Of a stretch of 64,000 nucleotides of DNA, positions 1 through 64,000 are shown piece after piece (the first letter of the stretch is position 1; each line of letters begins with the position of its first letter). Location: assembly GCA_009377525.1 (NCBI GenBank), contig WHTW01000019.1:1-64000 (forward strand). The letters are read 5' to 3'. A program made the translations under genes and the position numbers. The notes under the pieces were generated by a model. It had not been told where the DNA came from. It did not search any database and saw only the letters and a program-made list of their open reading frames with translations. The DNA is from Rhodospirillales bacterium (GTDB lineage Bacteria; Pseudomonadota; Alphaproteobacteria; Reyranellales; Reyranellaceae).

Positions 1-105
1 AGGCTTGTGCAGCCCAACCCGACTGCTGGCAGTGCTGTCAGCGGTCCAGCAGCGACCGCTGGCCCGGCTCAAGGTCAACCCGTCAAAAGAGTGATGAGCT
101 ACTAG
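1..105 (+). CDS. 3' end of an unknown gene cut by the window edge
   Basis: Frame 1 is open from the first base to a TAG at 103-105 and reads a Pro/Ala/Gly-rich tail ending in QGQPVKRVMSY. Low-complexity tails of this kind are common at the C-terminus of secreted or surface proteins, but 34 residues are not enough for a family call. It could also be chance, since high-GC DNA often keeps a frame open this long. Confidence 0.35.
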   Translation, partial: RLVQPNPTAGSAVSGPAATAGPAQGQPVKRVMSY

Positions 106-129
106 AGCAAAAATCCACTCAAGCCGAGC

Positions 130-285
130 TTGATGACCTCACCCTGAGGAGCGGTCCGCTTACGCGCATTCACATGCGCGCCTACCGCGTCTCGAGTGCG
201 CGCGGTAAACCGCGCGTGGGTGGGCGCGAGCACTGTCTTTGTTGCCCATCCTTCGAGACGGCGCTTCGCGCCTCCTCAGATTCTA
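130..285. repeat. Dispersed palindromic repeat, copy 1 (CCTGAGGAGC family)
   Basis: This block begins with CACCCTGAGGAGCGG, contains CGTCTCGAGTGCGCGCGG and CATCCTTCGAGACG, and ends with a CCTCCTCAGA that mirrors the beginning. A second copy lies at 37738-37880 between pcaG and pcaH with the same order of parts. The ends are complementary, so the whole unit can fold into a long hairpin. It matches in style the intergenic palindromes common in Bradyrhizobium-like genomes. Confidence 0.7.
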
Positions 286-291
286 TGGGGC

Positions 292-342
<51 letters not shown>

Positions 343-375
343 GGTTTGGAGTGTCAAGAACCAACGGAGGAAGTC

Positions 376-474
376 ATGACGACCTCGCCCTGCATCGAGA
401 CCCTCGCCGCTTATCCGCAGCATGACACGCTGTTCGCGGCGTTTGAACTGGGCAAGGCGAAGTGGATGAGGTGA
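376..474 (+). pseudogene. Truncated transposase start (IS110-like)
   Basis: An ATG at 376 with GGAGG five bases upstream opens a 32-residue frame reading MTTSPCIETLAAYPQ and then TLFAAFELGKAKW before a stop. The FELxKAKW stretch resembles the N-terminus of IS110-type transposases, where a catalytic Asp-rich domain of about 300 residues should follow. Here the frame ends at once and the next gene is on the other strand, so only the 5' end of the element remains. The family call rests on one short motif. Confidence 0.45.
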
Positions 475-496
475 TCCGGTTTGAACGGACGCTGCT

Positions 497-1642
497 CTAG
501 CCCAGGCGGGTCGCGCCAACCCTCGTCGCGTCGAAGCCGTACACGCGGGCGGTGTTGCCGCCGACGATCCTGGCCTGTTCATCGTCTGGCACGCCGGCCA
601 GGATCTCCGCCAGGATCTTGCGCGATTGGGGAAATGTCGATTCGCTGTGCGGGTAGTCCGAGCCCCACATCATGTTGTCGACGCCGATGACGTCGCGCAG
701 GCGAATGCCGATGGCGTCCTCCTGGAAGCTCAGCACGACGTTGCGGCGGAAGAAGTCGCTCGGGACCATGTCGTCCCTGAACCGGTAGATCGCCTCGCCG
801 TGACGCTCGCGGTACGTATAGTCCATGGCCGAGAGCACATGGGGCACCCACGCCAGCTCGAACTCGACGATGGCGAGCGTGAGGCGCGGATGACGCTCGA
901 AGACGCCGGAGAAGATCAGATCGCACATCGAGAGCGCCGGATAGAACGCCTTGGTCGCGCGGCTGCTGGCGTCGCGCAGCGTCTTGTCGCCGAACCCGCG
1001 GATCTTGCCCTGCCGCCGCGTGGCCGTGTGCAGGCTGAGCGGCAGGTCGAGCGCCGCCGCGGCCGCCCAGAACGGCTCGTACTCGGGCTGGTCGTAGCGC
1101 CGGTGCTCGAGCGGATATTCGGTGATCATCGCGCCGGCGAGGCCAAGACGGGCGGCGCGCTCCAGCTCCCTGATGCCGTCCTGGACGTCGTCCAGGTTGA
1201 TCATCGCGATGCCCTTGAGCCGGGCCGGATCGGTGCGGCAGAACTCGGCGAGCCAGTCGTTGTAGGCGCGAAAGATGGCGGACATCAGCAGGGAATCCGC
1301 CAGCCTGAAGTAGAAGAGCCCTTGCGAGGGATAGAGGATTTCGCCCGCCACCCCGTCGAGCGCCATGTCCTTGAGATGCTGCTCGGGATCCCACCCGCCG
1401 CGGTGCACGTCCTCGAGGCGGCCCTGGGCGGAGATGGTCTCGGGGGCCTCGAACCGCGCACCGGCGTTCGAGATGAGGCCGATGCCGGAGAGGATCTGAT
1501 CCGCCTCGACCACGATCTGGTCGGCGCCGTCGATCCGCTGGATCCGCGGCGCCCGATCCCGGAACGCCGCATCGATGCGGGTCTGCCACAGATCGGCCGG
1601 TTCGAAGACGTGTGAGTCGGACGAGAGAATCAGGGACAGCAC
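497..1642 (-). CDS. Amidohydrolase family 2 (ACMSD-like) metal-dependent hydrolase
   Basis: This 381-aa protein has the layout of the amidohydrolase-2/ACMSD group, TIM-barrel enzymes that hydrolyse or decarboxylate small acids with one divalent metal. Visible ligand motifs are SSDSHVFEP (Asp9, His11), PLSLHT (His205), FERHPRL (His251) and MWGSDYPH (Asp329), in the right order and spacing. The start is the GTG at 1642, because AGGAGG (1649-1654) lies six bases upstream. It stands alone; the region upstream up to the next gene is non-coding. The substrate is unknown. Members of this family often serve aromatic or phthalate-type catabolism, but nothing adjacent points to a specific pathway. Confidence 0.85.
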   Translation of the reverse strand: MLSLILSSDSHVFEPADLWQTRIDAAFRDRAPRIQRIDGADQIVVEADQILSGIGLISNAGARFEAPETISAQGRLEDVHRGGWDPEQHLKDMALDGVAGEILYPSQGLFYFRLADSLLMSAIFRAYNDWLAEFCRTDPARLKGIAMINLDDVQDGIRELERAARLGLAGAMITEYPLEHRRYDQPEYEPFWAAAAALDLPLSLHTATRRQGKIRGFGDKTLRDASSRATKAFYPALSMCDLIFSGVFERHPRLTLAIVEFELAWVPHVLSAMDYTYRERHGEAIYRFRDDMVPSDFFRRNVVLSFQEDAIGIRLRDVIGVDNMMWGSDYPHSESTFPQSRKILAEILAGVPDDEQARIVGGNTARVYGFDATRVGATRLG

Positions 1643-1971
1643 CGGACACCTCCTCTCACTTGATCAGGGCAGCAGCTTTGGCAACCGGCCCACTGACGTC
1701 AAGTGAGCGCAGCCGGTGACGCGGCCATCCGTTCCGACAGCTCGTCAGGTGCGTATTGAAAGATCTCAACGTCTTTTCCGTCGCATTCCATGACACGTGA
1801 AGGATCAACGAGATCACGCCTTTCAAAGGACAACGCGAACTGCGGAACAAAATGAGGACATAAGCGATGTCCCTTCCGCCACCCGAGCACGGCTACATAT
1901 CCGGTCCTTGTTCCGCCTAGAGCCGCGACCGTGACAGTCGCCCAGAAGCACCAAGTGGGGTAAGCTGGGGC
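1643..1971. other. Intergenic region without a convincing gene
   Basis: The stretch holds the AGGAGG ribosome-binding site of the amidohydrolase at 1649-1654. A minus-strand reading near 1700-1800 (VMECDGKDVEIFQYAPDEL) looks protein-like but has no start context, and may be a gene remnant. No hairpin terminator or repeat was recognised. Confidence 0.4.
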
Positions 1972-2043
1972 ATGCCCGAACTGCAGAAGTCCACGGTCGA
2001 CACGGCGATCGTCATGCTGCCCCCCGAAAAGAAGGCGGTCTGA
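1972..2043 (+). CDS. Possible 23-aa leader peptide or gene remnant
   Basis: A short frame MPELQKSTVDTAIVMLPPEK... ends with TGA at 2041-2043, one base before the ATG of the next gene. The tight junction resembles translational coupling seen in the three junctions downstream. No strong Shine-Dalgarno sequence is visible. It may be a leader peptide or the tail of a decayed gene. Confidence 0.25.
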   Translation: MPELQKSTVDTAIVMLPPEKKAV

Positions 2044-2044
2044 C

Positions 2045-2281
2045 ATGCCGCCCACCCCTGTATCCCTGGCGCGCCGGATCGTGCGCGATTTGATGATCTA
2101 CACCCGCGGCCAACAGCAGCGCTGGGTTCCTGTGGAGACGATAGAGCGGCGCCTGGTGCTCAAGGACGAGAAGGCCACCGACGCCGCACTGGCCCTGGCC
2201 ATCGAGAAAGGATGGCTGTCAGCGAACACCGGCCACGCGATCGGGCTTACCGACGCCGGCCGCAAGTTGGCAAAGGTCTAG
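2045..2281 (+). CDS. Small winged-helix-like hypothetical protein (78 aa)
   Basis: This 78-residue protein has an N-terminal helix rich in Arg, then VETIERRLVLKDEKATDAALALAIEKGWLS and a C-terminal GLTDAGRKLAKV. The ending 'xGWLxxNxG...LTxxGRxL' is typical of small winged-helix proteins, where the last strand pair forms the wing, so DNA binding is possible. The C-terminal half resembles those of the next two small genes (2419-2634 and 2631-2855), which suggests tandem paralogues. Family name and target are unknown. Confidence 0.6.
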   Translation: MPPTPVSLARRIVRDLMIYTRGQQQRWVPVETIERRLVLKDEKATDAALALAIEKGWLSANTGHAIGLTDAGRKLAKV

Positions 2282-2418
2282 GCGAAACTGCGGACTAGCG
2301 GCCTTCCTTGGCTCGTCGCTCCAGGACGGTCAGAGCCGGCGCCGGTTCAATATTGAACATTCCGGCGAAACTTTGTTCGACCCGGCGCGTTGTAGCTCAA
2401 ATCGTCGGAGAGGGGCCG

Positions 2419-2634
2419 ATGACCAGCCGTAGCCCAACCGCTGCCTTGAGTCCTGTCGAGTTGACGGCTCTGCGCCACATCGCTGACGGCAGGACGACGG
2501 AAGTGAGCGCCGATCACCTCCAAATCTTGTTGGCCATGGGGTTGGCTGGCCTCGACCAGAACGGCGGGGCGGCCCTGGCAACCGGCGGCCAGCGACGGCT
2601 TGGTGGCGCGCCCGCAGAACAGGCCGCCAGATGA
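2419..2634 (+). CDS. Small hypothetical protein, winged-helix-like paralogue A (71 aa)
   Basis: The chosen start is ATG 2419 (MTSRSPTAALSPVEL), preceded by GGAGAGG at about nine bases. The upstream extension of the same frame is Arg-rich and unlikely to be coding. The body 'LSPVELTALRHIADGR...HLQILLAMGLAGLDQNGG' aligns by eye with the next gene ('LSAGEINSLRRVRSG...HRMRLASLGLITVNGGG'). Its stop overlaps the next start as ATGA at 2631-2634, so the two are translationally coupled. Function unknown; a role as a small DNA-binding or partner protein is inferred from the fold pattern only. Confidence 0.55.
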   Translation: MTSRSPTAALSPVELTALRHIADGRTTEVSADHLQILLAMGLAGLDQNGGAALATGGQRRLGGAPAEQAAR

Positions 2635-2855
2635 GCCTGGATGCCCCATTGAGCGCAGGCGAAATCAATTCGTTGCGTCGCGTGCGCAGCGGGCTCGCCA
2701 AATTCCTTCCGAGCGCTCACCGGATGCGGTTGGCTTCCCTGGGCCTGATCACCGTCAACGGTGGTGGGCGTCTGGTGCTCACGCAAGGCGGCAAGGAACA
2801 GCTTGCCGAACGGGAAGTCGCCGCCAATTGCGACAGCACCAAGCCGTTGCCATGA
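2631..2855 (+). CDS. Small hypothetical protein, winged-helix-like paralogue B (74 aa)
   Basis: A 74-residue protein paralogous to the preceding gene. The second half, 'LASLGLITVNGGGRLVLTQGGKEQL', has the helix-turn-wing cadence (hydrophobic helix, GLI, NGGG turn, LT.GG..L) of small winged-helix domains. It overlaps both neighbours by ATGA (2631-2634 and 2852-2855), which makes a three-gene coupled unit with the next membrane peptide. No known family recognised. Confidence 0.6.
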   Translation: MSLDAPLSAGEINSLRRVRSGLAKFLPSAHRMRLASLGLITVNGGGRLVLTQGGKEQLAEREVAANCDSTKPLP

Positions 2856-2998
2856 CACCGCCCGAGAAGCCTCCCAAGAACCGCTGGTCGGTTCTTATCT
2901 TCATGATCGTTGGAGCAATGGCGATCATCGCCACGATCTCAGAGCAGACATCCAAGGCTCGCCCGCAGGTCGGCGATTTGGCTGCGTCGGATCGCTGA
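2852..2998 (+). CDS. Single-pass membrane mini-protein (48 aa)
   Basis: The ATG at 2852 overlaps the previous TGA. The frame reads MTPPEKPPKNRW, then a hydrophobic segment VLIFMIVGAMAIIATI, then a polar tail. A short basic N-terminus followed by 16 hydrophobic residues fits one inner-membrane helix with the N-terminus inside. Its place at the end of a coupled run of mini-genes suggests it acts with them, perhaps as a membrane anchor, but there is no direct evidence. Confidence 0.5.
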   Translation: MTPPEKPPKNRWSVLIFMIVGAMAIIATISEQTSKARPQVGDLAASDR

Positions 2999-3057
2999 CG
3001 GTCACCCACGGGCACCGGCGGTTGAAAGCGTGAGCCCGCCCCCCGAAGAGGTCGCTC

Positions 3058-3262
3058 AACACACCGCTGCAACGCCCAGGACGGGAACGTCAGGTCGTCT
3101 TGCGCGCGGCTGCCGCCAATGCGTTCGTTTTCCCCACGAGCGGGGCAAGCGCCTCGATCGCACCGGAAAAATCCTCGCGTTCGAACGCCGCGAATCCGCG
3201 CGCCAGTGCAGGAAGGTAGGAGCCCGACGGGTAACGCCCCTCTCGCGCCAGCGCCTGCCTAC
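3058..3262 (-). pseudogene. Truncated, internally deleted copy of the TPR-protein C-terminus
   Basis: The DNA here is nearly identical to two blocks of the TPR gene at 5544-6869. 3060-3090 matches about 5570-5600, and 3091-3258 matches about 5690-5858 (same LARGFAAFER..DFSGAIEALAPLVG reading, with GVTRRAPTFLHWRA in a shifted frame). The 90 bases between the two blocks are missing. One-base changes break the frame. It is therefore a decayed partial duplicate rather than a gene. Confidence 0.8.
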
Positions 3263-3403
3263 CGGTTCGACATCGCCCAGCACGGCGGCGCTGATCGCCG
3301 CCGGCGCCAACGTCGCGGGCATGCCGATGGCGCTCACGATGTCGAGATACGGGTGGCGAGGCTGACCTCAAGGCCACCCGGCGCGCTACAGGACATCTCC
3401 AGT

Positions 3404-3964
3404 CTATCCGCGGCCGCGGACTTGACTCGGCGGCCGGCCGTAGACCTCGGCAAAGACGGCATTGAAGCGGCGCAGGCTCGCGAAGCCCGCGCGCTCGGCC
3501 ACTTCGGCCATCGGCAGGGACGTCTCGTCGAGCAGCCGCTTGGCGCGCTGCACGCGCATCGTTCGCGCGACCTGGAGCGGGCTGGCGCCGACATGGCGCT
3601 GGAAAAGCCGGTCGAGATGGCGCGTGCCGATGCCAAGCCGCTCGGCCAGCCGCTCGACGCCCTCGCGATCGAGCGCGCCGTTTCGGATCAGGCGCATTGC
3701 GCGATCCACCGTCGTCCGTGACCCGAGCCAGGCGGGTGAGAAGGGCGCCGTCTCCGGCCGACATCGCAGGCAGGGACGGAACCCCGCCACCTCTGCCGCA
3801 GCTGCCGTCGGAAAGAAGCTCACGTTGCGGCCGAGCGCCGGCTTCACCGGGCAGACCGGGCGGCAGTAGATGCGCGTAGTGCGGACGCCGGAGAAGAAGC
3901 GGCCATCATAGCGGCGGTCGCGCCGCACACGGGCGCGCTCACATTCGGCGACGTCGAGTCCCAT
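3404..3964 (-). CDS. AdaA-like methylphosphotriester-responsive AraC regulator
   Basis: The 186-aa protein has an Ada metal-binding domain followed by an AraC-type HTH. Zinc-site cysteines are in IYCRPVCP (Cys34, Cys38) and PCLRCRP (Cys65, Cys68). In Ada/AdaA the first of these accepts a methyl group from DNA methylphosphotriesters and turns the protein into an activator of alkylation-repair genes. The HTH part (about 85-186) ends at the usual RPPSQVR. There is no O6-alkylguanine transferase or AlkA glycosylase domain, so it matches Bacillus AdaA rather than E. coli Ada. Start ATG 3964 leaves 70 bases to the divergent MFS start; a longer start at 4063 would run into that gene. No alkyltransferase gene is adjacent. 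Confidence 0.85.
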   Translation of the reverse strand: MGLDVAECERARVRRDRRYDGRFFSGVRTTRIYCRPVCPVKPALGRNVSFFPTAAAAEVAGFRPCLRCRPETAPFSPAWLGSRTTVDRAMRLIRNGALDREGVERLAERLGIGTRHLDRLFQRHVGASPLQVARTMRVQRAKRLLDETSLPMAEVAERAGFASLRRFNAVFAEVYGRPPSQVRGRG

Positions 3965-4034
3965 GAGCCGATCGCGGACGACGGAGTCCGATTCCGGCGA
4001 GCCCGTCTTCATCGCCCATGATACGTCGCCCGTC

Positions 4035-5225
4035 ATGGCAATCAACATTTCCGGGAACGACAATCGCGAGGGCTGGCGCGTCGCCCGCGTCGCGTTCGTC
4101 GTCGCGGTGTTCGGCTGGGGCCTCGGCTTCTACGGCGTCGCGGTCTACGTCCCGGCGCTGCACGAGGCGCACGGCTGGCCGATCGCCACCGTCTCGACAG
4201 CGGTGACGGCACACTACCTGGTGGGCGCCATGCTGATCGCGTGCCTGCCGGCCGCCTACCGTCGCCTGGGCGTCGCGCGCGTGACGGTGATCGGTGCGGC
4301 CGTGGCCGCCTGCGGTGCGATGGCGTGGGCCACTGCGCGCGAGCCGTGGCAACTCGTGCCCGCGGTGCTGTTGAGCGGCGCCGGCTGGTCGGCGATGAGC
4401 GGCGCGGCGCTGAATGCGATGGTGGCACCGTGGTTCGACCGTGACCGGCCGCGTGCGATGGGCTTCGCCTTCAATGGCGCGAGTGCCGGCGGCCTTCTCC
4501 TGACGCCGCTCTGGGCCGTGCTCATCGGTCATCTCGGCCTTCCGGGCGCTGCGTTCTTGATGGCGGCCGCAACGGCGCTCGCCGTCTGCCCGCTTGCGGC
4601 GCGGTTTCTCGCGCCGCCTCCCTGCGCCGCTATGCCCGCCGTCGCCGCGCGCCCGTCTTCGCGCCGCGCGCTGCTCGGCCAGCGTGCCTTCCTCACTTTG
4701 TCGCTTGCCTTCGCGCTCGGCCTGTTTGCGCAGATCGGTCTCGTCACCCACCTGATCACGCGTCTGCAGCCTCTTTTCGGCACGCAGCTTGCGGCCCTTG
4801 CGCTCAGCCTCGTCACCGTCTGCGCCATCGCCGGCCGCACGCTGCTCGGCCGCCTGATCGGCGACCGCGACCGCCGGCGGATCGCCGCCGGCAATCTGCT
4901 GCTGCAGGCGGCCGGCACCGTGCTGCTGATGCTGGGCGATGACGCGGCGCCGCTCATTGCCGGCTGCGTGCTGTTCGGGCTGGGCTTCGGCAACCTGACC
5001 TCCTTGCCGCCGCTGATCGCGCAACGCGACTTCCCCCCGGCCGACGTCGGCACGGTGGTGGCGCTCGTGACGGCGATCAACCAGGCGGTCTTTGCCCTGG
5101 CCCCGGCGTCTCTCGGTTGGCTGCGGGAGCAGAGCGGCGACTATGCGCTGTCGTTCCTCGTCGCGGCTATGGCGCAGCTCACCGCCGCCGGCATCCTCAC
5201 GCTCCGCGTGATACCGCGCCGCTGA
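4035..5225 (+). CDS. MFS transporter, 12 predicted membrane helices
   Basis: This 396-aa protein is hydrophobic along its length, with roughly twelve segments. An MFS loop motif occurs between helices 2 and 3 (AAYRRLGVARVTVIG), and a charged central loop lies near residue 200 (APPPCAAMPAVAARPSSRR). The family moves small solutes by proton-coupled symport or antiport. The start is taken as ATG 4035 (MAINISGNDNREGW); the frame extends to 3963 but would overlap the divergent adaA-like gene. The substrate is unknown. The shared promoter region with an alkylation-stress regulator might mean co-regulation, but this is inference. Confidence 0.85.
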   Translation: MAINISGNDNREGWRVARVAFVVAVFGWGLGFYGVAVYVPALHEAHGWPIATVSTAVTAHYLVGAMLIACLPAAYRRLGVARVTVIGAAVAACGAMAWATAREPWQLVPAVLLSGAGWSAMSGAALNAMVAPWFDRDRPRAMGFAFNGASAGGLLLTPLWAVLIGHLGLPGAAFLMAAATALAVCPLAARFLAPPPCAAMPAVAARPSSRRALLGQRAFLTLSLAFALGLFAQIGLVTHLITRLQPLFGTQLAALALSLVTVCAIAGRTLLGRLIGDRDRRRIAAGNLLLQAAGTVLLMLGDDAAPLIAGCVLFGLGFGNLTSLPPLIAQRDFPPADVGTVVALVTAINQAVFALAPASLGWLREQSGDYALSFLVAAMAQLTAAGILTLRVIPRR

Positions 5226-5299
5226 TCACGCCGCGGGCTATCGCGCGCCAGCGACTTCATTGAACTCTTGCGGCGCCCTGCTCTTCAGCGCGCGCCCGT

Positions 5300-5530
5300 G
5301 CTTGTGCGGCGTAGTCAAAGAGCCGCCACGGCCAGGCTCCAGGGCTCGGCCACCTCGCCGACCTCGACCCGCACCATGAGCGCGATGTCGCGCGCAGCCT
5401 CGGGCAGCGCACTGACGACCAGCGCGGCATCCTGGGCAAGTGCCGCCACATGCACGCGATGGATGAACCACGGCGCGGCGGGCAGCTCGAGGCGCCTGGC
5501 CAGCGACACCATCATCGGCTCAGCCCTCTC
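5300..5530 (-). pseudogene. pcaB-like fragment A (middle part of the gene)
   Basis: Read on the minus strand, this stretch gives MVSLARRLELPAAPWF, then VAALAQDAALVVSALPEAARDI and GGSLTTPHK. It aligns with residues about 210-283 of the intact pcaB at 35833-37137, including the start of the fumarase-superfamily signature (GGSSTMPHK). Homology stops abruptly near 5300, just where fragment B (15922-16018, plus strand) would continue. Frame breaks in the AEP segment show it is dead. Confidence 0.85.
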
Positions 5531-5543
5531 GCCCGGCGTCGGC

Positions 5544-6869
5544 TCAGGCGGTCAGCGGGATCGCTCCACACACCGCCGCAACGCCCAGGACGGGAACGCC
5601 GGAAGCGCCCGGCCTCCTCATGCCAAGCAGATGCCGCGCTTCGCTCGGCCGATTGGCGTTGAGGTAGGCCCTCAACAGGGTGAACTCGATCAGGTCGTGC
5701 TGCGCGCGGCTGCCGCCAATGCGTTCGTTTTCCCCGACGAGCGGGGCAAGCGCCTCGATCGCACCGGAAAAATCCCCGCGTTCGAACGCCGCGAACCCGC
5801 GCGCCAGGGCGGGAAGGTAAGAGCCCGACGGGTAACGCCCCTCTCGCGCCAAGGCCTCGATCTGGCGAGCCCGCGTGTCGGGTGCCACCTCATCGCGCAT
5901 GACGGCCTCAGCCAGGATGACATGCAGATCGGCGAGCCCATTGCCCGGCCGCGGCAGCGAGCGGTTCGCATAGTCATGCAACGCACGCCAGGCCGTGGCG
6001 TCGCGCGGATGACCCGCGAGCTCGGACCGCCACAGGAAGGCGGCTCCATCGGAGACTTTCTGTTGGGGTCCGCCGCTGTGCCGGTCGAGCGCGAGGGCGT
6101 CGTGATAGAGCCGCAACGCTTCAGGCCAATTGCCGGCCTGGATCTCGAAAAGCGAGAGATGCCAGCTCAGATGGCCATGGAAAAAGCCTTCCTGCGGATA
6201 GGTGGCGAGCCACGCGGAGAGAAAGGTGCGCGCCGTCTCGAGGTCGCCGCTCTCGTAGAAGATATGAGCGAAGCCATGGGCACCATGCGCATTGTTCGGG
6301 TTCGCGGCCACGGATCGCTCGATCTTCGCCCGGGCCGGCCCAAGCTGCCCATCCTCGGACAGGGCCATGGCGTGATAGGAGACGAACCAGAAATCGTCGC
6401 CATAGTGCGGGGCCAGGCTGTCCATAAAGGCCGCGATCTGGCGCTTCTGGCCGATGCGGCCGCACCCGCCAATCAGGCCGTTGGGGTTCGCCGCACTGGC
6501 GACGACCAGCGCGTCGCGCGGCCACGCCGCCAGATGGGCATACAAGGCCGCGATCGCGGCCTCGGTCTCGCCCGCGAACACGAGCTCGAAGAAGGCGATG
6601 TGACTGGCCTCGCGCTCGGACACATCCGAAGCCAGGCCCTTGGCTGCCGCCAGGGCCAGCCGTGCCGCCCCGACGTCGCCTTGCCTCAGCAGGACCAGCG
6701 CCTTGCCGGCGTGGGCCAGGGCAAAACCGGGATCGGCGGCAATGGCCCGGTCATAGGCCTCGAGTGCACCGGGGTAGAAAGTCAGCGCCAGACCGGAGGC
6801 CTGAACGTAGGCATCCCGCGCGGCAGCCGACGCCGTCGTCAAGGCAAGGTCGTAGCGATCCTTCAGCAT
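5544..6869 (-). CDS. Tetratricopeptide-repeat protein (TTC38-like)
   Basis: A 441-aa soluble protein built from helical repeats. 'ALEAYDRAIAADPGFALAHAGKALVLL' (about 54-80), 'GQLGPARAKIERSVAANPNNAHGAHGFAHIF' and 'GNWPEALRLYHDALALD' are TPR-type units. The order and the HGFAHIFYESGD and GHLSWHLSLFEI stretches resemble the TTC38 family, whose role is unknown. No signal peptide is present. The start at ATG 6869 begins MLKDRYDLALTTAS, and the next gene upstream is 394 bases away, so it is probably its own transcription unit. A broken copy of its 3' end sits at 3058-3262. Confidence 0.75.
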   Translation of the reverse strand: MLKDRYDLALTTASAAARDAYVQASGLALTFYPGALEAYDRAIAADPGFALAHAGKALVLLRQGDVGAARLALAAAKGLASDVSEREASHIAFFELVFAGETEAAIAALYAHLAAWPRDALVVASAANPNGLIGGCGRIGQKRQIAAFMDSLAPHYGDDFWFVSYHAMALSEDGQLGPARAKIERSVAANPNNAHGAHGFAHIFYESGDLETARTFLSAWLATYPQEGFFHGHLSWHLSLFEIQAGNWPEALRLYHDALALDRHSGGPQQKVSDGAAFLWRSELAGHPRDATAWRALHDYANRSLPRPGNGLADLHVILAEAVMRDEVAPDTRARQIEALAREGRYPSGSYLPALARGFAAFERGDFSGAIEALAPLVGENERIGGSRAQHDLIEFTLLRAYLNANRPSEARHLLGMRRPGASGVPVLGVAAVCGAIPLTA

Positions 6870-7263
6870 GCCAAACCCTCACCGCCTCGAGCGACAGGGC
6901 GGCCGTTCTGTCGGACGCACTCCTTCGTTCGCGCGGCCGAGCGACGTTATCATCGATCGCTCGCGGTCGCGAGGTCGCAGAGCGCCACCGCCGGACGGAT
7001 CGGCATCTACTGGCGGTCCCGCCGACTACGGGCGCGGCGCCGGGCACACCTACATCGCCTGGTGCCTGGCCGCCGTCAGCCTGCCGGTCCTGGCCGGCTA
7101 TCTGTTTGACATGACCCGCGCGCACAGTACGGCGGTGCCGATCCCGCCGGCGCCAACGTCACCGAATTCCCATCGACTATGACCCTTGTCGATGGAGCCA
7201 CTACGCGTTCGGCTCGCATGTCATAGTTCATTTGCCGGATCCGTTGATGCCCCAGAAATCGCT
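6870..7263. other. Intergenic region with a possible membrane-helix remnant
   Basis: No complete gene is seen. On the plus strand, 7050-7130 reads YIAWCLAAVSLPVLAGYLF, a convincing hydrophobic helix, inside a frame lacking a proper start. This may be the tail of a lost membrane protein. The promoter of the TPR gene should lie near 6870-6950. Confidence 0.35.
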
Positions 7264-7887
7264 TCAAGCGGAGCCGTTCCCAATAGCGGCGGCTTTCCTC
7301 GGACCAGCCGGCGCGAACTTGATGGCGAGGCTGATCCGCGCCTCAAGGCAGAGCTTCGATGGCGCACCGCCGCGATGGCGGATCATGCCGTCGAACACGA
7401 CCATGCGTCCGGGCCGCGGTGCAATGCACAAGGCATAGGACGGGGTGCCATCGGGATAAAGGATGAGTTCTCCGGCCCAATCCTCGTCCCAGCGTGAATT
7501 GATGAAGGCGAGCGCAGTCCATCCTTCGCCATCCTCGTGCGCGAACTGGAAATCCCCGTGCAGATTGAAATTCGCGTAGATCCGATAGATTGAGCCGTAG
7601 GCAATTTGCCGTTCCCGCAGGAAGGCACGGGCAGTGCTCGTCAGCAAAGAGAGCGCCGGATGGCCGTCCCACTCCCCTCGGTCGAACTCGTGCTTGAGGT
7701 GACGGACGTGCCCAGTGTCCGGGCGATCCGAATCGCTGAGCGTCATTGGCAGGCTGGAAAAATGCGCGTGGATGGCCCCGGCGGCGGCATCGTCGACAAC
7801 CCCGTCGAGTATGAAGAAGCGCCGCTGGCTCGCTCCGATGCGGATTGCTTCATAAGCGATCCGTCCTGGCTTCCGTCGTCCGCGCAC
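7264..7887 (-). CDS. 2OG-Fe(II) dioxygenase (last gene of a three-gene operon)
   Basis: The 207-aa protein shows the double-stranded beta-helix signature of 2-oxoglutarate/Fe(II) oxygenases. HxD is His117-Glu-Asp119 (FQFAHEDGEGW), followed by a TALAFINSRWDEDWAGELILYPD core, distal His171 (MIRHRGGAP) and the 2OG-binding Arg184 (LEARISLAIKF). It belongs to the prolyl-4-hydroxylase-like/2OG-FeII_Oxy_3 group, which hydroxylates protein side chains or small molecules. It starts nine bases after the stop of the 414-aa gene, so the two are co-transcribed. The substrate is unknown; the lysine-rich 78-aa protein at the operon head is a candidate (inference). Confidence 0.85.
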   Translation of the reverse strand: MRGRRKPGRIAYEAIRIGASQRRFFILDGVVDDAAAGAIHAHFSSLPMTLSDSDRPDTGHVRHLKHEFDRGEWDGHPALSLLTSTARAFLRERQIAYGSIYRIYANFNLHGDFQFAHEDGEGWTALAFINSRWDEDWAGELILYPDGTPSYALCIAPRPGRMVVFDGMIRHRGGAPSKLCLEARISLAIKFAPAGPRKAAAIGNGSA

Positions 7888-7896
7888 GGTACGGTC

Positions 7897-9141
7897 TCAG
7901 TTGTAGAGGAAGAGGTCGCGTGGCTCGGCGGCCCCTTGTGGCAGCCGCTTGATTCCTCTCAGCAGCCGGTCGCCGATCGACAGATCCTGCTCCTCGCGCA
8001 TCAGGGTGAAGACTCCCAAGGCCTCGGCGGGGAACGCCTCATAGTCGAAGCGAGCGACGTACTGGCGCAGCAGGAACTCGAAGGCTTCCTTCGGCATGCT
8101 CTTGACGGCGGCGGGCGAGACAGGCTCGCAGCGGTTGAGATTGAGGAAGCGAAAGTCCGGCGCTCGCTTGACGGGCGCCCTCCAGCTGCGCTCGGGGTCG
8201 AGGCGCGGGCCGGCCGCGCACATCTCGCCCTGTTTGACCTTGGCCCACAACCGTTCGCCGATTTCTCCGACGAGCCGCTGCTTCCATGCTTCGTCGCAGG
8301 CGATCGGCGCGTCGAGCCGCTTGTCCGAAAGCCGGATGTCGTCGGCCGACAGGTAGGCGAACCATTGCCGGCAATAGCGGCGCTGCAGCCGGCCGTAGCT
8401 CAGCTCGTGGACGATCCAGTTGTGCAGCGCCGGGCTGCGCTGGAGATCGCGCACATCGAAGCCGACGAAGACGCCGTCGCAGTAGAAGCGGGTCAGTTGG
8501 CCGAGGAAGGCTGGATGCTGGACGGCGAGCCCGGGATTGAAGCGGCGGTACTCCTCGCTCCACTCCTCGCGGTAGCTCACTGTCAGTCCCTTCTGCACGG
8601 TTCCGACCGGCACGACCTCGTTCAGGTCGATGGTCGACAGGTACCAGTAGTCGAGGCCGACGGTCGCCACGGCCTCGCTCAGGATATGGCAGAACACCAT
8701 GTCCTCGAAGTTGGCGGTGGTGATCGGGCTGCAGCCAAAGCCCAGGCCAGGCTGGAGGCGATCTATCCAGTGATAGGCCCAGCTGTGCAGGTAGTCGTGG
8801 GCGCAGAACAGCGCTTCCGGCATGAGCGCATCGCCTTCGTTGAATGGACGGGCCGAGCCGTGGCGATGGGGAAGCCAGCGGTCGAGCCGCGAATGGGTGC
8901 CGATGAACACCGCGCTGCGCAGCGGATTGAATCCATCCACGCGCGTCTCGACCGTCTCCTCGTACTTCCAGCGTGCGTCGATGCCGCGCCGGACGATGGC
9001 AATCGCCGGATCGTCGAATACCTGAGAAAGCAGCGGGATGCGCAGCAGTGACTCCGGATGGAGAGCGCCAGCATTCCCGGCTTCATCCGCCGACATCACG
9101 GCGGGCGGCAAGGGTACTTGGCGTAGCGGCGCGTGATCCAT
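7897..9141 (-). CDS. Conserved-looking 414-aa protein of unknown function
   Basis: I do not recognise this family. The protein is soluble, rich in Trp/Tyr/Arg, without signal peptide or membrane helix. Notable is CAHDYLHSWAYHW (residues 113-125), with His115, His119 and His124 spaced like a helical metal site, and a second His/Asp-rich segment (HDEx-free) is absent. Further on come FEDMVFCHILSEAVATVGLDYWYLS, then LHNWIVHELSYGRLQRRYC. It lies six bases after a lysine-rich small protein gene and nine bases before a 2OG-Fe(II) oxygenase, all on the minus strand. The spacing argues that the three work together. A second metal-dependent modifying enzyme or a binding partner are equally possible. 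Confidence 0.65.
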   Translation of the reverse strand: MDHAPLRQVPLPPAVMSADEAGNAGALHPESLLRIPLLSQVFDDPAIAIVRRGIDARWKYEETVETRVDGFNPLRSAVFIGTHSRLDRWLPHRHGSARPFNEGDALMPEALFCAHDYLHSWAYHWIDRLQPGLGFGCSPITTANFEDMVFCHILSEAVATVGLDYWYLSTIDLNEVVPVGTVQKGLTVSYREEWSEEYRRFNPGLAVQHPAFLGQLTRFYCDGVFVGFDVRDLQRSPALHNWIVHELSYGRLQRRYCRQWFAYLSADDIRLSDKRLDAPIACDEAWKQRLVGEIGERLWAKVKQGEMCAAGPRLDPERSWRAPVKRAPDFRFLNLNRCEPVSPAAVKSMPKEAFEFLLRQYVARFDYEAFPAEALGVFTLMREEQDLSIGDRLLRGIKRLPQGAAEPRDLFLYN

Positions 9142-9147
9142 GGCGGC

Positions 9148-9384
9148 CTAGAACGTAATGCTCTTCATCTCCTTGATGGTTTTCTTGATGTCCTTGTCGA
9201 CCTTCTTCAACGTCTTCTTCTCGAACTTGTCCCACTTGGCGTCGTATTTCTTCTGGGCTGACGAAGCGCTGATTCGCGCTCCCTTTCGCGTCCCAAACTT
9301 CTCCTGAATATCCGCAAGCGTGACAGTCTTCACCGCCGAACTCTTGGGGCCTCGCTTCTTTGCCGCCGCCTTCCTCATCGCCAT
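9148..9384 (-). CDS. Lysine-rich 78-aa protein heading the oxygenase operon
   Basis: The protein begins MAMRKAAAKKRGPKSSAVKT, a tail like those of histone H1-like or nucleic-acid-binding proteins. It continues with TLADIQEKFGTRKGARISASSAQKKYDAKW and ends in a charged helix with FEKKTLKKVDKDIKKTIKEM. About a third of its residues are Lys or Arg. An AGGAGG lies five bases before ATG 9384, a strong ribosome-binding site that implies high expression. It is followed after six bases by the 414-aa gene and then by the 2OG oxygenase. It could be a nucleoid-type protein or a substrate for modification; neither is shown by sequence alone. Confidence 0.75.
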   Translation of the reverse strand: MAMRKAAAKKRGPKSSAVKTVTLADIQEKFGTRKGARISASSAQKKYDAKWDKFEKKTLKKVDKDIKKTIKEMKSITF

Positions 9385-9729
9385 TGCTACCTCCTGTTAC
9401 CTGGGGACTGATGATCGGCATGCTGCAGCGAGCATGCCGCAGGATGACTGACTCTAGTGTTGGGGTGCAGCAAAGGACAGACCTGCTACGGTGAGTAGCA
9501 CCGACAGTTACACGGCTGTTACAGCCACGACAAAGGCCTCGACATATCTCGTGACTACAATTGCTCCCGATGGATTGCGACACACCGGGAAGCAAGATGA
9601 AAACAAGGGCAGCTCGATCGACATGACCTTCCATAGGATCCCCGCGCACCAAGCCCGAGCCGAGTGCGTGCGGTCGATGATCTCGTCTCTTTTGTCCTGT
9701 CTTTCCGGGCTTGGGCGACGGGTGAGGTC
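9385..9729. other. Intergenic region between divergent transcription units
   Basis: This 345-base stretch separates the minus-strand oxygenase operon from the plus-strand membrane protein. It contains the AGGAGG site at about 9390-9395 and lower-GC DNA around 9480-9600, likely holding both promoters. No RNA gene or repeat was recognised. Reading frames here are short and lack ribosome-binding sites. Confidence 0.4.
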
Positions 9730-10059
9730 GTGAGCCTTTGCGATACCGTTGGATTTCTGGCCTCGGGCCTCGTTATCGCAGCGTTCTGCATGAAGGATCT
9801 CATTCCGCTGCGGCTCACGGCATTGGCCAGTAATGTCGCCTTCCTGGCTTACGGCATTGGATTGGGCCTTGCTCCCATCTGGCTGCTGCACGCAATTCTG
9901 CTGCCGGTCAATTGCTGGCGCCTTTGGCAGCAGATATCGCAACACGGCGAAGCGGCGCCCGAGCGGTATTCACGGTGGGCTTGGACCCATCTGTCGATGG
10001 AGTGCGCCAAGCTGCGGCCTAGACGCAAAAAAACTCCCGCAATGACCCGATGGCCATGA
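9730..10059 (+). CDS. Small inner-membrane protein (YgjV/Imp-like)
   Basis: With the GTG at 9730 (GAGG five bases upstream) the product has 109 residues. It has three hydrophobic segments: [32 protein letters not shown] and [14 protein letters not shown]. The pattern GF.ASG.V..AF.MK.L.PLR..A..SN..F..YG is common in small four-helix inner-membrane proteins related to YgjV. The frame also opens at ATG 9664, but the added residues are not hydrophobic and lack a ribosome-binding site. The last 30 residues are basic. Function unknown. Confidence 0.6.
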
Positions 10060-10108
10060 TCGACGGGCCGATATTGAAGCGAGCGGATCGAACCTTGTGG
10101 AGCTTCGT

Positions 10109-10654
10109 ATGAATGTACAAGACGTCGTCTCGGATTCGCCCAGGCGCCTGGATGTGGAACTCGGACCGGCCAAGGTCATCCCGAAGCGCGTCCATGCGGA
10201 GGTCGACGGTGACTTTGTCGTCTTCCTGATAGGCATGCGCGTCAACAAGCCGTGGAAGCCGCGCAAATGGCTGCCGGTCATGCGGGCGATGCCAAAGATG
10301 CTGAAGGAACTGGAGGCTGCCCCGCCTGAGATCGGCTTCCTCGGCCACACCGGCTTGGGCAGGATCATCGTGCAGTACTGGCGTAGCTTCGATCACCTGG
10401 AGCGTTATGCCCGGGATCGCGACGCCCTGCATTGGCCGGCGTGGGTCACGTTCAACCGTCGCATGCAGGAGACACGCGGTGATGTCGGCATCTGGCATGA
10501 AACCTACAGAGTCCGTGCCGGCGACTACGAGGCGATCTATAGCGGCATGCCGCCTTTTGGTCTGGGTAAGGTTGGCCGCCTGGTTGATGCTGCCGGATCG
10601 TGCGAAAGCGCCCGGCAGCGCATGCGGGCCATGGAGCCGGTCATCCCGCGCTAG
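10109..10654 (+). CDS. DUF4188 family protein
   Basis: About 181 aa from ATG 10109 (GGAG six bases upstream); a GTG at 10097 would add four residues. The core [26 protein letters not shown], the [24 protein letters not shown] segment and [28 protein letters not shown] fit the DUF4188 family. These are small alpha/beta-barrel proteins related to monooxygenase-like or phenylacetaldoxime dehydratase folds. Several family members are annotated as monooxygenases without biochemical proof. It stands alone, tail to tail with the large regulator gene at 10712-14647. Confidence 0.8.
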
Positions 10655-10711
10655 GATTCAAGGCGACGACAACGAGCCGCGGCGCTCCCGACGGTACCAA
10701 GCACGCCGCGA

Positions 10712-13700
10712 TCATCCGTGGCCAGGTGTCAGATCCTCCATCAGGATTCTGGCTTCCTGCAGTTCCGTCATGTCCATGCCCGCCCTTTGGCGGTCGCACA
10801 CCGAGCGCAACATTGTCAGGGCTTCCCTGGCGCGCCCTTTGGACCGCTTGAGCCGGGCGAGATCACATGCGGCACGGAGCTCAAAACATGGTTCATGCTG
10901 GCGCCGTGCCAGCGCCAGCCCACTGGTCAGGAGGCCCTCGATCTCGCGCGTTGGCGCACGGCCCGATGCCAGGAGCAGGCCGGCCTTGCTGCGCAGCAAC
11001 TCGGGTTTCGCCCAGCACTCCCCGGTCTCGCTCGAGACGGCGAGTGCCTGGTCGATGGCGTGCAACGCGGCCTCGCTACGACCGGCTCTGGCGTAAGCCT
11101 CGGCTTCCAGCGCCAAGAACGTGGGCATCCACAGCCGGGCGCCACCATCCCGCCACGCGGCAACACCAGCGCACAGCGCCTCAATTCCCCGATCGACGTC
11201 GCCCCGGCATATGGCCGCCCAGCCCTGGAGAATGCGACCGCAATTCATCCAATGCGAAAAACGATGCTCGGCGCAGAGAGAAACGATCATCTCCGCACAA
11301 GAGTCGATGTCATCGGCGCGATGTTTGAAGAGGTCGATGAACGCGCGAGCATGGCAGATCGCGTAGACCAGCGTGTGCGGATGAAGCAGCTTCTCAGCGT
11401 GCTGCACCGCCTCGTTCGCCACCTGAGATGCCTGATCGACGTGGCCAAGATGCCAGAGTGTCCAGCTTCGGTAGCACAGAGCCGCGACGCCGATGTCCTG
11501 TCCGTACTGGTAGCGGAGCTGCGCATGACGCTCGCAGTCATAGAGCGCCCAAGCTTGCTCGAGATGTCGCAGCCCGGCGGTGAGTTCGCCGCTGACCATG
11601 CAGGTGGTGCCGAGCGCGCGATGCGCGACGCAGAGCGCCGCCATGTCGTCGTGTCCCTCGGCCTCCGCCATCAATTCGTTGGCTGCCGCCTTTTGCTCGA
11701 CCAGTGCTCCGCCGACGTAGGCGCATGCCCATAGACCATAGAGGATGGAAACCTTCTGAGCCGGGTCGGTCGAATGGTTGATGAGGGTTCGCGACCGCGA
11801 CAGGATCTCCTTGGTTTCCGCTGCCGAGTAACCGCGGGTGGCGATCATCGCTTGGCCAAGCATGACCTCCATCTCGAGCTCTTGCCGGGCGCGGGCCGGA
11901 CACTCAGGGAGCAATCGCAGCAATTGAAGCGCGCGCGTCAGATGCGAAATGGCCTCGTCATTCGCCGACCGCTCCATCACGCGCTGCGCGGCTTTTTGCA
12001 GGTAGGCGATGGCCCGCCCGGTGAGACCCGCCTCTGCGAGGTGGTGAGCGATGACCTCGGGTTGCGTCTGGACGATCTCGGGGAAACGCTGCTCGAGGGC
12101 GCAGGCGATGCGTTCATGAATGTGTTGCCGCTTGGCGCGCACCAGCATGGCGAAGGCCGCTTCCTGAACGAGCGCATGCTTGAAAATGTAAGTCGAGTCC
12201 GGCGGCGCGCCTCGTACGAAAATCAATTCGAGGCCCACGAGCTGGGCAAGACCAGATCGCAGCACGTCCTCGGGCATCGAAGCGACGGCGGCAAGCAGGC
12301 CATAGGAAAATTCCCGACCGATGGCGCTTCCAATCTGCGCGATCTCCTTCGCCGGACCGAGCCTGTCGAGTCGCGCCGTCAGGGAGTCGGCGAGCGTCAT
12401 GGGTATGGCCAAAGGCGGCGCCGCGCCGGTCGCCACGTATCGGCCGCCGATATCGTGGAGCAGCCCGGATTCGAGCACCGCCTTGGTCAACTCCTCAATG
12501 AACAAGGGGATGCCGTCGGTCTTGTCGATGATCTGCTCACAGATGTCGGCGGGTACTTGCTTGCCCCCGGCCACATCCATGATCATGGTCCGGGTCTGGT
12601 CGCGCCCCAGGCGATTGATCCGGATCATGCTGACGTGTGACTGCTCGAGCCAGAGCGTGAAGAACTCCGGCCTGAAACTGACCAGGACAAGGCCCGAAGC
12701 CGACTGAATCGATGCGATGAGCCGACCGAATAGTTCCAGGGTACTGGAATCGATCCAGTGCGCGTCGGCAAGCTTTATGACCAAAGGTTGATTGCGGGCA
12801 AGACTGACAAGGTAACGGATCAGCGCTGCGACCGTGAGGTCCTTTTGTCGTTGGGGCGTCAGCTCGGGCGCCGCGTAACGACCGCCGGTCGGGATCGACA
12901 GCAACGCGGCATACAATGCAGTGTCCGCGAGCAATGCGGCATCGACTTGCGAAAGCAACGCTTCCAGCTTGTCCAGCTTCGTGTCGGGCGAATCCTCTCG
13001 TTCGAAGCGGGCCGCCTGTTCAAGTTGCTTGATGACCGGATGAAACGGGCTGCCGCTGTGATGAGGAGAACACTGGTAGCGAACCGTGATGTGCGGCTGC
13101 GTTCGGATGGCATCCAGGAAGCCCTCACAAACCCGCGACTTGCCGATGCCGGCTTCGCCGCACACCAGCGCGGCCTGCCCTCTGCCGGTCTTGGCCTGAT
13201 CCCAGAGCGACGATAGCTGCTGCAGTTCGCGCTCCCGGCCGACGAAGGCGGTCAGTCGCTCCGTCAGCCTGGCGTCAAATCGGCTCCTGGCCGCTCGCCT
13301 GCCGACGACCCGGTAAGCTGCCACCGATCCGGAAGCTCCCGCCACGGAATGCGGCGTCTCGATGCAGTCAAACGCTCCGGCGACAAGTTTGCGCGTCGAA
13401 GCGGTCACGACGACTGAGTTTGCAGGCGCGCTGATCTGCAGTCGGGCAGCAATGGCCGTGGCCTCTCCAACCACCTGCTGCTCCCCGCCAATCAGGACCA
13501 GGCCGGTCGCAATGCCGACCTGCGCTTGCAGCGGCTTTCCCGAAGGAGACCGGAGCTGGCCAACCTTTGCCACAAGATCGATCCCGGCTTGCACGGCGCG
13601 TTCGGCGTCATCCTCGTGGGCGTGCGGATATCCGAACAAGGCGAGAGCCTCTCCGCCCATCCATCGACAAACCGATCCGCCCATCTGCGCGATAGCGCTC

Positions 13701-14647
13701 GTGCAGGCCCCCTGGAACCTCTGGATGACACCGCCGACGTCCTCCAGATCGAAAGCTGCCGCGAGCGACGATGCGTCGAGAAGTCCAGCACACAGCACCG
13801 TCAGCTGTCGCTTCTCTGGGTCGAGCGGCGGCAAGGCAATGCCCCCGCCGGACGACTTCGCGGCAATCGAATCGCCGGGCCCCGAGCTGTCGGGCGGCGT
13901 CGCTGTCGTTCGATTTTCCGGCTCGGCGAACGGCAACTGCCTTTCGCTTTCTTCGCTCACACGCGGTCGCACGGTGAACTTATAACCGGCACCCAACACG
14001 GTGGTGATGAATCGGGGCGCCTTCGCGTTCGGCTCGATCTTGCGGCGCAACCGGCCGACGAGCACGTCGACGCTCCGTTCATAGGGTTCCAGGCTGTCTC
14101 CGGCGAGTGTGCGACGCAATTGGTCGCGTGACAGGACACGTTGGGGATTGCGAACGAATGCTGCCAGCAGGGCAAACTCCGAGCGCGTCAAACGCACTTC
14201 GCACCCGCCGGCATCGACGAATGTGTGGCCGGCAAGATCGAGCCGGCAGCCCTCGAAACAGAGGACCGCCGGTCTGTCTTCGTCCCCGGCTGCCGGCAAC
14301 TCCATGAGCTGGGCGACACGGGCCAGCAGTTCCTTTTCATCCAGTGGCAGCGAGAGAAACGCGTCGACGGCGGGGGATACGCAACCAGGTCGAAGAACCT
14401 CATGGGCCTCGTCCGCCAGCACGATCAATCTCTGAACCGCTGCGCGCAGCTGCCGCGCCAGTGCCACGGCGGACCGGTCGGCGCCGGCCGCCAGGATTGC
14501 GGCGTCGATATTCCCATCCGCAATGAGCTTCAGTGCCCGCTTTTCATCCGCGGCAAGCTCAACAGCATAGCCACCCAACTGCAGTGCACGGGCTATTTGT
14601 CCACGGAGTTCCAGGTCATGCGCAACAATCAGAACAGTCTTACGCAT
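10712..14647 (-). CDS. 1311-aa REC-like/OmpR-HTH/cyclase-like/AAA-TPR regulator
   Basis: Domains in order: receiver-like (1-115), OmpR/PhoB winged helix (about 125-228, ending LGAGYKFTV), class III cyclase-like (about 280-425), AAA-type ATPase with Walker A GEAGIGKS (497-504) and Walker B-like VIKLADAHWIDSS, then a TPR-rich C-terminus (about 850-1300). Both signalling domains look degenerate. The receiver has Ala53 where the phospho-Asp should be and lacks the Lys. The cyclase has CAGLL for FADL and GGEALALF for GDGLLAxF, so both metal-binding Asp are lost. It is probably an ATP-switched transcription regulator of the LAL/MalT type that uses these folds for protein contacts. The ATG at 14647 begins MRKTVLIVAHD. 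It stands alone. Confidence 0.85.
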   Translation of the reverse strand: MRKTVLIVAHDLELRGQIARALQLGGYAVELAADEKRALKLIADGNIDAAILAAGADRSAVALARQLRAAVQRLIVLADEAHEVLRPGCVSPAVDAFLSLPLDEKELLARVAQLMELPAAGDEDRPAVLCFEGCRLDLAGHTFVDAGGCEVRLTRSEFALLAAFVRNPQRVLSRDQLRRTLAGDSLEPYERSVDVLVGRLRRKIEPNAKAPRFITTVLGAGYKFTVRPRVSEESERQLPFAEPENRTTATPPDSSGPGDSIAAKSSGGGIALPPLDPEKRQLTVLCAGLLDASSLAAAFDLEDVGGVIQRFQGACTSAIAQMGGSVCRWMGGEALALFGYPHAHEDDAERAVQAGIDLVAKVGQLRSPSGKPLQAQVGIATGLVLIGGEQQVVGEATAIAARLQISAPANSVVVTASTRKLVAGAFDCIETPHSVAGASGSVAAYRVVGRRAARSRFDARLTERLTAFVGRERELQQLSSLWDQAKTGRGQAALVCGEAGIGKSRVCEGFLDAIRTQPHITVRYQCSPHHSGSPFHPVIKQLEQAARFEREDSPDTKLDKLEALLSQVDAALLADTALYAALLSIPTGGRYAAPELTPQRQKDLTVAALIRYLVSLARNQPLVIKLADAHWIDSSTLELFGRLIASIQSASGLVLVSFRPEFFTLWLEQSHVSMIRINRLGRDQTRTMIMDVAGGKQVPADICEQIIDKTDGIPLFIEELTKAVLESGLLHDIGGRYVATGAAPPLAIPMTLADSLTARLDRLGPAKEIAQIGSAIGREFSYGLLAAVASMPEDVLRSGLAQLVGLELIFVRGAPPDSTYIFKHALVQEAAFAMLVRAKRQHIHERIACALEQRFPEIVQTQPEVIAHHLAEAGLTGRAIAYLQKAAQRVMERSANDEAISHLTRALQLLRLLPECPARARQELEMEVMLGQAMIATRGYSAAETKEILSRSRTLINHSTDPAQKVSILYGLWACAYVGGALVEQKAAANELMAEAEGHDDMAALCVAHRALGTTCMVSGELTAGLRHLEQAWALYDCERHAQLRYQYGQDIGVAALCYRSWTLWHLGHVDQASQVANEAVQHAEKLLHPHTLVYAICHARAFIDLFKHRADDIDSCAEMIVSLCAEHRFSHWMNCGRILQGWAAICRGDVDRGIEALCAGVAAWRDGGARLWMPTFLALEAEAYARAGRSEAALHAIDQALAVSSETGECWAKPELLRSKAGLLLASGRAPTREIEGLLTSGLALARRQHEPCFELRAACDLARLKRSKGRAREALTMLRSVCDRQRAGMDMTELQEARILMEDLTPGHG

Positions 14648-14990
14648 ACAGTCTCCAAGCCAACTCAGCGTTCAGTGTTGTCAGGCAGGACATCAGGTGC
14701 GGAGGCCGCTCGACGCGGGTGCTCGTGAACGTCCTCCCGCATGACAGAATCGGCGCATTCATTATCTCCCGGCAGCGGAAACAGACTGTGTTGTTTGCCA
14801 CACACCATGGACCGGGATCGCAGTTGCGGGACCTGGCCTCGCCGCTCCGGTGGCGACAAAACGACCAAAGCCACAACGAAAGCAGCTGTCGTTGACGTAG
14901 GCAAAGCGTCCACCCACCTCAACGCCGTCCTGTTCATGACGAACATCCCTCAAGTCGTGCACGCCACTTCTCGTGCTTGAGGCTGCTAGA

Positions 14991-15030
14991 GCACATTCCG
15001 TCCGGCTGGAATCAGCCGAACGGAATGTGC
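14991..15030. repeat. CATTCCGTTCGGCTG palindrome, copy 1
   Basis: The arms GCACATTCCGTCCGGCTG and CAGCCGAACGGAATGTGC flank the loop GAAT, with one mismatch in 18. Further copies lie at 21735-21767 and 47117-47152. All three are intergenic. It could act as a terminator or a REP-like element. Confidence 0.8.
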
Positions 15031-15469
15031 CCTTTGGAACAACATTCCCCGTGCGCTCTAGCGCCGACCAAGCTTCTCGGTCGCGTCTCAAATATCGCTG
15101 TGTTGTTCGATGATAATCGCGTTTGCCGCTGAGGCCTGTCGCGAATAATGCATATCTATTGCAACGGCAACAGCGATCGTCGCTGATCGATCATCAAGGA
15201 AACTCGTGAAAGCGATTGTTCTCGCGGCGTTCGCTTCCGAAGCGCCATCGAGCGCCGTGCGATAGAGGCGGTCCGCTGGGGCATGACCGCGGGTCTTCGT
15301 ACAGGTCGCGTTCGACGCAGAGGCGTTGAACGCAGCTGTCAAGGATCGATCTTTGCCAAACTCGTGGTCTTTTGGTGTTCAGTGCATATTGGGACTCGAC
15401 CCAAGCGCTGCCGCCCCCAAGTCTGGCTTGAGCCCTTCAAACCCGAAGCCCTTTTTCACCGATCTGCTT

Positions 15470-15585
15470 TCGGGTGTTGATCCGGGGGTCAACTTCAAAA
15501 ATCGTCGTAAACCCAATAACATCAATGCTATATGGCGGGCCACGATGGACGATGATGAGCACTATGTTTACGCTATGGCCCTCTA
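15470..15585 (+). repeat. Relic repeat encoding a DDDEHYVYAMAL tail, copy 1
   Basis: The DNA reads SGVDPGVNFKNRR, then WRATMDDDEHYVYAMAL and a stop. The same end occurs at 33040-33153 (WRATNDDDEHYVYAIAL) and partly at 22250-22290 (DENYVYAIALYDPPK). Copies 1 and 2 also share GTTGATCCGGG upstream. This points to the preserved 3' end of a repeated, now broken gene. Confidence 0.6.
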
Positions 15586-15592
15586 ACCGACG

Positions 15593-15919
15593 TCAGTCCG
15601 CAAGGCCGATGACGAAGGCCAGGGCGATATTGAGACGCCCGATGTCGGCGTCGGTCAGGTGCCCGACCAATTGTCCGATCCGTTCCCGTCGAACCGTAAC
15701 TGGCTTGTCGGCCATGACTTGGGAACGGATGCGCAGGCCATTCTTTTCATTCGGTTCGATCGTAACGCGAAAGTCCGGAGCATCGACGATGTCGGATGTC
15801 ATCTGGCAAATCACGACCGATGGATGGGTTTCGGGAAAAGCGTCGGTCTGCACGACAACTGCCGGCCGCGGCTTCCCGTAATCGCCAGCCGCCGCGACAA
15901 CAACATCGCCGCGCTTCAT
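15593..15919 (-). CDS. PemK/MazF-family toxin without visible antitoxin
   Basis: The 108-aa protein begins MKRGDVVVAAAGDYGKPRPAVVVQ and goes on with TDAFPETHPSVVICQMTSD, the SH3-like barrel start of MazF/PemK endoribonucleases, which cut mRNA at short motifs. The conserved GD at the start of strand 1, PRPAVVVQ and the T/S segment after 'VICQMTSD' are present. Length fits the family. The antitoxin gene normally precedes and overlaps the toxin. Here the bases directly before the ATG (15920 onward) are instead a pcaB fragment on the other strand, so the antitoxin is missing locally. Either the toxin is weak or silent, or an antitoxin acts in trans. Confidence 0.85.
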   Translation of the reverse strand: MKRGDVVVAAAGDYGKPRPAVVVQTDAFPETHPSVVICQMTSDIVDAPDFRVTIEPNEKNGLRIRSQVMADKPVTVRRERIGQLVGHLTDADIGRLNIALAFVIGLAD

Positions 15920-15921
15920 CG

Positions 15922-16018
15922 TCCGTCGGCGCCGCGCTCGTCCTGTCGGCCGCCGCCCGCGCGCCGATGCAGGCCGCCACCATCGTCGCCGCCTTGGCCC
16001 AGGAGCACGAGCGCGCGC
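15922..16018 (+). pseudogene. pcaB-like fragment B (next part of the gene)
   Basis: On the plus strand the DNA reads VGAALVLSAAARAPMQAATIVAALAQEHERALG, split here as VGAALVLSAAARAPMQ plus AATIVAALAQEHERALG. It matches residues about 287-320 of the intact pcaB. It begins within seven bases of where fragment A (5300-5530, minus strand) stops in the gene. It runs out near 16018, 50 bases before the stop of the ABC ATPase gene. Confidence 0.85.
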
Positions 16019-16070
16019 TGGGACCGGAGGCTCGGCCGCCTCGCCGGCGGGGACAGGAGCCTGAAACGGC

Positions 16071-17029
16071 TCAGCCGGTCAGCGGGAAGTGGCAGGCCAC
16101 CTGGTGGCCCGTCGCGATCTCCCTTGGCGGCGGCACCTCGGCGGCGCAGCGCGCCTCGGCCCGCGGGCAGCGCGTGCGGAAGCGGCAGCCGCTGGGCGGA
16201 TCCATCGGCGACGGCAGGTCGGAGGCGGTGAGCTGCACCTGCCTGACCGGCTGTGTCGGGTCGGGCACCGGAATCGCGCTCATCAGCGCCGCCGTGTAGG
16301 GGTGCGCCGGGGCCCGGTACAGCGTCTCCGACGGCGCCAGCTCGCAGAGCCGGCCGAGATACATCACCGCGACCCGGTCGGAGACGTTCTTCACCACCGC
16401 CAGGTCGTGCGAGATGAACAGCATGGTGAGCCCCATGCGCCCCTTCATCTCGCGCAAGAGGTTGAGGATCTGCGCCTGCACCGAGACGTCGAGCGCCGAG
16501 ACCGGCTCGTCGCAGATCAGCAGCGCCGGCTCCAGAATCAGCGCCCGGGCGATCGAGATGCGCTGGCACTGTCCGCCGGAGAACTCGTGCGGCCTCCGAT
16601 CGAGCGCCAGCGCCGGCTCGAGGCCGACCGCCTCCAGCATCGCCGCGACCCGCGGGCCGATCTGCGCCCTCGGCAGCAGGCGATTGACCCGCAACGGCGC
16701 GGCGACGATCTCGGCCACCCTGTGCCGCGGATTGAGCGAGGCGATCGGGTCCTGGAAGATCATCTGCAGCTTCGGCCGCAGGCGGCGCAGCACCGCTCCC
16801 GATTGCCTCGCGAGGTCGGTGCCCTGGAACCAGACCTCGCCGCCGGTCGGCGGCGGCAGCTGCATCAGCGCGCGCGCCGCCGACGACTTGCCGCAGCCGG
16901 ACTCGCCGACAAGCCCCAGCGTCTCGCCCTGGCGGATGTCGAAGCTGATGCCGGAGACGGCGTGCACGGTGCGCTCGTCGGGCACACGGAATTCGACGGT
17001 GAGCTCACGCACGCTCAGCAGCGGCGCGT

Positions 17030-17033
<4 letters not shown>
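16071..17033 (-). CDS. ABC transporter ATP-binding protein, DppF/OppF type
   Basis: This 320-aa ATPase has Walker A GESGCGKS (about 40-47), the Q-loop in MIFQDPIASLNP, signature FSGGQCQRISIARAL and Walker B LLICDEPVSALD, with a switch His in FISHDL. The C-terminal oligopeptide-transporter extension (GCRFRTRCPRAEARC) carries the cysteines that often bind an Fe-S cluster. The signature has Cys in SGGQCQR where Arg is usual. The start is GTG 17033, overlapping the upstream stop as GTGA. It is the last gene of a five-gene peptide/nickel-family uptake operon and drives import with its partner ATPase. Confidence 0.93.
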
Positions 17034-18018
<985 letters not shown>

Positions 18019-18022
<4 letters not shown>

Positions 18023-18945
18023 AGCCGGCTCTCGCGCGGATCGATCAGGCTGCGCAGACGGTCGCCGATCAGGTTGAAGGACAATACGGTCAGGCACATC
18101 ACCGCAGCCGGGATCATGGTGACGTGCGGCGCCTGGTCGAGCAGCTCGCGGCCTTCCTCGATCATCGTGCCCCAGCTCGGCGTCGGCGGCGGCACCGACA
18201 GGCCGAGGAAGCTCAGCGTTCCCTCGGCGACGATCAGGACCGCGACCAGGAGCATGGCGAAGACCAGCAGCGGCATCAGCACATTGGGCACGATCTCGCG
18301 CACCAGGATGTAGAGGTCGGAGGCGCCCATCGCCTTGGCGGCGAGCACGAACTCGCGGCGCGCCACGCTCAGCGTGTTGGCGCGGGCGACACGGGCCGAG
18401 GCCGGCACGGACAGGAAGCCGAGGGCCAGGATCAGGTTGGGCAGCGACGGGCCGAGGTAGAAGGTGATCGCCAGCAGGAGCGCCAACGCCGGAAAGGCCA
18501 GGATGACGTCCATCGCGGCCACCACCGCCCCGTCGACGCGGCCGCGATAGTAGCCGGCGACCACGCCGAGCGCGCCGCCGACCAGCAGGCCGATCAGCGG
18601 CGAGAGCAGGCCGATCAGCAGCGAGACCCGGGCGCCGTACAGCAGCCTCGACAGCATGTCGCGGCCGATGTTGTCGGTGCCGAGCAGGTAGCGGAACTCG
18701 CTGAGCTCGGTCTGGCCGGCGAGCTCGATCTCGCCGACCGTGCCGGGCATCGCCGCGCGGTTGAGGAAGTCGATGGTTTCGGGCGCCGGCATCGGCCAGA
18801 AGCCGGCTGTCGCCGCGCCGAACACGACCAGGCCGATCCAGCCGGCCGGCAGCCAGAAGCCGGGACCGAGACGGCGCCGGCGGCGGCGACCGGCCAGCCC
18901 CTCGGCCTCGCCGGCGGCGACATTGTCGATCGCGGTCTCAGCCAT
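18019..18945 (-). CDS. ABC transporter permease, DppC/OppC type
   Basis: This 308-aa membrane protein has an N-terminal helix after RRRRRLGPGFWLPAG, a periplasmic loop with GTDNIGRDMLSRLLYGARVSL (OppC_N hallmark, here in pieces GTDNIGRDML and LLYGARVSL) and the EAA-type coupling loop around AMGASDLYILVREIVPNVL. It ends RSLIDPRESRL. About six helices are expected. The ATG at 18945 lies eight bases inside the 3' end of the preceding permease gene, so the two are coupled. Confidence 0.92.
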
Positions 18946-19891
18946 CGCGACCGCCCACCCGGATGCGCGGGTCGAGGAAGCTGTAGGTCAGGTCGACCAG
19001 GAAGTTGATCAGCACGTAGGCGACGGCAATGAACAGGATGCAGCCCTGCACCACCACGTAGTCGCGGCTGAAGATCCCCGTCAGCAGCAGCCGGCCGACG
19101 CCAGGCAGCGCGAAGATCGATTCGATGATCACCGTGCCGCCGATCAGCGTACCGACCTGCAGGCCGAGAATGGTGATCAGGCTGAACGACGACGGCCGGA
19201 GCGCATGGCGCAGCAGGATGTGCCAGGCCGGCAGGCCCTTGGCCCGAGCCATGGCGATGAAGTCCTCCTGCAGCGTCATGATCATGTCGTTGCGCAGCAG
19301 CCGCATCAGCGTCACCCACTCGATCAGCGCGATCGACAGCGCCGGCAGCGCGAAGGTGCGCAGGTTGTCCCACAACCCCTCGGACAGTGGCACGTAGCCG
19401 GTGGCCGGCAGCCAGCCCAGCCGCAGCGCGACGGTGAAGATCAACACCAGCGCCATGACGAACGGCGGTACCGAGATCATGGCGAAGCCGGCCAGGGTGA
19501 CGGCGCGGTCGATCCAGCGGTTCTGCCGGTAGGCGCACAGCACGCCGAGCGGCACCGCCAGCGCCACGGCGATCACCTGCGCCAGCAGCATCAGCTCGAG
19601 GGTCACCGGCAGGCGGCTGAGGATCGCCTCGCTGACCGGCTCCGACGTCCGCAGCGAGACGCCGAGGTCGCCCTGCGCCAGCGCCGCCAGCCATTCGCCG
19701 TAGCGCACCAGCATCGGCCGGTCGAGGCCGAGCTGCTCGCGGACCGCCTCGACCTCGGCAGGGGTGGCCGTCGGGCCGACGACCAGATAGGCGATGTCGC
19801 CCGGCAGCAGGGCCACGAGCAGGAAGGTCAATGTCGTCACCGCGGCTACGACAAAGACCAGCCTGAGCAGCTTGCGGCCCAGATACCGCAT
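18938..19891 (-). CDS. ABC transporter permease, DppB/OppB type
   Basis: From ATG 19891 the protein has 317 residues beginning MRYLGRKLLRLVFVVAAVTTL, a typical DppB first helix, then LPGDIAYLVVG...EQLGLDRPMLVRYGEWL. The coupling loop is RAKGLPAWHILLRHALRPS. It ends DPRIRVGGRDG. The frame continues upstream into the solute-binding protein gene but only out of register with it, so 19891 is chosen. It forms the channel with the DppC-type subunit. Confidence 0.92.
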   Translation of the reverse strand: MRYLGRKLLRLVFVVAAVTTLTFLLVALLPGDIAYLVVGPTATPAEVEAVREQLGLDRPMLVRYGEWLAALAQGDLGVSLRTSEPVSEAILSRLPVTLELMLLAQVIAVALAVPLGVLCAYRQNRWIDRAVTLAGFAMISVPPFVMALVLIFTVALRLGWLPATGYVPLSEGLWDNLRTFALPALSIALIEWVTLMRLLRNDMIMTLQEDFIAMARAKGLPAWHILLRHALRPSSFSLITILGLQVGTLIGGTVIIESIFALPGVGRLLLTGIFSRDYVVVQGCILFIAVAYVLINFLVDLTYSFLDPRIRVGGRDG

Positions 19892-19911
19892 CGGCGGATC
19901 CGGATTCGCGA

Positions 19912-21450
19912 CTAGTCGAAGCGGGCGAAGCGGACGTCCACGACGCCCTGGTACAGCGGCCGCAGGCCCTTGAGGGTCTTCTTGGCGATGGCGTTGTGCG
20001 TGCGGCCCGACACCCACAGGATCGGCGCATCCTGGTTCATCTTGCGCACCACCGCGCACATCGCCGTCTTGCGCTTCTCCGGCGTCTCCGCCGTGCGCAT
20101 GGCCATCAGCAGCTTGTCCATCTCCGGGTCTTTGTAGTGGGCGAGGTTGTACGGGCTCTTCGACAGCAGCAGCGCGAAGAGCTGCGGCCCGATGTCTCCG
20201 GCATCGGCGATGCGCCAGCCGGCCATCTGATAGTCGTTCTTGAAGACGGTGCCGACGAAGGCAAGCTGGTCCAGCGGCTTCAGCTTGATCGTGATGCCGC
20301 CGCGCTTGGCGAGCTGCTGCCACAGCAGGCCGAGCTCGCGACCGCGCTGGGTCGCGGTGTGCACCAGCTCGACCTCGATCGGCTTGCCGATCTCGCCGAC
20401 CAGCTTCTTGGCGGCGGCGAAGTCGCCATCCGGCAGATAGCCCGAATCGCACTTGCCGCCGTCATCGAAGCCGCTCCTGGTGACGCGCTGGGTGTTCTGG
20501 AGCTGCGATTCGACGTAGTACTTCTGGTCCCACACCAGGCTGAGCGCGCGGCGCACGCGCACGTCGTCGAGCGGCGGCTTGGAGTTGTTGAGGAAGAAGA
20601 TGCCGCCGCCCTCGCCATTGCGGCTGTACACGGCGAGCTTCGGGTCGTTTCTCGCCTGGACGATGGAATGGCCGCGGTCGGTCCAGGCGACGTCGATCTC
20701 GCCGGACTGCAGCGCGGCGAAGCGGGTCTGCTGGTCGGGCAGCAGCTTGAAGACGATCTCGTCGAAGTAGACCTTGGCGTCCTTGTTCCAGTAGTCCGGG
20801 TTGCGCTCGACGACGACCTTGTCGCCGCCGCGCCACTCCTTGAACCTGTACGGGCCGGTTCCGACAGGGTGGCGGTTCATGGTGTCGGCGGCGACCGCCT
20901 TGGCCGACGGGATGAAGCAGCAGAGGCTGAACGCGGACAGGCCGTCCCTCATCGGCTGCCAGGGGTGCTTGAGATCGATGCGCACGGTGTGGTCGTCGAT
21001 CTTCTCGGCGCCCTTGATCGCATTGATGAACAGCAGGCCGACATATTTGTTGGCCGGGTCGAGGATGCGGTTGTAGTGCGCGACCACGTCGTTGGCGGTG
21101 AAGTCGGTGCCGTCGTGGAACTTGACGCCGCGGCGCAGCTTGAAGATGTAGCTCAGGCCGTCCTCGGACGCCGTCATCGACTCGGCCAGCTCGCCTTTCA
21201 GCTTGCCGTCGGCGTCATAGGCCATCAGCCGGTCGACCATGGTCAGCATGACGGAGGCCGGCGCCTCGCCGAGCACCCGGCCCTTGACGGCATCGAAGCC
21301 GGTCGGCTCCTGCTCGATGCCAACCGTGAGGGTCTTGTCGGCGGCCTCAGCCGCCCCGGCCGCCAGCAACGCCGCCGCACCGGTCAGCACGGTGCCGATC
21401 ATCGCCAAGCGACCGATTCGTACCAAACGACTCCAGGTGTTCGACATCAT
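19912..21450 (-). CDS. Family 5 extracellular solute-binding protein (peptide/nickel type)
   Basis: A 512-aa periplasmic protein with a signal peptide (basic start, then LAMIGTVLTGAAALLAAGAAEA). The mature part has IEQEPTGFDAVKG, the family hallmark 'AESMTASEDGLSYIFKLRRGVKFHDG' and DDVRVRRALSLVWDQ. It delivers its ligand to the DppBCDF-type transporter encoded downstream. The start is set at ATG 21450. The GGGAGG of the leader abuts an ATG at 21456, with no spacer, but is six bases before the ATGATG at 21450. The ligand is unknown; peptides, nickel chelates or glutathione are possible. Confidence 0.92.
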   Translation of the reverse strand: MMSNTWSRLVRIGRLAMIGTVLTGAAALLAAGAAEAADKTLTVGIEQEPTGFDAVKGRVLGEAPASVMLTMVDRLMAYDADGKLKGELAESMTASEDGLSYIFKLRRGVKFHDGTDFTANDVVAHYNRILDPANKYVGLLFINAIKGAEKIDDHTVRIDLKHPWQPMRDGLSAFSLCCFIPSAKAVAADTMNRHPVGTGPYRFKEWRGGDKVVVERNPDYWNKDAKVYFDEIVFKLLPDQQTRFAALQSGEIDVAWTDRGHSIVQARNDPKLAVYSRNGEGGGIFFLNNSKPPLDDVRVRRALSLVWDQKYYVESQLQNTQRVTRSGFDDGGKCDSGYLPDGDFAAAKKLVGEIGKPIEVELVHTATQRGRELGLLWQQLAKRGGITIKLKPLDQLAFVGTVFKNDYQMAGWRIADAGDIGPQLFALLLSKSPYNLAHYKDPEMDKLLMAMRTAETPEKRKTAMCAVVRKMNQDAPILWVSGRTHNAIAKKTLKGLRPLYQGVVDVRFARFD

Positions 21451-21768
21451 GTTCATCCTCCCGGGTGTCCGCGGTCATGGCACCTGACCGTCGGTCTTGA
21501 TTGCCGCCGATCATGCGGCGCTTGCGCGGGAGGCGCAACCTCGCGCCGTGCGGCCGCGGCACGACCGGGAGGACCGGCGCGCCTGCCTGGATCGCCCGCG
21601 GGTGCCGTTCGCTTGCACCCGCGCCGACGTCGCGCCGGGCCTGACAATGCGGGTTCGGCGAAATCGGGCATTCCTGCGGGTACAAGAACGATCTCGAGAA
21701 TCAGTGCAGCAAACCGTTTCCCCTAAATTACGCCCCGTTCGGCTGGAATCAGCCGAACGGAATGTGCC
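21451..21768. other. Upstream region of the ABC operon with palindrome copy
   Basis: It holds the GGGAGG ribosome-binding site at about 21457-21462 and presumably the operon promoter. The CCGTTCGGCTG palindrome at 21735-21760 lies at the far end, next to the LexA-like gene. No gene is seen. Confidence 0.5.
21735..21767. repeat. CATTCCGTTCGGCTG palindrome, copy 2
   Basis: CCGTTCGGCTG, loop GAAT, CAGCCGAACGG make a perfect 11-base stem. The right flank continues GAATGTGC as in the other copies, while the left flank has diverged. It lies one base after the end of the LexA-like gene on the minus strand, where it could serve as its terminator. Confidence 0.75.
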
Positions 21769-22071
21769 TCACAGAGGTTTTGACGGGTTGATCTGAAGCC
21801 AGTCGAGGATCGGCAGGTCCTCGGATGGGATGAGGATGTTGATGCTTCGGGCGACGCCGGGCTGTCGTGAGATGAGGCCATCGCGTTCGAGGCCGACGAC
21901 CATCTGGTGGACCGACGGTGGGGTGACGCCGAAGTGGCGTTGCATGTCGGCTTCGGCCGGGGCGCGCCGGAACATATGCGCATAGACATGGATGAAGGCC
22001 AGATACTGGCCTTGCTTTTGGGTGAAGCGATGCGGGCCGATGCGACGCACGGTGCCTGATTTCCGACTCAT
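21769..22071 (-). CDS. LexA-like winged-helix DNA-binding protein (100 aa)
   Basis: The 100-aa protein aligns by eye with the N-terminal LexA DNA-binding domain: KQGQYLAFIHVYAHMFRRAPAEADMQRHFGVTPPSVHQMVVGLERDGLISRQ, seen here as 'YLAFIHVYAHMFRRAP', 'MQRHFGVTPPSVHQMV' and 'LERDGLISRQPG'. There is no LexA peptidase domain, so it cannot self-cleave. Such stand-alone domains are frequent on mobile elements. It is divergent from an IS630 transposase remnant (22110). The start at ATG 22071 gives MSRKSGTVRRIGP. Confidence 0.75.
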   Translation of the reverse strand: MSRKSGTVRRIGPHRFTQKQGQYLAFIHVYAHMFRRAPAEADMQRHFGVTPPSVHQMVVGLERDGLISRQPGVARSINILIPSEDLPILDWLQINPSKPL

Positions 22072-22109
22072 CGCTGGATTCGTCTGGTCTCCCCCTCGAG
22101 GAGATCAGA

Positions 22110-22217
22110 ATGACTGTACGGTACCGGGTCGATCTGAGACAAGAAGAACACGCCGAGCTTGGGGCGCTGCCGAGCGGCGGCAAGCATGCGGCGCGCAGAC
22201 AGCGCCGCGCGCTGTAG
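22110..22217 (+). pseudogene. IS630-family transposase N-terminal remnant
   Basis: GAGGAG precedes ATG 22110 by a few bases, and the frame reads MTVRYRVDLRQEEHAEL, then GGKHAARRQRRAL, and stops. This is the usual beginning of IS630-type transposases, where a further 300 residues with the DDE site should follow. Only 35 residues remain, followed by a different relic (22250-22305). It marks an old insertion. Confidence 0.75.
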
Positions 22218-22249
22218 CGGAGAATCGGCGGGCTGGCGGGCCGTGCGGG

Positions 22250-22305
22250 AACCAGATGAGAACTATGTCTACGCCATAGCCCTCTATGACCCTCCTAAAT
22301 AGGGT
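22250..22305 (+). repeat. Relic repeat encoding (D)ENYVYAIAL, partial copy 3
   Basis: The plus strand reads PDENYVYAIALYDPPK and a stop. The core matches the DDDEHYVYA(M/I)AL tails at 15470-15585 and 33040-33153. It directly follows the IS630 remnant, so an older gene end was joined to the transposase start. Confidence 0.5.
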
Positions 22306-22314
22306 TGAGGCCAA

Positions 22315-22491
22315 CTAGCAAGATGCGGGATAGCGGTCATTTCTCGGATAGTCGCTAATTTCTGCTATGCGCCCAATCTCGGTCGTAGCGCCCAGCTTCG
22401 CCGCATCCCAGAAGCAGACGTCGACGGTGCCCATTCGGTCAGCTTGATCGACCGTTTTCAACCCTGAGCGGAAGTTCGTGCGCAGATTCAC
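22315..22491 (-). CDS. Possible small gene or displaced C-terminus (58 aa, GTG start)
   Basis: The minus strand has an open frame from about 22595 to a TAG at 22315 with coding-like composition: ADVIGKNDQTSETYRV, TDVNLRTNFRSGLKTVD, then MGTVDVCFWDAAKLGATTEI. The only usable start is GTG 22491, giving 58 aa, without a clear ribosome-binding site. It begins in the +1 frame at the 3' end of the CdiI-like gene, so it might be that gene's original tail after a frameshift. No family recognised. Confidence 0.4.
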   Translation of the reverse strand: MNLRTNFRSGLKTVDQADRMGTVDVCFWDAAKLGATTEIGRIAEISDYPRNDRYPASC

Positions 22492-22561
22492 GTCGGTGAC
22501 CCGATACGTCTCACTCGTTTGGTCATTCTTGCCAATTACATCTGCCTTTCCGAGACGACTC

Positions 22562-23533
22562 TCAGACCTCGCGCCAGGCTGTCCGGCTTACGCCATAGCG
22601 GCTTTCGGCAAATCCCATCGCAATCTCAATATCCGCAAAGGCAATTCCTCGCCAATTTTCGATCGGCCGTTGCGCACGATGGCGAAGCCTGACGCCTGGC
22701 CTTGCGCCATCGAGGACGATGTCAAAGGTGGTGACCCGTCGGAACGAGGAGGTACTTCCACTGTCGATCCGAATCCTGAGCTCGGGCGTGGCGATGTCCC
22801 CCTGCGGTACCATCTCGATACCGCGGCCTGGCCGGTATCTGGCATAAAGCATCTCCGCCTCGGCAATGCCCAGCACGCTCGGCGGCTTGACCAGCGCGCG
22901 AGCCTCCGCAGCACTCTCCAGAAGGTCCACGATAGGCCACCAGGCCGCAATCTCGTCGTCGTCCCAACCGCCCACCAACAGGTTCTTGGCGAGGGCCGCG
23001 TCCGCCTGCGTCGCCCCCAACTCCGTGCTGCGGTCGTCGAAAGCCTGCCAGATGGCAGAGTCGGTCAGGTCGAGAACACCCAACATAGCCTCTTTGGCGG
23101 CTGCGGTTTCCGGATCAACCGTGGCAACAAGTTTGGAAACACTCCGTGCTGCCTCAACAAGCAGGTCACACGGTTGAAGCCCGGCCTCGATCAACGGATT
23201 GCCGGCAAGACAATCGAGCGCCAGCCACAGACAAGGCCTGCCGCCTAAGTCATAGGTGAGCACAAGCAGAATATCGGCTGGGGTCCAGCGATCGAGGGGC
23301 ACGCGCCTCAGGGCGTTTACCTCACGATAATCGGCGGCCTCCTCGCTGTCAGGGGCGTCGTCGCCACTGATCTCGGTCAACGTCTTTCGCGGATCGAAGC
23401 CGTGCCGCCGTTCGATCTCGTCACTCCATGCCGCGGATCTTGACGGACGCTCGGCAATGAAGCGGCGTGCGAGTTCATGGCTGTTGATCGTTTCCGGCAT
23501 ATCTGCTGGGCACGGCGCTAAGTCGCGCCCCAT
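22562..23533 (-). CDS. CdiI_2-like immunity protein
   Basis: A soluble 323-aa protein. Residues about 75-135 (NALRRVPLDRWTPADILLVL, then LWLALDCLAGNPLIEAGLQPCDLLVEA) match the pattern of the CdiI_2 immunity family for contact-dependent growth inhibition: 'LR..PL...T..DL..... G...L.PLAL..L..NPL.EG....DLL'. The second half is unassigned. No CdiA/CdiB or other toxin gene is in the window, so it would be an orphan immunity gene. AAGGAGG lies directly before ATG 23533; ATG 23500 is an alternative start. A possible frameshifted tail lies at 22315-22491. Confidence 0.5.
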   Translation of the reverse strand: MGRDLAPCPADMPETINSHELARRFIAERPSRSAAWSDEIERRHGFDPRKTLTEISGDDAPDSEEAADYREVNALRRVPLDRWTPADILLVLTYDLGGRPCLWLALDCLAGNPLIEAGLQPCDLLVEAARSVSKLVATVDPETAAAKEAMLGVLDLTDSAIWQAFDDRSTELGATQADAALAKNLLVGGWDDDEIAAWWPIVDLLESAAEARALVKPPSVLGIAEAEMLYARYRPGRGIEMVPQGDIATPELRIRIDSGSTSSFRRVTTFDIVLDGARPGVRLRHRAQRPIENWRGIAFADIEIAMGFAESRYGVSRTAWREV

Positions 23534-23741
23534 CCCTCCTTCACAACCATCCTTGCCTTCAATTCAAGGGCGCAGAAGAGATCGATGCACATCCGCTCGA
23601 TACCGCAACGCCAATGCATGACATCGTACTAGCCAAGCATTTCACACCTAAACGATCAAATGCCGAGATCCTCATGGCGTCGGCTGCAGAGCTGGTCGCG
23701 CCGCCCCGGCAGGGCTCGTCGACGATGGCGAAGCCGCGCGT

Positions 23742-24431
23742 CTATTTGTCTTTGGTGAAGCCGTCATCCTCCGCGAGGATGCTGCGGAGCTTGGCCCGCC
23801 CCTCGCGACGCGCCGCATCCTCGGAAGCACCAGGCACGATCCCCTGAGGCGGCATGTTCATCAGCCGCGCGGCGGCGTCGGCGGCCTTGCGGGGATCGCG
23901 GGCCAGCAAGGGGCCCTTATCAAGATACTCGCGAACAAGAACCTGCAGGGCTTCCTGGTGCCCGGCTTTGGCGGCCTCGAGCAGCCCGGCGATCGCCTCC
24001 TCAGGGGTGAGTTGGGGCTTGAACTTGACCCCGATGACCAGCCGGTAGAGCAGATAGTTGGCCTCGGCGCTCCCGGCCGATGCCAGCTTCTGGATGTGAG
24101 GCGCGAGGAGCCACGACGGCACTTTGCCCAAGAGCAAGGCAACCCGCAGGTACTGGAGCTCAAGGCGCTTTAGGTCAGGGGCGACCCAGATCGCCGTGAG
24201 GCAGACGTCGAGAAGCTTCTCCATCCGTTCGCGGTTAAAGGGATGCGCGATCTCCCAGAGCTGAACCGGCGCGCTCGTGGCGTCCGGGTCGAGGGGAACT
24301 GCCGCGCCTTTGTCGCACGCCGCAATAGCCGCGTGCACCGCGGCCTTTGCTTCGCCACCGTCCTGGGCACGGACCGGAGCGGCAAGACCGACCAGGATGA
24401 CGAGGAAAACAAGAGAAGTCGGCCGCAGCAT
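23742..24431 (-). CDS. Secreted helical-repeat (SEL1/TPR-like) protein
   Basis: From ATG 24431 (GGAGG six bases upstream) the product has 229 residues. MLRPTSLVFLVILVGLAAPVRAQ is a clear Sec signal peptide. The mature part is alpha-helical with repeats such as SAEANYLLYRLVIGVKFK and EEAIAGLLEAAKAGHQEALQVLVREYLDKG, resembling SEL1-type units. An AACDKGAAVPLDPD motif near the N-terminus and a late DAARLMN..P are also seen. It is probably periplasmic and a protein-protein adaptor. Function unknown. Confidence 0.7.
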   Translation of the reverse strand: MLRPTSLVFLVILVGLAAPVRAQDGGEAKAAVHAAIAACDKGAAVPLDPDATSAPVQLWEIAHPFNRERMEKLLDVCLTAIWVAPDLKRLELQYLRVALLLGKVPSWLLAPHIQKLASAGSAEANYLLYRLVIGVKFKPQLTPEEAIAGLLEAAKAGHQEALQVLVREYLDKGPLLARDPRKAADAAARLMNMPPQGIVPGASEDAARREGRAKLRSILAEDDGFTKDK

Positions 24432-24713
24432 CGCAACCTCCAGCCTTGCGCCGATCATCAGCTTAACCCGCCCACCGCGCACTGTCATCATCGACTGGAG
24501 CAACCTCTTCCGGTGACCGATTTGAGGTCGTGAGCTGAATGGCTGCTTTTACCAACTGGATGCCCGAAAGCTGCCGATCTGCTTACGGCCCAACTGCAGT
24601 CGTTCCATCGCTCCCGCCCGATTGGCCGGATCTGGCGCAACCGGCTCGATCCGGTGGCCGATGCCAAGGACAAGAATCCACCCTTAGCGGCAATTAGATT
24701 AGGGTACCTAGCG

Positions 24714-25070
24714 TTAGATTTTCACCACTCTGCGCAGTTGGTCTTGCGCGAGCAGGCTGAGCGCCTGGATGTGCTGAGCCATATGCCGGTTCGCCGCCCT
24801 GAGTTCGCGCAGTTCGTCGGATTCGCGGCCCCTCAGCGCCACGACCAGGGCTTCACCGATGCGATCTGCAGCCGTTCGGGGCTCTACGACGTCAGCAACT
24901 TCGAGGGCGCGGAGTTGCAAGAGCTCCCGCGCGCGATAAAGGGTGGCGCGAGACACTCGAGCTTCGGCGGCAAGACGCGCCGCGGTGAGCTTGCCGCTTC
25001 CCGGGTTCGCCACAAGGCGAGTGAGCGCCTCTTCGATGGCTTGGGTGGCATTCTTGCTGATCGGCTTCAT
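24714..25070 (-). CDS. Small HTH protein partnered with the integrase (DUF6262-like)
   Basis: The 118-aa protein has an HTH (KLTAARLAAEARVSRATLYRARELL) and a C-terminal helix (DELRELRAANRHMAQHIQAL), the layout of small TnpC/DUF6262-type proteins that sit downstream of large tyrosine recombinases. ATG 25070 overlaps the stop of the integrase gene (25067-25069), so they were one transcription unit. It may help select the recombination site. If the integrase is dead (frameshift) this gene is a relic too. Confidence 0.65.
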   Translation of the reverse strand: MKPISKNATQAIEEALTRLVANPGSGKLTAARLAAEARVSRATLYRARELLQLRALEVADVVEPRTAADRIGEALVVALRGRESDELRELRAANRHMAQHIQALSLLAQDQLRRVVKI

Positions 25071-27009
25071 GCGTCAGGTCCTTCCAGCAGGGGTGCGATC
25101 AGGCGGCGCATGCGTTCGATGTCCTGCTCAAGCGCGGTGCGCTGGAGAGGTGAGAGCCGGCGGTCGGCGAGCAGCCGTTCCGCCTCGGCGATGGATGCTT
25201 GCCACGGTGGCAGATGGCGGCGCGTGATGCAGGCGTTGGGGCAGCGATCGGGGCGACACTGCGACAGCGCCGGCGCCGTGTGATCGAGATCGTCCTTGCC
25301 GTGGTCGAGGCAGAGCGCCGTCTCGGGGTCGAAAAAGCAGTCTGCGAGCAGCCCTACATGCAGCGTGCGCCCAAGATGGGCCAACATGGCGCGCAGCCTT
25401 TGCGGATCGACGATGCTGCCCGGCAGACCGCCCAGTTCGTCCCTGATTCTTGCGAACTCCGTCTTCAACCGTATTGCCGCCGGGCCAGCGGGAGCAAGGT
25501 TGTGCCTCACGGCCTGCTCATGGTGCTCAACAACATCGTCGAGTTGACCGAGCGCACGCTCCTGCTCGACCTCGCGGCGGAAGCCCGACGGGCTGCTGCC
25601 GGAATATCCCTCGAACATGGCGATGGAAGCGTGCTTGTACTGGATCTTGCCCGCAATGGTTCCGAACGGCCGGTTGGCGATGTGCCAGGCGAGCGTGCGG
25701 CGGAACTGGCGCGAGCTGAACCGCCAGGATGCGCCATCGACCTGGGGGATCGCCCGGCCGTCAGCGGCCATGCTGTCGATATGCTCGCGCAGATCGTTGA
25801 TGAGCGGACCAACACCATGCGCAACTCGGCCGAGGCGGAGCTTGCCATGGACAGGCTCTGCCAGATTGTCTCCGCTCCGCGCGCTTCACGCTGCCGTTCA
25901 CTGAGCCGTTCGGCCACGGCGACCGCTCGCGCGACCGGCGCGACGGTAACCCATTCTGCCTCCTCTCCGGCCGGTGCGCGCATCTTGTAGACCGCGCTTC
26001 TGATCCGATGCCGTTCAACAAGACCATCGGCGCTTCGGCCGACAGTGCAGCAACTCACGCGCATAGCCTGCAGTTCGCTGTCGCGCATGCCGGTCAAATA
26101 GGCGCAGACGACATAGGCGGCGGCCTGCAGCATCCGTTCTTCCCAAACGATGCTGTCCTGGTCGAACCGTTCGCGCCACGGCCGTCCAGTATCGGGATCG
26201 GGCGAGACCTCGCTGTCCATGCCGCCGGCTTCACCGCCCAGACGATCGAGGGCACGCTCCAGACGTTCACGGCGCGTCGACTCGGAGAGATGCGTGGCCT
26301 TGCAGCCGACCTGAAGGGCAATCAGCTCGAAGTTGATGCGCGATTCCAGAGGCGGCGGCGAATAGCCTCCCTTGTTCGCCGAACGCACCGGGATGCCCCG
26401 TCCGGACGCGCAACGACGGCCGATGTAAAGATCGAGCCCGCCCGTCAGGTCGATACCGATCGAGGCTTCGCGTGCGCGCGCCGCCCTGAGCGCTTCGAGA
26501 TCGTCGCGGGCAGCGAAGATATCGACCGAGAACAGATCGATGTACTTGAGCGACCACCGCAGCAGCGCGCCGATGACGGGCTGGGGGATGCGAGGCGTCC
26601 GGTTCTCGACGGAAAGCGCATGGCGCGGGGCGCCGGCCACTTGCGCTGCTGGACGGCCGCGCCACGGTCGGCAGGAGAAGCCGCCGAGCGTCAGGTAAGG
26701 GCCATAGCGATCGAGCAGGATCGGATAGGTCAGCAGATTGGTGATGCGTTGCGCGGTGCGTCCCCGCTTGCTCTTCAGCTCGGCAAGGTAGGCATCGAGC
26801 AGGAATTGATCGACCGCTTGCATCGAGAACGTGTCGGACTGGCGCGCGACGAAGGCCATGACGCCGGCGACGCCGGTCAGTGTCGTGCGCGCCATGGTCG
26901 GTGCCATGGGGCGCTGGGTCGGCAGCGGCGACGCTTCGTTCATGCGCGCCCAGATGAACTCCTTGGCGGTTAGTCGCTGCAGGGGATCGGCGACCGCGCC
27001 GAAATCCAC
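25067..27009 (-). pseudogene. Tyrosine recombinase/integrase with a frameshift
   Basis: The N-terminal 370 residues read in one frame from GTG 27009 (SMQAVDQFLLDAYLAELKSK, YVVCAYLTGMRDSELQAMRV) and the C-terminal part in another. Continuity is restored near 25875 by shifting to EPVHGKLRLGRVAHGVGPLI, then INDLREHIDSMAADG and the catalytic SSRQFRRTLAWHIANRP...IAMFEGYSG with the Tyr nucleophile. The open frame continues upstream of 27009 to a stop near 27135 with coding-like residues (RWDLGPAIFRENVPLPLTSV), so the N-terminus is damaged too. A C-terminal Cys/His-rich part follows (CFFDPETALCLDHGKDD, CRPDRCPNACITRR). A sequencing error at the frameshift cannot be excluded. Confidence 0.75.
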
Positions 27010-27190
27010 TGACGTGAGCGGCAGCGGAACGTTCTCGCGGAAGATTGCCGGGCCGAGATCCCAACGGTCGTCGCGAAACCGCGATAGGCGCGTGTGATCG
27101 GCGTCGGCCCTCAGCGTGTGGGTGGCCTGTCCTTACCGAATACTCCATCCACGCTGGCGTGAGGGGCGGGATCGGGTAGGCTGACGGGCG

Positions 27191-27421
27191 ATGATTGCTT
27201 TCGCGAGCTTGGTCCTCCACGTCCTGGTCGCGCCTGTAAGGACAAGGGCACGACTGGAAGCCGAGATCGTCATGCGGCGGCATCAGCTGAACGTGCTGCG
27301 CCGGCGCGTTCCTTCGAAGCCGAAACTGGCGTCGACCGATCGCCTGCTCTTCGTCTGGTTCCAGGGCTGCCGGCGCGACCATGAGGCCGGGCGCTGCGAT
27401 GGCAATACCTGTGCATGTTGA
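27191..27421 (+). pseudogene. Integrase/transposase N-terminal fragment
   Basis: ATG 27191 opens MIAFASLVLHVLVAPVRTR, then EAEIVMRRHQLNVLRRRVPSKPKL and DRLLFVWF. This is the standard beginning of a widespread rhizobial integrase-type transposase whose DDE domain normally follows. After about 57 residues the sequence departs (QGCRRDHEAGRC) and stops, so only the 5' end is left. Confidence 0.7.
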
Positions 27422-27487
27422 CCAGGCGCTCGACAAAGTTCCGACCACGGTTGAGAATGACAGCGCGCACTCCCTTTCCTGGAGGAT

Positions 27488-28360
27488 ATGCCAATGGCGC
27501 CGTGGGTCATCGCCTGGCGGGTCAAACGTGCTGCCATGCGGGCCGCGGTTGTGCCGTTCGGCCTGATGTTCGCGCTCTATCTTTTCGAAGGACTTGTCGA
27601 GGAAATCGCCGCCCGCATCGTTGGGGCGATCAGCATGCAATTGGCCAGAGACGCATCCCTGACCCTGGAGGAGGCGCTGTATACGGCGATCGATGGGCTG
27701 CTCATCGCCTCGCTGCTCGAGATGCTTCTATCGGGTCGGAAGCTCGCCGACAGCTTGCCGCCGTTCATACCCGGCAAACGAGCCTTTCGTTTCGCTCTGG
27801 CCCTTTTCCCGATCGGCCTGGCCGCCAGTCTGCTTCATCTCGCGCTGCGGCATGGAAAGGGTGTCGCGCTTGATTGGTTCGCGACGGATCCGCCGCAATG
27901 GGCAGTCGGCCTTTCATCGCTGTTCTTCATGCTTTTGAATGCACCGACCCTTCAATGGCTGGTGGCCGGCCTCGCCGTTGCGCCGTTGGCGCTTCGATTG
28001 CTGAGTCTGCCCGCCCTGACCGATCGTGGCCGCGCGCCGCCTTCGTCAAGGCCGACGCTCGGTCTGGTCGGGCTGCTGCTGGCGGCCGTCGTGCTGGAGA
28101 ATTTGCTCGAGGGCGGGCTGGCGGCTGTTCTGATGCGCGGGCTCGAGGCGGGGCTGGGGGCGATCCCCGGTATCAGCGGGACGGCGGTTGCGATCATCCT
28201 GAGTGGAGAGGTGAGCGTACTGGTGGGATGGTATGTCGGCACGTTCGTCATGACGCTCATGATCGCCACCAGTGTCGCCGTGCTCCTTTGGCGCCGCCGC
28301 GATTCTTCAGATGTCTCTCCCGATGACTCCGGGCCGGCCACCGTGAAGGCAGGCCCGTAG
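27488..28360 (+). CDS. Multi-pass membrane protein of unknown function (290 aa)
   Basis: About five or six hydrophobic segments are visible: AAVVPFGLMFALYLFEG, IDGLLIASLLEMLLS, FALALFPIGLAASLLHLAL, LSSLFFMLLNAPTLQWLVAGLAVAPLALRLL, LGLVGLLLAAVVLENLL and VSVLVGWYVGTFVMTLMIATSVAVLLW. The N-terminus is basic and the C-terminal tail is polar. ATG 27488 is preceded by GGAGG (27480-27484). No family was recognised. It is the only apparently intact gene between transposase remnants on both sides, so it may be island cargo. Confidence 0.65.
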   Translation: MPMAPWVIAWRVKRAAMRAAVVPFGLMFALYLFEGLVEEIAARIVGAISMQLARDASLTLEEALYTAIDGLLIASLLEMLLSGRKLADSLPPFIPGKRAFRFALALFPIGLAASLLHLALRHGKGVALDWFATDPPQWAVGLSSLFFMLLNAPTLQWLVAGLAVAPLALRLLSLPALTDRGRAPPSSRPTLGLVGLLLAAVVLENLLEGGLAAVLMRGLEAGLGAIPGISGTAVAIILSGEVSVLVGWYVGTFVMTLMIATSVAVLLWRRRDSSDVSPDDSGPATVKAGP

Positions 28361-28389
28361 AAAGAGAGTGCCGTAAACTGGAAATGCCG

Positions 28390-28600
28390 GTTGCGATCTG
28401 CTTTGTCCGGCCCCTTCCTTCATCCCTGAAGCCAGGGGCGCGTCGCGACTGCCGACCGAATCGAAGCGCGTGACGCTTGTGAGCTTCGTCTTGTCGTCCT
28501 GCTCTTCGAAGGTCACTGTCGCCAATGCAGGCGGATAGTCGGCGAAGCCGTGGGCGTTGACGATCCGCCCGTGTCGCGCAGGCGACCAGCCCATGACGCA
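28390..28600 (-). pseudogene. SRPBCC/AHSA1-domain gene fragment
   Basis: The minus strand reads GRIVNAHGFADYPPALATVT, then FEEQDDKTKLTSVTRFDSVGSRDA and LASGMKEGAGQSRSQ. This is the C-terminal half of an AHSA1-type SRPBCC protein (…VTTF.E..GKT.LT...RF.S...RDA.L.SGM..GA..S). The N-terminal half is absent: upstream DNA has no matching frame, and the 3' end departs after GAGQSR. It is a dead fragment. Confidence 0.7.
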
Positions 28601-28929
28601 CGTTTTTCTTCCCCCCGAGGCAGGGCTATCGACGGTCCGCCGCAGCTGCAGTCCGTCCCGTCGAAAACGCCGGTGCCCGATGGACCCAGGCAGCTCATTT
28701 GATAGAGCTTGCGACTGAAAATCACGGCGGTAGCAAAACTTGCATGCAAGTCGCCCCCCCCCGTGCCGCGTGCTTCTCGGCCGACCACCGTCGACGCCGC
28801 TCTGGACCTGAAAGAACCGTGACTGTCGACATGCGTGCCCGCTAACTGGCCAGTTTGCGGGCACATCTCTCACGCGCGAACTCTCACGCCAAGGCGGCCT
28901 TTACCGGTCTTTACCGGAGGCGTGCTGCG

Positions 28930-29371
28930 CTCAGGCCGGCCGGCTACATCTCCGTCGAAGGCAACCTGGTGGCCAGCGACTGCGGCCTGGTCAGCCGGCG
29001 GGCGGCGGCGACGGAGGAGGAGGCCGTCTTCGTCGCCGAGAAGTGGGATCGTCTGCTGGCCCGGGTCGGCGCATCTGACGATCCCATGCTGCGCCGCTTG
29101 GGGGGCGTGGATGCAGCGGGTCGATCCGGCAGCTTTCTTGTGCGTCTGGTCCGACGGCGGGCGGCTGCTAGCCATCTACCGGGTCCTCAACTGCCGGCGC
29201 GCCTACGTCTGCGGCGCCCTGAGCAAGGTGCCGGAGACCCTGGCGGCGCTGGGCGGCGAGCACGTGGTCGAGATCCCCGCCTGCGGCCATTTCCCCATGG
29301 TGGAGATGCCGGAGGTGTTCTATCCGCTGCTGGCGGACCTGATCAGCTTGGCGCCGAAGTCACCGGCCTGA
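28930..29371 (+). pseudogene. Alpha/beta hydrolase C-terminal fragment with frameshift
   Basis: The first part reads AGYISVEGNLVASDCGLVSR and VFVAEKWDRLLARVGASDDP, then the frame shifts near 29100 to VDPAAFLCVW, YVCGALSKVPETLAALG and VVEIPACGHFPMVEMPEVFY. The latter is the strand-helix with the catalytic His (GHFPM) of the fold. The nucleophile region is missing. It is a frameshifted 3' remnant. Confidence 0.65.
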
Positions 29372-29387
29372 ACTGACCACCGGCACG

Positions 29388-29909
29388 TCAGTTCAGGCTG
29401 TTCCCCTTCTCCGCCTTGAGGGCCAGCAGTTCCGTGCCGGCGACGTCGTCGAGCGCCCAACTCTGGATGGAGACGGGCCGCCAGCTCATACCCGGATCCG
29501 GAGTGGCATCGGCGACGATCTCCCGCGCGCGATAGCGGAAGCGGTCGTGCCTGCAGCGCGGACAGCGGCCGGCCGAAGCCTGCAGGTCCTCGATCCAGCC
29601 GGCGCCATCGCAGTGGCGGCAGGAGACGGTCGGTCGCATGGGCCGCAGGCGGTACACGATGAAGAAGAATGCGCCGAAGGCCGCGGCCCAAGCGAGCCCG
29701 GCGGCGACATCCAGCCAATGGTCGTAGGAGCAGTCGCCGCGCGAGACGTCGGGCGCGCAGATGTCGAGAAGGTAGGGCAGGAACGGCTCTGAGTAGTGAA
29801 AGCCGCCGAGCATAAGGCCGATCACGACGGTCGTGCCGGCGAAGATCAGGCGGATATCCCGGCCCGTCCGCCGGAGGAGGGCTTCGCGCGTCTGCGAGTT
29901 GAACAGCAC
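29388..29909 (-). CDS. Membrane protein with C-terminal zinc-ribbon
   Basis: This 173-aa protein has two hydrophobic segments (RLIFAGTTVVIGLMLGGF and AAGLAWAAAFGAFFFIVYRL) flanking a periplasmic loop with two Cys (ICAPDVSRGDC) that could form a disulfide. A cytoplasmic tail follows with CRHCDGAGWIED and CPRCRHDRF, a CxxC...CxxC zinc ribbon of the DnaJ-like type. The last 45 residues are polar. It stands alone; no known family. ATG 29909 gives MLFNSQTREALLRR. Confidence 0.65.
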   Translation of the reverse strand: MLFNSQTREALLRRTGRDIRLIFAGTTVVIGLMLGGFHYSEPFLPYLLDICAPDVSRGDCSYDHWLDVAAGLAWAAAFGAFFFIVYRLRPMRPTVSCRHCDGAGWIEDLQASAGRCPRCRHDRFRYRAREIVADATPDPGMSWRPVSIQSWALDDVAGTELLALKAEKGNSLN

Positions 29910-30009
29910 GGCGGCGTTCCAATCTGCCGAGGGTGCATGCGACCGAACAGAACCTCAATGATAGCCGAACTCGCTGTCTCGGGAAACCACGAGTCGCTCT
30001 CCGGCCAGA

Positions 30010-30486
30010 TCAGAGGTGTTCCATGAACGCGGCAAAGTCTAGGGAAGCCCAGCCCAGACCGGCGTCGCGCGCCTCATGCTCGAGGGCAGCCAGGAACGGC
30101 GCGCGTTCCCGATGCGATGGCGTGAAGAGGCCGCACAGGTCGCCATCCACGCCGGAACGCGGGACCGCCAGGACGCCAATCGGGGCCAGCCTCCCGCAAT
30201 GGTCCGGCCACTGCGCGCCGCGCGGATCCCGCAGCAGATCGAAGAACAGCGGCCGATCGATGTCCGGCGGCGGTGATGCGGGCGCCGACAAGAGGATCGG
30301 CATCGCCTGATTCCACCAAGGGTACTCGGCCATGTCGAATAACGGGCGGGCGCTTTGCGCGTCACGGGTCGACATGAGAGCCACCACGCGGGGCTCCCGG
30401 CGAAGCGTTGCCCTGATGCGGCCCGGCCAGTCCGGAGGCGCGAGCGCACGGCTGAACGAAACGCCGTGAGGCAGAGTGGAGCCCAT
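30010..30486 (-). CDS. Hypothetical protein (158 aa), start next to an IS remnant
   Basis: From ATG 30486 the product is MGSTLPHGVSFSRALAPPDW... with LFDMAEYPWWNQAMPILLSAP, FFDLLRDPRGAQWPDHCGRL and LCGLFTPSHRERAPFLAALE. It is soluble and not assigned. The frame continues upstream to 30657, but that part overlaps the antisense of an IS3-type remnant and is Arg/His-rich, so the true N-terminus may have been replaced by the insertion. Codon use is similar to that of the neighbouring genes. Confidence 0.5.
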   Translation of the reverse strand: MGSTLPHGVSFSRALAPPDWPGRIRATLRREPRVVALMSTRDAQSARPLFDMAEYPWWNQAMPILLSAPASPPPDIDRPLFFDLLRDPRGAQWPDHCGRLAPIGVLAVPRSGVDGDLCGLFTPSHRERAPFLAALEHEARDAGLGWASLDFAAFMEHL

Positions 30487-30522
30487 GTTGAGAGCCACTG
30501 CTGCAGGCCATCGATGTGATTG

Positions 30523-30898
30523 ATGGAGTTCGTTGGCGCCGCCTTCACCGGCACCTTGATGCGAGCCGGCATGCGCATCTCGATGGACGGGCGCGGGCGA
30601 TGGACGGACAACGTGTTCATCGAGCGGCTGTGGCGCTCGCCTGAAGTACGAGGACATCTATCTCAAGGGCTACGCCGACGGCCACGAGGCCAAGACTGGC
30701 ATCGCCCTATGGGTCGCCTTCTACAACACGCGCCGTCCGCATATGGCGCTCACCCACCGCGTGCCGACGGCGGTATGGCGAGAGGGCGTCACCGGAACCC
30801 TCGACGGCACGGCTGTGGACATGACGCTGCGCTTGGACAACGCTGACGCGTTGCCCGCATTCTCACAGCCGCGACAACTGCAGAAGATGATAGCTTGA
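30523..30898 (+). pseudogene. IS3-family transposase C-terminal fragment (frameshifted)
   Basis: The DNA encodes FTGTLMRAGMRISMDGRGRW, then TDNVFIERLWRS, the usual motif of IS3-type orfB just before the last catalytic Glu. An extra C near 30641 breaks the frame. Beyond it the other frame resumes KYEDIYLKGYADGHEA, FYNTRRPHMALTHRVPTAVW and ends at TGA 30896-30898. No orfA or inverted repeats were seen. Confidence 0.8.
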
Positions 30899-31086
30899 TC
30901 AGGTCAGAGCAGAGGAACGGCCCGGCTTCCAACTAAGAAACCGCTTCCAGTGGTCCACCGACGGGTCCACTTCACTCGGCTGCCTGGGCAACTAGTTTAG
31001 CAGTTCCGCCCTCTTGACGGTCCGCGGCCCAAGCCCGGCGCACCACTGAGTGTCAGGGAATTACTGTCTCAGCTCAGTCTACCCGA

Positions 31087-32163
31087 TCAACGCGTGGGGG
31101 CGCCACGCATCTGGACCCCGCCCAGACCACGCGCCTGCTGCTCGGCAATCAGGCGGCGGTACTGAGCGTCCCGGCTCTCGTCGTGAAGGAAAGTGAATAG
31201 TCCGAAACGGCGACCGCGCGTCACCGGCACCGCCTCGTGCAACAGCGAGCAGGAGAAAACCAGCGCCGCGCCGGCATTCGGCTGATAGCGCTGACAGCCG
31301 AACTCGGGAAAGCGCACTTGGCCGCCGTCATATTCCTCTGGTGAATTCAGGTTAAGGCTGATCGCGAACTGACGATGCGCCGTGAAGGGCGTGGTGTTGT
31401 CGCGATGGCGGCGAAACCAGCCGCCGGTCTCGGCGTCATAACAGCCCACGCGCGGCAGCTCGAACTGCACGATGCGGATCTGGAAGGCCTGCAGGACCGC
31501 CGGCAGCACCCGCCGCACCAGCGCCTCGCGCAAGGCCGAGAACACGGCGACATCGTCGACCGGGACATCGAGGCGGCGTTTGACGTCGGCGTGGGCATGG
31601 GCATGGGCATGGGCATGGGCCGCGCCGGCTGCCGAGGCAACGCCGTCGGCCCGCTTCTCGCCACGCTGCCAATGCTCCATCAGCCGCGTGCATAGCGCGG
31701 GATCGAGCACGCGCTCGACCAGAAGGACCGGCGCCTGGAACTGCACCGTGCCCGGCGTCACCGCCGCGTGCAGGCGTTCGAGGATCGATGCAGCTCCCTC
31801 GTAGCTGGGCCTCGGCATCACGGCGGCAAGCCGACCGCCGGCATCGACGACCACCGCCGCGGGCCCGGTAACACCGACGGCACGGGCCAGATCGCCACGG
31901 GGATCAATCAGCCACGGTACGCCGCCGACCCCTGCGGGCGGCGGCGTTTTCGCGACAACCCACCAATCAGCCTCGCAGGCTGACAGGGCTGGCGCGAGTT
32001 CGCGGCCGGCCGTCAGTGCGGATTCGGCGTCGAGCCAATAGAGGCGAGCCTGGCCGGCATTCTCCTGGTGCCATGAATCGAATGCGGTACCGCCAGGCTG
32101 CGACAGCAGGATCCGGGGCATTGGATCGCCGACCGCCAATCGGACAGGACCGGGAGATGCCAT
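31087..32163 (-). CDS. AhpC-like/2OG-Fe(II) oxygenase fusion protein
   Basis: A 358-aa protein with two parts. Residues 1-135 follow a peroxiredoxin/AhpC-like fold (VGDPMPRILL, VPWLIDPRGDLARAVGV, PAAVVVDAGGRLAAV), but the peroxidatic Cys is not in the usual place, so it may only bind. Residues 145-345 are a PKHD-type oxygenase: RRHRDNTT (His253, Asp255), EYDGGQVRFPEF, His309 (SLLHEAVP) and Arg319. A (HA)n stretch (about 183-192) links them, encoded by a GGGCAT hexanucleotide repeat. Such oxygenases hydroxylate amino-acid side chains. ATG 32163 is the start. No operon partner. Confidence 0.85.
   Translation of the reverse strand: MASPGPVRLAVGDPMPRILLSQPGGTAFDSWHQENAGQARLYWLDAESALTAGRELAPALSACEADWWVVAKTPPPAGVGGVPWLIDPRGDLARAVGVTGPAAVVVDAGGRLAAVMPRPSYEGAASILERLHAAVTPGTVQFQAPVLLVERVLDPALCTRLMEHWQRGEKRADGVASAAGAAHAHAHAHAHADVKRRLDVPVDDVAVFSALREALVRRVLPAVLQAFQIRIVQFELPRVGCYDAETGGWFRRHRDNTTPFTAHRQFAISLNLNSPEEYDGGQVRFPEFGCQRYQPNAGAALVFSCSLLHEAVPVTRGRRFGLFTFLHDESRDAQYRRLIAEQQARGLGGVQMRGAPTR
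31586..31622. repeat. (GGGCAT)n hexanucleotide repeat inside the oxygenase gene
   Basis: About five tandem copies of GGGCAT/TGGGCA lie here and encode the His-Ala run in the linker of the fusion protein. Unit length is a multiple of three, so gain or loss of units changes linker length without a frameshift. Confidence 0.85.
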
Positions 32164-32341
32164 GCGATAGACCGTCGTTCGGGGCCAATGACGGAAACGT
32201 CTACGGAACGCGACGCTGACGCAATTTGGCTGATGCCAAGCTTACACCGTATGATGTCGTATCGCAGCGCGGTTGTCATCGTCGCAGATCGATCTCCTGG
32301 AATCCTGCCAGAGAAAATCCGGTCCGCTCACATGCGCCCCG

Positions 32342-32390
32342 ACATGCATCCCTACATCCACGCCCAGAAGTTCCCCGACAAACCCGACCT
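32342..32390 (+). pseudogene. Scrap of an acyl-CoA synthetase start
   Basis: The plus strand reads MHPYIHAQKFPDKPDL, matching the usual N-terminus of AMP-binding acyl-CoA ligases (MHP..HA...PDKPA). It ends after about 16 codons. A short coiled-coil-like stretch (LRDRLSTLTKQIHQLRIDRS) follows in another frame at about 32440-32530, of unknown origin. Too short to prove homology without a search. Confidence 0.4.
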
Positions 32391-32736
32391 GTCGCGCCAC
32401 GAGAAGTCCCATCGCAACACATACCGCGCACAGCCTCCAGAGTTGACGACGAAGCCGCATCGCTGCGCGATCGCCTTTCAACACTCACGAAGCAGATCCA
32501 TCAGCTTAGAATCGATCGCTCCGCCAAGGAGCAAGTGATTGGCCAGCTGCTTGAAGAACACCAAGCTTGGCTTGGTCAGGTCACGGAGCAAAGTCGCGAG
32601 GTCGCAGGAGGTGCTCCCAACACCAGCAATCGTCGTGGAGCAGGAAACACCTTCGGTGTGGCGCAGAATTTTCGGCTAAGGCTTATCCCCATCGGCCAAA
32701 GAACCGGGCGGGGCTACGATGCTAAAATTCGGCCAT

Positions 32737-33153
32737 GAAGCACCGCACTGGAAAACTCATCTCGATCGGCGACCTGATTGCCGAGAAGACCATCGAACTA
32801 GAACCATCGATCCAATTGCGCGGTTCGGTTTCACTCAGGTACCGAATTTCATCCTGACGGACGGCAATCTCAGCCTCGGTGCCAAGATCACCTACGCGAT
32901 GTTTCTTCACTACGCCTGGCGTGGCCTCGAAGCATTGCCGATTTGTGTGGGCAGAAGGGCAAAGATGATCGGTGGGGAGCGGTTCACCTGTCCACGGTCT
33001 CGACGACTTCTCGCGCCACTTCCACATTCCTTGCCTGGTCGGGCGTTGATCCGGGAGTCGCCGGATGAACTTCCAAATATTCAGTTATTCAGTGATTTTT
33101 GGCGGGCCACGAACGATGACGATGAGCACTACGTCTACGCCATAGCTCTATGA
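32737..33153 (+). pseudogene. Broken HTH (replication-initiator-like) gene with repeat tail, copy 2
   Basis: The frame from ATG 32737 begins MKHRTGKLISIGDLIAEKT, shifts, and continues as FGFTQVPNFILTDGNLSLGA and KITYAMFLHYAW. That second block is the winged-helix start of a family of plasmid/phage replication-type HTH proteins ('GFTQVPN.IL.D..LSLGAK..Y..L..YAW'). The middle has further frame breaks. The 3' end is WRATNDDDEHYVYAIAL, shared with relics at 15470-15585 and 22250-22305. Confidence 0.6.
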
Positions 33154-33506
33154 ATCTCGCTGTTCGGCAGGCCTGTCATAGCCTTCTGGATTAACGCGCC
33201 GCACCGGGTCGCTATATCGGTCGCGTCCGAAGCCGGATTGATCCAATGTGAGATTTTCAGGAGCGTCGAGGACGAAAGCACGACACAGCGGAGGGCAATT
33301 TCGCCGCTGATCTCATAAAGCGCCGTCAATCGACCGCCCGGCAATGTGAGGAACCAAGGTCGGCCGTCTCAGCAAATCCTACAATTCCGACAGTCACCAC
33401 CCCGATGGCTAGGCTCTCGGCCTGGACCAGATGGAGGTCCGTGCTGTAGGGCTGACAAGTAGGTCTGTCCGGTCTCTGCATTTTTCTGGAAAGACAAGGG
33501 GGCATA

Positions 33507-34838
33507 TTGCGACATCCGGTTCAGCATCCTGCCCGGCTGGTGCCGCTGGCTTTCCTGATCGCTATTTTTGTCGGCACCGCGCTGCTGATGCTGCCGCTGT
33601 CCCGTTCCGGTCCGGAAGGCGCGCCTTTCTTGGCGGCACTGTTTACCGCCACTTCAGCCGTCTGCGTCACCGGTCTCATCGTCCAGGACACGCCCACCTA
33701 CTGGTCCGTTTTCGGCCAAGGCGTCATCCTCATTCTGTTTCAGGTGGGCGGCTTCGGGATCATGACCAGCGCCACACTTCTCGGGCTGCTGGTCACGCGA
33801 AGACTCAAGCTCTCCAGCCGTCTCGTCGCCCAGGCGGAGACGAAGAGCCTGACGCTCGGCGACGTGACCGGAATCCTTCGTCTCATCCTGATCGTGACGG
33901 TCACGGTCGAGCTGCTGACGGCCATCCTGCTCACCCTGCGCCTGCGCTATTCCTACGGCAATCCCTGGGATGAGGCGCTTTGGAACGGCCTGTTTCAGGC
34001 GGTTTCGGCATTCAACAATGCGGGCTTTTCCACCTATTCCGACAGTCTTTCCGGCTTTGCGACCGATCCGGCTGTGCTTGCGCCGATCATGGCCGCCGTA
34101 GTGATCGGCGGTCTCGGCTTCCCGGTGCTCTTTGAACTGCGCAAGGGAGTGCTGAAGCCCGCACGCTGGTCGATCCACACCAAGATCACGCTCATAGGTA
34201 CTGCTTTCCTCTTGGTTTTGGGCGTCATCGCGGTCACTGCCTATGAGTGGACCAATCCGGCGACGCTCGGTGTCTTCGATTGGCCCGAGAAGCTGCTCAA
34301 CGCTGCAAGCCATTCCGTCATGACCCGGACGGCCGGCTTCAACAGTATCGATGTGGGCAGCATGCGCATCGAGACGCTGACGGTCAGCTACGCGCTGATG
34401 CTGATCGGCGGCGGCAGCGCCGGGACGGCCGGCGGCATCAAGGTCACCACTTTTTTCCTCCTCGGCTTCGTGGTGTGGGCGGAAATCCGCGGACAGAACG
34501 ACGCGACGGCTTTCAATCGCCGCATCGGCACCCACGTTCAGCGCCAGGCGCTGACCGTTGTACTGCTGGCAGTGGGGATGATCACCGCAGGCGTGCTCAT
34601 TCTCCTCAGCGTGACCAGCTTTCCGCTTCAGGACGTCGTTTTCGAGGTCGTCTCGGCTTTTGCGACCGTCGGCCTGTCCACCGGCATCACCGGGGAACTC
34701 CCCGCCGCAGGACAGTTGGTGATCATCGTCCTGATGTTCGTCGGCCGGGTCGGCACCATCACGCTCGCCAGCGCGCTGGCGCTGCAAGAGCGCTATGTTC
34801 TCTATCGTTACCCAGAGGAGCGCCCAATCGTTGGCTAG
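33507..34838 (+). CDS. ktrB: Potassium uptake membrane subunit KtrB/TrkH
   Basis: This 443-aa integral membrane protein belongs to the Trk/Ktr/HKT superfamily with four M1-P-M2 repeats. Pore-loop segments are visible: FTATSAVCVTGLI, SAFNNAGFSTYSD, TRTAGFNSIDVG and SAFATVGLSTGIT, each with the selectivity-filter Gly (CVTG, NNAG, RTAG, TVGL). It imports K+ (with Na+ or H+) under control of the RCK subunit encoded next. The start is a TTG at 33507 (AAGGGGG four bases upstream). Its 3' end overlaps or abuts the regulatory subunit gene, as in other ktr operons. Confidence 0.9.
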   Translation: MRHPVQHPARLVPLAFLIAIFVGTALLMLPLSRSGPEGAPFLAALFTATSAVCVTGLIVQDTPTYWSVFGQGVILILFQVGGFGIMTSATLLGLLVTRRLKLSSRLVAQAETKSLTLGDVTGILRLILIVTVTVELLTAILLTLRLRYSYGNPWDEALWNGLFQAVSAFNNAGFSTYSDSLSGFATDPAVLAPIMAAVVIGGLGFPVLFELRKGVLKPARWSIHTKITLIGTAFLLVLGVIAVTAYEWTNPATLGVFDWPEKLLNAASHSVMTRTAGFNSIDVGSMRIETLTVSYALMLIGGGSAGTAGGIKVTTFFLLGFVVWAEIRGQNDATAFNRRIGTHVQRQALTVVLLAVGMITAGVLILLSVTSFPLQDVVFEVVSAFATVGLSTGITGELPAAGQLVIIVLMFVGRVGTITLASALALQERYVLYRYPEERPIVG

Positions 34839-35499
34839 GAACACGCACAATGACAATGGCGTCGTCGTGATCGGTCTCGGCCGCTTCGGCAGCGCCGTTG
34901 CGCAATCCCTCGTCCATCTCGGCCATGACGTTCTCGCCATCGACGAGAACGCGGAGCTCGTGCAGAGCTGGGCCAGCCGGCTAACACATGTGGTGGAGGC
35001 CGACAGCAGCAATCCCGATGCCCTGCGCCGCCTCGGCGTGCAGGACCATGCTCGCGCCGTGGTGGCAATCGGCAGTGATATCGAGGCGAGCGTTCTGACG
35101 GTGCTGGCGCTCTCCGAACTGGGGGTGCCGGACATCTGGGCGAAGGCGGTGAACTCGCGGCACGGCCGCATCCTGGAGCGTACCGGCGCGCATCATGTCG
35201 TCTATCCGGAAGCGGCTATGGGCGAGCGCGTGGCGCATCTCGTCACCGGCAAGATGATCGATTTCATCGAGTTCGACGACGGCTTCGCCATCGCGAAGAC
35301 GAGGGTACCGCGCGAGGCGACCGGCAAGACGCTCGAGGAGTCCGGCGTCAGAAGCAAATACGGCGTGACCGTTGTTGGCGTCAAACGGCCGCGAACAGAC
35401 TTCACCTATGCAACACCCGAAACCATGATCGAGCGCGGCGACCTTCTGATCGTGTGCGGCTCGACAAAGCTCGTGGAAAAATTCGCGGCGCTCAGCTGA
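34831..35499 (+). CDS. trkA: Potassium uptake regulatory subunit (KtrA/TrkA, RCK)
   Basis: From TTG 34831 (AGGAG about ten bases upstream, overlapping the ktrB stop) the protein has 222 residues. The RCK_N Rossmann motif is VVVIGLGRFGSAVAQSL, with acidic DEN after strand 2 (LAIDENAEL) that favours NAD(H). An RCK_C domain follows from about 130 (DGFAIAKTRVPREATGKTLEE...VVGVKRPRTDF). It forms a ring on the cytoplasmic face that gates the KtrB channel by nucleotide binding. The longer start at ATG 34795 would run back inside ktrB without a ribosome-binding site. Confidence 0.9.
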   Translation: MARNTHNDNGVVVIGLGRFGSAVAQSLVHLGHDVLAIDENAELVQSWASRLTHVVEADSSNPDALRRLGVQDHARAVVAIGSDIEASVLTVLALSELGVPDIWAKAVNSRHGRILERTGAHHVVYPEAAMGERVAHLVTGKMIDFIEFDDGFAIAKTRVPREATGKTLEESGVRSKYGVTVVGVKRPRTDFTYATPETMIERGDLLIVCGSTKLVEKFAALS

Positions 35500-35832
35500 C
35501 AAGACGAAGACGTGCAATGGAGCGGGCGGCCACGTCATGCGGAGGAATCAAGTAGCCAATATCTTTGATGCCGCAGCAACAAGGTCAGCCTTCGAGGCAT
35601 CGCTGACGTCGACGCAGCAGGAGCCGAACGTCTCCATATGGCGCGAAGCCGAAAGTACGTCGGCCTTTGTCTGGCCCTACCAGGCGCCCACGCGGCAATC
35701 GGCGATGAATGGTAGCTATCTCGCAGAAAGTCGCGCCGTAGCATGCAATCGGTGGGATGGCGGAGAGGGTGGGATTCGAACGCTCAATATGGTTTTGCGT
35801 GTACAGCAGTCGAAAAACCCTTGTTCCCAAGC
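35500..35832. other. Gene-free stretch around the tRNA fragment
   Basis: Apart from the tRNA-Ser fragment no feature is supported. Short frames on both strands have no ribosome-binding site or family resemblance. The stop of pcaB is at 35833. Confidence 0.4.
35758..35781 (-). other. tRNA-Ser 3' end fragment, possible attachment-site relic
   Basis: The minus strand reads GTTCGAATCCCACCC followed by TCTCCGCCA: T-loop end, T-stem 3' strand, acceptor 3' strand, discriminator G and CCA of a tRNA-Ser. The rest of the tRNA is absent; the DNA before it cannot form the other arms. Such 24-base ends are what integrative elements leave at an att site. It sits at the border between the accessory zone and the pca operon. 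Confidence 0.65.
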
Positions 35833-37137
35833 TTACTTGCGCTTCAGCTCGGCCAGCAGCCGATCGACGAACTTAGGCGAATAGCCGAGCAGCGCCATCT
35901 CGTCCGACAGCTCCCTCTCGAGCTGCCCCAGCGCCTCGACGAACGAGCCGCCTTTCGCCAGCGCCTCCTCGACCAGCTTGCCGGCCTTCTGCTTGCCGAG
36001 CTTCTCAGCCAGCAGGAAGGTCGCGCGCTCGGCCAGCACGGCGCCTTCGGTGGCGTCCATGTTGGCCTGCATGGCGTCGGGATCGACGGTGAGGCCCTGC
36101 GCCACCTCGTCCATCGCCTGCACCGCCGATGCGAGCGTCTCGATCAGCGCCGCCAGGGTCGGCCATTCGGCCTGCCAGCCGCCCAGCGCGCGCTCGTGCT
36201 CCTGCGGGAGCGCCGCGACGATGGTGGCGGCCAGCATCGGCGCGCGGCCGGCGGCCGACAGGACCAGCGCGGCGCCGACGGGATTGCGCTTGTGCGGCAT
36301 GGTCGATGAGCCGCCGCGGCCGGGGCCCGAGGGCTCGGCCGCCTCGCCTACCTCGACCTGCATCATCAGCGAGATGTCGCGCGCGGACTTGGCCAGCGCG
36401 CCGACCACCAGGGCGGCGTCCTGCGCCAGCGCTGCCACGCGCACGCGCTGGGTGAACCAGGGGGCCGCCGGCAGCTCGAGTTTCAGGCGCTTGGCTAGCG
36501 AGACCATCACCGGCTCGGCCTTGTCACTGCTCAGGGCCGACAGGCTGCCCGAGGCGCCGCCGAACTGCACGACCTGCGTCTCCTTGAAGCTCGCCTCGAG
36601 GCGGCGCGCGGCGCGGCTGATATCCGACGCCCAGCCCGCGATCTTCTGGCCGAGCGCGATGGGCGTGGCGGGCTGCAGCAGGGTGCGGCCGAGCATGGGC
36701 GTGCGGCGGTGCTTGCGGGCCAGGTTGGCGAAGGCGCCGACGATGGCGTCGAGCTCCTTGAGGAGCGGCGGCAGCGCCTCGCCGAGCTGCAGCACCATCG
36801 CGGTGTCGATGACGTCCTGGCTGGTGGCGCCCCAGTGCACGTAGCCCGCGGCCTCGGCGTCGCGCTTGGCGACCTCGTCGGTCAGCGCCTTGACCACCGG
36901 CACGGTGAGCGTGGCGGTGTGGCGCGCGGCGTCGGCCAGCGCCACCGGATCGTAGAGCGCGGGATCGCAGGCCTTGGCGATGATCGGCGCCATGCGTTTG
37001 GGGATCAGCCCGGCCTCGGCCGCCGCCTGGGCAAGGGCGGCCTCGAAGCGCAGCATGTGGCGCAGGGTGGCGAGGTCGGAGAAGGCCTCGGCAGCGAGCG
37101 CCGAGGAGCCGAGCGCGTTGACGAGGCGCCCGGCCAT
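35833..37137 (-). CDS. pcaB: 3-carboxy-cis,cis-muconate cycloisomerase
   Basis: A 434-aa enzyme of the fumarase/aspartase superfamily that cyclises 3-carboxy-cis,cis-muconate to gamma-carboxymuconolactone, the step after protocatechuate cleavage. Visible are HWGATSQDVIDTAMVLQ (residues 101-117) and the superfamily signature GRGGSSTMPHKRNP (273-286) with the mobile-loop Ser. The start at ATG 37137 lies two bases from the pcaG stop; a longer frame to 37395 only overlaps pcaG. pcaC (decarboxylase) and pcaD are not in this window. Two scraps of a second copy occur at 5300-5530 and 15922-16018. Confidence 0.93.
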   Translation of the reverse strand: MAGRLVNALGSSALAAEAFSDLATLRHMLRFEAALAQAAAEAGLIPKRMAPIIAKACDPALYDPVALADAARHTATLTVPVVKALTDEVAKRDAEAAGYVHWGATSQDVIDTAMVLQLGEALPPLLKELDAIVGAFANLARKHRRTPMLGRTLLQPATPIALGQKIAGWASDISRAARRLEASFKETQVVQFGGASGSLSALSSDKAEPVMVSLAKRLKLELPAAPWFTQRVRVAALAQDAALVVGALAKSARDISLMMQVEVGEAAEPSGPGRGGSSTMPHKRNPVGAALVLSAAGRAPMLAATIVAALPQEHERALGGWQAEWPTLAALIETLASAVQAMDEVAQGLTVDPDAMQANMDATEGAVLAERATFLLAEKLGKQKAGKLVEEALAKGGSFVEALGQLERELSDEMALLGYSPKFVDRLLAELKRK

Positions 37138-37139
37138 GA

Positions 37140-37718
37140 TCAGATGTCGAAGAAGACGGTTTCGTTCGGCCCGCCGAGATGAATCGGCAGGCGCCAGGCG
37201 CCGGTTGGATCGCGCCTGGCGATCAACGTGTCGCGACGCGCCGGCTCGACCAGCTTCAGCACGGGATCGTCGCTGAGCGCCGGATCGCCGTCGAAATAGA
37301 GCCGCGTCGCCAGGCGATTGAGGAGCCCACGGGCGAAGATCGAGACGTTGATGTGCGGCGCCTGCAGGCCGCCCACCCCGCCGCCATGGGGCCACGGCAC
37401 GCGGCCGGGCTTGATGGTGGTGAAATGGCTCGTGCCGTCGGTGAAGGTCGAGGCGCGGCCGTAACCCTCGAAGCCGGCGTCGAGGGCCAAGTTGCGGCGG
37501 TCGTCGGGATGGTTGTAGCGGCCGTGGCTGTTGGCCTGCCAGATCTCGAACAGGCCGTCGGGCACGACGGCACCCTGGACGTCATGGAGCTGCAGCACGA
37601 CCTCGATGCGCTCGCCGGCGACGCCGGCGGGGGCCAGGTCGGCGCGGCAGGCGTTGACGATCGTGCCCCAGTAGAACGGGCCGATCGTCTGCGACGGCGT
37701 GAGTGCGTGCGATGTCAT
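37140..37718 (-). CDS. pcaG: Protocatechuate 3,4-dioxygenase alpha subunit
   Basis: The 192-aa protein begins MTSHALTPSQTIGPFYWGTI, as PcaG does, and has the intradiol-dioxygenase core VPDGLFEIWQANSHGRYNHP and HFTTIKPGRVPWPHGG, then APHINVSIFARGLL. It pairs with PcaH to open the ring of protocatechuate between the hydroxyls. The alpha subunit lacks the full iron-ligand set (Arg instead of the second Tyr in KPGRVPW), as expected. It is followed at once by pcaB and separated from pcaH by a repeat element. Confidence 0.93.
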   Translation of the reverse strand: MTSHALTPSQTIGPFYWGTIVNACRADLAPAGVAGERIEVVLQLHDVQGAVVPDGLFEIWQANSHGRYNHPDDRRNLALDAGFEGYGRASTFTDGTSHFTTIKPGRVPWPHGGGVGGLQAPHINVSIFARGLLNRLATRLYFDGDPALSDDPVLKLVEPARRDTLIARRDPTGAWRLPIHLGGPNETVFFDI

Positions 37719-37737
37719 GTGTTGATCCAGAAACCAA

Positions 37738-37880
37738 CCTCACCCTGAGGAGCGGGCCGAAGGCCCGCGTCTCGAATGCGCGCGGTAAACCGCGCGCGGG
37801 TGGGAACCAGTCTTGGTGTCGCCCATCCTTCGAGACGCGGCCTGCGGCCGCTCCTCAGGATGAGGTCGCTGTCGATGTCA
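37738..37880. repeat. Dispersed palindromic repeat, copy 2 (between pcaG and pcaH)
   Basis: It begins CACCCTGAGGAGCGGG, holds CGTCTCGAATGCGCGCGG and CATCCTTCGAGACG and ends GCTCCTCAGGATGAGG, so the two ends are complementary. It has the same order as the copy at 130-285. It splits the pcaHG pair, which normally lie a few bases apart, and could attenuate pcaGB expression. Confidence 0.8.
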
Positions 37881-37890
37881 GGCATCCGCG

Positions 37891-38586
37891 TCATTCCATC
37901 GGCGTGGCGTTGCGGCCGCGCAGCACGATGTCGAAGCGGTAGCCCAGCGCCCATTCGGGCTCGGTCAGGTTCATCTCGAACGACGCCTGCAGGCGCTGGC
38001 GCGCGCCCGCCGGCACCGAGTCGTAGATCGGGTCGTAGGCGAGCAGCGGATCGTTGGGGAAGTACATCTGGGTGATCAGGCGCGTGGCGAAGGCCGGCCC
38101 GAACAGCGAGAAGTGGATGTGCGCCGGCCGCCAGGCGTTGTGGTGGTTCTTCCAGGGATAGGCGCCGGGCTTGATGGTGATGAACCTGTACCTGCCCTCG
38201 GCATCGGCGCGGGCGCGGCCGCCGCCGTAGAAGTTGGGATCGAGCGGCGCGTCGTGCTGGTCGCCGGGATGGTGATAGCGGCCGGCGGCGTTGCACTGCC
38301 AGATCTCGACCAGGGTGTTGGGCACAGGCTTGCCGTCCTGGTCGAGCACGCGGCCCTGCACGATGATGCGCTCGCCGAGCGGCTCGGCCATGCGCTGCTT
38401 GGTGAGATCGTTCTCGTGCGCGTCGAGGCGCTCGTTGGCGAGCAACGGGCCGGTGATCTCCGACAAGGTGTGCGGCAGGGCGATCGCGGGCTTCGCCGGC
38501 GCGCGGCCGGTCGTCGACTTGTAGTCCGGCGACAGGTTGGGCGGGTGGTCGCCGGCGACGGGGCGGCGGTAGGTTTCCTCTTTCAT
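37891..38586 (-). CDS. pcaH: Protocatechuate 3,4-dioxygenase beta subunit
   Basis: From ATG 38586 the product has 231 residues (MKEETYRRPVAGDHPPNLSP). Iron ligands are Tyr104 (AGRYHHP), Tyr143 (PGAYPW), His156 and His158 (RPAHIHFS). It carries the catalytic ferric iron of the heterodimer that converts protocatechuate to 3-carboxy-cis,cis-muconate. A start 11 codons upstream is possible in frame but adds a non-typical MARPQRAKLAP. pcaH-pcaG-pcaB run in the same direction. No PcaQ-type regulator is adjacent. Confidence 0.93.
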   Translation of the reverse strand: MKEETYRRPVAGDHPPNLSPDYKSTTGRAPAKPAIALPHTLSEITGPLLANERLDAHENDLTKQRMAEPLGERIIVQGRVLDQDGKPVPNTLVEIWQCNAAGRYHHPGDQHDAPLDPNFYGGGRARADAEGRYRFITIKPGAYPWKNHHNAWRPAHIHFSLFGPAFATRLITQMYFPNDPLLAYDPIYDSVPAGARQRLQASFEMNLTEPEWALGYRFDIVLRGRNATPME

Positions 38587-38610
38587 GGGGGCGAGTTTAG
38601 CCCGCTGGGG

Positions 38611-38724
38611 GCGCGCCACTCCAGTGGCGCGTCATGGTCCTCTGGGACCGCGGGCCTCTGGCTCGCTCATGATGATGCGGGCCAGAGGCCCGCGGTCCAA
38701 TGACGCGCCACTGGAGTGGCGCGC
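38611..38724. repeat. Long imperfect palindrome between cusF-like gene and pcaH
   Basis: GCGCGCCACTCCAGTGGCGC pairs with a matching block at the other end, and GGACCGCGGGCCTCTGG pairs with CCAGAGGCCCGCGGTCC around a CATGATGATG loop. The whole folds to a stem of nearly 50 base pairs. It resembles the CTTCCGGACCGC family in having nested stems around a CATGA centre. It may end transcription of the upstream gene. Confidence 0.75.
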
Positions 38725-38733
38725 GCCCGGCAG

Positions 38734-39105
38734 CTAGTTGCTGTTCTCGATGCGGGTGACCTTGTAGGTACGGCCGTCGCGCTCGACCTCGAAGCGCACC
38801 TTGTCGCCCGGACCCAGGCCCTTGAGCGTCGCCGGATCCTCGACATGGAAGATGCGCGTGCCGCCTTCGAGGAAGAGCTGCGGGATCGGCCGGTACTCCA
38901 GCGTGATGCGGCTCCCCGCGCGATCAACGGCGACGATGCGGCCGCTCGCCAGCGGCTCGTCGGACGGCGCGATGCGTTCCTGGGTCGCTTGCTGCCTGTC
39001 TTCGACCGGCGGTTCGCCGGGAAGCGTCTCCCATGCCGATGCGTGCGCGGCGGCGAAGATAGTCGCAGCAAGCGTGAGCCAAGCGGAGGTGCGATTGAGG
39101 GCCAT
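38734..39105 (-). CDS. CusF-like periplasmic protein
   Basis: The 123-aa protein has a signal peptide (MALNRTSAWLTLAATIFAAAHASA) and a small beta-barrel matching the copper-binding CusF/CusX domain: GRIVAVDRAGSRITLEYRPI, FLEGGTRIFHVEDPATLKG and GDKVRFEVERDGRTYKVTRIE. In CusF proper, metal ligands are His, Trp and two Met; here only the His in IFHVEDP is seen in place and no Met follows, so tight Cu(I) binding is doubtful. No efflux genes are nearby. Confidence 0.75.
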   Translation of the reverse strand: MALNRTSAWLTLAATIFAAAHASAWETLPGEPPVEDRQQATQERIAPSDEPLASGRIVAVDRAGSRITLEYRPIPQLFLEGGTRIFHVEDPATLKGLGPGDKVRFEVERDGRTYKVTRIENSN

Positions 39106-39318
39106 GTACTCTACTCTCCCGCACGTCCATTTGGTGACAGCGGGATGAATTTCCAGTGGCGTAGGCTGTGATCACAGCCGGAACGTTCACGATTGTGTGC
39201 AGAGAGAGTGACTGAGTCACCGACACACTTTCATGGTCTTCCGAACCGTATGCCTCCAGCGCGCTCGCTCTTGTCGAGGACAGGCCAGACGGCCACTTTT
39301 AGACGTAGCTTCCGGCGC

Positions 39319-39630
39319 TCAGAATTGCTCGAGCTCATCGAGCGGCTGACCAAATAAGTATGCTCTGCCGACGTCGTCGCTGCCGGGTGGCTGCCAGCAG
39401 ACCACTCGGTTGACGAGGCCAAGCGTACCGGTAGTCGGAGTCTTAAAATCGGCGCGCCAGACAAGACACCCATCCTTACTGCGCGTCAAAATCGAATTGC
39501 CGAAGCGCCAACCAAACTGCTCAGCATCCATAGCAACGGCGGCCTTACAGGCCTCGATAAAGGAGGCATTGCCGCTTATCACCGTCTCATCTTGCGGTGT
39601 CGGCCCTGGATAGAATTCCGGTTGGCTCAT
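39319..39630 (-). CDS. Small protein paired with the EVPGFR-repeat protein (103 aa)
   Basis: A 103-residue soluble protein: MSQPEFYPGPTPQDETVISG, then FIEACKAAVAMDAEQFGWRF, KDGCLVWRADFKTPTTGTL and GRAYLFGQPLDELEQF. No family recognised. It is 33 bases downstream of the EVPGFR-repeat protein on the same strand. Size, acidity and position would fit an immunity or chaperone partner, but that is a guess from context. Confidence 0.6.
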   Translation of the reverse strand: MSQPEFYPGPTPQDETVISGNASFIEACKAAVAMDAEQFGWRFGNSILTRSKDGCLVWRADFKTPTTGTLGLVNRVVCWQPPGSDDVGRAYLFGQPLDELEQF

Positions 39631-39663
39631 GCCGGATCTCGACAGACCATCGAGGGAAGCGGT

Positions 39664-40260
39664 TCACAAACGGGGACTTGGAACATATACAGGCGGGTAT
39701 CCTCTTCTGAAGATGACGGCGCTTCCATCCGGAAACTCGATGCGGTCCCCCAACCTACCAATACGGTTCGGATCCCGCTCATAATTTTGGCAGAGCCCAT
39801 AAGAGTTAGAACATTCATATACCCATGGAGCATATCTTTCTGGAGTGGCGCCCCTTCCAAACTGCTGGCAAAGAAAGTTTGCCCTGCCGCATACTGGCGT
39901 ACGCGACTTATTTGGCGGCTCGTTGTCGTTGTCTTCCGGATACGGCGACATTCCCCAACCTCCCCAAGGTGGCTTGTCGGCAACGGGCGTGAAGGCGTTG
40001 GCGTCCGGGCCGGGCTGATCGAAGAAATTGAACGGATTGCCGCCGAGGCCGGGATAGCGCCGAGCGGCGGGCGCCGCGGCTTCCCGTATCGATCCGTCGG
40101 CGTTCATCCGGAAGCCGGGCACCCGCTCTTCGGGCGGCTTGACGCGGAAGCCAGGCACCTCCTCCTCGTGTGGCTTGAAGCGGAAGCCGGGTACCTCTTG
40201 CTCGTTCGACGGCTCGGAGCGGAAGCCAAGCCAATGCAAGTCAGGTCGGACGTTGAACAT
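39664..40260 (-). CDS. EVPGFR-repeat protein with Cys-containing C-terminus
   Basis: From ATG 40260 the product has 198 residues. The N-terminus carries three near-repeats: EQEVPGFRFKPHEE, EVPGFRVKPPEE and RVPGFRMNADGS. A Pro/Gly-rich linker leads to a C-terminal domain with four Cys (TPVCGRANFLCQQF, YECSNSYGLCQNYERDP) and FPDGSAVIFRRGYPPVYVP. No signal peptide is seen. The frame to 40374 adds an uncertain 38 residues. The plan of a repeated linker motif plus variable Cys-containing end domain recalls polymorphic effectors; the function is unknown. Confidence 0.6.
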   Translation of the reverse strand: MFNVRPDLHWLGFRSEPSNEQEVPGFRFKPHEEEVPGFRVKPPEERVPGFRMNADGSIREAAAPAARRYPGLGGNPFNFFDQPGPDANAFTPVADKPPWGGWGMSPYPEDNDNEPPNKSRTPVCGRANFLCQQFGRGATPERYAPWVYECSNSYGLCQNYERDPNRIGRLGDRIEFPDGSAVIFRRGYPPVYVPSPRL

Positions 40261-40456
40261 GTGCGTTCCTCCAAGATCCGATGCGGCATTGTCCTTCGGA
40301 AAGCGCCTCGGATCCGCCCGTGGCACAGCAAAGGAGAGGCTGCCGAATCTAACCGAAGTCTCGCTGCCTGTCAATAACTTAAGTTGTTATATGACTGTCG
40401 TAAGTGCCTGCAATGACTGCAATCCAAAGGCGGCTCGAGCGGCCCACCTTCATGGT

Positions 40457-40568
40457 CTTTCGGACCGCGCGCACCTGCCTCCGCCGAAGCGAAGCCGCTT
40501 CGGCTTCGCGCAGGCAGGTCTTGCGCCATCATGATCATGATGCGCGCGGGACGCGCGCGGTCCGGAAG
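40457..40568. repeat. CTTCCGGACCGC-family palindrome (long version)
   Basis: Outer arms CTTTCGGACCGCGCG and CGCGCGGTCCGGAAG enclose an inner hairpin (GCGAAGCCGCTTCGGCTTCGC region) and a CATCATGATCATGATG centre. Related palindromes lie at 48188-48248 and 52018-52085. It lies downstream of the sulfatase gene. Confidence 0.75.
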
Positions 40569-40600
40569 AGCCTGAGCGGACCTAGAGGTCCGCGCTCCAA

Positions 40601-42136
40601 CTACGCTGCGCGCACTTCGAGTCCGTTCGGAGTCGCGCGATAGCCCGTCAGCGTGCGGTCGGCGAAGCCCAGGCGCCAGTCGAGCATCTTGGCGGAGTAT
40701 TCGGCGAGCTTCGCGGCGTAGGCCGGATCGGCGGCGCGGTTGACGAACTGGCCGGGGTCCTTCTTGAGATCGAACAGCAGCGCCGGCAGGGCGGCGAAGT
40801 GGACGTACTTGAAATCCTCGTCCTGCACGACGGCGAGCGAGCATTTGTCCATCGGCACGCCCAGCGCCGATTCGGGCTTGCTGTAGTAGAGGTCGCGGAA
40901 GTCGAACTCGTAGTGCACCTCGGCGCGCCAGTCGGCCGGCGGCTCGCCCTCGCAGAGGCCGAGCAGCGAGCGGCCGTCGCACTGGCGCGGCACCGGCAGG
41001 CCGAGCCATTCGAGGATGGTCGGCATGGTGTCGACAGTCTCGGTGAAGCGCTCGACGACCCCGCCGCGCGTGCCGTTGGCCTCGGCGCGCGGGTCGCGGA
41101 CGATCATCGGGATGCGGAACGATTCGTCGTTGTAGCCGATCTTGCCCAGCAGGTGATGATCGCCGAGCTGCTCGCCGTGATCGCAGGTGAAGACGATCAG
41201 CGTGTCGTCCCACTGGCCGGTCTGCTTCAGGAAGTCGAAGACGCGGCCGAGCTGGTCGTCGACCTCGCTCATCAGCCCGCAATAGGTGGCGCGCATCTGC
41301 GCCACCTCGGCCTCGCTCATCGCCGAACCCAGGCCCTTGCCGTCCTGGAAGAAGCTCGACTGGTTGATGTGGTTCACATAGTAGGCGAGCAGCGGATGCT
41401 GGCTCGCCTCCTCCGCCGCCGAGGCCGCGCGCACGACCTTGGGCATGTCCTGCGGCCGGTACATCTCGTGGTAGGGCGCCGGGGCGATGAAGGGCGGATG
41501 CGGGCGGTAGTAGCCGAGATGCAGGAACCACGGCTTGCCGGCGCGGCCGCGCAGGTAGGAGAGGCCGCGCTCGGTGAACCAGGCGGTGTCCGACAGCTCC
41601 CTGGGAATCACCGCCGGCTTCGACGTGGCGCCCGCTCCGCCGCCGCCTTGCGGCAGCCAGATGTCCTCGCGGTTCTCCGGCAGCCTAAAACCCTGGTTGG
41701 CGACCCAACCGAAATAGGCGTCCTTGTAGGGCTCGAAGGCGCCGACGGGGCGGAAGCCGTCCATGATGTCGCCCAGCACCAGGAAGCGCGGATCGTTGGG
41801 CGCGGTGGTGCGCGGATCGGGCGTGGTCGTGGTGTAGCCGACCAGCGCCGCGTCGTAGCCGCCCTTGCGCAGCTCGTGGCCGAGATTGGTGAAGCGCGCA
41901 TCGAGAGGAATGGTGTTCTGCACTGCGCGATGGTTCATCTGGTAGAGGCTGGTCAGCAGGCTGGCCCGCGCCGGGCCGCAGGGCGCGGTCTGCGTGAAAT
42001 GATTGCGGAAGGTGACGCCCTCCTCGCACAGCCGGTGGATGTTCGGCACCTTCAGGTAGTCCGCCCCAAGCTTGGGCAGCATCAGGCCGCGCCATTGGTC
42101 GACGACGATCAGAAGGACGTTCTTGGGCGCTGGCAT
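40601..42136 (-). CDS. Phosphonate monoester hydrolase/arylsulfatase-type enzyme
   Basis: A 511-aa alkaline-phosphatase-superfamily hydrolase. The formylglycine site is TAPCGPARASLLT (Cys53 in CxPxR), preceded by VVDQWRG (Asp13 metal ligand). LGYYRPHPPFIAPAPYHEMY and VFTCDHGEQLGDHHLLGK supply the other metal and substrate residues. The combination VGYTTTTPDPR, LGDIMDGFRPVGAFEP and DIWLPQG is closest to the phosphonate monoester hydrolases of rhizobia, promiscuous enzymes acting on phosphonate, phosphate and sulfate esters. It needs a formylglycine-generating enzyme, not seen here. It is divergent from the CtBP-like dehydrogenase. Confidence 0.87.
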   Translation of the reverse strand: MPAPKNVLLIVVDQWRGLMLPKLGADYLKVPNIHRLCEEGVTFRNHFTQTAPCGPARASLLTSLYQMNHRAVQNTIPLDARFTNLGHELRKGGYDAALVGYTTTTPDPRTTAPNDPRFLVLGDIMDGFRPVGAFEPYKDAYFGWVANQGFRLPENREDIWLPQGGGGAGATSKPAVIPRELSDTAWFTERGLSYLRGRAGKPWFLHLGYYRPHPPFIAPAPYHEMYRPQDMPKVVRAASAAEEASQHPLLAYYVNHINQSSFFQDGKGLGSAMSEAEVAQMRATYCGLMSEVDDQLGRVFDFLKQTGQWDDTLIVFTCDHGEQLGDHHLLGKIGYNDESFRIPMIVRDPRAEANGTRGGVVERFTETVDTMPTILEWLGLPVPRQCDGRSLLGLCEGEPPADWRAEVHYEFDFRDLYYSKPESALGVPMDKCSLAVVQDEDFKYVHFAALPALLFDLKKDPGQFVNRAADPAYAAKLAEYSAKMLDWRLGFADRTLTGYRATPNGLEVRAA

Positions 42137-42199
42137 GCCGGTTCACCGTGGTTGGAAGATTGGGCTATGGTGCCTGGAAATTCGTGGAGGAGACAACAC

Positions 42200-43231
42200 G
42201 TGGCGCGTTTCAAGATCGTGACGACCGGATCGGGCAACACCGATCATTCCCTGGAAATGGAGATCCTGGGCCCAATCGGCGCGGAGATCGTCGAGGTGGG
42301 CGGCGGCGACGACGAGCTGATCAAGGCGGTGGCCGACGCCGACGCGATCTACGCCAAGGGCCGGCCGCGCATCACCGCCAAGGTGATCGAGGCGGGCAAG
42401 AAGCTGAAGGTGGTGTCGCTGGGCTCGGTCGGCGTCGATTCGGTCGATGTCGATGTCGCGACCGCGCTCGGCATTCCGGTGACCAACTGCCCCGACACCT
42501 TCATCGAGGAGGTGGCCGACCACGCCATGACCCTGATCCTGGCGAGCTGGCGGCGGCTCGTGGTGCAGGACCAGATGGTGCGCAAGGGCGACTGGGCCAA
42601 GGCGCGGCCGATGCTCTACCAGTTCCCGCGATTGATGGGCATGACGCTGGGCTTCATCTCGTTCGGCCATGTCGCGCGCGCTGTCTCCAAGCGCGCGGCG
42701 CCATTCGGTTTCCAGATGCTGGCCTACGATCCCTACATCGAGGAGCTGGTGATGTCCGATCACGGCGTGCAGCCGGTCGGGTTCGATGAGCTGCTGCAGC
42801 GCTCCGACATCATCTCCATGCATGCGCCCGGCACCAAGGACGCCCATCACCTGATGAAGGAACAGCATTTCGCCAAGATGAAGAAGACGTCACTGTTCGT
42901 GAACACCGGCCGCGGCTCGACGGTCGACGAGGCGGCGATGATCAAGGCCCTGCAGGAAGGCTGGATCGCCGGTGCCGGGCTCGACGTGATGGAGACCGAG
43001 CCGGTCGGCCACAACAATCCGCTGCTCGGCATGGACAACGTGATCCTGACCGCGCACGTCGCCTCGGCCTCAAACCGCTTCGACGTGGCGCGCAAGCGGC
43101 GCGTCGGCGCGGAGCTGTCGCTGGTGCTGTCGGGCAAGTGGCCGCGCGCCTGCGTCAATCCCTCGATCCTGGAGAAATCCAAGCTCCAGCGCTGGCAGCC
43201 CTTCTCGATGGAGCGCGGGCCGGGCAACTGA
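42200..43231 (+). CDS. CtBP-like D-2-hydroxyacid dehydrogenase
   Basis: From GTG 42200 (GGAGGAG about eight bases upstream) the product has 343 residues: VARFKIVTTGSGNTDHSLEM. The fold is that of NAD-dependent D-2-hydroxyacid dehydrogenases of the C-terminal-binding-protein type. The nucleotide motif is LGFISFGHVARAV, where Ser replaces the usual middle Gly. Catalytic residues are Arg in VNTGRGSTVDEAAM, Glu in DVMETEP and His in LTAHVASAS. The substrate is unknown. It sits 63 bases from the divergent sulfatase gene. Confidence 0.88.
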   Translation: MARFKIVTTGSGNTDHSLEMEILGPIGAEIVEVGGGDDELIKAVADADAIYAKGRPRITAKVIEAGKKLKVVSLGSVGVDSVDVDVATALGIPVTNCPDTFIEEVADHAMTLILASWRRLVVQDQMVRKGDWAKARPMLYQFPRLMGMTLGFISFGHVARAVSKRAAPFGFQMLAYDPYIEELVMSDHGVQPVGFDELLQRSDIISMHAPGTKDAHHLMKEQHFAKMKKTSLFVNTGRGSTVDEAAMIKALQEGWIAGAGLDVMETEPVGHNNPLLGMDNVILTAHVASASNRFDVARKRRVGAELSLVLSGKWPRACVNPSILEKSKLQRWQPFSMERGPGN

Positions 43232-43240
43232 CGCGAAGCG

Positions 43241-44413
43241 TCATCCCAAGGCAAACATCTCGCGCATGCCGCTCGTGCCGCGCAGCTTGTGCGGCCCGAG
43301 GCTGAGCACGGGGCGGCCGCAGCGATGGGCGATGCTCTGCGACAGCAGCAACGCGCGACCGAGCGCCTTGCCGAGGGTCTCCATGCGGCTCACCTCGTTG
43401 ACGGCCGGGCCGACCACGGTGAAGTCGAGGCGTCGGGTCGTGCCGATGTTGCCGTAGATGACGTCGCCGAAGTGCAGGGCGATGCTGAGACCCAGCGCAG
43501 GCCCGCCCTCGGTCGCGCGCCGGGCGTTGAGCGCCGTGTTGCGGCCACAGGCATCGACAGCGGCGCTCAATGCTTCGTGACACGCGCGCTCGGCGCCGAC
43601 GCGCTCCGAAGGGAAGACGGCGAGGAGCCCGTCACCCAGAAATTTCAATACTTCGCCACCATGCTCGGTGACCGCGTCGCCGATGCATTCGAGATGCTGA
43701 TTGAGCCAGCCAACGACTTCCGTGCCTGGATTGCTATCGACGAGAGCCGTGAAGCCGCGAAGGTCGGCGAGCAGCAATGCCGCTGAGATGACCTGGCTGT
43801 CGCCGCGTCGGATCATGCCCTGCAGCACGTGGGCCCCGGTCTGCGGACCGAGATACGCCCCCAGGGTCTCGGTCGCGGCGTGGGACAGCCCGATTCGATA
43901 AGCGACGACGCTGAGCGCAGGGAGGATGCGCTCGACCGCCTCGAACTCGCCGTCGGTGAAGCCGCCGGGACGGTCGGTTGCCATGGCGAGCATTGCGCCC
44001 TTGAGGGCCGTGCGACCCTTGCTGAAGGGCACGAAGCGAAGGGCATACTCGGTCACGCCCACAGCGCGCAATTCCTCGAACAGCACGAACCTCCGCACCA
44101 CTTCCGGATCCTCGAGCTTCCAACTCTCACCGAGGAGGTTGCGCTCGAGCATGTCATGCATCGGACTGCGTTGAAACTCAGCTCCGTAACTATCCTCGGG
44201 CGAGAGGGCCGCGCTCTCGAGACCCTCGTCGCGCGACCATATGAACCGCAACAGCGCCGCCGACGGATCGATGGTCGGCATGCCGAGAGTGGTACGGCAG
44301 AGTGGGATTCCCTGCGCGACGAGCCGCTCGCTGAGCCCTTTGACGATCGCGCCCAGATCGTCGCTGTCGCGGCCTTGCTCGAGTATCCAGTTGATCAGCT
44401 CGTTCATGCTCAA
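43241..44413 (-). CDS. Class III adenylate/guanylate cyclase with GAF-like sensor
   Basis: A 390-aa soluble protein. The N-terminal half (about 1-180) reads like a sensory domain (ERLVAQGIPLCRTTLGMPTI, LRFVPFSKGRTALKGAMLAM). The C-terminal catalytic domain starts ALLLADLRGFTAL (first metal Asp) and has FLGDGLLAVF (second metal Asp), HFGDVIYGNIGTTRRLDFTVVGPAVNEVSR and ends RGTSGMREMF. Unlike the large regulator at 10712-14647, both metal Asp are kept, so it is probably active and makes cAMP or cGMP. It converges with the dehydrogenase gene. Confidence 0.88.
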   Translation of the reverse strand: MSMNELINWILEQGRDSDDLGAIVKGLSERLVAQGIPLCRTTLGMPTIDPSAALLRFIWSRDEGLESAALSPEDSYGAEFQRSPMHDMLERNLLGESWKLEDPEVVRRFVLFEELRAVGVTEYALRFVPFSKGRTALKGAMLAMATDRPGGFTDGEFEAVERILPALSVVAYRIGLSHAATETLGAYLGPQTGAHVLQGMIRRGDSQVISAALLLADLRGFTALVDSNPGTEVVGWLNQHLECIGDAVTEHGGEVLKFLGDGLLAVFPSERVGAERACHEALSAAVDACGRNTALNARRATEGGPALGLSIALHFGDVIYGNIGTTRRLDFTVVGPAVNEVSRMETLGKALGRALLLSQSIAHRCGRPVLSLGPHKLRGTSGMREMFALG

Positions 44414-44424
44414 CCATTTCCGAC

Positions 44425-44619
44425 CTAATCCGGCACCTTCGGAATGATGCGCTGCAGCCGATCGCGGATCGCGCGGTCACATTCGGCGAGACTGATGAAC
44501 GGCCCCAGCACGACCTTGCCGCCGTCATCGACGGCATACCAGCCGGGCTCGGTGACTTTGTAGTCGCCGACATCCTCGGCATGGACGTCGACGGCGATCA
44601 GGTCCTTGGGCGTGGTCAT
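44425..44619 (-). CDS. Small hypothetical protein (64 aa)
   Basis: From ATG 44619 the product reads MTTPKDLIAVDVHAEDVGDY, then KVTEPGWYAVDDGGKVVLGPF and ECDRAIRDRLQRI. It looks like a small beta-rich domain with an amphipathic C-terminal helix. The ATG lies about 40 bases from a dehydrogenase scrap (44660-44755) that shares its upstream open frame. It may be co-transcribed with the downstream cyclase, whose start is 12 bases away. Confidence 0.6.
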   Translation of the reverse strand: MTTPKDLIAVDVHAEDVGDYKVTEPGWYAVDDGGKVVLGPFISLAECDRAIRDRLQRIIPKVPD

Positions 44620-44659
44620 CAAAGGCACGTAGGCCGGTGGTCCCTGCCTTTCAAGGCCG

Positions 44660-44755
44660 TCGCGTCCGACGTTGGGCTGGCGCGCCAGCTCAGGCGGCGG
44701 CATCTGGTCGGGCGCGCGGCCGACACCCATGGCGGCGCTGCCGCATCGCCGGCCA
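44660..44755 (-). pseudogene. Scrap of a D-2-hydroxyacid dehydrogenase gene
   Basis: On the minus strand GVGRAPDQMPPPELARQPNV matches GRAPDQMPSPELARLPNV of the intact gene at 47160-48140. The DNA around GGCATCTGGTCGGGCGCGCG is nearly identical over about 80 bases. It begins and ends abruptly inside non-coding DNA. Confidence 0.75.
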
Positions 44756-44976
44756 GCATGACGCGGAATTGATCACGAGACCGGAGACAAAAGTGCATTA
44801 CCGCCCTCCGGACGATCGGGCGCACGCGCCAAGCGTTCGCAGAGCGGCAATTTCGAACGTTGCACCGAATCAACGTTGCGTCCGGGGCACGGATATCGCT
44901 CAGTCCACGTAGTGACGACAGGCCGGACACGCAGTCGGGCGTGAGGCGGCGTCCAACGAGATAGTGGTCAGCATAC
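44756..44976. other. Upstream region of the sulfotransferase-like gene
   Basis: No gene is supported. Short frames lack starts. The promoter of the plus-strand gene at 44977 and that of the small minus-strand gene should lie here. Confidence 0.35.
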
Positions 44977-45996
44977 ATGTTGCAACGGATCCTGCGAGCC
45001 TCGCCACGCTACGCACGTCATCCCGTCAAGATCCTTCCGGTGGTCGCCTGCGTGCCAGGAGACGACGTCTGGTTTCTGCGCCTGACGCTCACCTTCCTGT
45101 CGCATCTCCGGCAAGGCGGCAACATCGTCGACCGGTTAAGCGGGCGCCAAGCTGGGAATCCGGCGGGGCGCCCGTTCAATTTTGACAACCTGCGCGGCGG
45201 TCCGTTGTTCTGGATGCCCGGCCTGGTGAAATCCGGCCACCTGTTCATCGGCCACACGATTTGCCCGGGATTCAACAGGATTTCCTCAGAGTTTGCGTGG
45301 TGGGCGGATACGGCATTCTGCGCGCCGGGTTACGACTACCTGCATGACGGGATAGACTACGGCCATGTGCCGGTCGACCTCGCGCCGCACGCTTTCGTCC
45401 CAGTTTCCGTGAGAGATGTGGATGCCGCCGCTTGGACGGCACCACGGCAGCGCGCGGTCTTCGTCCATGGCGACCCGATCGAGCAGGCCGCGGCCTACTT
45501 CAGCTACTGCCGGGGCCACCTGCGACCGGCCTACAGCCGCCTCGACGGACGGCCGCTCGCCGACTGGCCGTTCCGAGACTACCTGTTCCGATACGCCCTG
45601 CCCTCGTACGCCAAGATCTTCGTGTCGTACCAGGCGATGGCGCGCGCCGTGCCGGGCTCGGTCCGCATCGTGGCGCAAGATGCGTTGCTGGAAAAGCCTG
45701 CCGCCACCCTGTCGTCGATCCTATCCCACCTCACTCGCGTCGCCTGGCAACCGACCATGATCGAGGCCGCCGTCGACCTCGCACGGCGCGAGCACATCGC
45801 AGCGCTCGAGGTGGAACGTGGATACCGCCTGGGCGGCCGGCACGGCCGTCGCCGCGGTGCGGTCCATGCCGGACCCGAGCCGGTCGTCGAGGACGTCGGG
45901 GATCGTGGCCTGCGGCGCGAGGCGCTGGCATTGCTCGCCTCGATGGGCATCGACACGGCCTACTTCTCGGCGCCTTCCATGCCGGCACCATCCTAG
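44977..45996 (+). CDS. Sulfotransferase-like protein (weak assignment)
   Basis: A 339-aa soluble protein. The segment RAVFVHGDPIEQAAAYFSY recalls the 3'-phosphate-binding motif of sulfotransferases (VRDPRDVAxSxY), with HGDP for RDP. RLDGRPLADWPFRDYLFRYALPSYAKIF and the later ALLEKPAATLSSILSHL fit the helical half of the fold. The N-terminal PSB loop is not recognisable (PVVACVPGDDVWFLRLTLTF). The next plus-strand gene is a clearer sulfotransferase, which supports the call. The last 60 residues are Arg/Gly-rich and may be disordered. Confidence 0.5.
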   Translation: MLQRILRASPRYARHPVKILPVVACVPGDDVWFLRLTLTFLSHLRQGGNIVDRLSGRQAGNPAGRPFNFDNLRGGPLFWMPGLVKSGHLFIGHTICPGFNRISSEFAWWADTAFCAPGYDYLHDGIDYGHVPVDLAPHAFVPVSVRDVDAAAWTAPRQRAVFVHGDPIEQAAAYFSYCRGHLRPAYSRLDGRPLADWPFRDYLFRYALPSYAKIFVSYQAMARAVPGSVRIVAQDALLEKPAATLSSILSHLTRVAWQPTMIEAAVDLARREHIAALEVERGYRLGGRHGRRRGAVHAGPEPVVEDVGDRGLRREALALLASMGIDTAYFSAPSMPAPS

Positions 45997-46255
45997 GGCG
46001 CAACAAGCACCACCGGTTGCGCATAGCCTTGTTGCAATGACGTCCCATTGCGTCGACCGAAGCCGGGATGCCACTCTCAATCGTGCTGCCGTCCGGTCAC
46101 GCAGCTCATCTCAACCATTTGCGGCACATTGGCGTCATGCCTCGTCACTACGATCCGAGCCGCCCCGGGGACTTCGCAGCCGCAATTGTCCTCGGGCTCA
46201 TACCGCTCTCGCCGACCTCGGCTCCCATCCCCTTCCGGCGCAGAAGGTGGACACC
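45997..46255. other. Spacer between the two sulfotransferase-type genes
   Basis: These 259 bases hold no supported gene. The next gene's frame is open through the whole spacer, but its residues are Arg/Ser-rich and lack a ribosome-binding site. Confidence 0.35.
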
Positions 46256-47035
46256 ATGAAGCATAACGTCGTGGTGGCGACCCATCACAAGACGGGGACC
46301 GTCTGGATGTCTACGGTCTTCAAGTCGATCGCCCGCGAATTGGGCGCCAACTATGTCGACTTCTGGTCGCACTATGGCCGCCTGGAACGCGCCCTGAAAC
46401 CGCCCTTCATCCTGCTCAACCACGATTCGACGTTCCTGCAGCATGCCGACGTGCTGCGCCGGCAGGATGTTCGTATCCTTCATCTCATCCGCGATCCGCG
46501 CGACGTGCTGATCTCGGCCACGCACTACCACAGGACGGCGAACGAGCCCTGGCTGCACGAGAAGACCCCAGGCAACGACGGCGCGCCCTACCAGCAGAAG
46601 CTCAACGCGCGCGCCACGCCGCACGAGCAGTACCTGTTCGAGCTGGAGAACTCGACCGGCAGCACGATCGAGGCCATGCTCGACTGGCAATATGACCGGC
46701 CGACCTGCCTGGAGATGCGCTATGAGGATCTGTGGCGCGACCGCTCAATGGCGCTGTGGCCGCGCCTCGTAGCCTTTCTGGGATTCGAGGAGAGTGAACA
46801 GGAAGTCTGCCGGACGTGCTTCTGGCAGCACAGCCTGTTCGGCGCCGCGGGCCAGGCCAACCGCCGGCATGCCCGCTCCGGCGAGGTGGCGCAGTGGAAG
46901 CGTGAGTTCACCCAGGAGCTGGCGCTGGCCTTCGTCTACCGCTTTCCCGACGTCCTGCAGCTGCTGGGCTACGAGGCTGATGATCGCTGGATCGAGGAAC
47001 TGGCCGAAGCGGCGAAGCCCGCAAGCGCAGACTAA
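46256..47035 (+). CDS. Sulfotransferase family protein
   Basis: From ATG 46256 the product has 259 residues. The 5'-phosphosulfate-binding loop is VVATHHKTGTVWMSTVFKS and the 3'-phosphate-binding motif is ILHLIRDPRDVLISATHYH, both near-canonical for PAPS-dependent sulfotransferases. EMRYEDLWRD and the KREFTQE segment near the end complete the fold. A GGTGG lies six bases before the start. It could sulfate a sugar, lipid or small molecule; the acceptor is unknown. The gene is followed three bases later by a strong hairpin (47038-47089), a likely terminator. Confidence 0.88.
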   Translation: MKHNVVVATHHKTGTVWMSTVFKSIARELGANYVDFWSHYGRLERALKPPFILLNHDSTFLQHADVLRRQDVRILHLIRDPRDVLISATHYHRTANEPWLHEKTPGNDGAPYQQKLNARATPHEQYLFELENSTGSTIEAMLDWQYDRPTCLEMRYEDLWRDRSMALWPRLVAFLGFEESEQEVCRTCFWQHSLFGAAGQANRRHARSGEVAQWKREFTQELALAFVYRFPDVLQLLGYEADDRWIEELAEAAKPASAD

Positions 47036-47037
47036 AG

Positions 47038-47089
47038 CGTTTTCCGATATGGTGGAACCGCTCGCGGCTCCACCATATCGGAAAAGCGC
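47038..47089. terminator. Strong hairpin after the sulfotransferase gene
   Basis: Arms GCGTTTTCCGATATGGTGGA and TCCACCATATCGGAAAAGC pair perfectly around a 12-base loop. It begins three bases after the sulfotransferase stop. There is no long U-run, so it may be a REP-type element acting as terminator or RNA stabiliser. Confidence 0.6.
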
Positions 47090-47116
47090 GCACGGGAGAT
47101 CGGGGCCTCAACGGGC

Positions 47117-47152
47117 ACATTCCGTTCGGCTGATTCCAGCCGAACGGAATGT
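47117..47152. repeat. CATTCCGTTCGGCTG palindrome, copy 3
   Basis: ACATTCCGTTCGGCTG, loop ATTC, CAGCCGAACGGAATGT is a perfect 16-base stem. The loop is the reverse complement of GAAT in the other two copies, so this copy is in the opposite orientation. It lies seven bases from the stop of the hydroxyacid dehydrogenase gene. Confidence 0.85.
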
Positions 47153-47159
47153 CCTCGAG

Positions 47160-48140
47160 CTATCCAACGCGCCGCCGCCAGCTTTCGGCGTTGACGGCAC
47201 CCGGCGGCACCTCTCCCTCAACCAGCGCCTCGACCTGGCGCACGGTGTCGAAGGCCTGGCTTTCGCTGGCGGGCGGCGTGAGCCCGCCGACATGCGGCGT
47301 GGCGATGACATTGGGCAGGCGCGCGAGCTCGGGCGACGGCATCTGGTCGGGCGCGCGGCCGACATCCATGGCGGCGCCGGCGATGCGGCCCTCGGTGAGG
47401 ACCTTCGCCAGGGCGGCCTCGTCGACGAGGTTGCCGCGCGACATGTTGATGAAGAAGGCGTCGGGCTTCATGCGCGCGAAGGCCGCCGCGTCCATCAGGT
47501 TCTCGGTCTCCTCGTTGGCGATGGCGAGGCAGATCACGTAGTCGGCGCTGCCCAGCAGCTCCTGCAGCGGCAGCTTGATGAAGCGCGGATCGTCGACCTG
47601 GGCATAGGGGTCGGACACCAGCACCTTCATGCCGAGCGTCCCCAGCACCGGCGCCAGCGCGCGCGAGATGCGGCCATAGCCGATGATGCCCACGGTACTG
47701 CCGCCGAGCTGGCGGCCGACCTTGATCTCGGGCATGCGGCCGGCCTGGTAGTCGGCGACGGCGCGCGAGACGCCGCGCGACAGGTCGACCAGCAGGCCGA
47801 GCGTAAGCTCGACCACCGACTGCACGAAGCCCGCCTCGGCGTGGGTGACCAGCACGCCCGCCCGCGAGGCGTCGGCGACGTCGATGTTGCGGATGTCGAT
47901 GGCGCTGCGCATCACCACCTTCAGGCCCGGCAGGCCGGCGAAGACCTCGGCCGGCACGGGCGTGGCGCGGTCGGCGATGATGAACTCGACGCCGCGGGCC
48001 ATGGCGATCACGCCCGCGGCATCGAGCGGTGCCTCGCCTTCATGCAGGGTGACCTCGACCAGCTCCTGCAGGCGCGCCAACGCCCGCGCGCCGTAATACT
48101 GGCGCCGCGCCTGCGGCACATGGGTGAGCAGAAGCTTCAT
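47160..48140 (-). CDS. D-2-hydroxyacid dehydrogenase (NAD-binding)
   Basis: The 326-aa enzyme has the catalytic and nucleotide-binding domains of the D-isomer-specific 2-hydroxyacid dehydrogenase family. VGIIGYGRISRALAPVL is the GxGxxG-type loop, FINMSRGNLVDEAAL carries the catalytic Arg and IATPHVGGLTP the His. The acid residue that usually follows (ExP) is in a variant AMDVGRAPDQM. The gene is divergent from the dehydratase operon with 126 bases between, so it may share regulation. A scrap of a near-identical gene lies at 44660-44755. Confidence 0.87.
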   Translation of the reverse strand: MKLLLTHVPQARRQYYGARALARLQELVEVTLHEGEAPLDAAGVIAMARGVEFIIADRATPVPAEVFAGLPGLKVVMRSAIDIRNIDVADASRAGVLVTHAEAGFVQSVVELTLGLLVDLSRGVSRAVADYQAGRMPEIKVGRQLGGSTVGIIGYGRISRALAPVLGTLGMKVLVSDPYAQVDDPRFIKLPLQELLGSADYVICLAIANEETENLMDAAAFARMKPDAFFINMSRGNLVDEAALAKVLTEGRIAGAAMDVGRAPDQMPSPELARLPNVIATPHVGGLTPPASESQAFDTVRQVEALVEGEVPPGAVNAESWRRRVG

Positions 48141-48187
48141 TCTGGATGACTCCCTGATCGGCGCGCTAATCTACAGCATGTCATGTT

Positions 48188-48248
48188 CTTCCGGACCGCG
48201 CGCGTCCCGCGCGCCTCATGAGCGCGCGAGACGCGCGCGGTCCGGAAG
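48188..48248. repeat. CTTCCGGACCGC-family palindrome in a divergent promoter region
   Basis: CTTCCGGACCGCGCGCGTC and its mirror GACGCGCGCGGTCCGGAAG enclose CCGCGCGC-CTCATGAG-CGCGCG. It lies between the divergent starts at 48140 and 48267, so it cannot simply be a terminator. The outer arms match those at 52018-52085 while the inner stem differs. Confidence 0.8.
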
Positions 48249-48266
48249 AGGCTGGGAGGAAGAACT

Positions 48267-50012
48267 GTGAGTGTCACCAACAAGAAGAAGCAACCCGCCG
48301 ATCTGCGCAGCGCGCGCTGGTTCGCGCCCGACGACCTGCGCGCCTTCGGCCATCGCTCGCGTGCCATGCAGATGGGCTACGCGCCGGAGGACTGGGTCGG
48401 CCGGCCGGTGATCGCCATCCTCAACACGTGGTCGGAAGCCCAGCCCTGCCACATGCACTTCAAGAGCCGCGTCGACGACGTGAAGCGCGGCATCCTGCAG
48501 GCCGGCGGCTTCCCCATGGAGCTGCCGGCGCTGTCGCTGTCGGAAAGCTTTTTAAAGCCCACGACCATGCTCTACCGCAACCTTCTGGCCATGGACGCCG
48601 AGGAGCTGTTGCGCGGGCATCCCGTGGACGGCGTGGTCCTGATGGGCGGCTGCGACAAGACCACCCCTGCCCTGCTCCTGGGCGCGATCAGCATGGGCAT
48701 TCCCGCGATCTACCTCCCCGCGGGGCCGATGCTGCGCGGCAACTGGAAGGGCAAGGTCTTGGGCTCGGGCTCCGACGCCTGGAAATACTGGGACGAGCGG
48801 CGCGCCGGCAAGATCTCCGACGACGACTGGGTCGATGTCGAGGCGGGTATCGCCCGCAGCTACGGCACCTGCATGACCATGGGCACGGCCGCCACCATGA
48901 TGGCGATGGCCGAGACGCTCGGCATGTCGCTGCCCGGCGCCTCGTCGATCCCGGCGGCCGACGCCAACCACATCCGCATGGCGTCCGAAAGCGGCCGGCG
49001 CATCGTCGACATGGTGTGGGAGGACCTGACGCCGGTGAAGATCCTGAGCCGTGAGGCCTTCCTCAACGCCATCACCGTGGCCATGGCGGTCGGCTGCTCG
49101 ACCAACGCCATCATCCATCTGATCGCGCTGGCGCGGCGCGCCGGGCAGGACATCGGGCTCGACGATTTCGAGCACGCCAGCCGCAAGGTGCCGGTGATCG
49201 CCAACATCCGTCCCAGCGGGACCACGTACCTGATGGAGGATTTCTTCTACGCCGGCGGCCTGCCCGGCCTTTTGAACGAGATCCGCGATCACCTTCAACT
49301 CGATGCCATGACCGTCACCGGAAGGACGCTGGGCGAGAACGTGAAGGGCGCGGAGATCTACAACGACGACGTCATCCGCCCGGTCAGCAATCCGATCTAC
49401 AAGGAAGGCGCGCTCGCGGTGCTGAAGGGCAACCTGGCGCCCGACGGCTGCGTGATAAAGCCGTCGGCCTGCGCGCCAAAATTCCTGAAGCACACCGGGC
49501 CGGCGCTGGTGTTCGACGACTATCCGTCGATGAAGACCGCGATCGACCGCGACGATCTCGACGTCACCGAGGACACCGTGCTGATCCTGCGCAATGCCGG
49601 CCCGCAGGGCGGGCCGGGGATGCCGGAATGGGGCATGCTGCCGATCCCCAAGAAGCTCGTGCAGCAGGGCGTGCGCGACATGGTGCGCCTGTCGGACAGC
49701 CGCATGAGCGGCACCAGCTACGGCGCCTGCATCCTGCACGTCTCGCCGGAATCCTACATCGGCGGGCCGCTCGCCCTGGTGCGCACCGGCGACATGATCT
49801 CGCTCGACGTCGACAAGCGCACCATCGACATGAACGTGTCGGACGAGGAGCTGGTGAAGCGCCGCGCGGCGTGGAAGAAGCCCGAGCCGCGTTACGAGCG
49901 CGGCTACGGCTGGATGTTCACGCGCCACATCAAGCAGGCCAACGAGGGCTGTGACTTCGACTTCCTCGAGACCGGGTTCGGCGCGCCCGTCGCCGAGCCG
50001 TCGATCTACTGA
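48267..50012 (+). CDS. IlvD/EDD-family dehydratase (arabonate dehydratase-like)
   Basis: A 581-aa Fe-S dehydratase of sugar acids or dihydroxy acids. Cluster cysteines are seen in LMGGCDKTTPA and GTCMTMGTA. The length, the start RSARWFAPDDLRAFGHRSR and GRPVIAILNTWSEAQPCHMH match the L-arabonate/D-xylonate dehydratase branch rather than IlvD (about 615 aa). It would convert an aldonate to a 2-keto-3-deoxy acid. The start is GTG 48267 with GGGAGGA ten bases upstream. First of three genes on the plus strand; the gap to the next is six bases. Confidence 0.88.
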   Translation: MSVTNKKKQPADLRSARWFAPDDLRAFGHRSRAMQMGYAPEDWVGRPVIAILNTWSEAQPCHMHFKSRVDDVKRGILQAGGFPMELPALSLSESFLKPTTMLYRNLLAMDAEELLRGHPVDGVVLMGGCDKTTPALLLGAISMGIPAIYLPAGPMLRGNWKGKVLGSGSDAWKYWDERRAGKISDDDWVDVEAGIARSYGTCMTMGTAATMMAMAETLGMSLPGASSIPAADANHIRMASESGRRIVDMVWEDLTPVKILSREAFLNAITVAMAVGCSTNAIIHLIALARRAGQDIGLDDFEHASRKVPVIANIRPSGTTYLMEDFFYAGGLPGLLNEIRDHLQLDAMTVTGRTLGENVKGAEIYNDDVIRPVSNPIYKEGALAVLKGNLAPDGCVIKPSACAPKFLKHTGPALVFDDYPSMKTAIDRDDLDVTEDTVLILRNAGPQGGPGMPEWGMLPIPKKLVQQGVRDMVRLSDSRMSGTSYGACILHVSPESYIGGPLALVRTGDMISLDVDKRTIDMNVSDEELVKRRAAWKKPEPRYERGYGWMFTRHIKQANEGCDFDFLETGFGAPVAEPSIY

Positions 50013-50018
50013 GCGTTC

Positions 50019-51281
50019 ATGCTGCCTGACCTGATCGAAGTCAGCCCGCCGAGCGGGCAGAAGGAGTCGAAGGTCGTGCTGCCGGGCTCCAAGAGCCTGA
50101 CCAACCGCGCGCTGATCCTCGCGGCGCTCGCGAGCAGGCCCGTGACCCTGCGCGGCGCGCTGTGGAGCGAAGACACGCAGGCGATGGTCGAGTGCCTGGA
50201 GCGGTTGGGCTTCGGCGTCGAGATGGCGGACGATCCGGCCGAGCCGGCGAACCGTACACTCCGCGTGGAAGGTGCGGGCGGCAGGATTTCCAACGCCGGC
50301 ACGCCGGACCGGCCCCTCAAGCTGTTCGTCGAGAATGCCGGCACGGCCGCACGCTTCCTTCCGCCGATGCTGTGCCTGGGCCACGGCAGCTATCGCGTGA
50401 GCGGCATCGAGCGCATGCACCAACGACCGCAGGCGGCGCTGGTCCAAGCCTTGCGCCAGCTCGGCTACAGCATCGACACGCCCAACGACCGCCTGCCCGT
50501 CGTCGTGCATGGAACCGGCCCGCACCCGGGTGCCGCCTGCAGCGTCAGCGTCGAGGAGAGCTCGCAGTTCGCCTCGGCCCTGCTGCTCTCGGCCGGCATC
50601 GGCGGCTGGCAGGTCAGCGTCACCGGCGGCAACGAGGATGAGCTGCCCTACGTCGACATGACGCGCCGCCTGGTGAGGGACTTTCCCTGGAACGGCGGCA
50701 CTTACGACATCGAGGCCGATGCCTCGGGCGCGAGCTACTTCTGGGGCGCCGACTGGCTGCTGCGCGACGGCGGCAGCCGCGTCACCGTCGTGCCGACACC
50801 GGCAAGCGGCATGCAGGCCGACCAGAAGTTCCTGGACCTGGTCGCCCAGGGAACGTGGCTTCCGGCGTACTCGCGCCAGACCGACCTCGCCGACAGCATC
50901 ATGACGGCGATCGTGCTGGCGCCCTTCGCGCCCGCGACGACGCGTTTCACCGACCTCGGGCGCCTGCGTGTGCAGGAATGCGAACGGGTGAAGGCGCTGC
51001 GCACGGAGCTGACCAAATGCGGCGCGCGCGTCGAGGAAAGCGGCGACACGCTCACGATCCATCCCGGGCCATTGCATGGCGCGGAGATCGAGACCTACAA
51101 CGACCATCGCGTCGCCATGTGCTTCGGCATGCTGGGTTTGCGTGTCCCGGGCATGCGGCTCATCAAGCCCGTCTGCGTGCGCAAGACCTTTCCCAACTTT
51201 TTCGCCAAGCTCGCCGAGCTCGGCACCGTCATCAAGGATGCGGGCGGCAAACCGCTGAGCGGCGAGGAGCTGCTGGCCTGA
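50019..51281 (+). CDS. aroA: EPSP-synthase-like enolpyruvyl transferase
   Basis: The 420-aa protein has the EPSP-synthase layout: LPGSKSLTNRALILAALA (Lys, Ser, Arg of the shikimate site), ENAGTAARFL, MHQRPQAAL, SSQFASALLL, the catalytic Asp in DLADSIMTAIV, Glu in VQECERVKAL and YNDHRVAMCF with KTFPNFF. Departures from the E. coli enzyme are Glu for Gly before NAGTA, Phe for Pro101 and Gln for Lys340 in RVKE. EPSP synthase makes the shikimate-pathway intermediate from shikimate-3-phosphate and PEP. It is six bases after a sugar-acid dehydratase gene and 14 before an aldolase-like gene, an unexpected place, so it may be a second copy with another substrate. Confidence 0.85.
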   Translation: MLPDLIEVSPPSGQKESKVVLPGSKSLTNRALILAALASRPVTLRGALWSEDTQAMVECLERLGFGVEMADDPAEPANRTLRVEGAGGRISNAGTPDRPLKLFVENAGTAARFLPPMLCLGHGSYRVSGIERMHQRPQAALVQALRQLGYSIDTPNDRLPVVVHGTGPHPGAACSVSVEESSQFASALLLSAGIGGWQVSVTGGNEDELPYVDMTRRLVRDFPWNGGTYDIEADASGASYFWGADWLLRDGGSRVTVVPTPASGMQADQKFLDLVAQGTWLPAYSRQTDLADSIMTAIVLAPFAPATTRFTDLGRLRVQECERVKALRTELTKCGARVEESGDTLTIHPGPLHGAEIETYNDHRVAMCFGMLGLRVPGMRLIKPVCVRKTFPNFFAKLAELGTVIKDAGGKPLSGEELLA

Positions 51282-51295
51282 AGGGAGTTTTAGCC

Positions 51296-52015
51296 ATGAA
51301 GTCGCCCAAGCCCACGTCCTACGACAAGCTCAAGACGGTCAGCACCGCCACGGTGGCGACGGCGCTGTTCAAGCGCGGCTTTCGCACCCAGTGCATCCAG
51401 AACGTCCATCCGATGTCGCCCAGCCAGCCGGTGCTGGTCGGCCCCGCCTTCACGCTGCGCTACATCCCGGCGCGCGAGGACCTGAACAAGCTGGACCTCT
51501 TCCGCGACCGCAGCCATCCGCAGCGCAAGGCGGTCGAGGACTGCCCGCCCGGCGCCGTCATGGTCATGGACAGCCGCAAGGACGCGCGCGCGGCCTCGGC
51601 CGGCGCGATCCTGGTGACGCGGATGATGAAGCGCGGCGTGGCCGGCGTCGTGACCGACGGCGGCTTCCGCGATTCGGCGGAGATCGCGGCTCTCGGCATT
51701 CCCGCCTACCACCAGCGCCCCAGCGCACCCACCAACCTCACGCTGCACCAGGCGATCGACATCAACGTGCCGATCGGCTGCGGCGACGCGCCGGTGTTTC
51801 CCGGCGACATCATCCTGGGCGACCAGGACGGCGTCATCGTCATCCCGGCCAACCTCTTGGACGAGATCGCCGACGAGACCTTCGAGATGACGGCCTACGA
51901 GGATTTCGTCACCGAGCAGGTGCGCGCCGGCAAGGGCATCTTCGGCCTCTATCCGGCGACCAACGAGCAGTCGCTGACCGACTTCGCGGCCTGGCGGAAA
52001 GCCAACGGGCGCTGA
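51296..52015 (+). CDS. RraA-like aldolase/decarboxylase
   Basis: From ATG 51296 the protein has 239 residues. It belongs to the RraA/4-hydroxy-4-methyl-2-oxoglutarate aldolase family. The catalytic Arg-Asp pair is in VVTDGGFRDSAEI (Arg125, Asp126), with the Mg2+ site built by this Asp and nearby loops. GCGDAPVFPGDIILGDQDGVIVIP is the family C-terminal strand set. Such enzymes cleave or decarboxylate 2-keto acids (retro-aldol or oxaloacetate decarboxylation). As last gene of the operon it could act on the product of the dehydratase. A palindrome (52018-52085) follows three bases after the stop. Confidence 0.87.
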   Translation: MKSPKPTSYDKLKTVSTATVATALFKRGFRTQCIQNVHPMSPSQPVLVGPAFTLRYIPAREDLNKLDLFRDRSHPQRKAVEDCPPGAVMVMDSRKDARAASAGAILVTRMMKRGVAGVVTDGGFRDSAEIAALGIPAYHQRPSAPTNLTLHQAIDINVPIGCGDAPVFPGDIILGDQDGVIVIPANLLDEIADETFEMTAYEDFVTEQVRAGKGIFGLYPATNEQSLTDFAAWRKANGR

Positions 52016-52017
52016 CT

Positions 52018-52085
52018 CTTCCGGACCGCCGGCTTCCAGCCAGCCTCATGAATCATGAGCCGGCTGGAAGCCGGCGGTCCGGAAG
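52018..52085. repeat. CTTCCGGACCGC-family palindrome between convergent genes
   Basis: CTTCCGGACCGCCGGCTTCC and the mirror GGAAGCCGGCGGTCCGGAAG pair fully, then a short CAGCC..GGCTG stem surrounds CTCATGAATCATGAG. It sits between the convergent aldolase and atzH genes, where it can end both transcripts. Confidence 0.85.
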
Positions 52086-52086
52086 A

Positions 52087-52488
52087 TCAGGGCTTCTTCA
52101 TCACCGTCGCCTCGCCCAGCAACGAGACGTGGGCAGCGACGATGCGCCAGCCGTCGGGCGTGCGCATCCAGATATGGCTCTGACGGCCGGTCCTGGTCTG
52201 ACCGTGGCGGCGGAACTCGCAGTTGGCGGTGCCGAAGTCGCGGCCGTAAGTGACGATCCAGACCTTGAGCAAGTCGCGGTTCAGCACGAAACCGGGATCG
52301 CGGCCGGCGCGGAAGGCGGCGATCTGGTCGTGGCCGTAGAGCTGCTCGCCGACGCCGTAGCGCAGCGTGTGCGGGCTCTTCCAGAACACCTCGTCGAGCA
52401 CGGCGACGTCGTTGCTGTTCAGCGCCTTCTCGTAGCGATCGAAGGCCGCCGTCACCTCAGCGACGACTTCGGGGATGTTGATTTCCAT
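52087..52488 (-). CDS. atzH: AtzH-like (DUF3225) hydrolase subunit
   Basis: A 133-aa protein of the SnoaL/NTF2-like DUF3225 family: [40 protein letters not shown] and [22 protein letters not shown]. In cyanuric-acid pathways AtzH deaminates 1,3-dicarboxyurea to allophanate; relatives (HpxZ) are found in oxalurate clusters. It follows AtzE with nine bases between, the third gene of atzG-atzE-atzH. Its product would feed the allophanate hydrolase encoded across the divergent promoter. Confidence 0.85.
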
Positions 52489-52497
52489 TGCTGCTCA

Positions 52498-53880
52498 TCA
52501 GGCCGCCGGCGCGCTGGCGACGCCCTGCTTCTCGAGATGGCGGGCGACGCGCAGCGCCGCCGCCTCGTTGTAGTGGTTGGCGATGATCTGCACGCCGATC
52601 GGCAGGCCACCCGGCTTGTGCAAGGGCACCACGACGACCGGCAGGCCGATGAAGGAGATCGGCTGGGTGAACAGGCCGAGATTGGCGCGCACCGGCAGCT
52701 CGACGCCGCCCAGCTCCATCATCACCTGCCCGAGCCTGGGCGCGGTGCAGGGCGTTGCCGGGGCGAGGATGACGTCGACGTCGGCAAACAGCTTCTGCAC
52801 CGCCGCGCGATAGTGCCGGCGGAAGCGCTGCGCCTTGACGTACCACGAGCCCGGCAGCAACGCGCCCGCCATCAGGCGCTCGCGCGTGTCGGGATCGAAA
52901 TCCTGCGGCCGGCTGCGCAGGCGCGGCAGGTGGAGCTGGCCACCCTCGATGGCGGTGATGACGTAGGCCGCCGCGCGCGCCACGCCGGCCTGCGGGATGA
53001 CGACGGTCCTGGTGGCATTGAGCGCCTTCGCGACCGTGGCCACGGCCTCGAAGGCCTCGGGCTCGCCGCCGCGGGCGAAATAGTCGCCGGCGGCGGCGAT
53101 GCGCAGGCCGCCGATGCCCTCGTTCAGGAACGGTGCCGTCGGATCGGTCGGCCGGTCGGTGCACACCGGATCGTCGGGATCCCAGCCCTGCATGGCGTCG
53201 AACGACACCGCGAGATCCTCGACCGAGCGCGCGATCGGCCCGACATGATCGAGGGCGTCGACGAAGGGGTAGGATCCGGCGCGGCTCAGCCGGCCATAGG
53301 TCGGCTTCAGCCCGAACAGGCCGCACAGCGAGGACGGCACGCGGATCGAGCCGTTGGTGTCGGAGCCCAGTGACAACGGCAGCTCGCCCGCCGCCACCGC
53401 GGCACCCGAGCCGCCCGAGGAGCCGCCGGTCATGCGCGTCGTGTCGCGCGGATTGCGGCTCGGCCCGTAGTGGGCGTTCTCGCCGGTGAAGTCGTAGGCG
53501 TACTCGCCCATGTTGAGGCCGCCCACGAGGATCGCACCGGCCGCCTCGAGCTTGCGCACCAGCGCGCCGTCGCGCGCAGCCTTGGGGCCGTCGACGTTGA
53601 TCTTGGAGCCGGCTCGCGTCGACAGGCCTTTTATGTCGAACAGGTTCTTGACCGCGAAGGGCACGCCGGCCAGCGGGCCACGATGGATGCCGGCATCGAT
53701 CTCCGCCGCGCGCTTGCGGGCGCGCTCGGCCAAGACGTCGGTGAAGGCGTTGATCGTGGGCTCGCTGGTCTCGATGCGGGTCAGCGTCGCCTCGATGACG
53801 GCCCCAGCCTTGACCTTGCCGCTCATCACGGCGCGGGCGATGTCGGTCGCGGTCGCCTGCTTGGAGAGCGGATCGGTCAT
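52498..53880 (-). CDS. atzE: AtzE-family amidohydrolase (1-carboxybiuret hydrolase-like)
   Basis: A 460-aa amidase-signature enzyme. The Ser-cisSer-Lys triad is Lys78 (FAVKNLFD), Ser154/155 (TGGSSGGSGAA) and Ser178 (SDTNGSIRVP). In AtzE/AtzG the pair deaminates 1-carboxybiuret. The related HpxX/Y proteins work on oxalurate derivatives. It overlaps the atzG stop by four bases (53877-53880), as in known atzGE pairs. The remaining catalytic core (PTYGRLSRAGSYPFVDALDHVGPI) is normal for the family. Confidence 0.9.
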   Translation of the reverse strand: MTDPLSKQATATDIARAVMSGKVKAGAVIEATLTRIETSEPTINAFTDVLAERARKRAAEIDAGIHRGPLAGVPFAVKNLFDIKGLSTRAGSKINVDGPKAARDGALVRKLEAAGAILVGGLNMGEYAYDFTGENAHYGPSRNPRDTTRMTGGSSGGSGAAVAAGELPLSLGSDTNGSIRVPSSLCGLFGLKPTYGRLSRAGSYPFVDALDHVGPIARSVEDLAVSFDAMQGWDPDDPVCTDRPTDPTAPFLNEGIGGLRIAAAGDYFARGGEPEAFEAVATVAKALNATRTVVIPQAGVARAAAYVITAIEGGQLHLPRLRSRPQDFDPDTRERLMAGALLPGSWYVKAQRFRRHYRAAVQKLFADVDVILAPATPCTAPRLGQVMMELGGVELPVRANLGLFTQPISFIGLPVVVVPLHKPGGLPIGVQIIANHYNEAAALRVARHLEKQGVASAPAA

Positions 53881-54065
53881 GGCCGGAACACCGGCGCGGA
53901 CGTGAGCTCGTCGTCGAGCTCGACCTCGAGCAGGGGCTTGGCGATCAGCATCGAGCGCTCGTAGTTCACGATGACGTTGGCGCGGTACTGCGGCGCGATC
54001 GGCAGGCCGATCGCCCTGGCGGCCTCTTCGACCAGCAGGCCGATATCGGGCTTTTCGTCAGCCAC
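53877..54065 (-). CDS. atzG: AtzG-like small subunit (DUF4089)
   Basis: The 62-aa protein MADEKPDIGLLVEEAARAI, then GLPIAPQYRANVIVNYERSM and LLEVELDDELTSAPVFRP, fits the DUF4089/AtzG family, a GatC-like partner of AtzE. Conserved features are the I..QYR..V..N..R core and the C-terminal AP(V/I)F.P. The stop overlaps the AtzE start (ATGA), so the two are made in equal amounts. First gene of the unit; 157 bases separate it from the divergent allophanate hydrolase. Confidence 0.9.
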   Translation of the reverse strand: MADEKPDIGLLVEEAARAIGLPIAPQYRANVIVNYERSMLIAKPLLEVELDDELTSAPVFRP

Positions 54066-54222
54066 GGCTTCTTCTCCTTACCAGTGAAGCGGCCAACCTG
54101 CCGCGTCCGACCGCTCCCGCGCAAGCGCAGCATGGAGAGCGCGACACGAAAGCAAGGGGCGTGCCAATGTCCGCGCTCATCCGACGGCTGATTTCATGCC
54201 GCTGCTTGTCTAAAACCGCTCC

Positions 54223-56007
54223 ATGACCACACTCCTCGATCTCGGCGTCCATGCGCTCCACAGCGCCTATTCAGCCGGCACGCTCGACGTCGGACAGGTG
54301 ATCGAGGAGGTGCTGAAGCGCATCGCTGCCGCGGGCGACGACAAGGTCTGGATCACGCGCGTGCCCGACGAGCGCTTGCGGGCGCAAGCGGTGAAGCTCG
54401 ATGCGCGGCGCGGAGAGATCGACCGCCTGCCGCTCTACGGCGTGCCCTTCGCGGTCAAGGACAATATCGACGTCATTGGCCTGCCGACCACGGCGGCCTG
54501 CCCCGGCTTCGCCTACGAACCGGGGGTCTCGGCCGAGGTCGTGCGCCGGCTGGTCGAGGCCGGCGCCATCGTCGTCGGCAAGACCAACCTCGACCAGTTC
54601 GCCACCGGCCTGGTCGGCGTGCGCTCGCCCTACGGCGTGCCCAAAAATCCGTTCGATCCGACGTTCGTGCCGGGCGGCTCGAGCTCCGGCTCGGCGGTCA
54701 CCGTCGCCGCGGGCCTGGTGAGCTTCGCCCTCGGCACCGACACGGCGGGGTCGGGCCGCGTGCCGGCCGGCTTCAACAACATCGTCGGCCTGAAGCCGAT
54801 GCCTGGCCTCTTGAGCACGGCGGGCGTCGTGCCGGCATGCAAATCGCTCGACTGCGTGTCGGTGTTCGCGCTCTCCTGCGCCGACGCCGATGCCGTCCTG
54901 GCCGTCGCGGCCGAGCCGCAGGCGATGGCGCCGGTCGGCAAGGCCTTCCGCTTCGGCGTGCTGGGGGCCGCCGACGCCGAGTTCTTCGGCGACGAGGCCT
55001 ACGCCGCGCTCTATGCCCAGGCGGTCGGCCGCCTCAAAGCGTCGGGCGGCACGGCAGTGCAGATCGACTACGCGCCGTTCCGCGACGCCGCCGGGCTGCT
55101 GTATGGCGGCCCATGGGTCGCCGAGCGCACGGCCGCGGTGGGCGCCTTCATCGCGGGCGCGGACGACACGGCGGGCGTCTGGCCGGTGACGCGCGACATC
55201 GTCACCGCGGGCCGCGACTACAGCGCGGTCGACGCCTTCGAGGGGCAGTATGAGCTGGCCGAGCTCAAGGCCGGTGCGCTGGCGCAGATGGCCGGTCTCG
55301 ACTTCCTCGTCCTGCCGACGGCGCCGACGATCTATCGCGTCGCCGACCCCGAGCGCGAGCCGGTGCTCTACAACTCACATCTCGGCCACTACACCAACTT
55401 CGTGAACTTCTTCGGGCTTAGCGCGCTGGCGCTGCCGGCGGGATTCCGACCGGACGGCATGCCCTTCGGCATCACGCTGATCGCCGCGGCCGATCGCGAG
55501 TGTGCCTTGCTGGCGTTCGGCGCGCGCTGGCAGCGCGAGGTGCCGTTGCCGCTGGGCAAGACCACCAGCCATCTGCCGTCCGCGACGGCCGATCCCGTCG
55601 TGGCCGAGGACCGCGTTTCGATCGCGGTCGTGGGCGCGCACATGAGCGGCCTGGCGCTCAACGGCCAACTCACGGAGCTCGGCGGGCGGCTGGAAGGCAA
55701 GGCGACGACCGCGCCGCTTTATCGCCTCTATGCCCTGCCCGGCCGTCCGCCGCATCGCCCCGGCATGGTGCGCGTCGCCGCTGGTCCGCGAGGTGGCGGC
55801 GCCATCGAGCTCGAAGTATGGAGCCTGCCGGCGCCGCAGGTCGGCTGCTTCCTGCGCAAGGTCCCCGCGCCGCTCGGCCTCGGCACCATCAGCCTGTCGG
55901 ACGGATCGCACGTCACAGGTTTCCTCTGCGAGAGCTACGCTGTCGCCGACGCCGAAGACATCACCGCGCTCGGCGGGTGGCGCGCCTACCTGCAGAGCCT
56001 CGCGTGA
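54223..56007 (+). CDS. atzF: Allophanate hydrolase
   Basis: A 594-aa protein that hydrolyses allophanate to CO2 and two NH3. The amidase-signature triad is Lys79 (FAVKDNIDV), Ser153-155 (PGGSSSGSAV) and Ser177 (DTAGSGRVPAG). Length and the C-terminal domain (about 455-594; AVVGAHMSGLALNGQLTELG, GGAIELEVWSLP, TGFLCESYAV) are those of AtzF/DUR1-type enzymes. The C-domain lacks biotin carboxylase, so this is AtzF and not urea amidolyase. It diverges from atzGEH and is followed by a TRAP transporter in the same direction. Confidence 0.93.
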   Translation: MTTLLDLGVHALHSAYSAGTLDVGQVIEEVLKRIAAAGDDKVWITRVPDERLRAQAVKLDARRGEIDRLPLYGVPFAVKDNIDVIGLPTTAACPGFAYEPGVSAEVVRRLVEAGAIVVGKTNLDQFATGLVGVRSPYGVPKNPFDPTFVPGGSSSGSAVTVAAGLVSFALGTDTAGSGRVPAGFNNIVGLKPMPGLLSTAGVVPACKSLDCVSVFALSCADADAVLAVAAEPQAMAPVGKAFRFGVLGAADAEFFGDEAYAALYAQAVGRLKASGGTAVQIDYAPFRDAAGLLYGGPWVAERTAAVGAFIAGADDTAGVWPVTRDIVTAGRDYSAVDAFEGQYELAELKAGALAQMAGLDFLVLPTAPTIYRVADPEREPVLYNSHLGHYTNFVNFFGLSALALPAGFRPDGMPFGITLIAAADRECALLAFGARWQREVPLPLGKTTSHLPSATADPVVAEDRVSIAVVGAHMSGLALNGQLTELGGRLEGKATTAPLYRLYALPGRPPHRPGMVRVAAGPRGGGAIELEVWSLPAPQVGCFLRKVPAPLGLGTISLSDGSHVTGFLCESYAVADAEDITALGGWRAYLQSLA

Positions 56008-56132
56008 ATTGCATCGGCCCGCGCGAGTCCGCGGAACATTCCGCGCGGCACACCGCTTGAGCCGAATTGCGAACTACGCCATAGTCTTCTCGCAAGCGCC
56101 AATTGATAGGCGCAACATAGGGAGGATCTGCT

Positions 56133-57164
56133 ATGAGGCGAGGTCTATACGCGTTCATTGCCAGCGTGCTGGCCGGCGCTCTGTCGTCGGCGCCGGCGAT
56201 GTCTCAGACCACGACTTGGAACTTCAACATCTTCGGTCCTCCGCGCGCGGTCACCGCCGGCATCGAGGCCATGGCCGAGTTCTACAAAAAAGAGTCCAAG
56301 GGCGCCTTCGAGATCAAGATCGCCTACGGGGCCGCGCTTGGTCCCGAACGGCAGGCGCCGGAAGCCATCAAGTCCGGCGGCTACGAGGGCGCGCAGCTTT
56401 GCGCCGGCTATTATCCGAACAAGTTCCCGCTCATGACGGTGTTCGAGCTTCCGTTCCTCGCGCCGCGCACGCTGGCCGAGAACGAGAAGGTCTACAATGC
56501 GTTCATGAAGTATCCGCCGATCGTCAAGGAGATGGCCGACCGGTGGAACGTCAAGTATTTCGGCCCGACCTTCCTGCCGGCCTACGAGTTCATGGGCAAC
56601 AAGCGGATCGCCTCCGTCGCTGACATGAAGGGCGTGAAGATGCGGATCAGCGGCCTCAATGCCAAGGCTCTGCAGACGTTCGGTGCCGTGCCGACGATGG
56701 TGACGGCGCCCGAGAGCTACCAGGCGCTCGAGCGGGGAACGATCGACAGCTTCGGCTTTCCCTACAGCTACACCTTCGGCGCCTACAAGCTCTACGAGGT
56801 CGCGAAGTACGTGACCGAAGGCATGGCCATGAGCGGGTTCGCGTGCTGGCAGGGCGTCAGCCTCACGGCCTGGAACAAGCTGCCCGACGACCTCAAGGCC
56901 AAGCTGCCTCAGGCGCAGGCGCTCGCCGCCGCTGCGCTCATCCAGGCCTTCAAGAAGGAAGACGAAAAGTGGATCCCGATCTTCAAGCAGAAGCTTGAGG
57001 TGACGGAGTTCCCCGAAGCGGAGCGCAACAAGCTCGTCGAGGCTTCCATACCGATCTGGAAGGCGTGGGCCAAGGAGCAGGACGCGGCCGGCCGGCCCGG
57101 CACCGAGGTCCTCGACTACGTCAAGGCGGAGGTCGCCAAGGTCAAGGCGCAGGCCAAGAAGTAG
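56133..57164 (+). CDS. dctP: TRAP transporter solute-binding protein (DctP type)
   Basis: The 343-aa protein has a signal peptide (MRRGLYAFIASVLAGALSSAPAMSQ) and the DctP/TAXI-like fold: WNFNIFGPPRAVTAGIEAMAEFYKK, then EAIKSGGYEGAQLCAGYYPNKFP and GVKMRISGLNAKALQTFGAVP, with the conserved Arg in MRISG that binds the ligand carboxylate. YQALERGTIDSFGFPYS is also family-typical. GGGAGGATCTGCT precedes ATG 56133. It binds an organic acid and hands it to the DctQM channel. The gene is 125 bases after atzF; the ligand may be a carboxylated urea derivative (inference). Confidence 0.92.
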   Translation: MRRGLYAFIASVLAGALSSAPAMSQTTTWNFNIFGPPRAVTAGIEAMAEFYKKESKGAFEIKIAYGAALGPERQAPEAIKSGGYEGAQLCAGYYPNKFPLMTVFELPFLAPRTLAENEKVYNAFMKYPPIVKEMADRWNVKYFGPTFLPAYEFMGNKRIASVADMKGVKMRISGLNAKALQTFGAVPTMVTAPESYQALERGTIDSFGFPYSYTFGAYKLYEVAKYVTEGMAMSGFACWQGVSLTAWNKLPDDLKAKLPQAQALAAAALIQAFKKEDEKWIPIFKQKLEVTEFPEAERNKLVEASIPIWKAWAKEQDAAGRPGTEVLDYVKAEVAKVKAQAKK

Positions 57165-57182
57165 ACGGTCGGCGACCGGCCC

Positions 57183-57776
57183 ATGTACGAGTTGGCGGTC
57201 CTCGCGATCGTCGTCGTCGCCCTGATGGCAGCGACGACGGTCGTTGCCGGCCTGGTCGGCCGATGGTTGCTGCGCATCGAGGTCGCGCTGATGGTGGTCG
57301 CCGCCGCAGTCGCGTTCTTCGCGATGCTGTTCGTCGGCGCCGAGGTCGCGATGCGCTACGGCTTCGACGCGCCCATCCCCGGACATCTCGAGCTGGCCGA
57401 GCTGCTGATGCCGATCATCGTCTTTCTCGGCCTGTCCTACACGCAGGCGACGCACGGCCACGTCGGCATGGATCTCGTCCTCGACATGATGCCGCCGCGA
57501 GCGCGCCTGCGGGCGACCATCGCGACGCTGCTCGTCAGCATCTTCGTCTGCTCGGTGCTGGCCTGGTTCAGCGCCAAGAACGCCTGGCAGCTCTGGCTCT
57601 ACGACGACGTCACCATGTCGCCGCCGTACTACAAGACGTGGCCCACCGGCGCGTCGGTGGCGCTCGGCTACGCGCTGACGGCGCTGCGCATGTATGTCCA
57701 GGTGCTCCATCTGTGGAACCCCGAGCGCTTTCCCGCGAACGAGCCTGAGTCCGCCGGGTTTCATGCCGTCGAGTAG
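57183..57776 (+). CDS. dctQ: TRAP transporter small permease (DctQ type)
   Basis: A 197-aa protein with about four to five membrane helices: LAVLAIVVVALMAATTVVAGL, VALMVVAAAVAFFAMLFVG, LAELLMPIIVFLGLSY and ATIATLLVSIFVCSVLAWF. The QATHGHVGMDLVLD loop with its charged pair is the DctQ hallmark. It forms the small half of the Na+-driven channel. It lies 18 bases after dctP and 47 before dctM. Confidence 0.9.
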   Translation: MYELAVLAIVVVALMAATTVVAGLVGRWLLRIEVALMVVAAAVAFFAMLFVGAEVAMRYGFDAPIPGHLELAELLMPIIVFLGLSYTQATHGHVGMDLVLDMMPPRARLRATIATLLVSIFVCSVLAWFSAKNAWQLWLYDDVTMSPPYYKTWPTGASVALGYALTALRMYVQVLHLWNPERFPANEPESAGFHAVE

Positions 57777-57823
57777 CATGCGGTCGAACCGGCACCCGTT
57801 TCCTTCTGCAGAGGAGCCGCGCC

Positions 57824-59122
57824 ATGGAGCCGGTTAGCATCGGCGTCCTGGCGCTGGTCACCCTGACGTTGTTCCTGATGTCGGGCGTGCGCATCGCCTT
57901 CGCCACGGCGATGTGCGGCTTCTTCGGCCTGTGGCTGCTGCGCGGCTACGACCCGGCGGCATCGCTGTCGATCCAGACCATCCTGGGCCACGTCATCAAC
58001 TACAACCTGCTGGTCCTGCCGCTCTTCATCATGATGGGCTTCTTCGCCTACTACGCCAACATCACGCGCGACATCTACTGGGCGGCACGGCAATGGCTCG
58101 GACATCTGCCGGGCGGCCTTGCCGTCGCCACCGTGGTCGGCTGCGCGGGCTTCGCGGCGGCCTGCGGCGCGTCAACGGCGTCGGCCGCCGTGATGGGCCG
58201 CGTCGCCCTGCCGGAGCTCAAGAAATACGGCTACGACGACAAGGTGTCGACGGGCTGCGTCGCCGCCGGCGGAACCATGGCGATCATGATCCCGCCGTCG
58301 GTGCTGATCGTGATCTACGGCTTCATCGCCGAGGAATCGATCGGCGCGCTGCTGCTCGCCGGCATCCTGCCCGGGCTTCTGCAGGCCGCGAGCTACGTGG
58401 CCATGCTGCTGTTCCGCTTCAAGCTCAATCCATCGCTCGGTCGGCCGATCGAAGGCATCACCTGGCGCGAGCGGTTCGTCTCGCTCAAGGGCATCTGGGG
58501 CATGATCGCGATCATCCTGCTGGTCATGGGCAGCATGTACACCGGCCTCGCGACGCCGACTGAGGCGGCGGGTGTGGGTGCCCTCGGCGCGCTCCTCATG
58601 GCAGCGCCCAGGCTGCGCCTCAAGGAGTTCATCGCCGCCATGGTCGAGACGGTTCGCACCACCTCGCTGATCTTCGCGATCGTTGCCGGCGTGCTGATCT
58701 TCGTGCATTTCCTGGGCTTCACCGGAACGCCGGCGGCGATCGCCAAGGGCATCACCGAGATCGACGTCTCGCCGACCGTGATCCTGATCGGCATCCTGGC
58801 GCTCTACCTCATCCTCGGCATGTTCATCGACGGCATCGGCATGGTGCTGCTGACCGTGCCGATCATCCTGCCGACCATCAAGGAACTCGGCATCGACCCG
58901 ATCGTGTTCGGCATACTTGTGGTGCGCATGGTCGAGATCGGCCTGATGACCCCGCCCGTCGGGCTCAATGTCTATATCCTGAAGGGCGTCGCCAAGAACG
59001 TCAGCATGGGCGACATCTTCCGCGGCTGCGGCTGGTTCGTGTTTGTCGACATCATAAATGTCGCCATCCTTGTGGCGTTTCCCCAGATCATCCTGCTGAT
59101 TCCGCACAGCATGGCGAGGTGA
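57824..59122 (+). CDS. dctM: TRAP transporter large permease (DctM type)
   Basis: The 432-aa membrane protein has about twelve helices. LVLPLFIMMGFFAYYANITRDIY, GCAGFAAACGASTASAAVMGRVALPEL and GGTMAIMIPPSVLIVIYGFI are family motifs that line the transport pore. The C-terminal half repeats the pattern (MTPPVGLNVYILKGVAKNV). An AGGAG lies nine bases before ATG 57824. Together with dctP and dctQ it makes a complete uptake system with a gene order typical for TRAP clusters. Confidence 0.92.
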   Translation: MEPVSIGVLALVTLTLFLMSGVRIAFATAMCGFFGLWLLRGYDPAASLSIQTILGHVINYNLLVLPLFIMMGFFAYYANITRDIYWAARQWLGHLPGGLAVATVVGCAGFAAACGASTASAAVMGRVALPELKKYGYDDKVSTGCVAAGGTMAIMIPPSVLIVIYGFIAEESIGALLLAGILPGLLQAASYVAMLLFRFKLNPSLGRPIEGITWRERFVSLKGIWGMIAIILLVMGSMYTGLATPTEAAGVGALGALLMAAPRLRLKEFIAAMVETVRTTSLIFAIVAGVLIFVHFLGFTGTPAAIAKGITEIDVSPTVILIGILALYLILGMFIDGIGMVLLTVPIILPTIKELGIDPIVFGILVVRMVEIGLMTPPVGLNVYILKGVAKNVSMGDIFRGCGWFVFVDIINVAILVAFPQIILLIPHSMAR

Positions 59123-59209
59123 CGCCGGCCCGGCCCGCCCACTGGCCCGCCTCAGGCTTCGACTCGCGCAAGGCAGGTGCTAGGGTCGAGGTCGTAGGAG
59201 GAACACCCC

Positions 59210-59962
59210 ATGAGCGGAAAGATCGCGGTCGTCACCGGCGCGGGCAGCGGCATCGGCCGTGCCTCGGCGCTCGCCCTGCTGAACAACGGTTACAAGGTGG
59301 CGCTGGCCGGCCGCCGCAAGGACGCGCTGGACGAGACCGCCAAGATGGCGGGCAACAACGCGCCCAACGCCATGGCCGTCCCGACCGACGTCACCAAGCG
59401 CGACGACATCGTGGCGCTGTTCGCCAAGGTCAAGGCGACCTGGGGCCGGCTCGACCTGGTGTTCAACAATGCCGGCGGCGGCGCGCCGCCCGTGCCGCTC
59501 GAGGAACTGCCCTACGAGACGTGGCTCAGCGTCGTTGCGGCCAACCTGACAGGCCCGTTCCTGTGCACCCAGGAAGCCATGAAGATCATGAAGGACCAAA
59601 GCCCGCGCGGCGGTCGCATCATCAACAACGGCTCGATCTCGGCACACGCGCCCAGGCCGTTCTCGGTGGCCTACACCTCGACCAAGCACGCCATCACCGG
59701 CTTGACCAAGTCGACCTCGCTCGACGGCCGCGCCTACGACATCGCCTGCGGCCAGATCGACATCGGCAACGCCGTGACGCCGATGACCGAGCGCATGACC
59801 AAGGGGGTGCTGCAGCCCAACGGCACGACCATAGCCGAGCCGCGCATGGACGTGAGCGCAGTGGCCAACGCCATCCTCTACATGGACAGCCTGCCGCTCG
59901 ACGCCAACGTGCAGTTCATGACGGTGATGGCGACCAAGATGCCGTTCGTCGGGAGAGGTTAG
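59210..59962 (+). CDS. Short-chain dehydrogenase/reductase
   Basis: A 250-aa NAD(P)-dependent oxidoreductase. The coenzyme motif is [12 protein letters not shown] (residues 7-18) and NNAG is at 86-89. The catalytic residues are Ser142 ([10 protein letters not shown]), Tyr155 and Lys159 (AYTSTKH). An Arg pair (AGRRKD) after strand 2 favours NADP. GGAGGAAC lies eight bases before ATG 59210. The gene is 87 bases after dctM and could be part of the same transcript. The substrate is unknown; the [20 protein letters not shown] segment is family-typical. Confidence 0.9.
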
Positions 59963-60057
59963 CGCGTTTCGACGCGCCAACCTCTGGCGGGCGGCAGCGC
60001 TTGTAATCAAGCGCGAGAGCCCGCACCGGGCAGAAAAGACAAGGTCATGAGCGGGTG

Positions 60058-60077
60058 GGTCGCGGTTTACCGCGACC
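60058..60077. terminator. Hairpin between convergent SDR and oxidase genes
   Basis: GGTCGCGGTTTACCGCGACC forms an eight-base stem with a four-base loop. It lies between the convergent stops at 59962 and 60102, with imperfect flanks (CCGTGGTCCGGCAAG) that recall the CTTCCGGACCGC family. A bidirectional terminator is likely. Confidence 0.5.
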
Positions 60078-60101
60078 TTGGAGGCCCGTGGTCCGGCAAG
60101 A

Positions 60102-61187
60102 TCAATAGCCTTCGTGCATCAACGGGAACGCCGAATGCACGCCGGGCAGGTTGGTCGGCGTGGTGGCGGAGATGTAGCTCTTGTCCAACTGCTTCAGGCT
60201 GGTGACGCCCAAAAGGCCCATCACCTCTTTCATCTCCTCCTCCAGGAGCTCGACCACGCGCTCGATGCCGGTGGCGCCCGCCGCGGCGAGGCCGTAGCAG
60301 TAGAGACGGCCGAGCCCCACCCAGTCGGCGCCCAGGCAGATCGCCTTGACGATGTCGCTGCCGCGGCTGAACGAGCCGTCGACCGCGATCTTGGCCCGGC
60401 CCTTCACGGCATCGATCACCTCTGGCAGCACCGCCGCCGAGCCGCGGCCGTGGTCGAGCTGGCGGCCGCCATGGTTGGAGCAGTAGACCGCCCAGACGCC
60501 GTTCTGGCAGGCGATGTCGGCGTCCTCGCCCGTGCCGATGCCCTTCAGCATGAACTTCACGTCGGGGAACTTGTCCTTCACCTTCTTGAAGTTCGACCAC
60601 GAGAAGGCAGCCTGGTGATCCTGGCCGGTCGCCGCCGTGCGCCACGACTTCACGAAGCGCTTGGCGATGTCGCGCTCGCGCCGCGAATAGACCTGGGTGT
60701 CGACGGTGATGCAGAAGGCGTCGTAGCCGGCATCCATCGCCTGCTTGACGCGGTCGGCCACCCAGTTGTCGTCGCCGCGCACATAGAGCTGGTAGATCTT
60801 GGGGCCGCCGCCGCCCTTGACGATGTCCTCGAGCTTGAGCGTCGTCACCGAGCTTATGAGCATGGCGACGTTGCCCGCGCCCGCGCCCTTGGCGACGGTG
60901 ATGCCGCCGCCGGGCTCGAAGGATTCCAATGAACCGACCGGCGCCAGCATGATGGGCAGACGGATCTTCTTGCCCAGGATCTCCGACGAGAGATCGATCT
61001 TCGACACGTCGCGCAGCACGCGCGGCCGGAAGGCGATCGAATCGAGCGCCATGCGGTTGCGCCGGAGCGTCGTCTCGGTCTCGGTGCCGCCGATCAGGTA
61101 GTCCCAGATGTTGGCATTGAGCCGGATCTTCGCCGCCTTGACGATCTCGTGCAGCGTTACGAACTCGTTTTCCAGGCCGCTCGCCAT
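60102..61187 (-). CDS. FMN-dependent alpha-hydroxyacid oxidase/dehydrogenase
   Basis: From ATG 61187 the protein has 361 residues; a TTG 15 bases upstream is in frame, but GGGGAGG lies between the two. It belongs to the glycolate oxidase/L-lactate dehydrogenase family, which oxidises 2-hydroxy acids to 2-keto acids using FMN. LPIMLAPVGSLESFEPGG and FCITVDTQVYSRRERD are FMN/substrate loops. The active-site His and Arg are in YCSNHGGRQLDHGRGS, and AVDGSFSRGSDIVKAICLGADWVGLGR binds the phosphate. It is divergent from the TauD-type gene (55 bases). Confidence 0.92.
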   Translation of the reverse strand: MASGLENEFVTLHEIVKAAKIRLNANIWDYLIGGTETETTLRRNRMALDSIAFRPRVLRDVSKIDLSSEILGKKIRLPIMLAPVGSLESFEPGGGITVAKGAGAGNVAMLISSVTTLKLEDIVKGGGGPKIYQLYVRGDDNWVADRVKQAMDAGYDAFCITVDTQVYSRRERDIAKRFVKSWRTAATGQDHQAAFSWSNFKKVKDKFPDVKFMLKGIGTGEDADIACQNGVWAVYCSNHGGRQLDHGRGSAAVLPEVIDAVKGRAKIAVDGSFSRGSDIVKAICLGADWVGLGRLYCYGLAAAGATGIERVVELLEEEMKEVMGLLGVTSLKQLDKSYISATTPTNLPGVHSAFPLMHEGY

Positions 61188-61242
61188 GGTCCTCCCCGCC
61201 AATTCACGCTAGAAGTAGCGCAATAAACAAGCGGAGGAAACG

Positions 61243-62217
61243 ATGCCGGCAGCTCGCTCTACCGCATCGCGCAAGACAGCGGAGGCAGAGATCGCCGTCC
61301 GCCCCATAAATGGCTTCATTGGCGCTGAGATCGAGGGAATCGACCTGCGGCAGCCGCTCAGCCTGGCCCAGTTCAAGGTCGTACACGACGCGCTGGTGCA
61401 ATACGAAGTGATCGTGATGCGCGACCAGGACATCACGGTCGACCAGCAGATGGCCTTCGGCGCCCTGTTCGGCGAGCTCTCCATCCACCCCTTCTCGCCC
61501 AACCTCGCCGACACGCCCGAGGTCATCATCCTCGACTATTCCAAGGACAATCCGCCGGCCCTGACCGACATCTGGCATGCCGACGAGACCTTCCGCGAGG
61601 CGCCGCCGATGGGCACCATCCTGCGCGCCAAGGTCGTGCCCGAGGTCGGCGGCGACACGCTGTTCTCCAGCATGAGCGCCGCCTATCGCGGCCTTTCCGA
61701 GCGCATGAAGCAGCACATTCACGGCATGGAGGCGCTGCACGACTTCAAGCCGTGGCGGCCGCTGTTCAGCCACGACGACCGGGCCAAGCTGCGCAAGCTC
61801 GAGGACGAGTTCCCCAATCCCTGGCATCCGGTGGTGCAGATGCACCCGGTGTCGGGCCGGCGCATCCTCTACGTGAACCAGCAGTTCTGCGTGCGCATAA
61901 AGGACCTCAAGACCGACGAGAGCGACACGCTGCTTTCCTTCCTCTACCGGCAGGCGACCATCCCCGAGTACCAGCTGCGGGTGAAATGGCAGCCCAACAC
62001 CTTGGTGATGTGGGACAACCGTTCCGTGCTGCACTATGCCGCGCACGACTACTACCCGGCGCGCCGCACCATGGAGCGCGTGACGGTGAAGGGCGACCGC
62101 CCGGTCGGCGTCAGCGTCCCCTACGCTCCCGATACGGTTGAAGCCAACGGCACGGTGAAACCGCTGATCGCCGAGGGCACACGGCCGGGGCCCAAGCGCG
62201 CCTTCGATCGTTACTGA
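61243..62217 (+). CDS. TauD/TfdA-family 2OG-Fe(II) dioxygenase
   Basis: The 324-aa enzyme has the TauD fold. Iron ligands are His112 and Asp114 (DIWHADETF) and His264 (SVLHYAAHDY); Arg279 (MERVTV) holds 2-oxoglutarate. AVRPINGFIGAEIEGIDL is the family N-terminus and KVVPEVGGDTLFSSM the mid-domain. It uses 2OG and O2 to hydroxylate a small substrate, releasing for example sulfite or a phenol. A GGAGG lies seven bases before ATG 61243. The divergent hydroxyacid oxidase and the following family 5 binding protein suggest a catabolic unit. Substrate unknown. Confidence 0.92.
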   Translation: MPAARSTASRKTAEAEIAVRPINGFIGAEIEGIDLRQPLSLAQFKVVHDALVQYEVIVMRDQDITVDQQMAFGALFGELSIHPFSPNLADTPEVIILDYSKDNPPALTDIWHADETFREAPPMGTILRAKVVPEVGGDTLFSSMSAAYRGLSERMKQHIHGMEALHDFKPWRPLFSHDDRAKLRKLEDEFPNPWHPVVQMHPVSGRRILYVNQQFCVRIKDLKTDESDTLLSFLYRQATIPEYQLRVKWQPNTLVMWDNRSVLHYAAHDYYPARRTMERVTVKGDRPVGVSVPYAPDTVEANGTVKPLIAEGTRPGPKRAFDRY

Positions 62218-62360
62218 TCAGAGCCTCAATCGTGAAGGAAATGTGGCGCGTCCTTGTGCACCGCATGGCGTGTTCCTTGCACCTGCGACCCGGGCAACTT
62301 AGATTTCATCCGGACTGATTTTCCGCTGACGCAACTACAAAAAACACAGGGTAGGCACCT

Positions 62361-64000
62361 ATGAAGCGACGCGTTTTCACGAAGGCAGTTGTCTTCGGTC
62401 TGCTGTGCAGCCCGGCCTTCGCCGCCGATCCGGCTCCCAAGCTGCAGGAAACCCCGATGCTCGCCGACCAGGTGAAGTCGGGCGCCCTGCCTCCGGTCGA
62501 CAGACGCGTGCCGCAACAGCCTCTGGTGGTAAGCAAATTCTACGGAGGCGAAGGCCCTGGACGCTCCGGCGGCGAGCTCAGGATATTGGTGGCCGGCGAT
62601 CGCGACACCCGCCTGATGACGATCTACAGCTACACGCGCCTGATCGTCCACACGCCGGATTTCAAGCTGCAGCCCGACATCCTCGAGAGCTACGAGAACA
62701 AAGACGACCGCGAGTTCACCTTCAAGTTGCGCGAAGGCCACAAGTGGTCCGACGGCCACCCTTTCACGACCGAGGACTTCCGCTTCTTCTGGGAGGACAT
62801 CGCCAACAACAAGGAACTGTCGCGGGGGGGTCCCTCGGTCGAGCTGATGGTCGACGGCAAGCCGCCGAAGGTCGAGATCATCGATGAACGCACCATCAAG
62901 TACAGCTGGGACAAGCCCAACCCCTACTTCATCGAGAGCCAGGCGCGCGCCGCGCCGCTGTTTCTGTTCCGCCCCGCCCACTACCTCAAGAAGTTCCACG
63001 CCAAGTACACTTCCGCCGAGGAAATCGCCAAGGCGGCCAAGGGCGGCCAGAGCGGCAGCAACTGGGTGCAGATCTACCGGCGTTACGACGTCATGTACGC
63101 CAACAACAACCCCGACCTGCCGACGCTCAACCCGTGGGTCAACACCACGGCGCCGCCGGCGCAGCGCTACGTATTCGCGCGCAATCCCTACTATCACCGC
63201 ATCGACGCCAAGGGGCAGCAGCTACCCTACATCGACCGCGTCATCCTCACCCAGGCGGCGACCAACCTGATCCCGGCCAAGGCCGGGCTCGGCGAGGCCG
63301 ACCTGCAGCCGCGCTATCTCAACATGCGCGACTACACCTTCCTGCAGAAGAGCGCCAAGAGCTCGGGTGTCGAGGTGCGGCTCTGGGAATCGGGCTCAGG
63401 CTCGCAGCTCGCTCTCTATCCCAACCTCAATGCCAATGACGAGGAGTGGCGCAAGCTGATGCGCGACGTGCGTTTCCGCCGCGCGCTGTCGCTGGCCATC
63501 GACCGCAACGAGTTGAACGAGGTCGTCTATCTCGGCTTGGCCAAGCCCTCGAACAACACCATCATGGACCGCTCGGTGCTGTTCAAGCCGGAATACGCCA
63601 AGAAGTGGGCGCAGTACGATCCCAAGCTCGCCAACAAGCTGCTGGACGAGGTCGGCCTCAAGAAGAAGGACAGCCAGGGCATCCGCCTGCTGCCCGACGG
63701 CCGGCCGGCGACCATCGTGGTCGAGCATGCCAGTGAGGAGACGGAAGATGCCGACGCCCTGCACCTGATCGCCGAGATGTGGAAGAAGGTCGGCATCAAG
63801 ATGCTGACCAAGCCGCAGACGCGCGAGAACTTCCGCCTGCGCGCCTTCTCCGGCGAGGCGATCATGACGGCCTTCGCCGGCGTGGTGACGGCGGTGCCGA
63901 CGCCCAACACCAGCCCCAAGGAGTTCGCCCCCACCATGCAGGGCGGCTTGCAGTGGTCGCGCTGGGGCATGTTCATCGAATCCAAGGGCCGCATGGGCGA
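62361..64000 (+). CDS. Family 5 extracellular solute-binding protein, 3' end outside the window
   Basis: ATG 62361 opens a frame that stays open to the window end (about 546 residues). A signal peptide MKRRVFTKAVVFGLLCSPAFAA leads to GELRILVAGDRDTRLMTIYSY, DILESYENKDDREFTFKLREGHKWSDG and DVRFRRALSLAIDRNELNEVV, all typical of peptide/nickel-type binding proteins (SBP_bac_5). The mature part is longer than average, suggesting a 600-plus-residue variant as found with microcin C/oligosaccharide importers. The gap from the TauD-type gene is 143 bases. Transporter genes probably follow beyond 64000. Confidence 0.9.
   Translation, partial: MKRRVFTKAVVFGLLCSPAFAADPAPKLQETPMLADQVKSGALPPVDRRVPQQPLVVSKFYGGEGPGRSGGELRILVAGDRDTRLMTIYSYTRLIVHTPDFKLQPDILESYENKDDREFTFKLREGHKWSDGHPFTTEDFRFFWEDIANNKELSRGGPSVELMVDGKPPKVEIIDERTIKYSWDKPNPYFIESQARAAPLFLFRPAHYLKKFHAKYTSAEEIAKAAKGGQSGSNWVQIYRRYDVMYANNNPDLPTLNPWVNTTAPPAQRYVFARNPYYHRIDAKGQQLPYIDRVILTQAATNLIPAKAGLGEADLQPRYLNMRDYTFLQKSAKSSGVEVRLWESGSGSQLALYPNLNANDEEWRKLMRDVRFRRALSLAIDRNELNEVVYLGLAKPSNNTIMDRSVLFKPEYAKKWAQYDPKLANKLLDEVGLKKKDSQGIRLLPDGRPATIVVEHASEETEDADALHLIAEMWKKVGIKMLTKPQTRENFRLRAFSGEAIMTAFAGVVTAVPTPNTSPKEFAPTMQGGLQWSRWGMFIESKGRMG

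Follow-up and report, generated by a model that had tools for sequence, protein, structure and literature searches.

The locus lies in a Reyranella genome of 7.35 Mb, a draft assembly of 208 contigs, on a 69.7-kb contig whose first 64 kb form the window, the whole stretch of DNA analysed. The window contains an intact pcaB, the 3-carboxy-cis,cis-muconate cycloisomerase gene (35836-37137, minus strand; TIGR02426), which is the ortholog of the gene in the relatives used for comparison, among them Reyranella soli. Pieces of a relic copy lie elsewhere in the window. Fragment A (5300-5541, minus strand) covers approximately residues 204-283 and carries a frameshift; BLASTN of the intact gene against the window recovers 5300-5525 (80% over 233 columns, E 7e-55), and alignment with relatives extends the match to 5541. 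Fragment B (15923-16022, plus strand) covers approximately residues 286-320 and was recovered by the same search (91% over 100 bases, E 8e-35). At the protein level, A matches PcaB residues 204-271 with 73% identity and B matches residues 282-320 with 82% identity. The preliminary description had placed two pcaB pieces on opposite strands, which these hits confirm, but their extents needed revision, A having been ended at 5530 and B given as 15922-16018. A carries a 1-base and a 6-base deletion and its lyase signature is altered (GSLTTPHK instead of GSSTMPHK), indicating that the relic copy was a pseudogene.

The two fragments abut in the gene. The gene end of A reads CACAAGC (PHK) and B begins CCGTCGG (PVGAAL), neighbours in pcaB; alignment with relatives places only GCAATC (six bases, the two codons for RN) between them, with the frame continuing across. 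The in-frame join claimed earlier therefore stands, with six bases lost rather than the seven (CGCAATC) first counted. The break is inside the lyase signature GSSTMPHKRNP. A 343-nt query made by joining A to B aligns with the pcaB genes of relatives in a single piece that spans the joint, the best being that of genome G014 (82% over 1-343). In a chance test, independent fragments of such sizes abutted within 8 bases, with strands and edges of the inversion type, in 0.65% of draws. A and B are thus non-overlapping, adjacent parts of one gene on opposite strands, as a single inversion would leave them. The joined query, run against 65 Reyranella genomes, found no relic of either region in any other genome, and the un-inverted order was absent from these and from 31 genomes covered by a flank search. 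An ancestor with A joined to B had been named as the support to look for; none of the relatives shows an ancestral or intermediate state.

To the right of B follow a third pcaB scrap, s, on the opposite strand, then approximately 20 bases and the end of dppF. The 24-base s (16024-16047, minus strand, as for A) corresponds to part of the A region, agrees with the G014 pcaB at 23/24 positions, and has a score unequalled among approximately 1450 random segments of the window. R (16067-16087, plus strand) comprises the 3' end and stop codon of dppF, at which dppF homology with genome G006 ends. It is the original of R' (5540-5560, plus strand), a 21-bp copy directly beside A that differs from it by one mismatch (20/21). 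A match of this quality between such short flanks occurs in approximately 0.03% of random segment pairs, and a search of the 7.35-Mb genome for the pattern found no other copy as close, the next best site having two mismatches and the rest three. In the dppF frame, R' reads PLTA followed by a stop, against PLTG and a stop. In their present orientation A-R' and s-R form direct repeats. Un-flipping A gives the order TPR gene, R', A, B, then s, R and dppF, and the strands of all pieces then agree with one inverted pair; only after un-flipping would opposite copies share the short R/R' and s matches in the manner of a fold-back. Read this way, the order would represent an inverted pair of dppF-tail/pcaB junctions in which much of one arm, at the centre, had been deleted. 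Inverted repeats at the inner breakpoints were considered and dropped, as the best match (13/21 bases) was no better than in random pairs; no inverted repeats were found at the breakpoints.

The TPR gene (5544-6869, minus strand) is intact and runs into R', which supplies its present stop codon and makes the product 8 residues longer; the ancestral stop survives in the TPR duplicate at 3052. Joined to its 5' side is the head of gene X (6982-7160, plus strand), cut at 7160, a position that is itself a junction. At the TPR/X joint the two sides overlap by 6 bases (6982-6987), probably the kind of overlap that tandem duplication leaves. A decayed duplicate of this joint occupies 3052-3358, where a TPR tail 94% identical to the intact copy is followed by the tail of X, with internal deletions. 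Approximately a dozen junctions were counted within 13 kb, and the order of X, an amidohydrolase gene, the TPR gene and pcaB varies among three loci of relatives (L091, L098 and L108); the neighbourhood is often rearranged within the genus. In a further genome (G018; locus L075, G018:C140, 271-1068) 22 bases separate gene X from the gene found after pcaB in the window, and this genome has no pcaB ortholog, pointing to another rearrangement at the same locus. A literature search on Reyranella rearrangements found no paper.

Recent copying from the window's own pcaB was considered as the source of the relic and ruled out: A shares none of the private substitutions of the gene at 35836-37137 and is without its 3-base insertion. 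It is therefore an older or foreign second copy. Second copies occur within the genus, with two full genes in G010 and C-terminal pieces in G069 and G039. In trees, A and B fall inside the group of close Reyranella pcaB genes without a firm position. A differs from the consensus by 17.8% and B by 7.9% (p 0.02), while their private changes are not significantly different (p 0.20). In functional pcaB genes, too, the region of B is slightly more conserved than that of A. A and B may derive from one allele, which the trees and the divergence neither contradict nor prove, or perhaps from two.

Between X and B lies a stretch (7161-15921) containing an oxygenase operon, a regulator and a mazF gene. 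Genes for a 78-aa lysine-rich peptide, a 414-aa protein and a FlmC-like 2OG-Fe(II) oxygenase stand in a row at 7264-9384 (minus strand), a layout that recalls, by analogy, a peptide-modification operon. The 414-aa protein (7897-9141) has no match in Pfam, NCBIfam or the PDB, and relatives are absent from 385 genomes of the class, 398 of the phylum, plasmids and viral contigs. The 1311-aa regulator (10712-14647) combines an OmpR-type receiver and DNA-binding part with a cyclase/AAA/TPR part, the latter resembling TOMM kinase/cyclase proteins and, weakly, Pycsar cyclases. At 14979-15066 is a dispersed, REP-like repeat of approximately 75 bp with a near-perfect hairpin (GCACATTCCGTCCGGCTGGAATCAGCCGAACGGAATGTGC), which recurs several times here and is spread through many Reyranella genomes. 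Last in the stretch is a full-length mazF/PemK toxin gene (15593-15919, minus strand; PF02452, E 7e-23). Its start and the beginning of fragment B are 3 bases apart, so that the upstream position is occupied by B and not by an antitoxin gene. A second possible mazF start at 51620 proved to be a chance match within an unrelated gene.

We consider it probable that an extra pcaB copy beside dppF was duplicated in inverted orientation, trimmed, and then broken and rejoined flipped. An additional pcaB copy, having become a pseudogene, would once have followed closely after dppF, in the same orientation. The dppF-tail/pcaB junction would then have been duplicated in inverted orientation, giving one arm with dppF as its cap and one with the TPR gene; part of the centre of the duplication would have been deleted. 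Later, the TPR-side arm would have broken inside the pcaB relic, between the K and P codons of PHKRNP, and rejoined flipped with the loss of six bases, so that A now faces the MFS gene and B faces mazF. From these pieces we infer the sequence of events, a stage of inverted duplication, and an end joining that did not use long homology. The inversion itself appears the best reading, resting on the A/B joint, one of the two joints that an inversion makes. The earlier claim of a single pcaB copy that was broken, with one of its halves then flipped, is in that sense the best reading too and gains independent support from s and R', although not as regards the size of the block or the missing antitoxin. 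Standing against this explanation are the lack of an intermediate in any relative, the bare reciprocal joint, the gap in divergence between A and B, the lack of inverted repeats at the breakpoints, and the direct repeats.

How large a block was flipped is a separate matter, and on block size alone the two forms below are about as likely as each other. In the first, as the preliminary description had it, 5300-15921 was flipped as one 10.6-kb block carrying the TPR gene, the oxygenase operon, the regulator and mazF, leaving the antitoxin behind. The strand geometry of A and B demands ends at 5300 and 15921 for any single inversion, so that 5299 and 15921 would once have been neighbours, and the abutment of the fragments, seldom reproduced by chance, agrees with it. 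However, the reciprocal joint 5299|15921 restores no known continuous sequence: no alignment crosses it among the loci compared, similarity to the MFS protein extends to residue 414 of 420, and nothing informative matched the 74 bases after the MFS gene. Un-inverting the block would place mazF beside these 74 bases and the end of the MFS gene. A resemblance to an antitoxin C-terminus at 5226-5299, noticed by hand reading, was dropped after profile tests (p 0.37 and 0.27), and no antitoxin remnant was found at 5200-5299; the proposal that the inversion explains the missing antitoxin accordingly fails. Nor is 7170-15600 seen elsewhere in the genus. The possibility that relatives carry an ortholog of the 7-16 kb block was considered and rejected, as only paralogous regulator pieces and the dispersed repeat match among 60 other Reyranella genomes. 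With the reciprocal joint unsupported and 7160 a junction, inversion of the whole block can be entertained only tentatively.

The cut in X at 7160 and the absence of 7170-15600 from relatives make a shorter inversion plus an insertion about as good an account as the 10.6-kb inversion. Here approximately 5300-7160 (1.9 kb; A, the TPR gene and the head of X) would have been inverted beside B, and the 8.8-kb stretch 7161-15921 inserted. Its lower G+C content (62.0% against 65.8% for the window) is in keeping with this. The account requires two events, however, and neither 7160 nor 15921 showed the ends of an insertion element or a target duplication; we regard it, too, as a possibility on the doubtful side. 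A similarly speculative extension of the preferred explanation, inverted duplication followed by flipping, is that the region keeps the stages of a replication-based fold-back in a bacterial chromosome, namely inverted duplication, which would have set the 21-bp dppF-end copy and a piece of pcaB at the TPR/dppF joint, a trimmed centre and resolution by inversion.

The present direct orientation of A-R' and s-R also makes it possible that no large inversion occurred, and that a piece spanning A to R was duplicated directly to both sides, with decay and, in the right copy, an independent flip of the 100 bp of B. Other direct duplicates lie nearby (TPR/X), but A and B would then abut to within six bases by a coincidence of the 0.65% class and extra breaks are needed, and we think this unlikely. 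Independent insertion of two unrelated pcaB fragments, or an assembly chimera, is more improbable still: A and B diverge unequally and the draft assembly has its dozen or so junctions in a short span, but the A/B abutment and the R/R'/s links speak against it, and the pieces are 80-94% like their counterparts and non-identical, so that read mixing or repeat collapse is not their origin.

What the locus displays is ordinary genome decay, and no new biological system follows from it. It does illustrate how much of an old rearrangement stays readable in the remains of genes: a shared source and a flip are the parts that survive testing. A small, testable by-product is the full-length mazF without its antitoxin. 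It resembles known PemK/MazF toxins in being a full-length gene of that family with the toxin domain (PF02452), and differs from its nearest relatives, in which a MazE-like antitoxin overlaps the toxin start, in having no overlapping or upstream antitoxin; elsewhere the genome encodes another mazF, accompanied by a full MazE-like antitoxin (G000:C201:20273-20596).

Two known kinds of rearrangement offer comparisons. In yeast, loss of one palindrome arm is known from inverted amplicons (PMC4689423). Inverted duplication with asymmetric arm deletion shares with the present locus, once A is un-flipped, two opposite dppF-tail/pcaB junctions of which one is shortened; here, in another kingdom, the event would be old and read from relics, with only the 21-bp and 24-bp matches surviving. 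The other is the pseudogene split by a chromosomal inversion. The present locus differs in that one of the two expected joints can be checked and no sister strain shows the ancestor; it shares the opposite-strand, abutting halves of one gene with a few bases lost, and the split pcaB relic is best read as a scar left by a DNA inversion of an ordinary kind, within a region that has seen much rearrangement.
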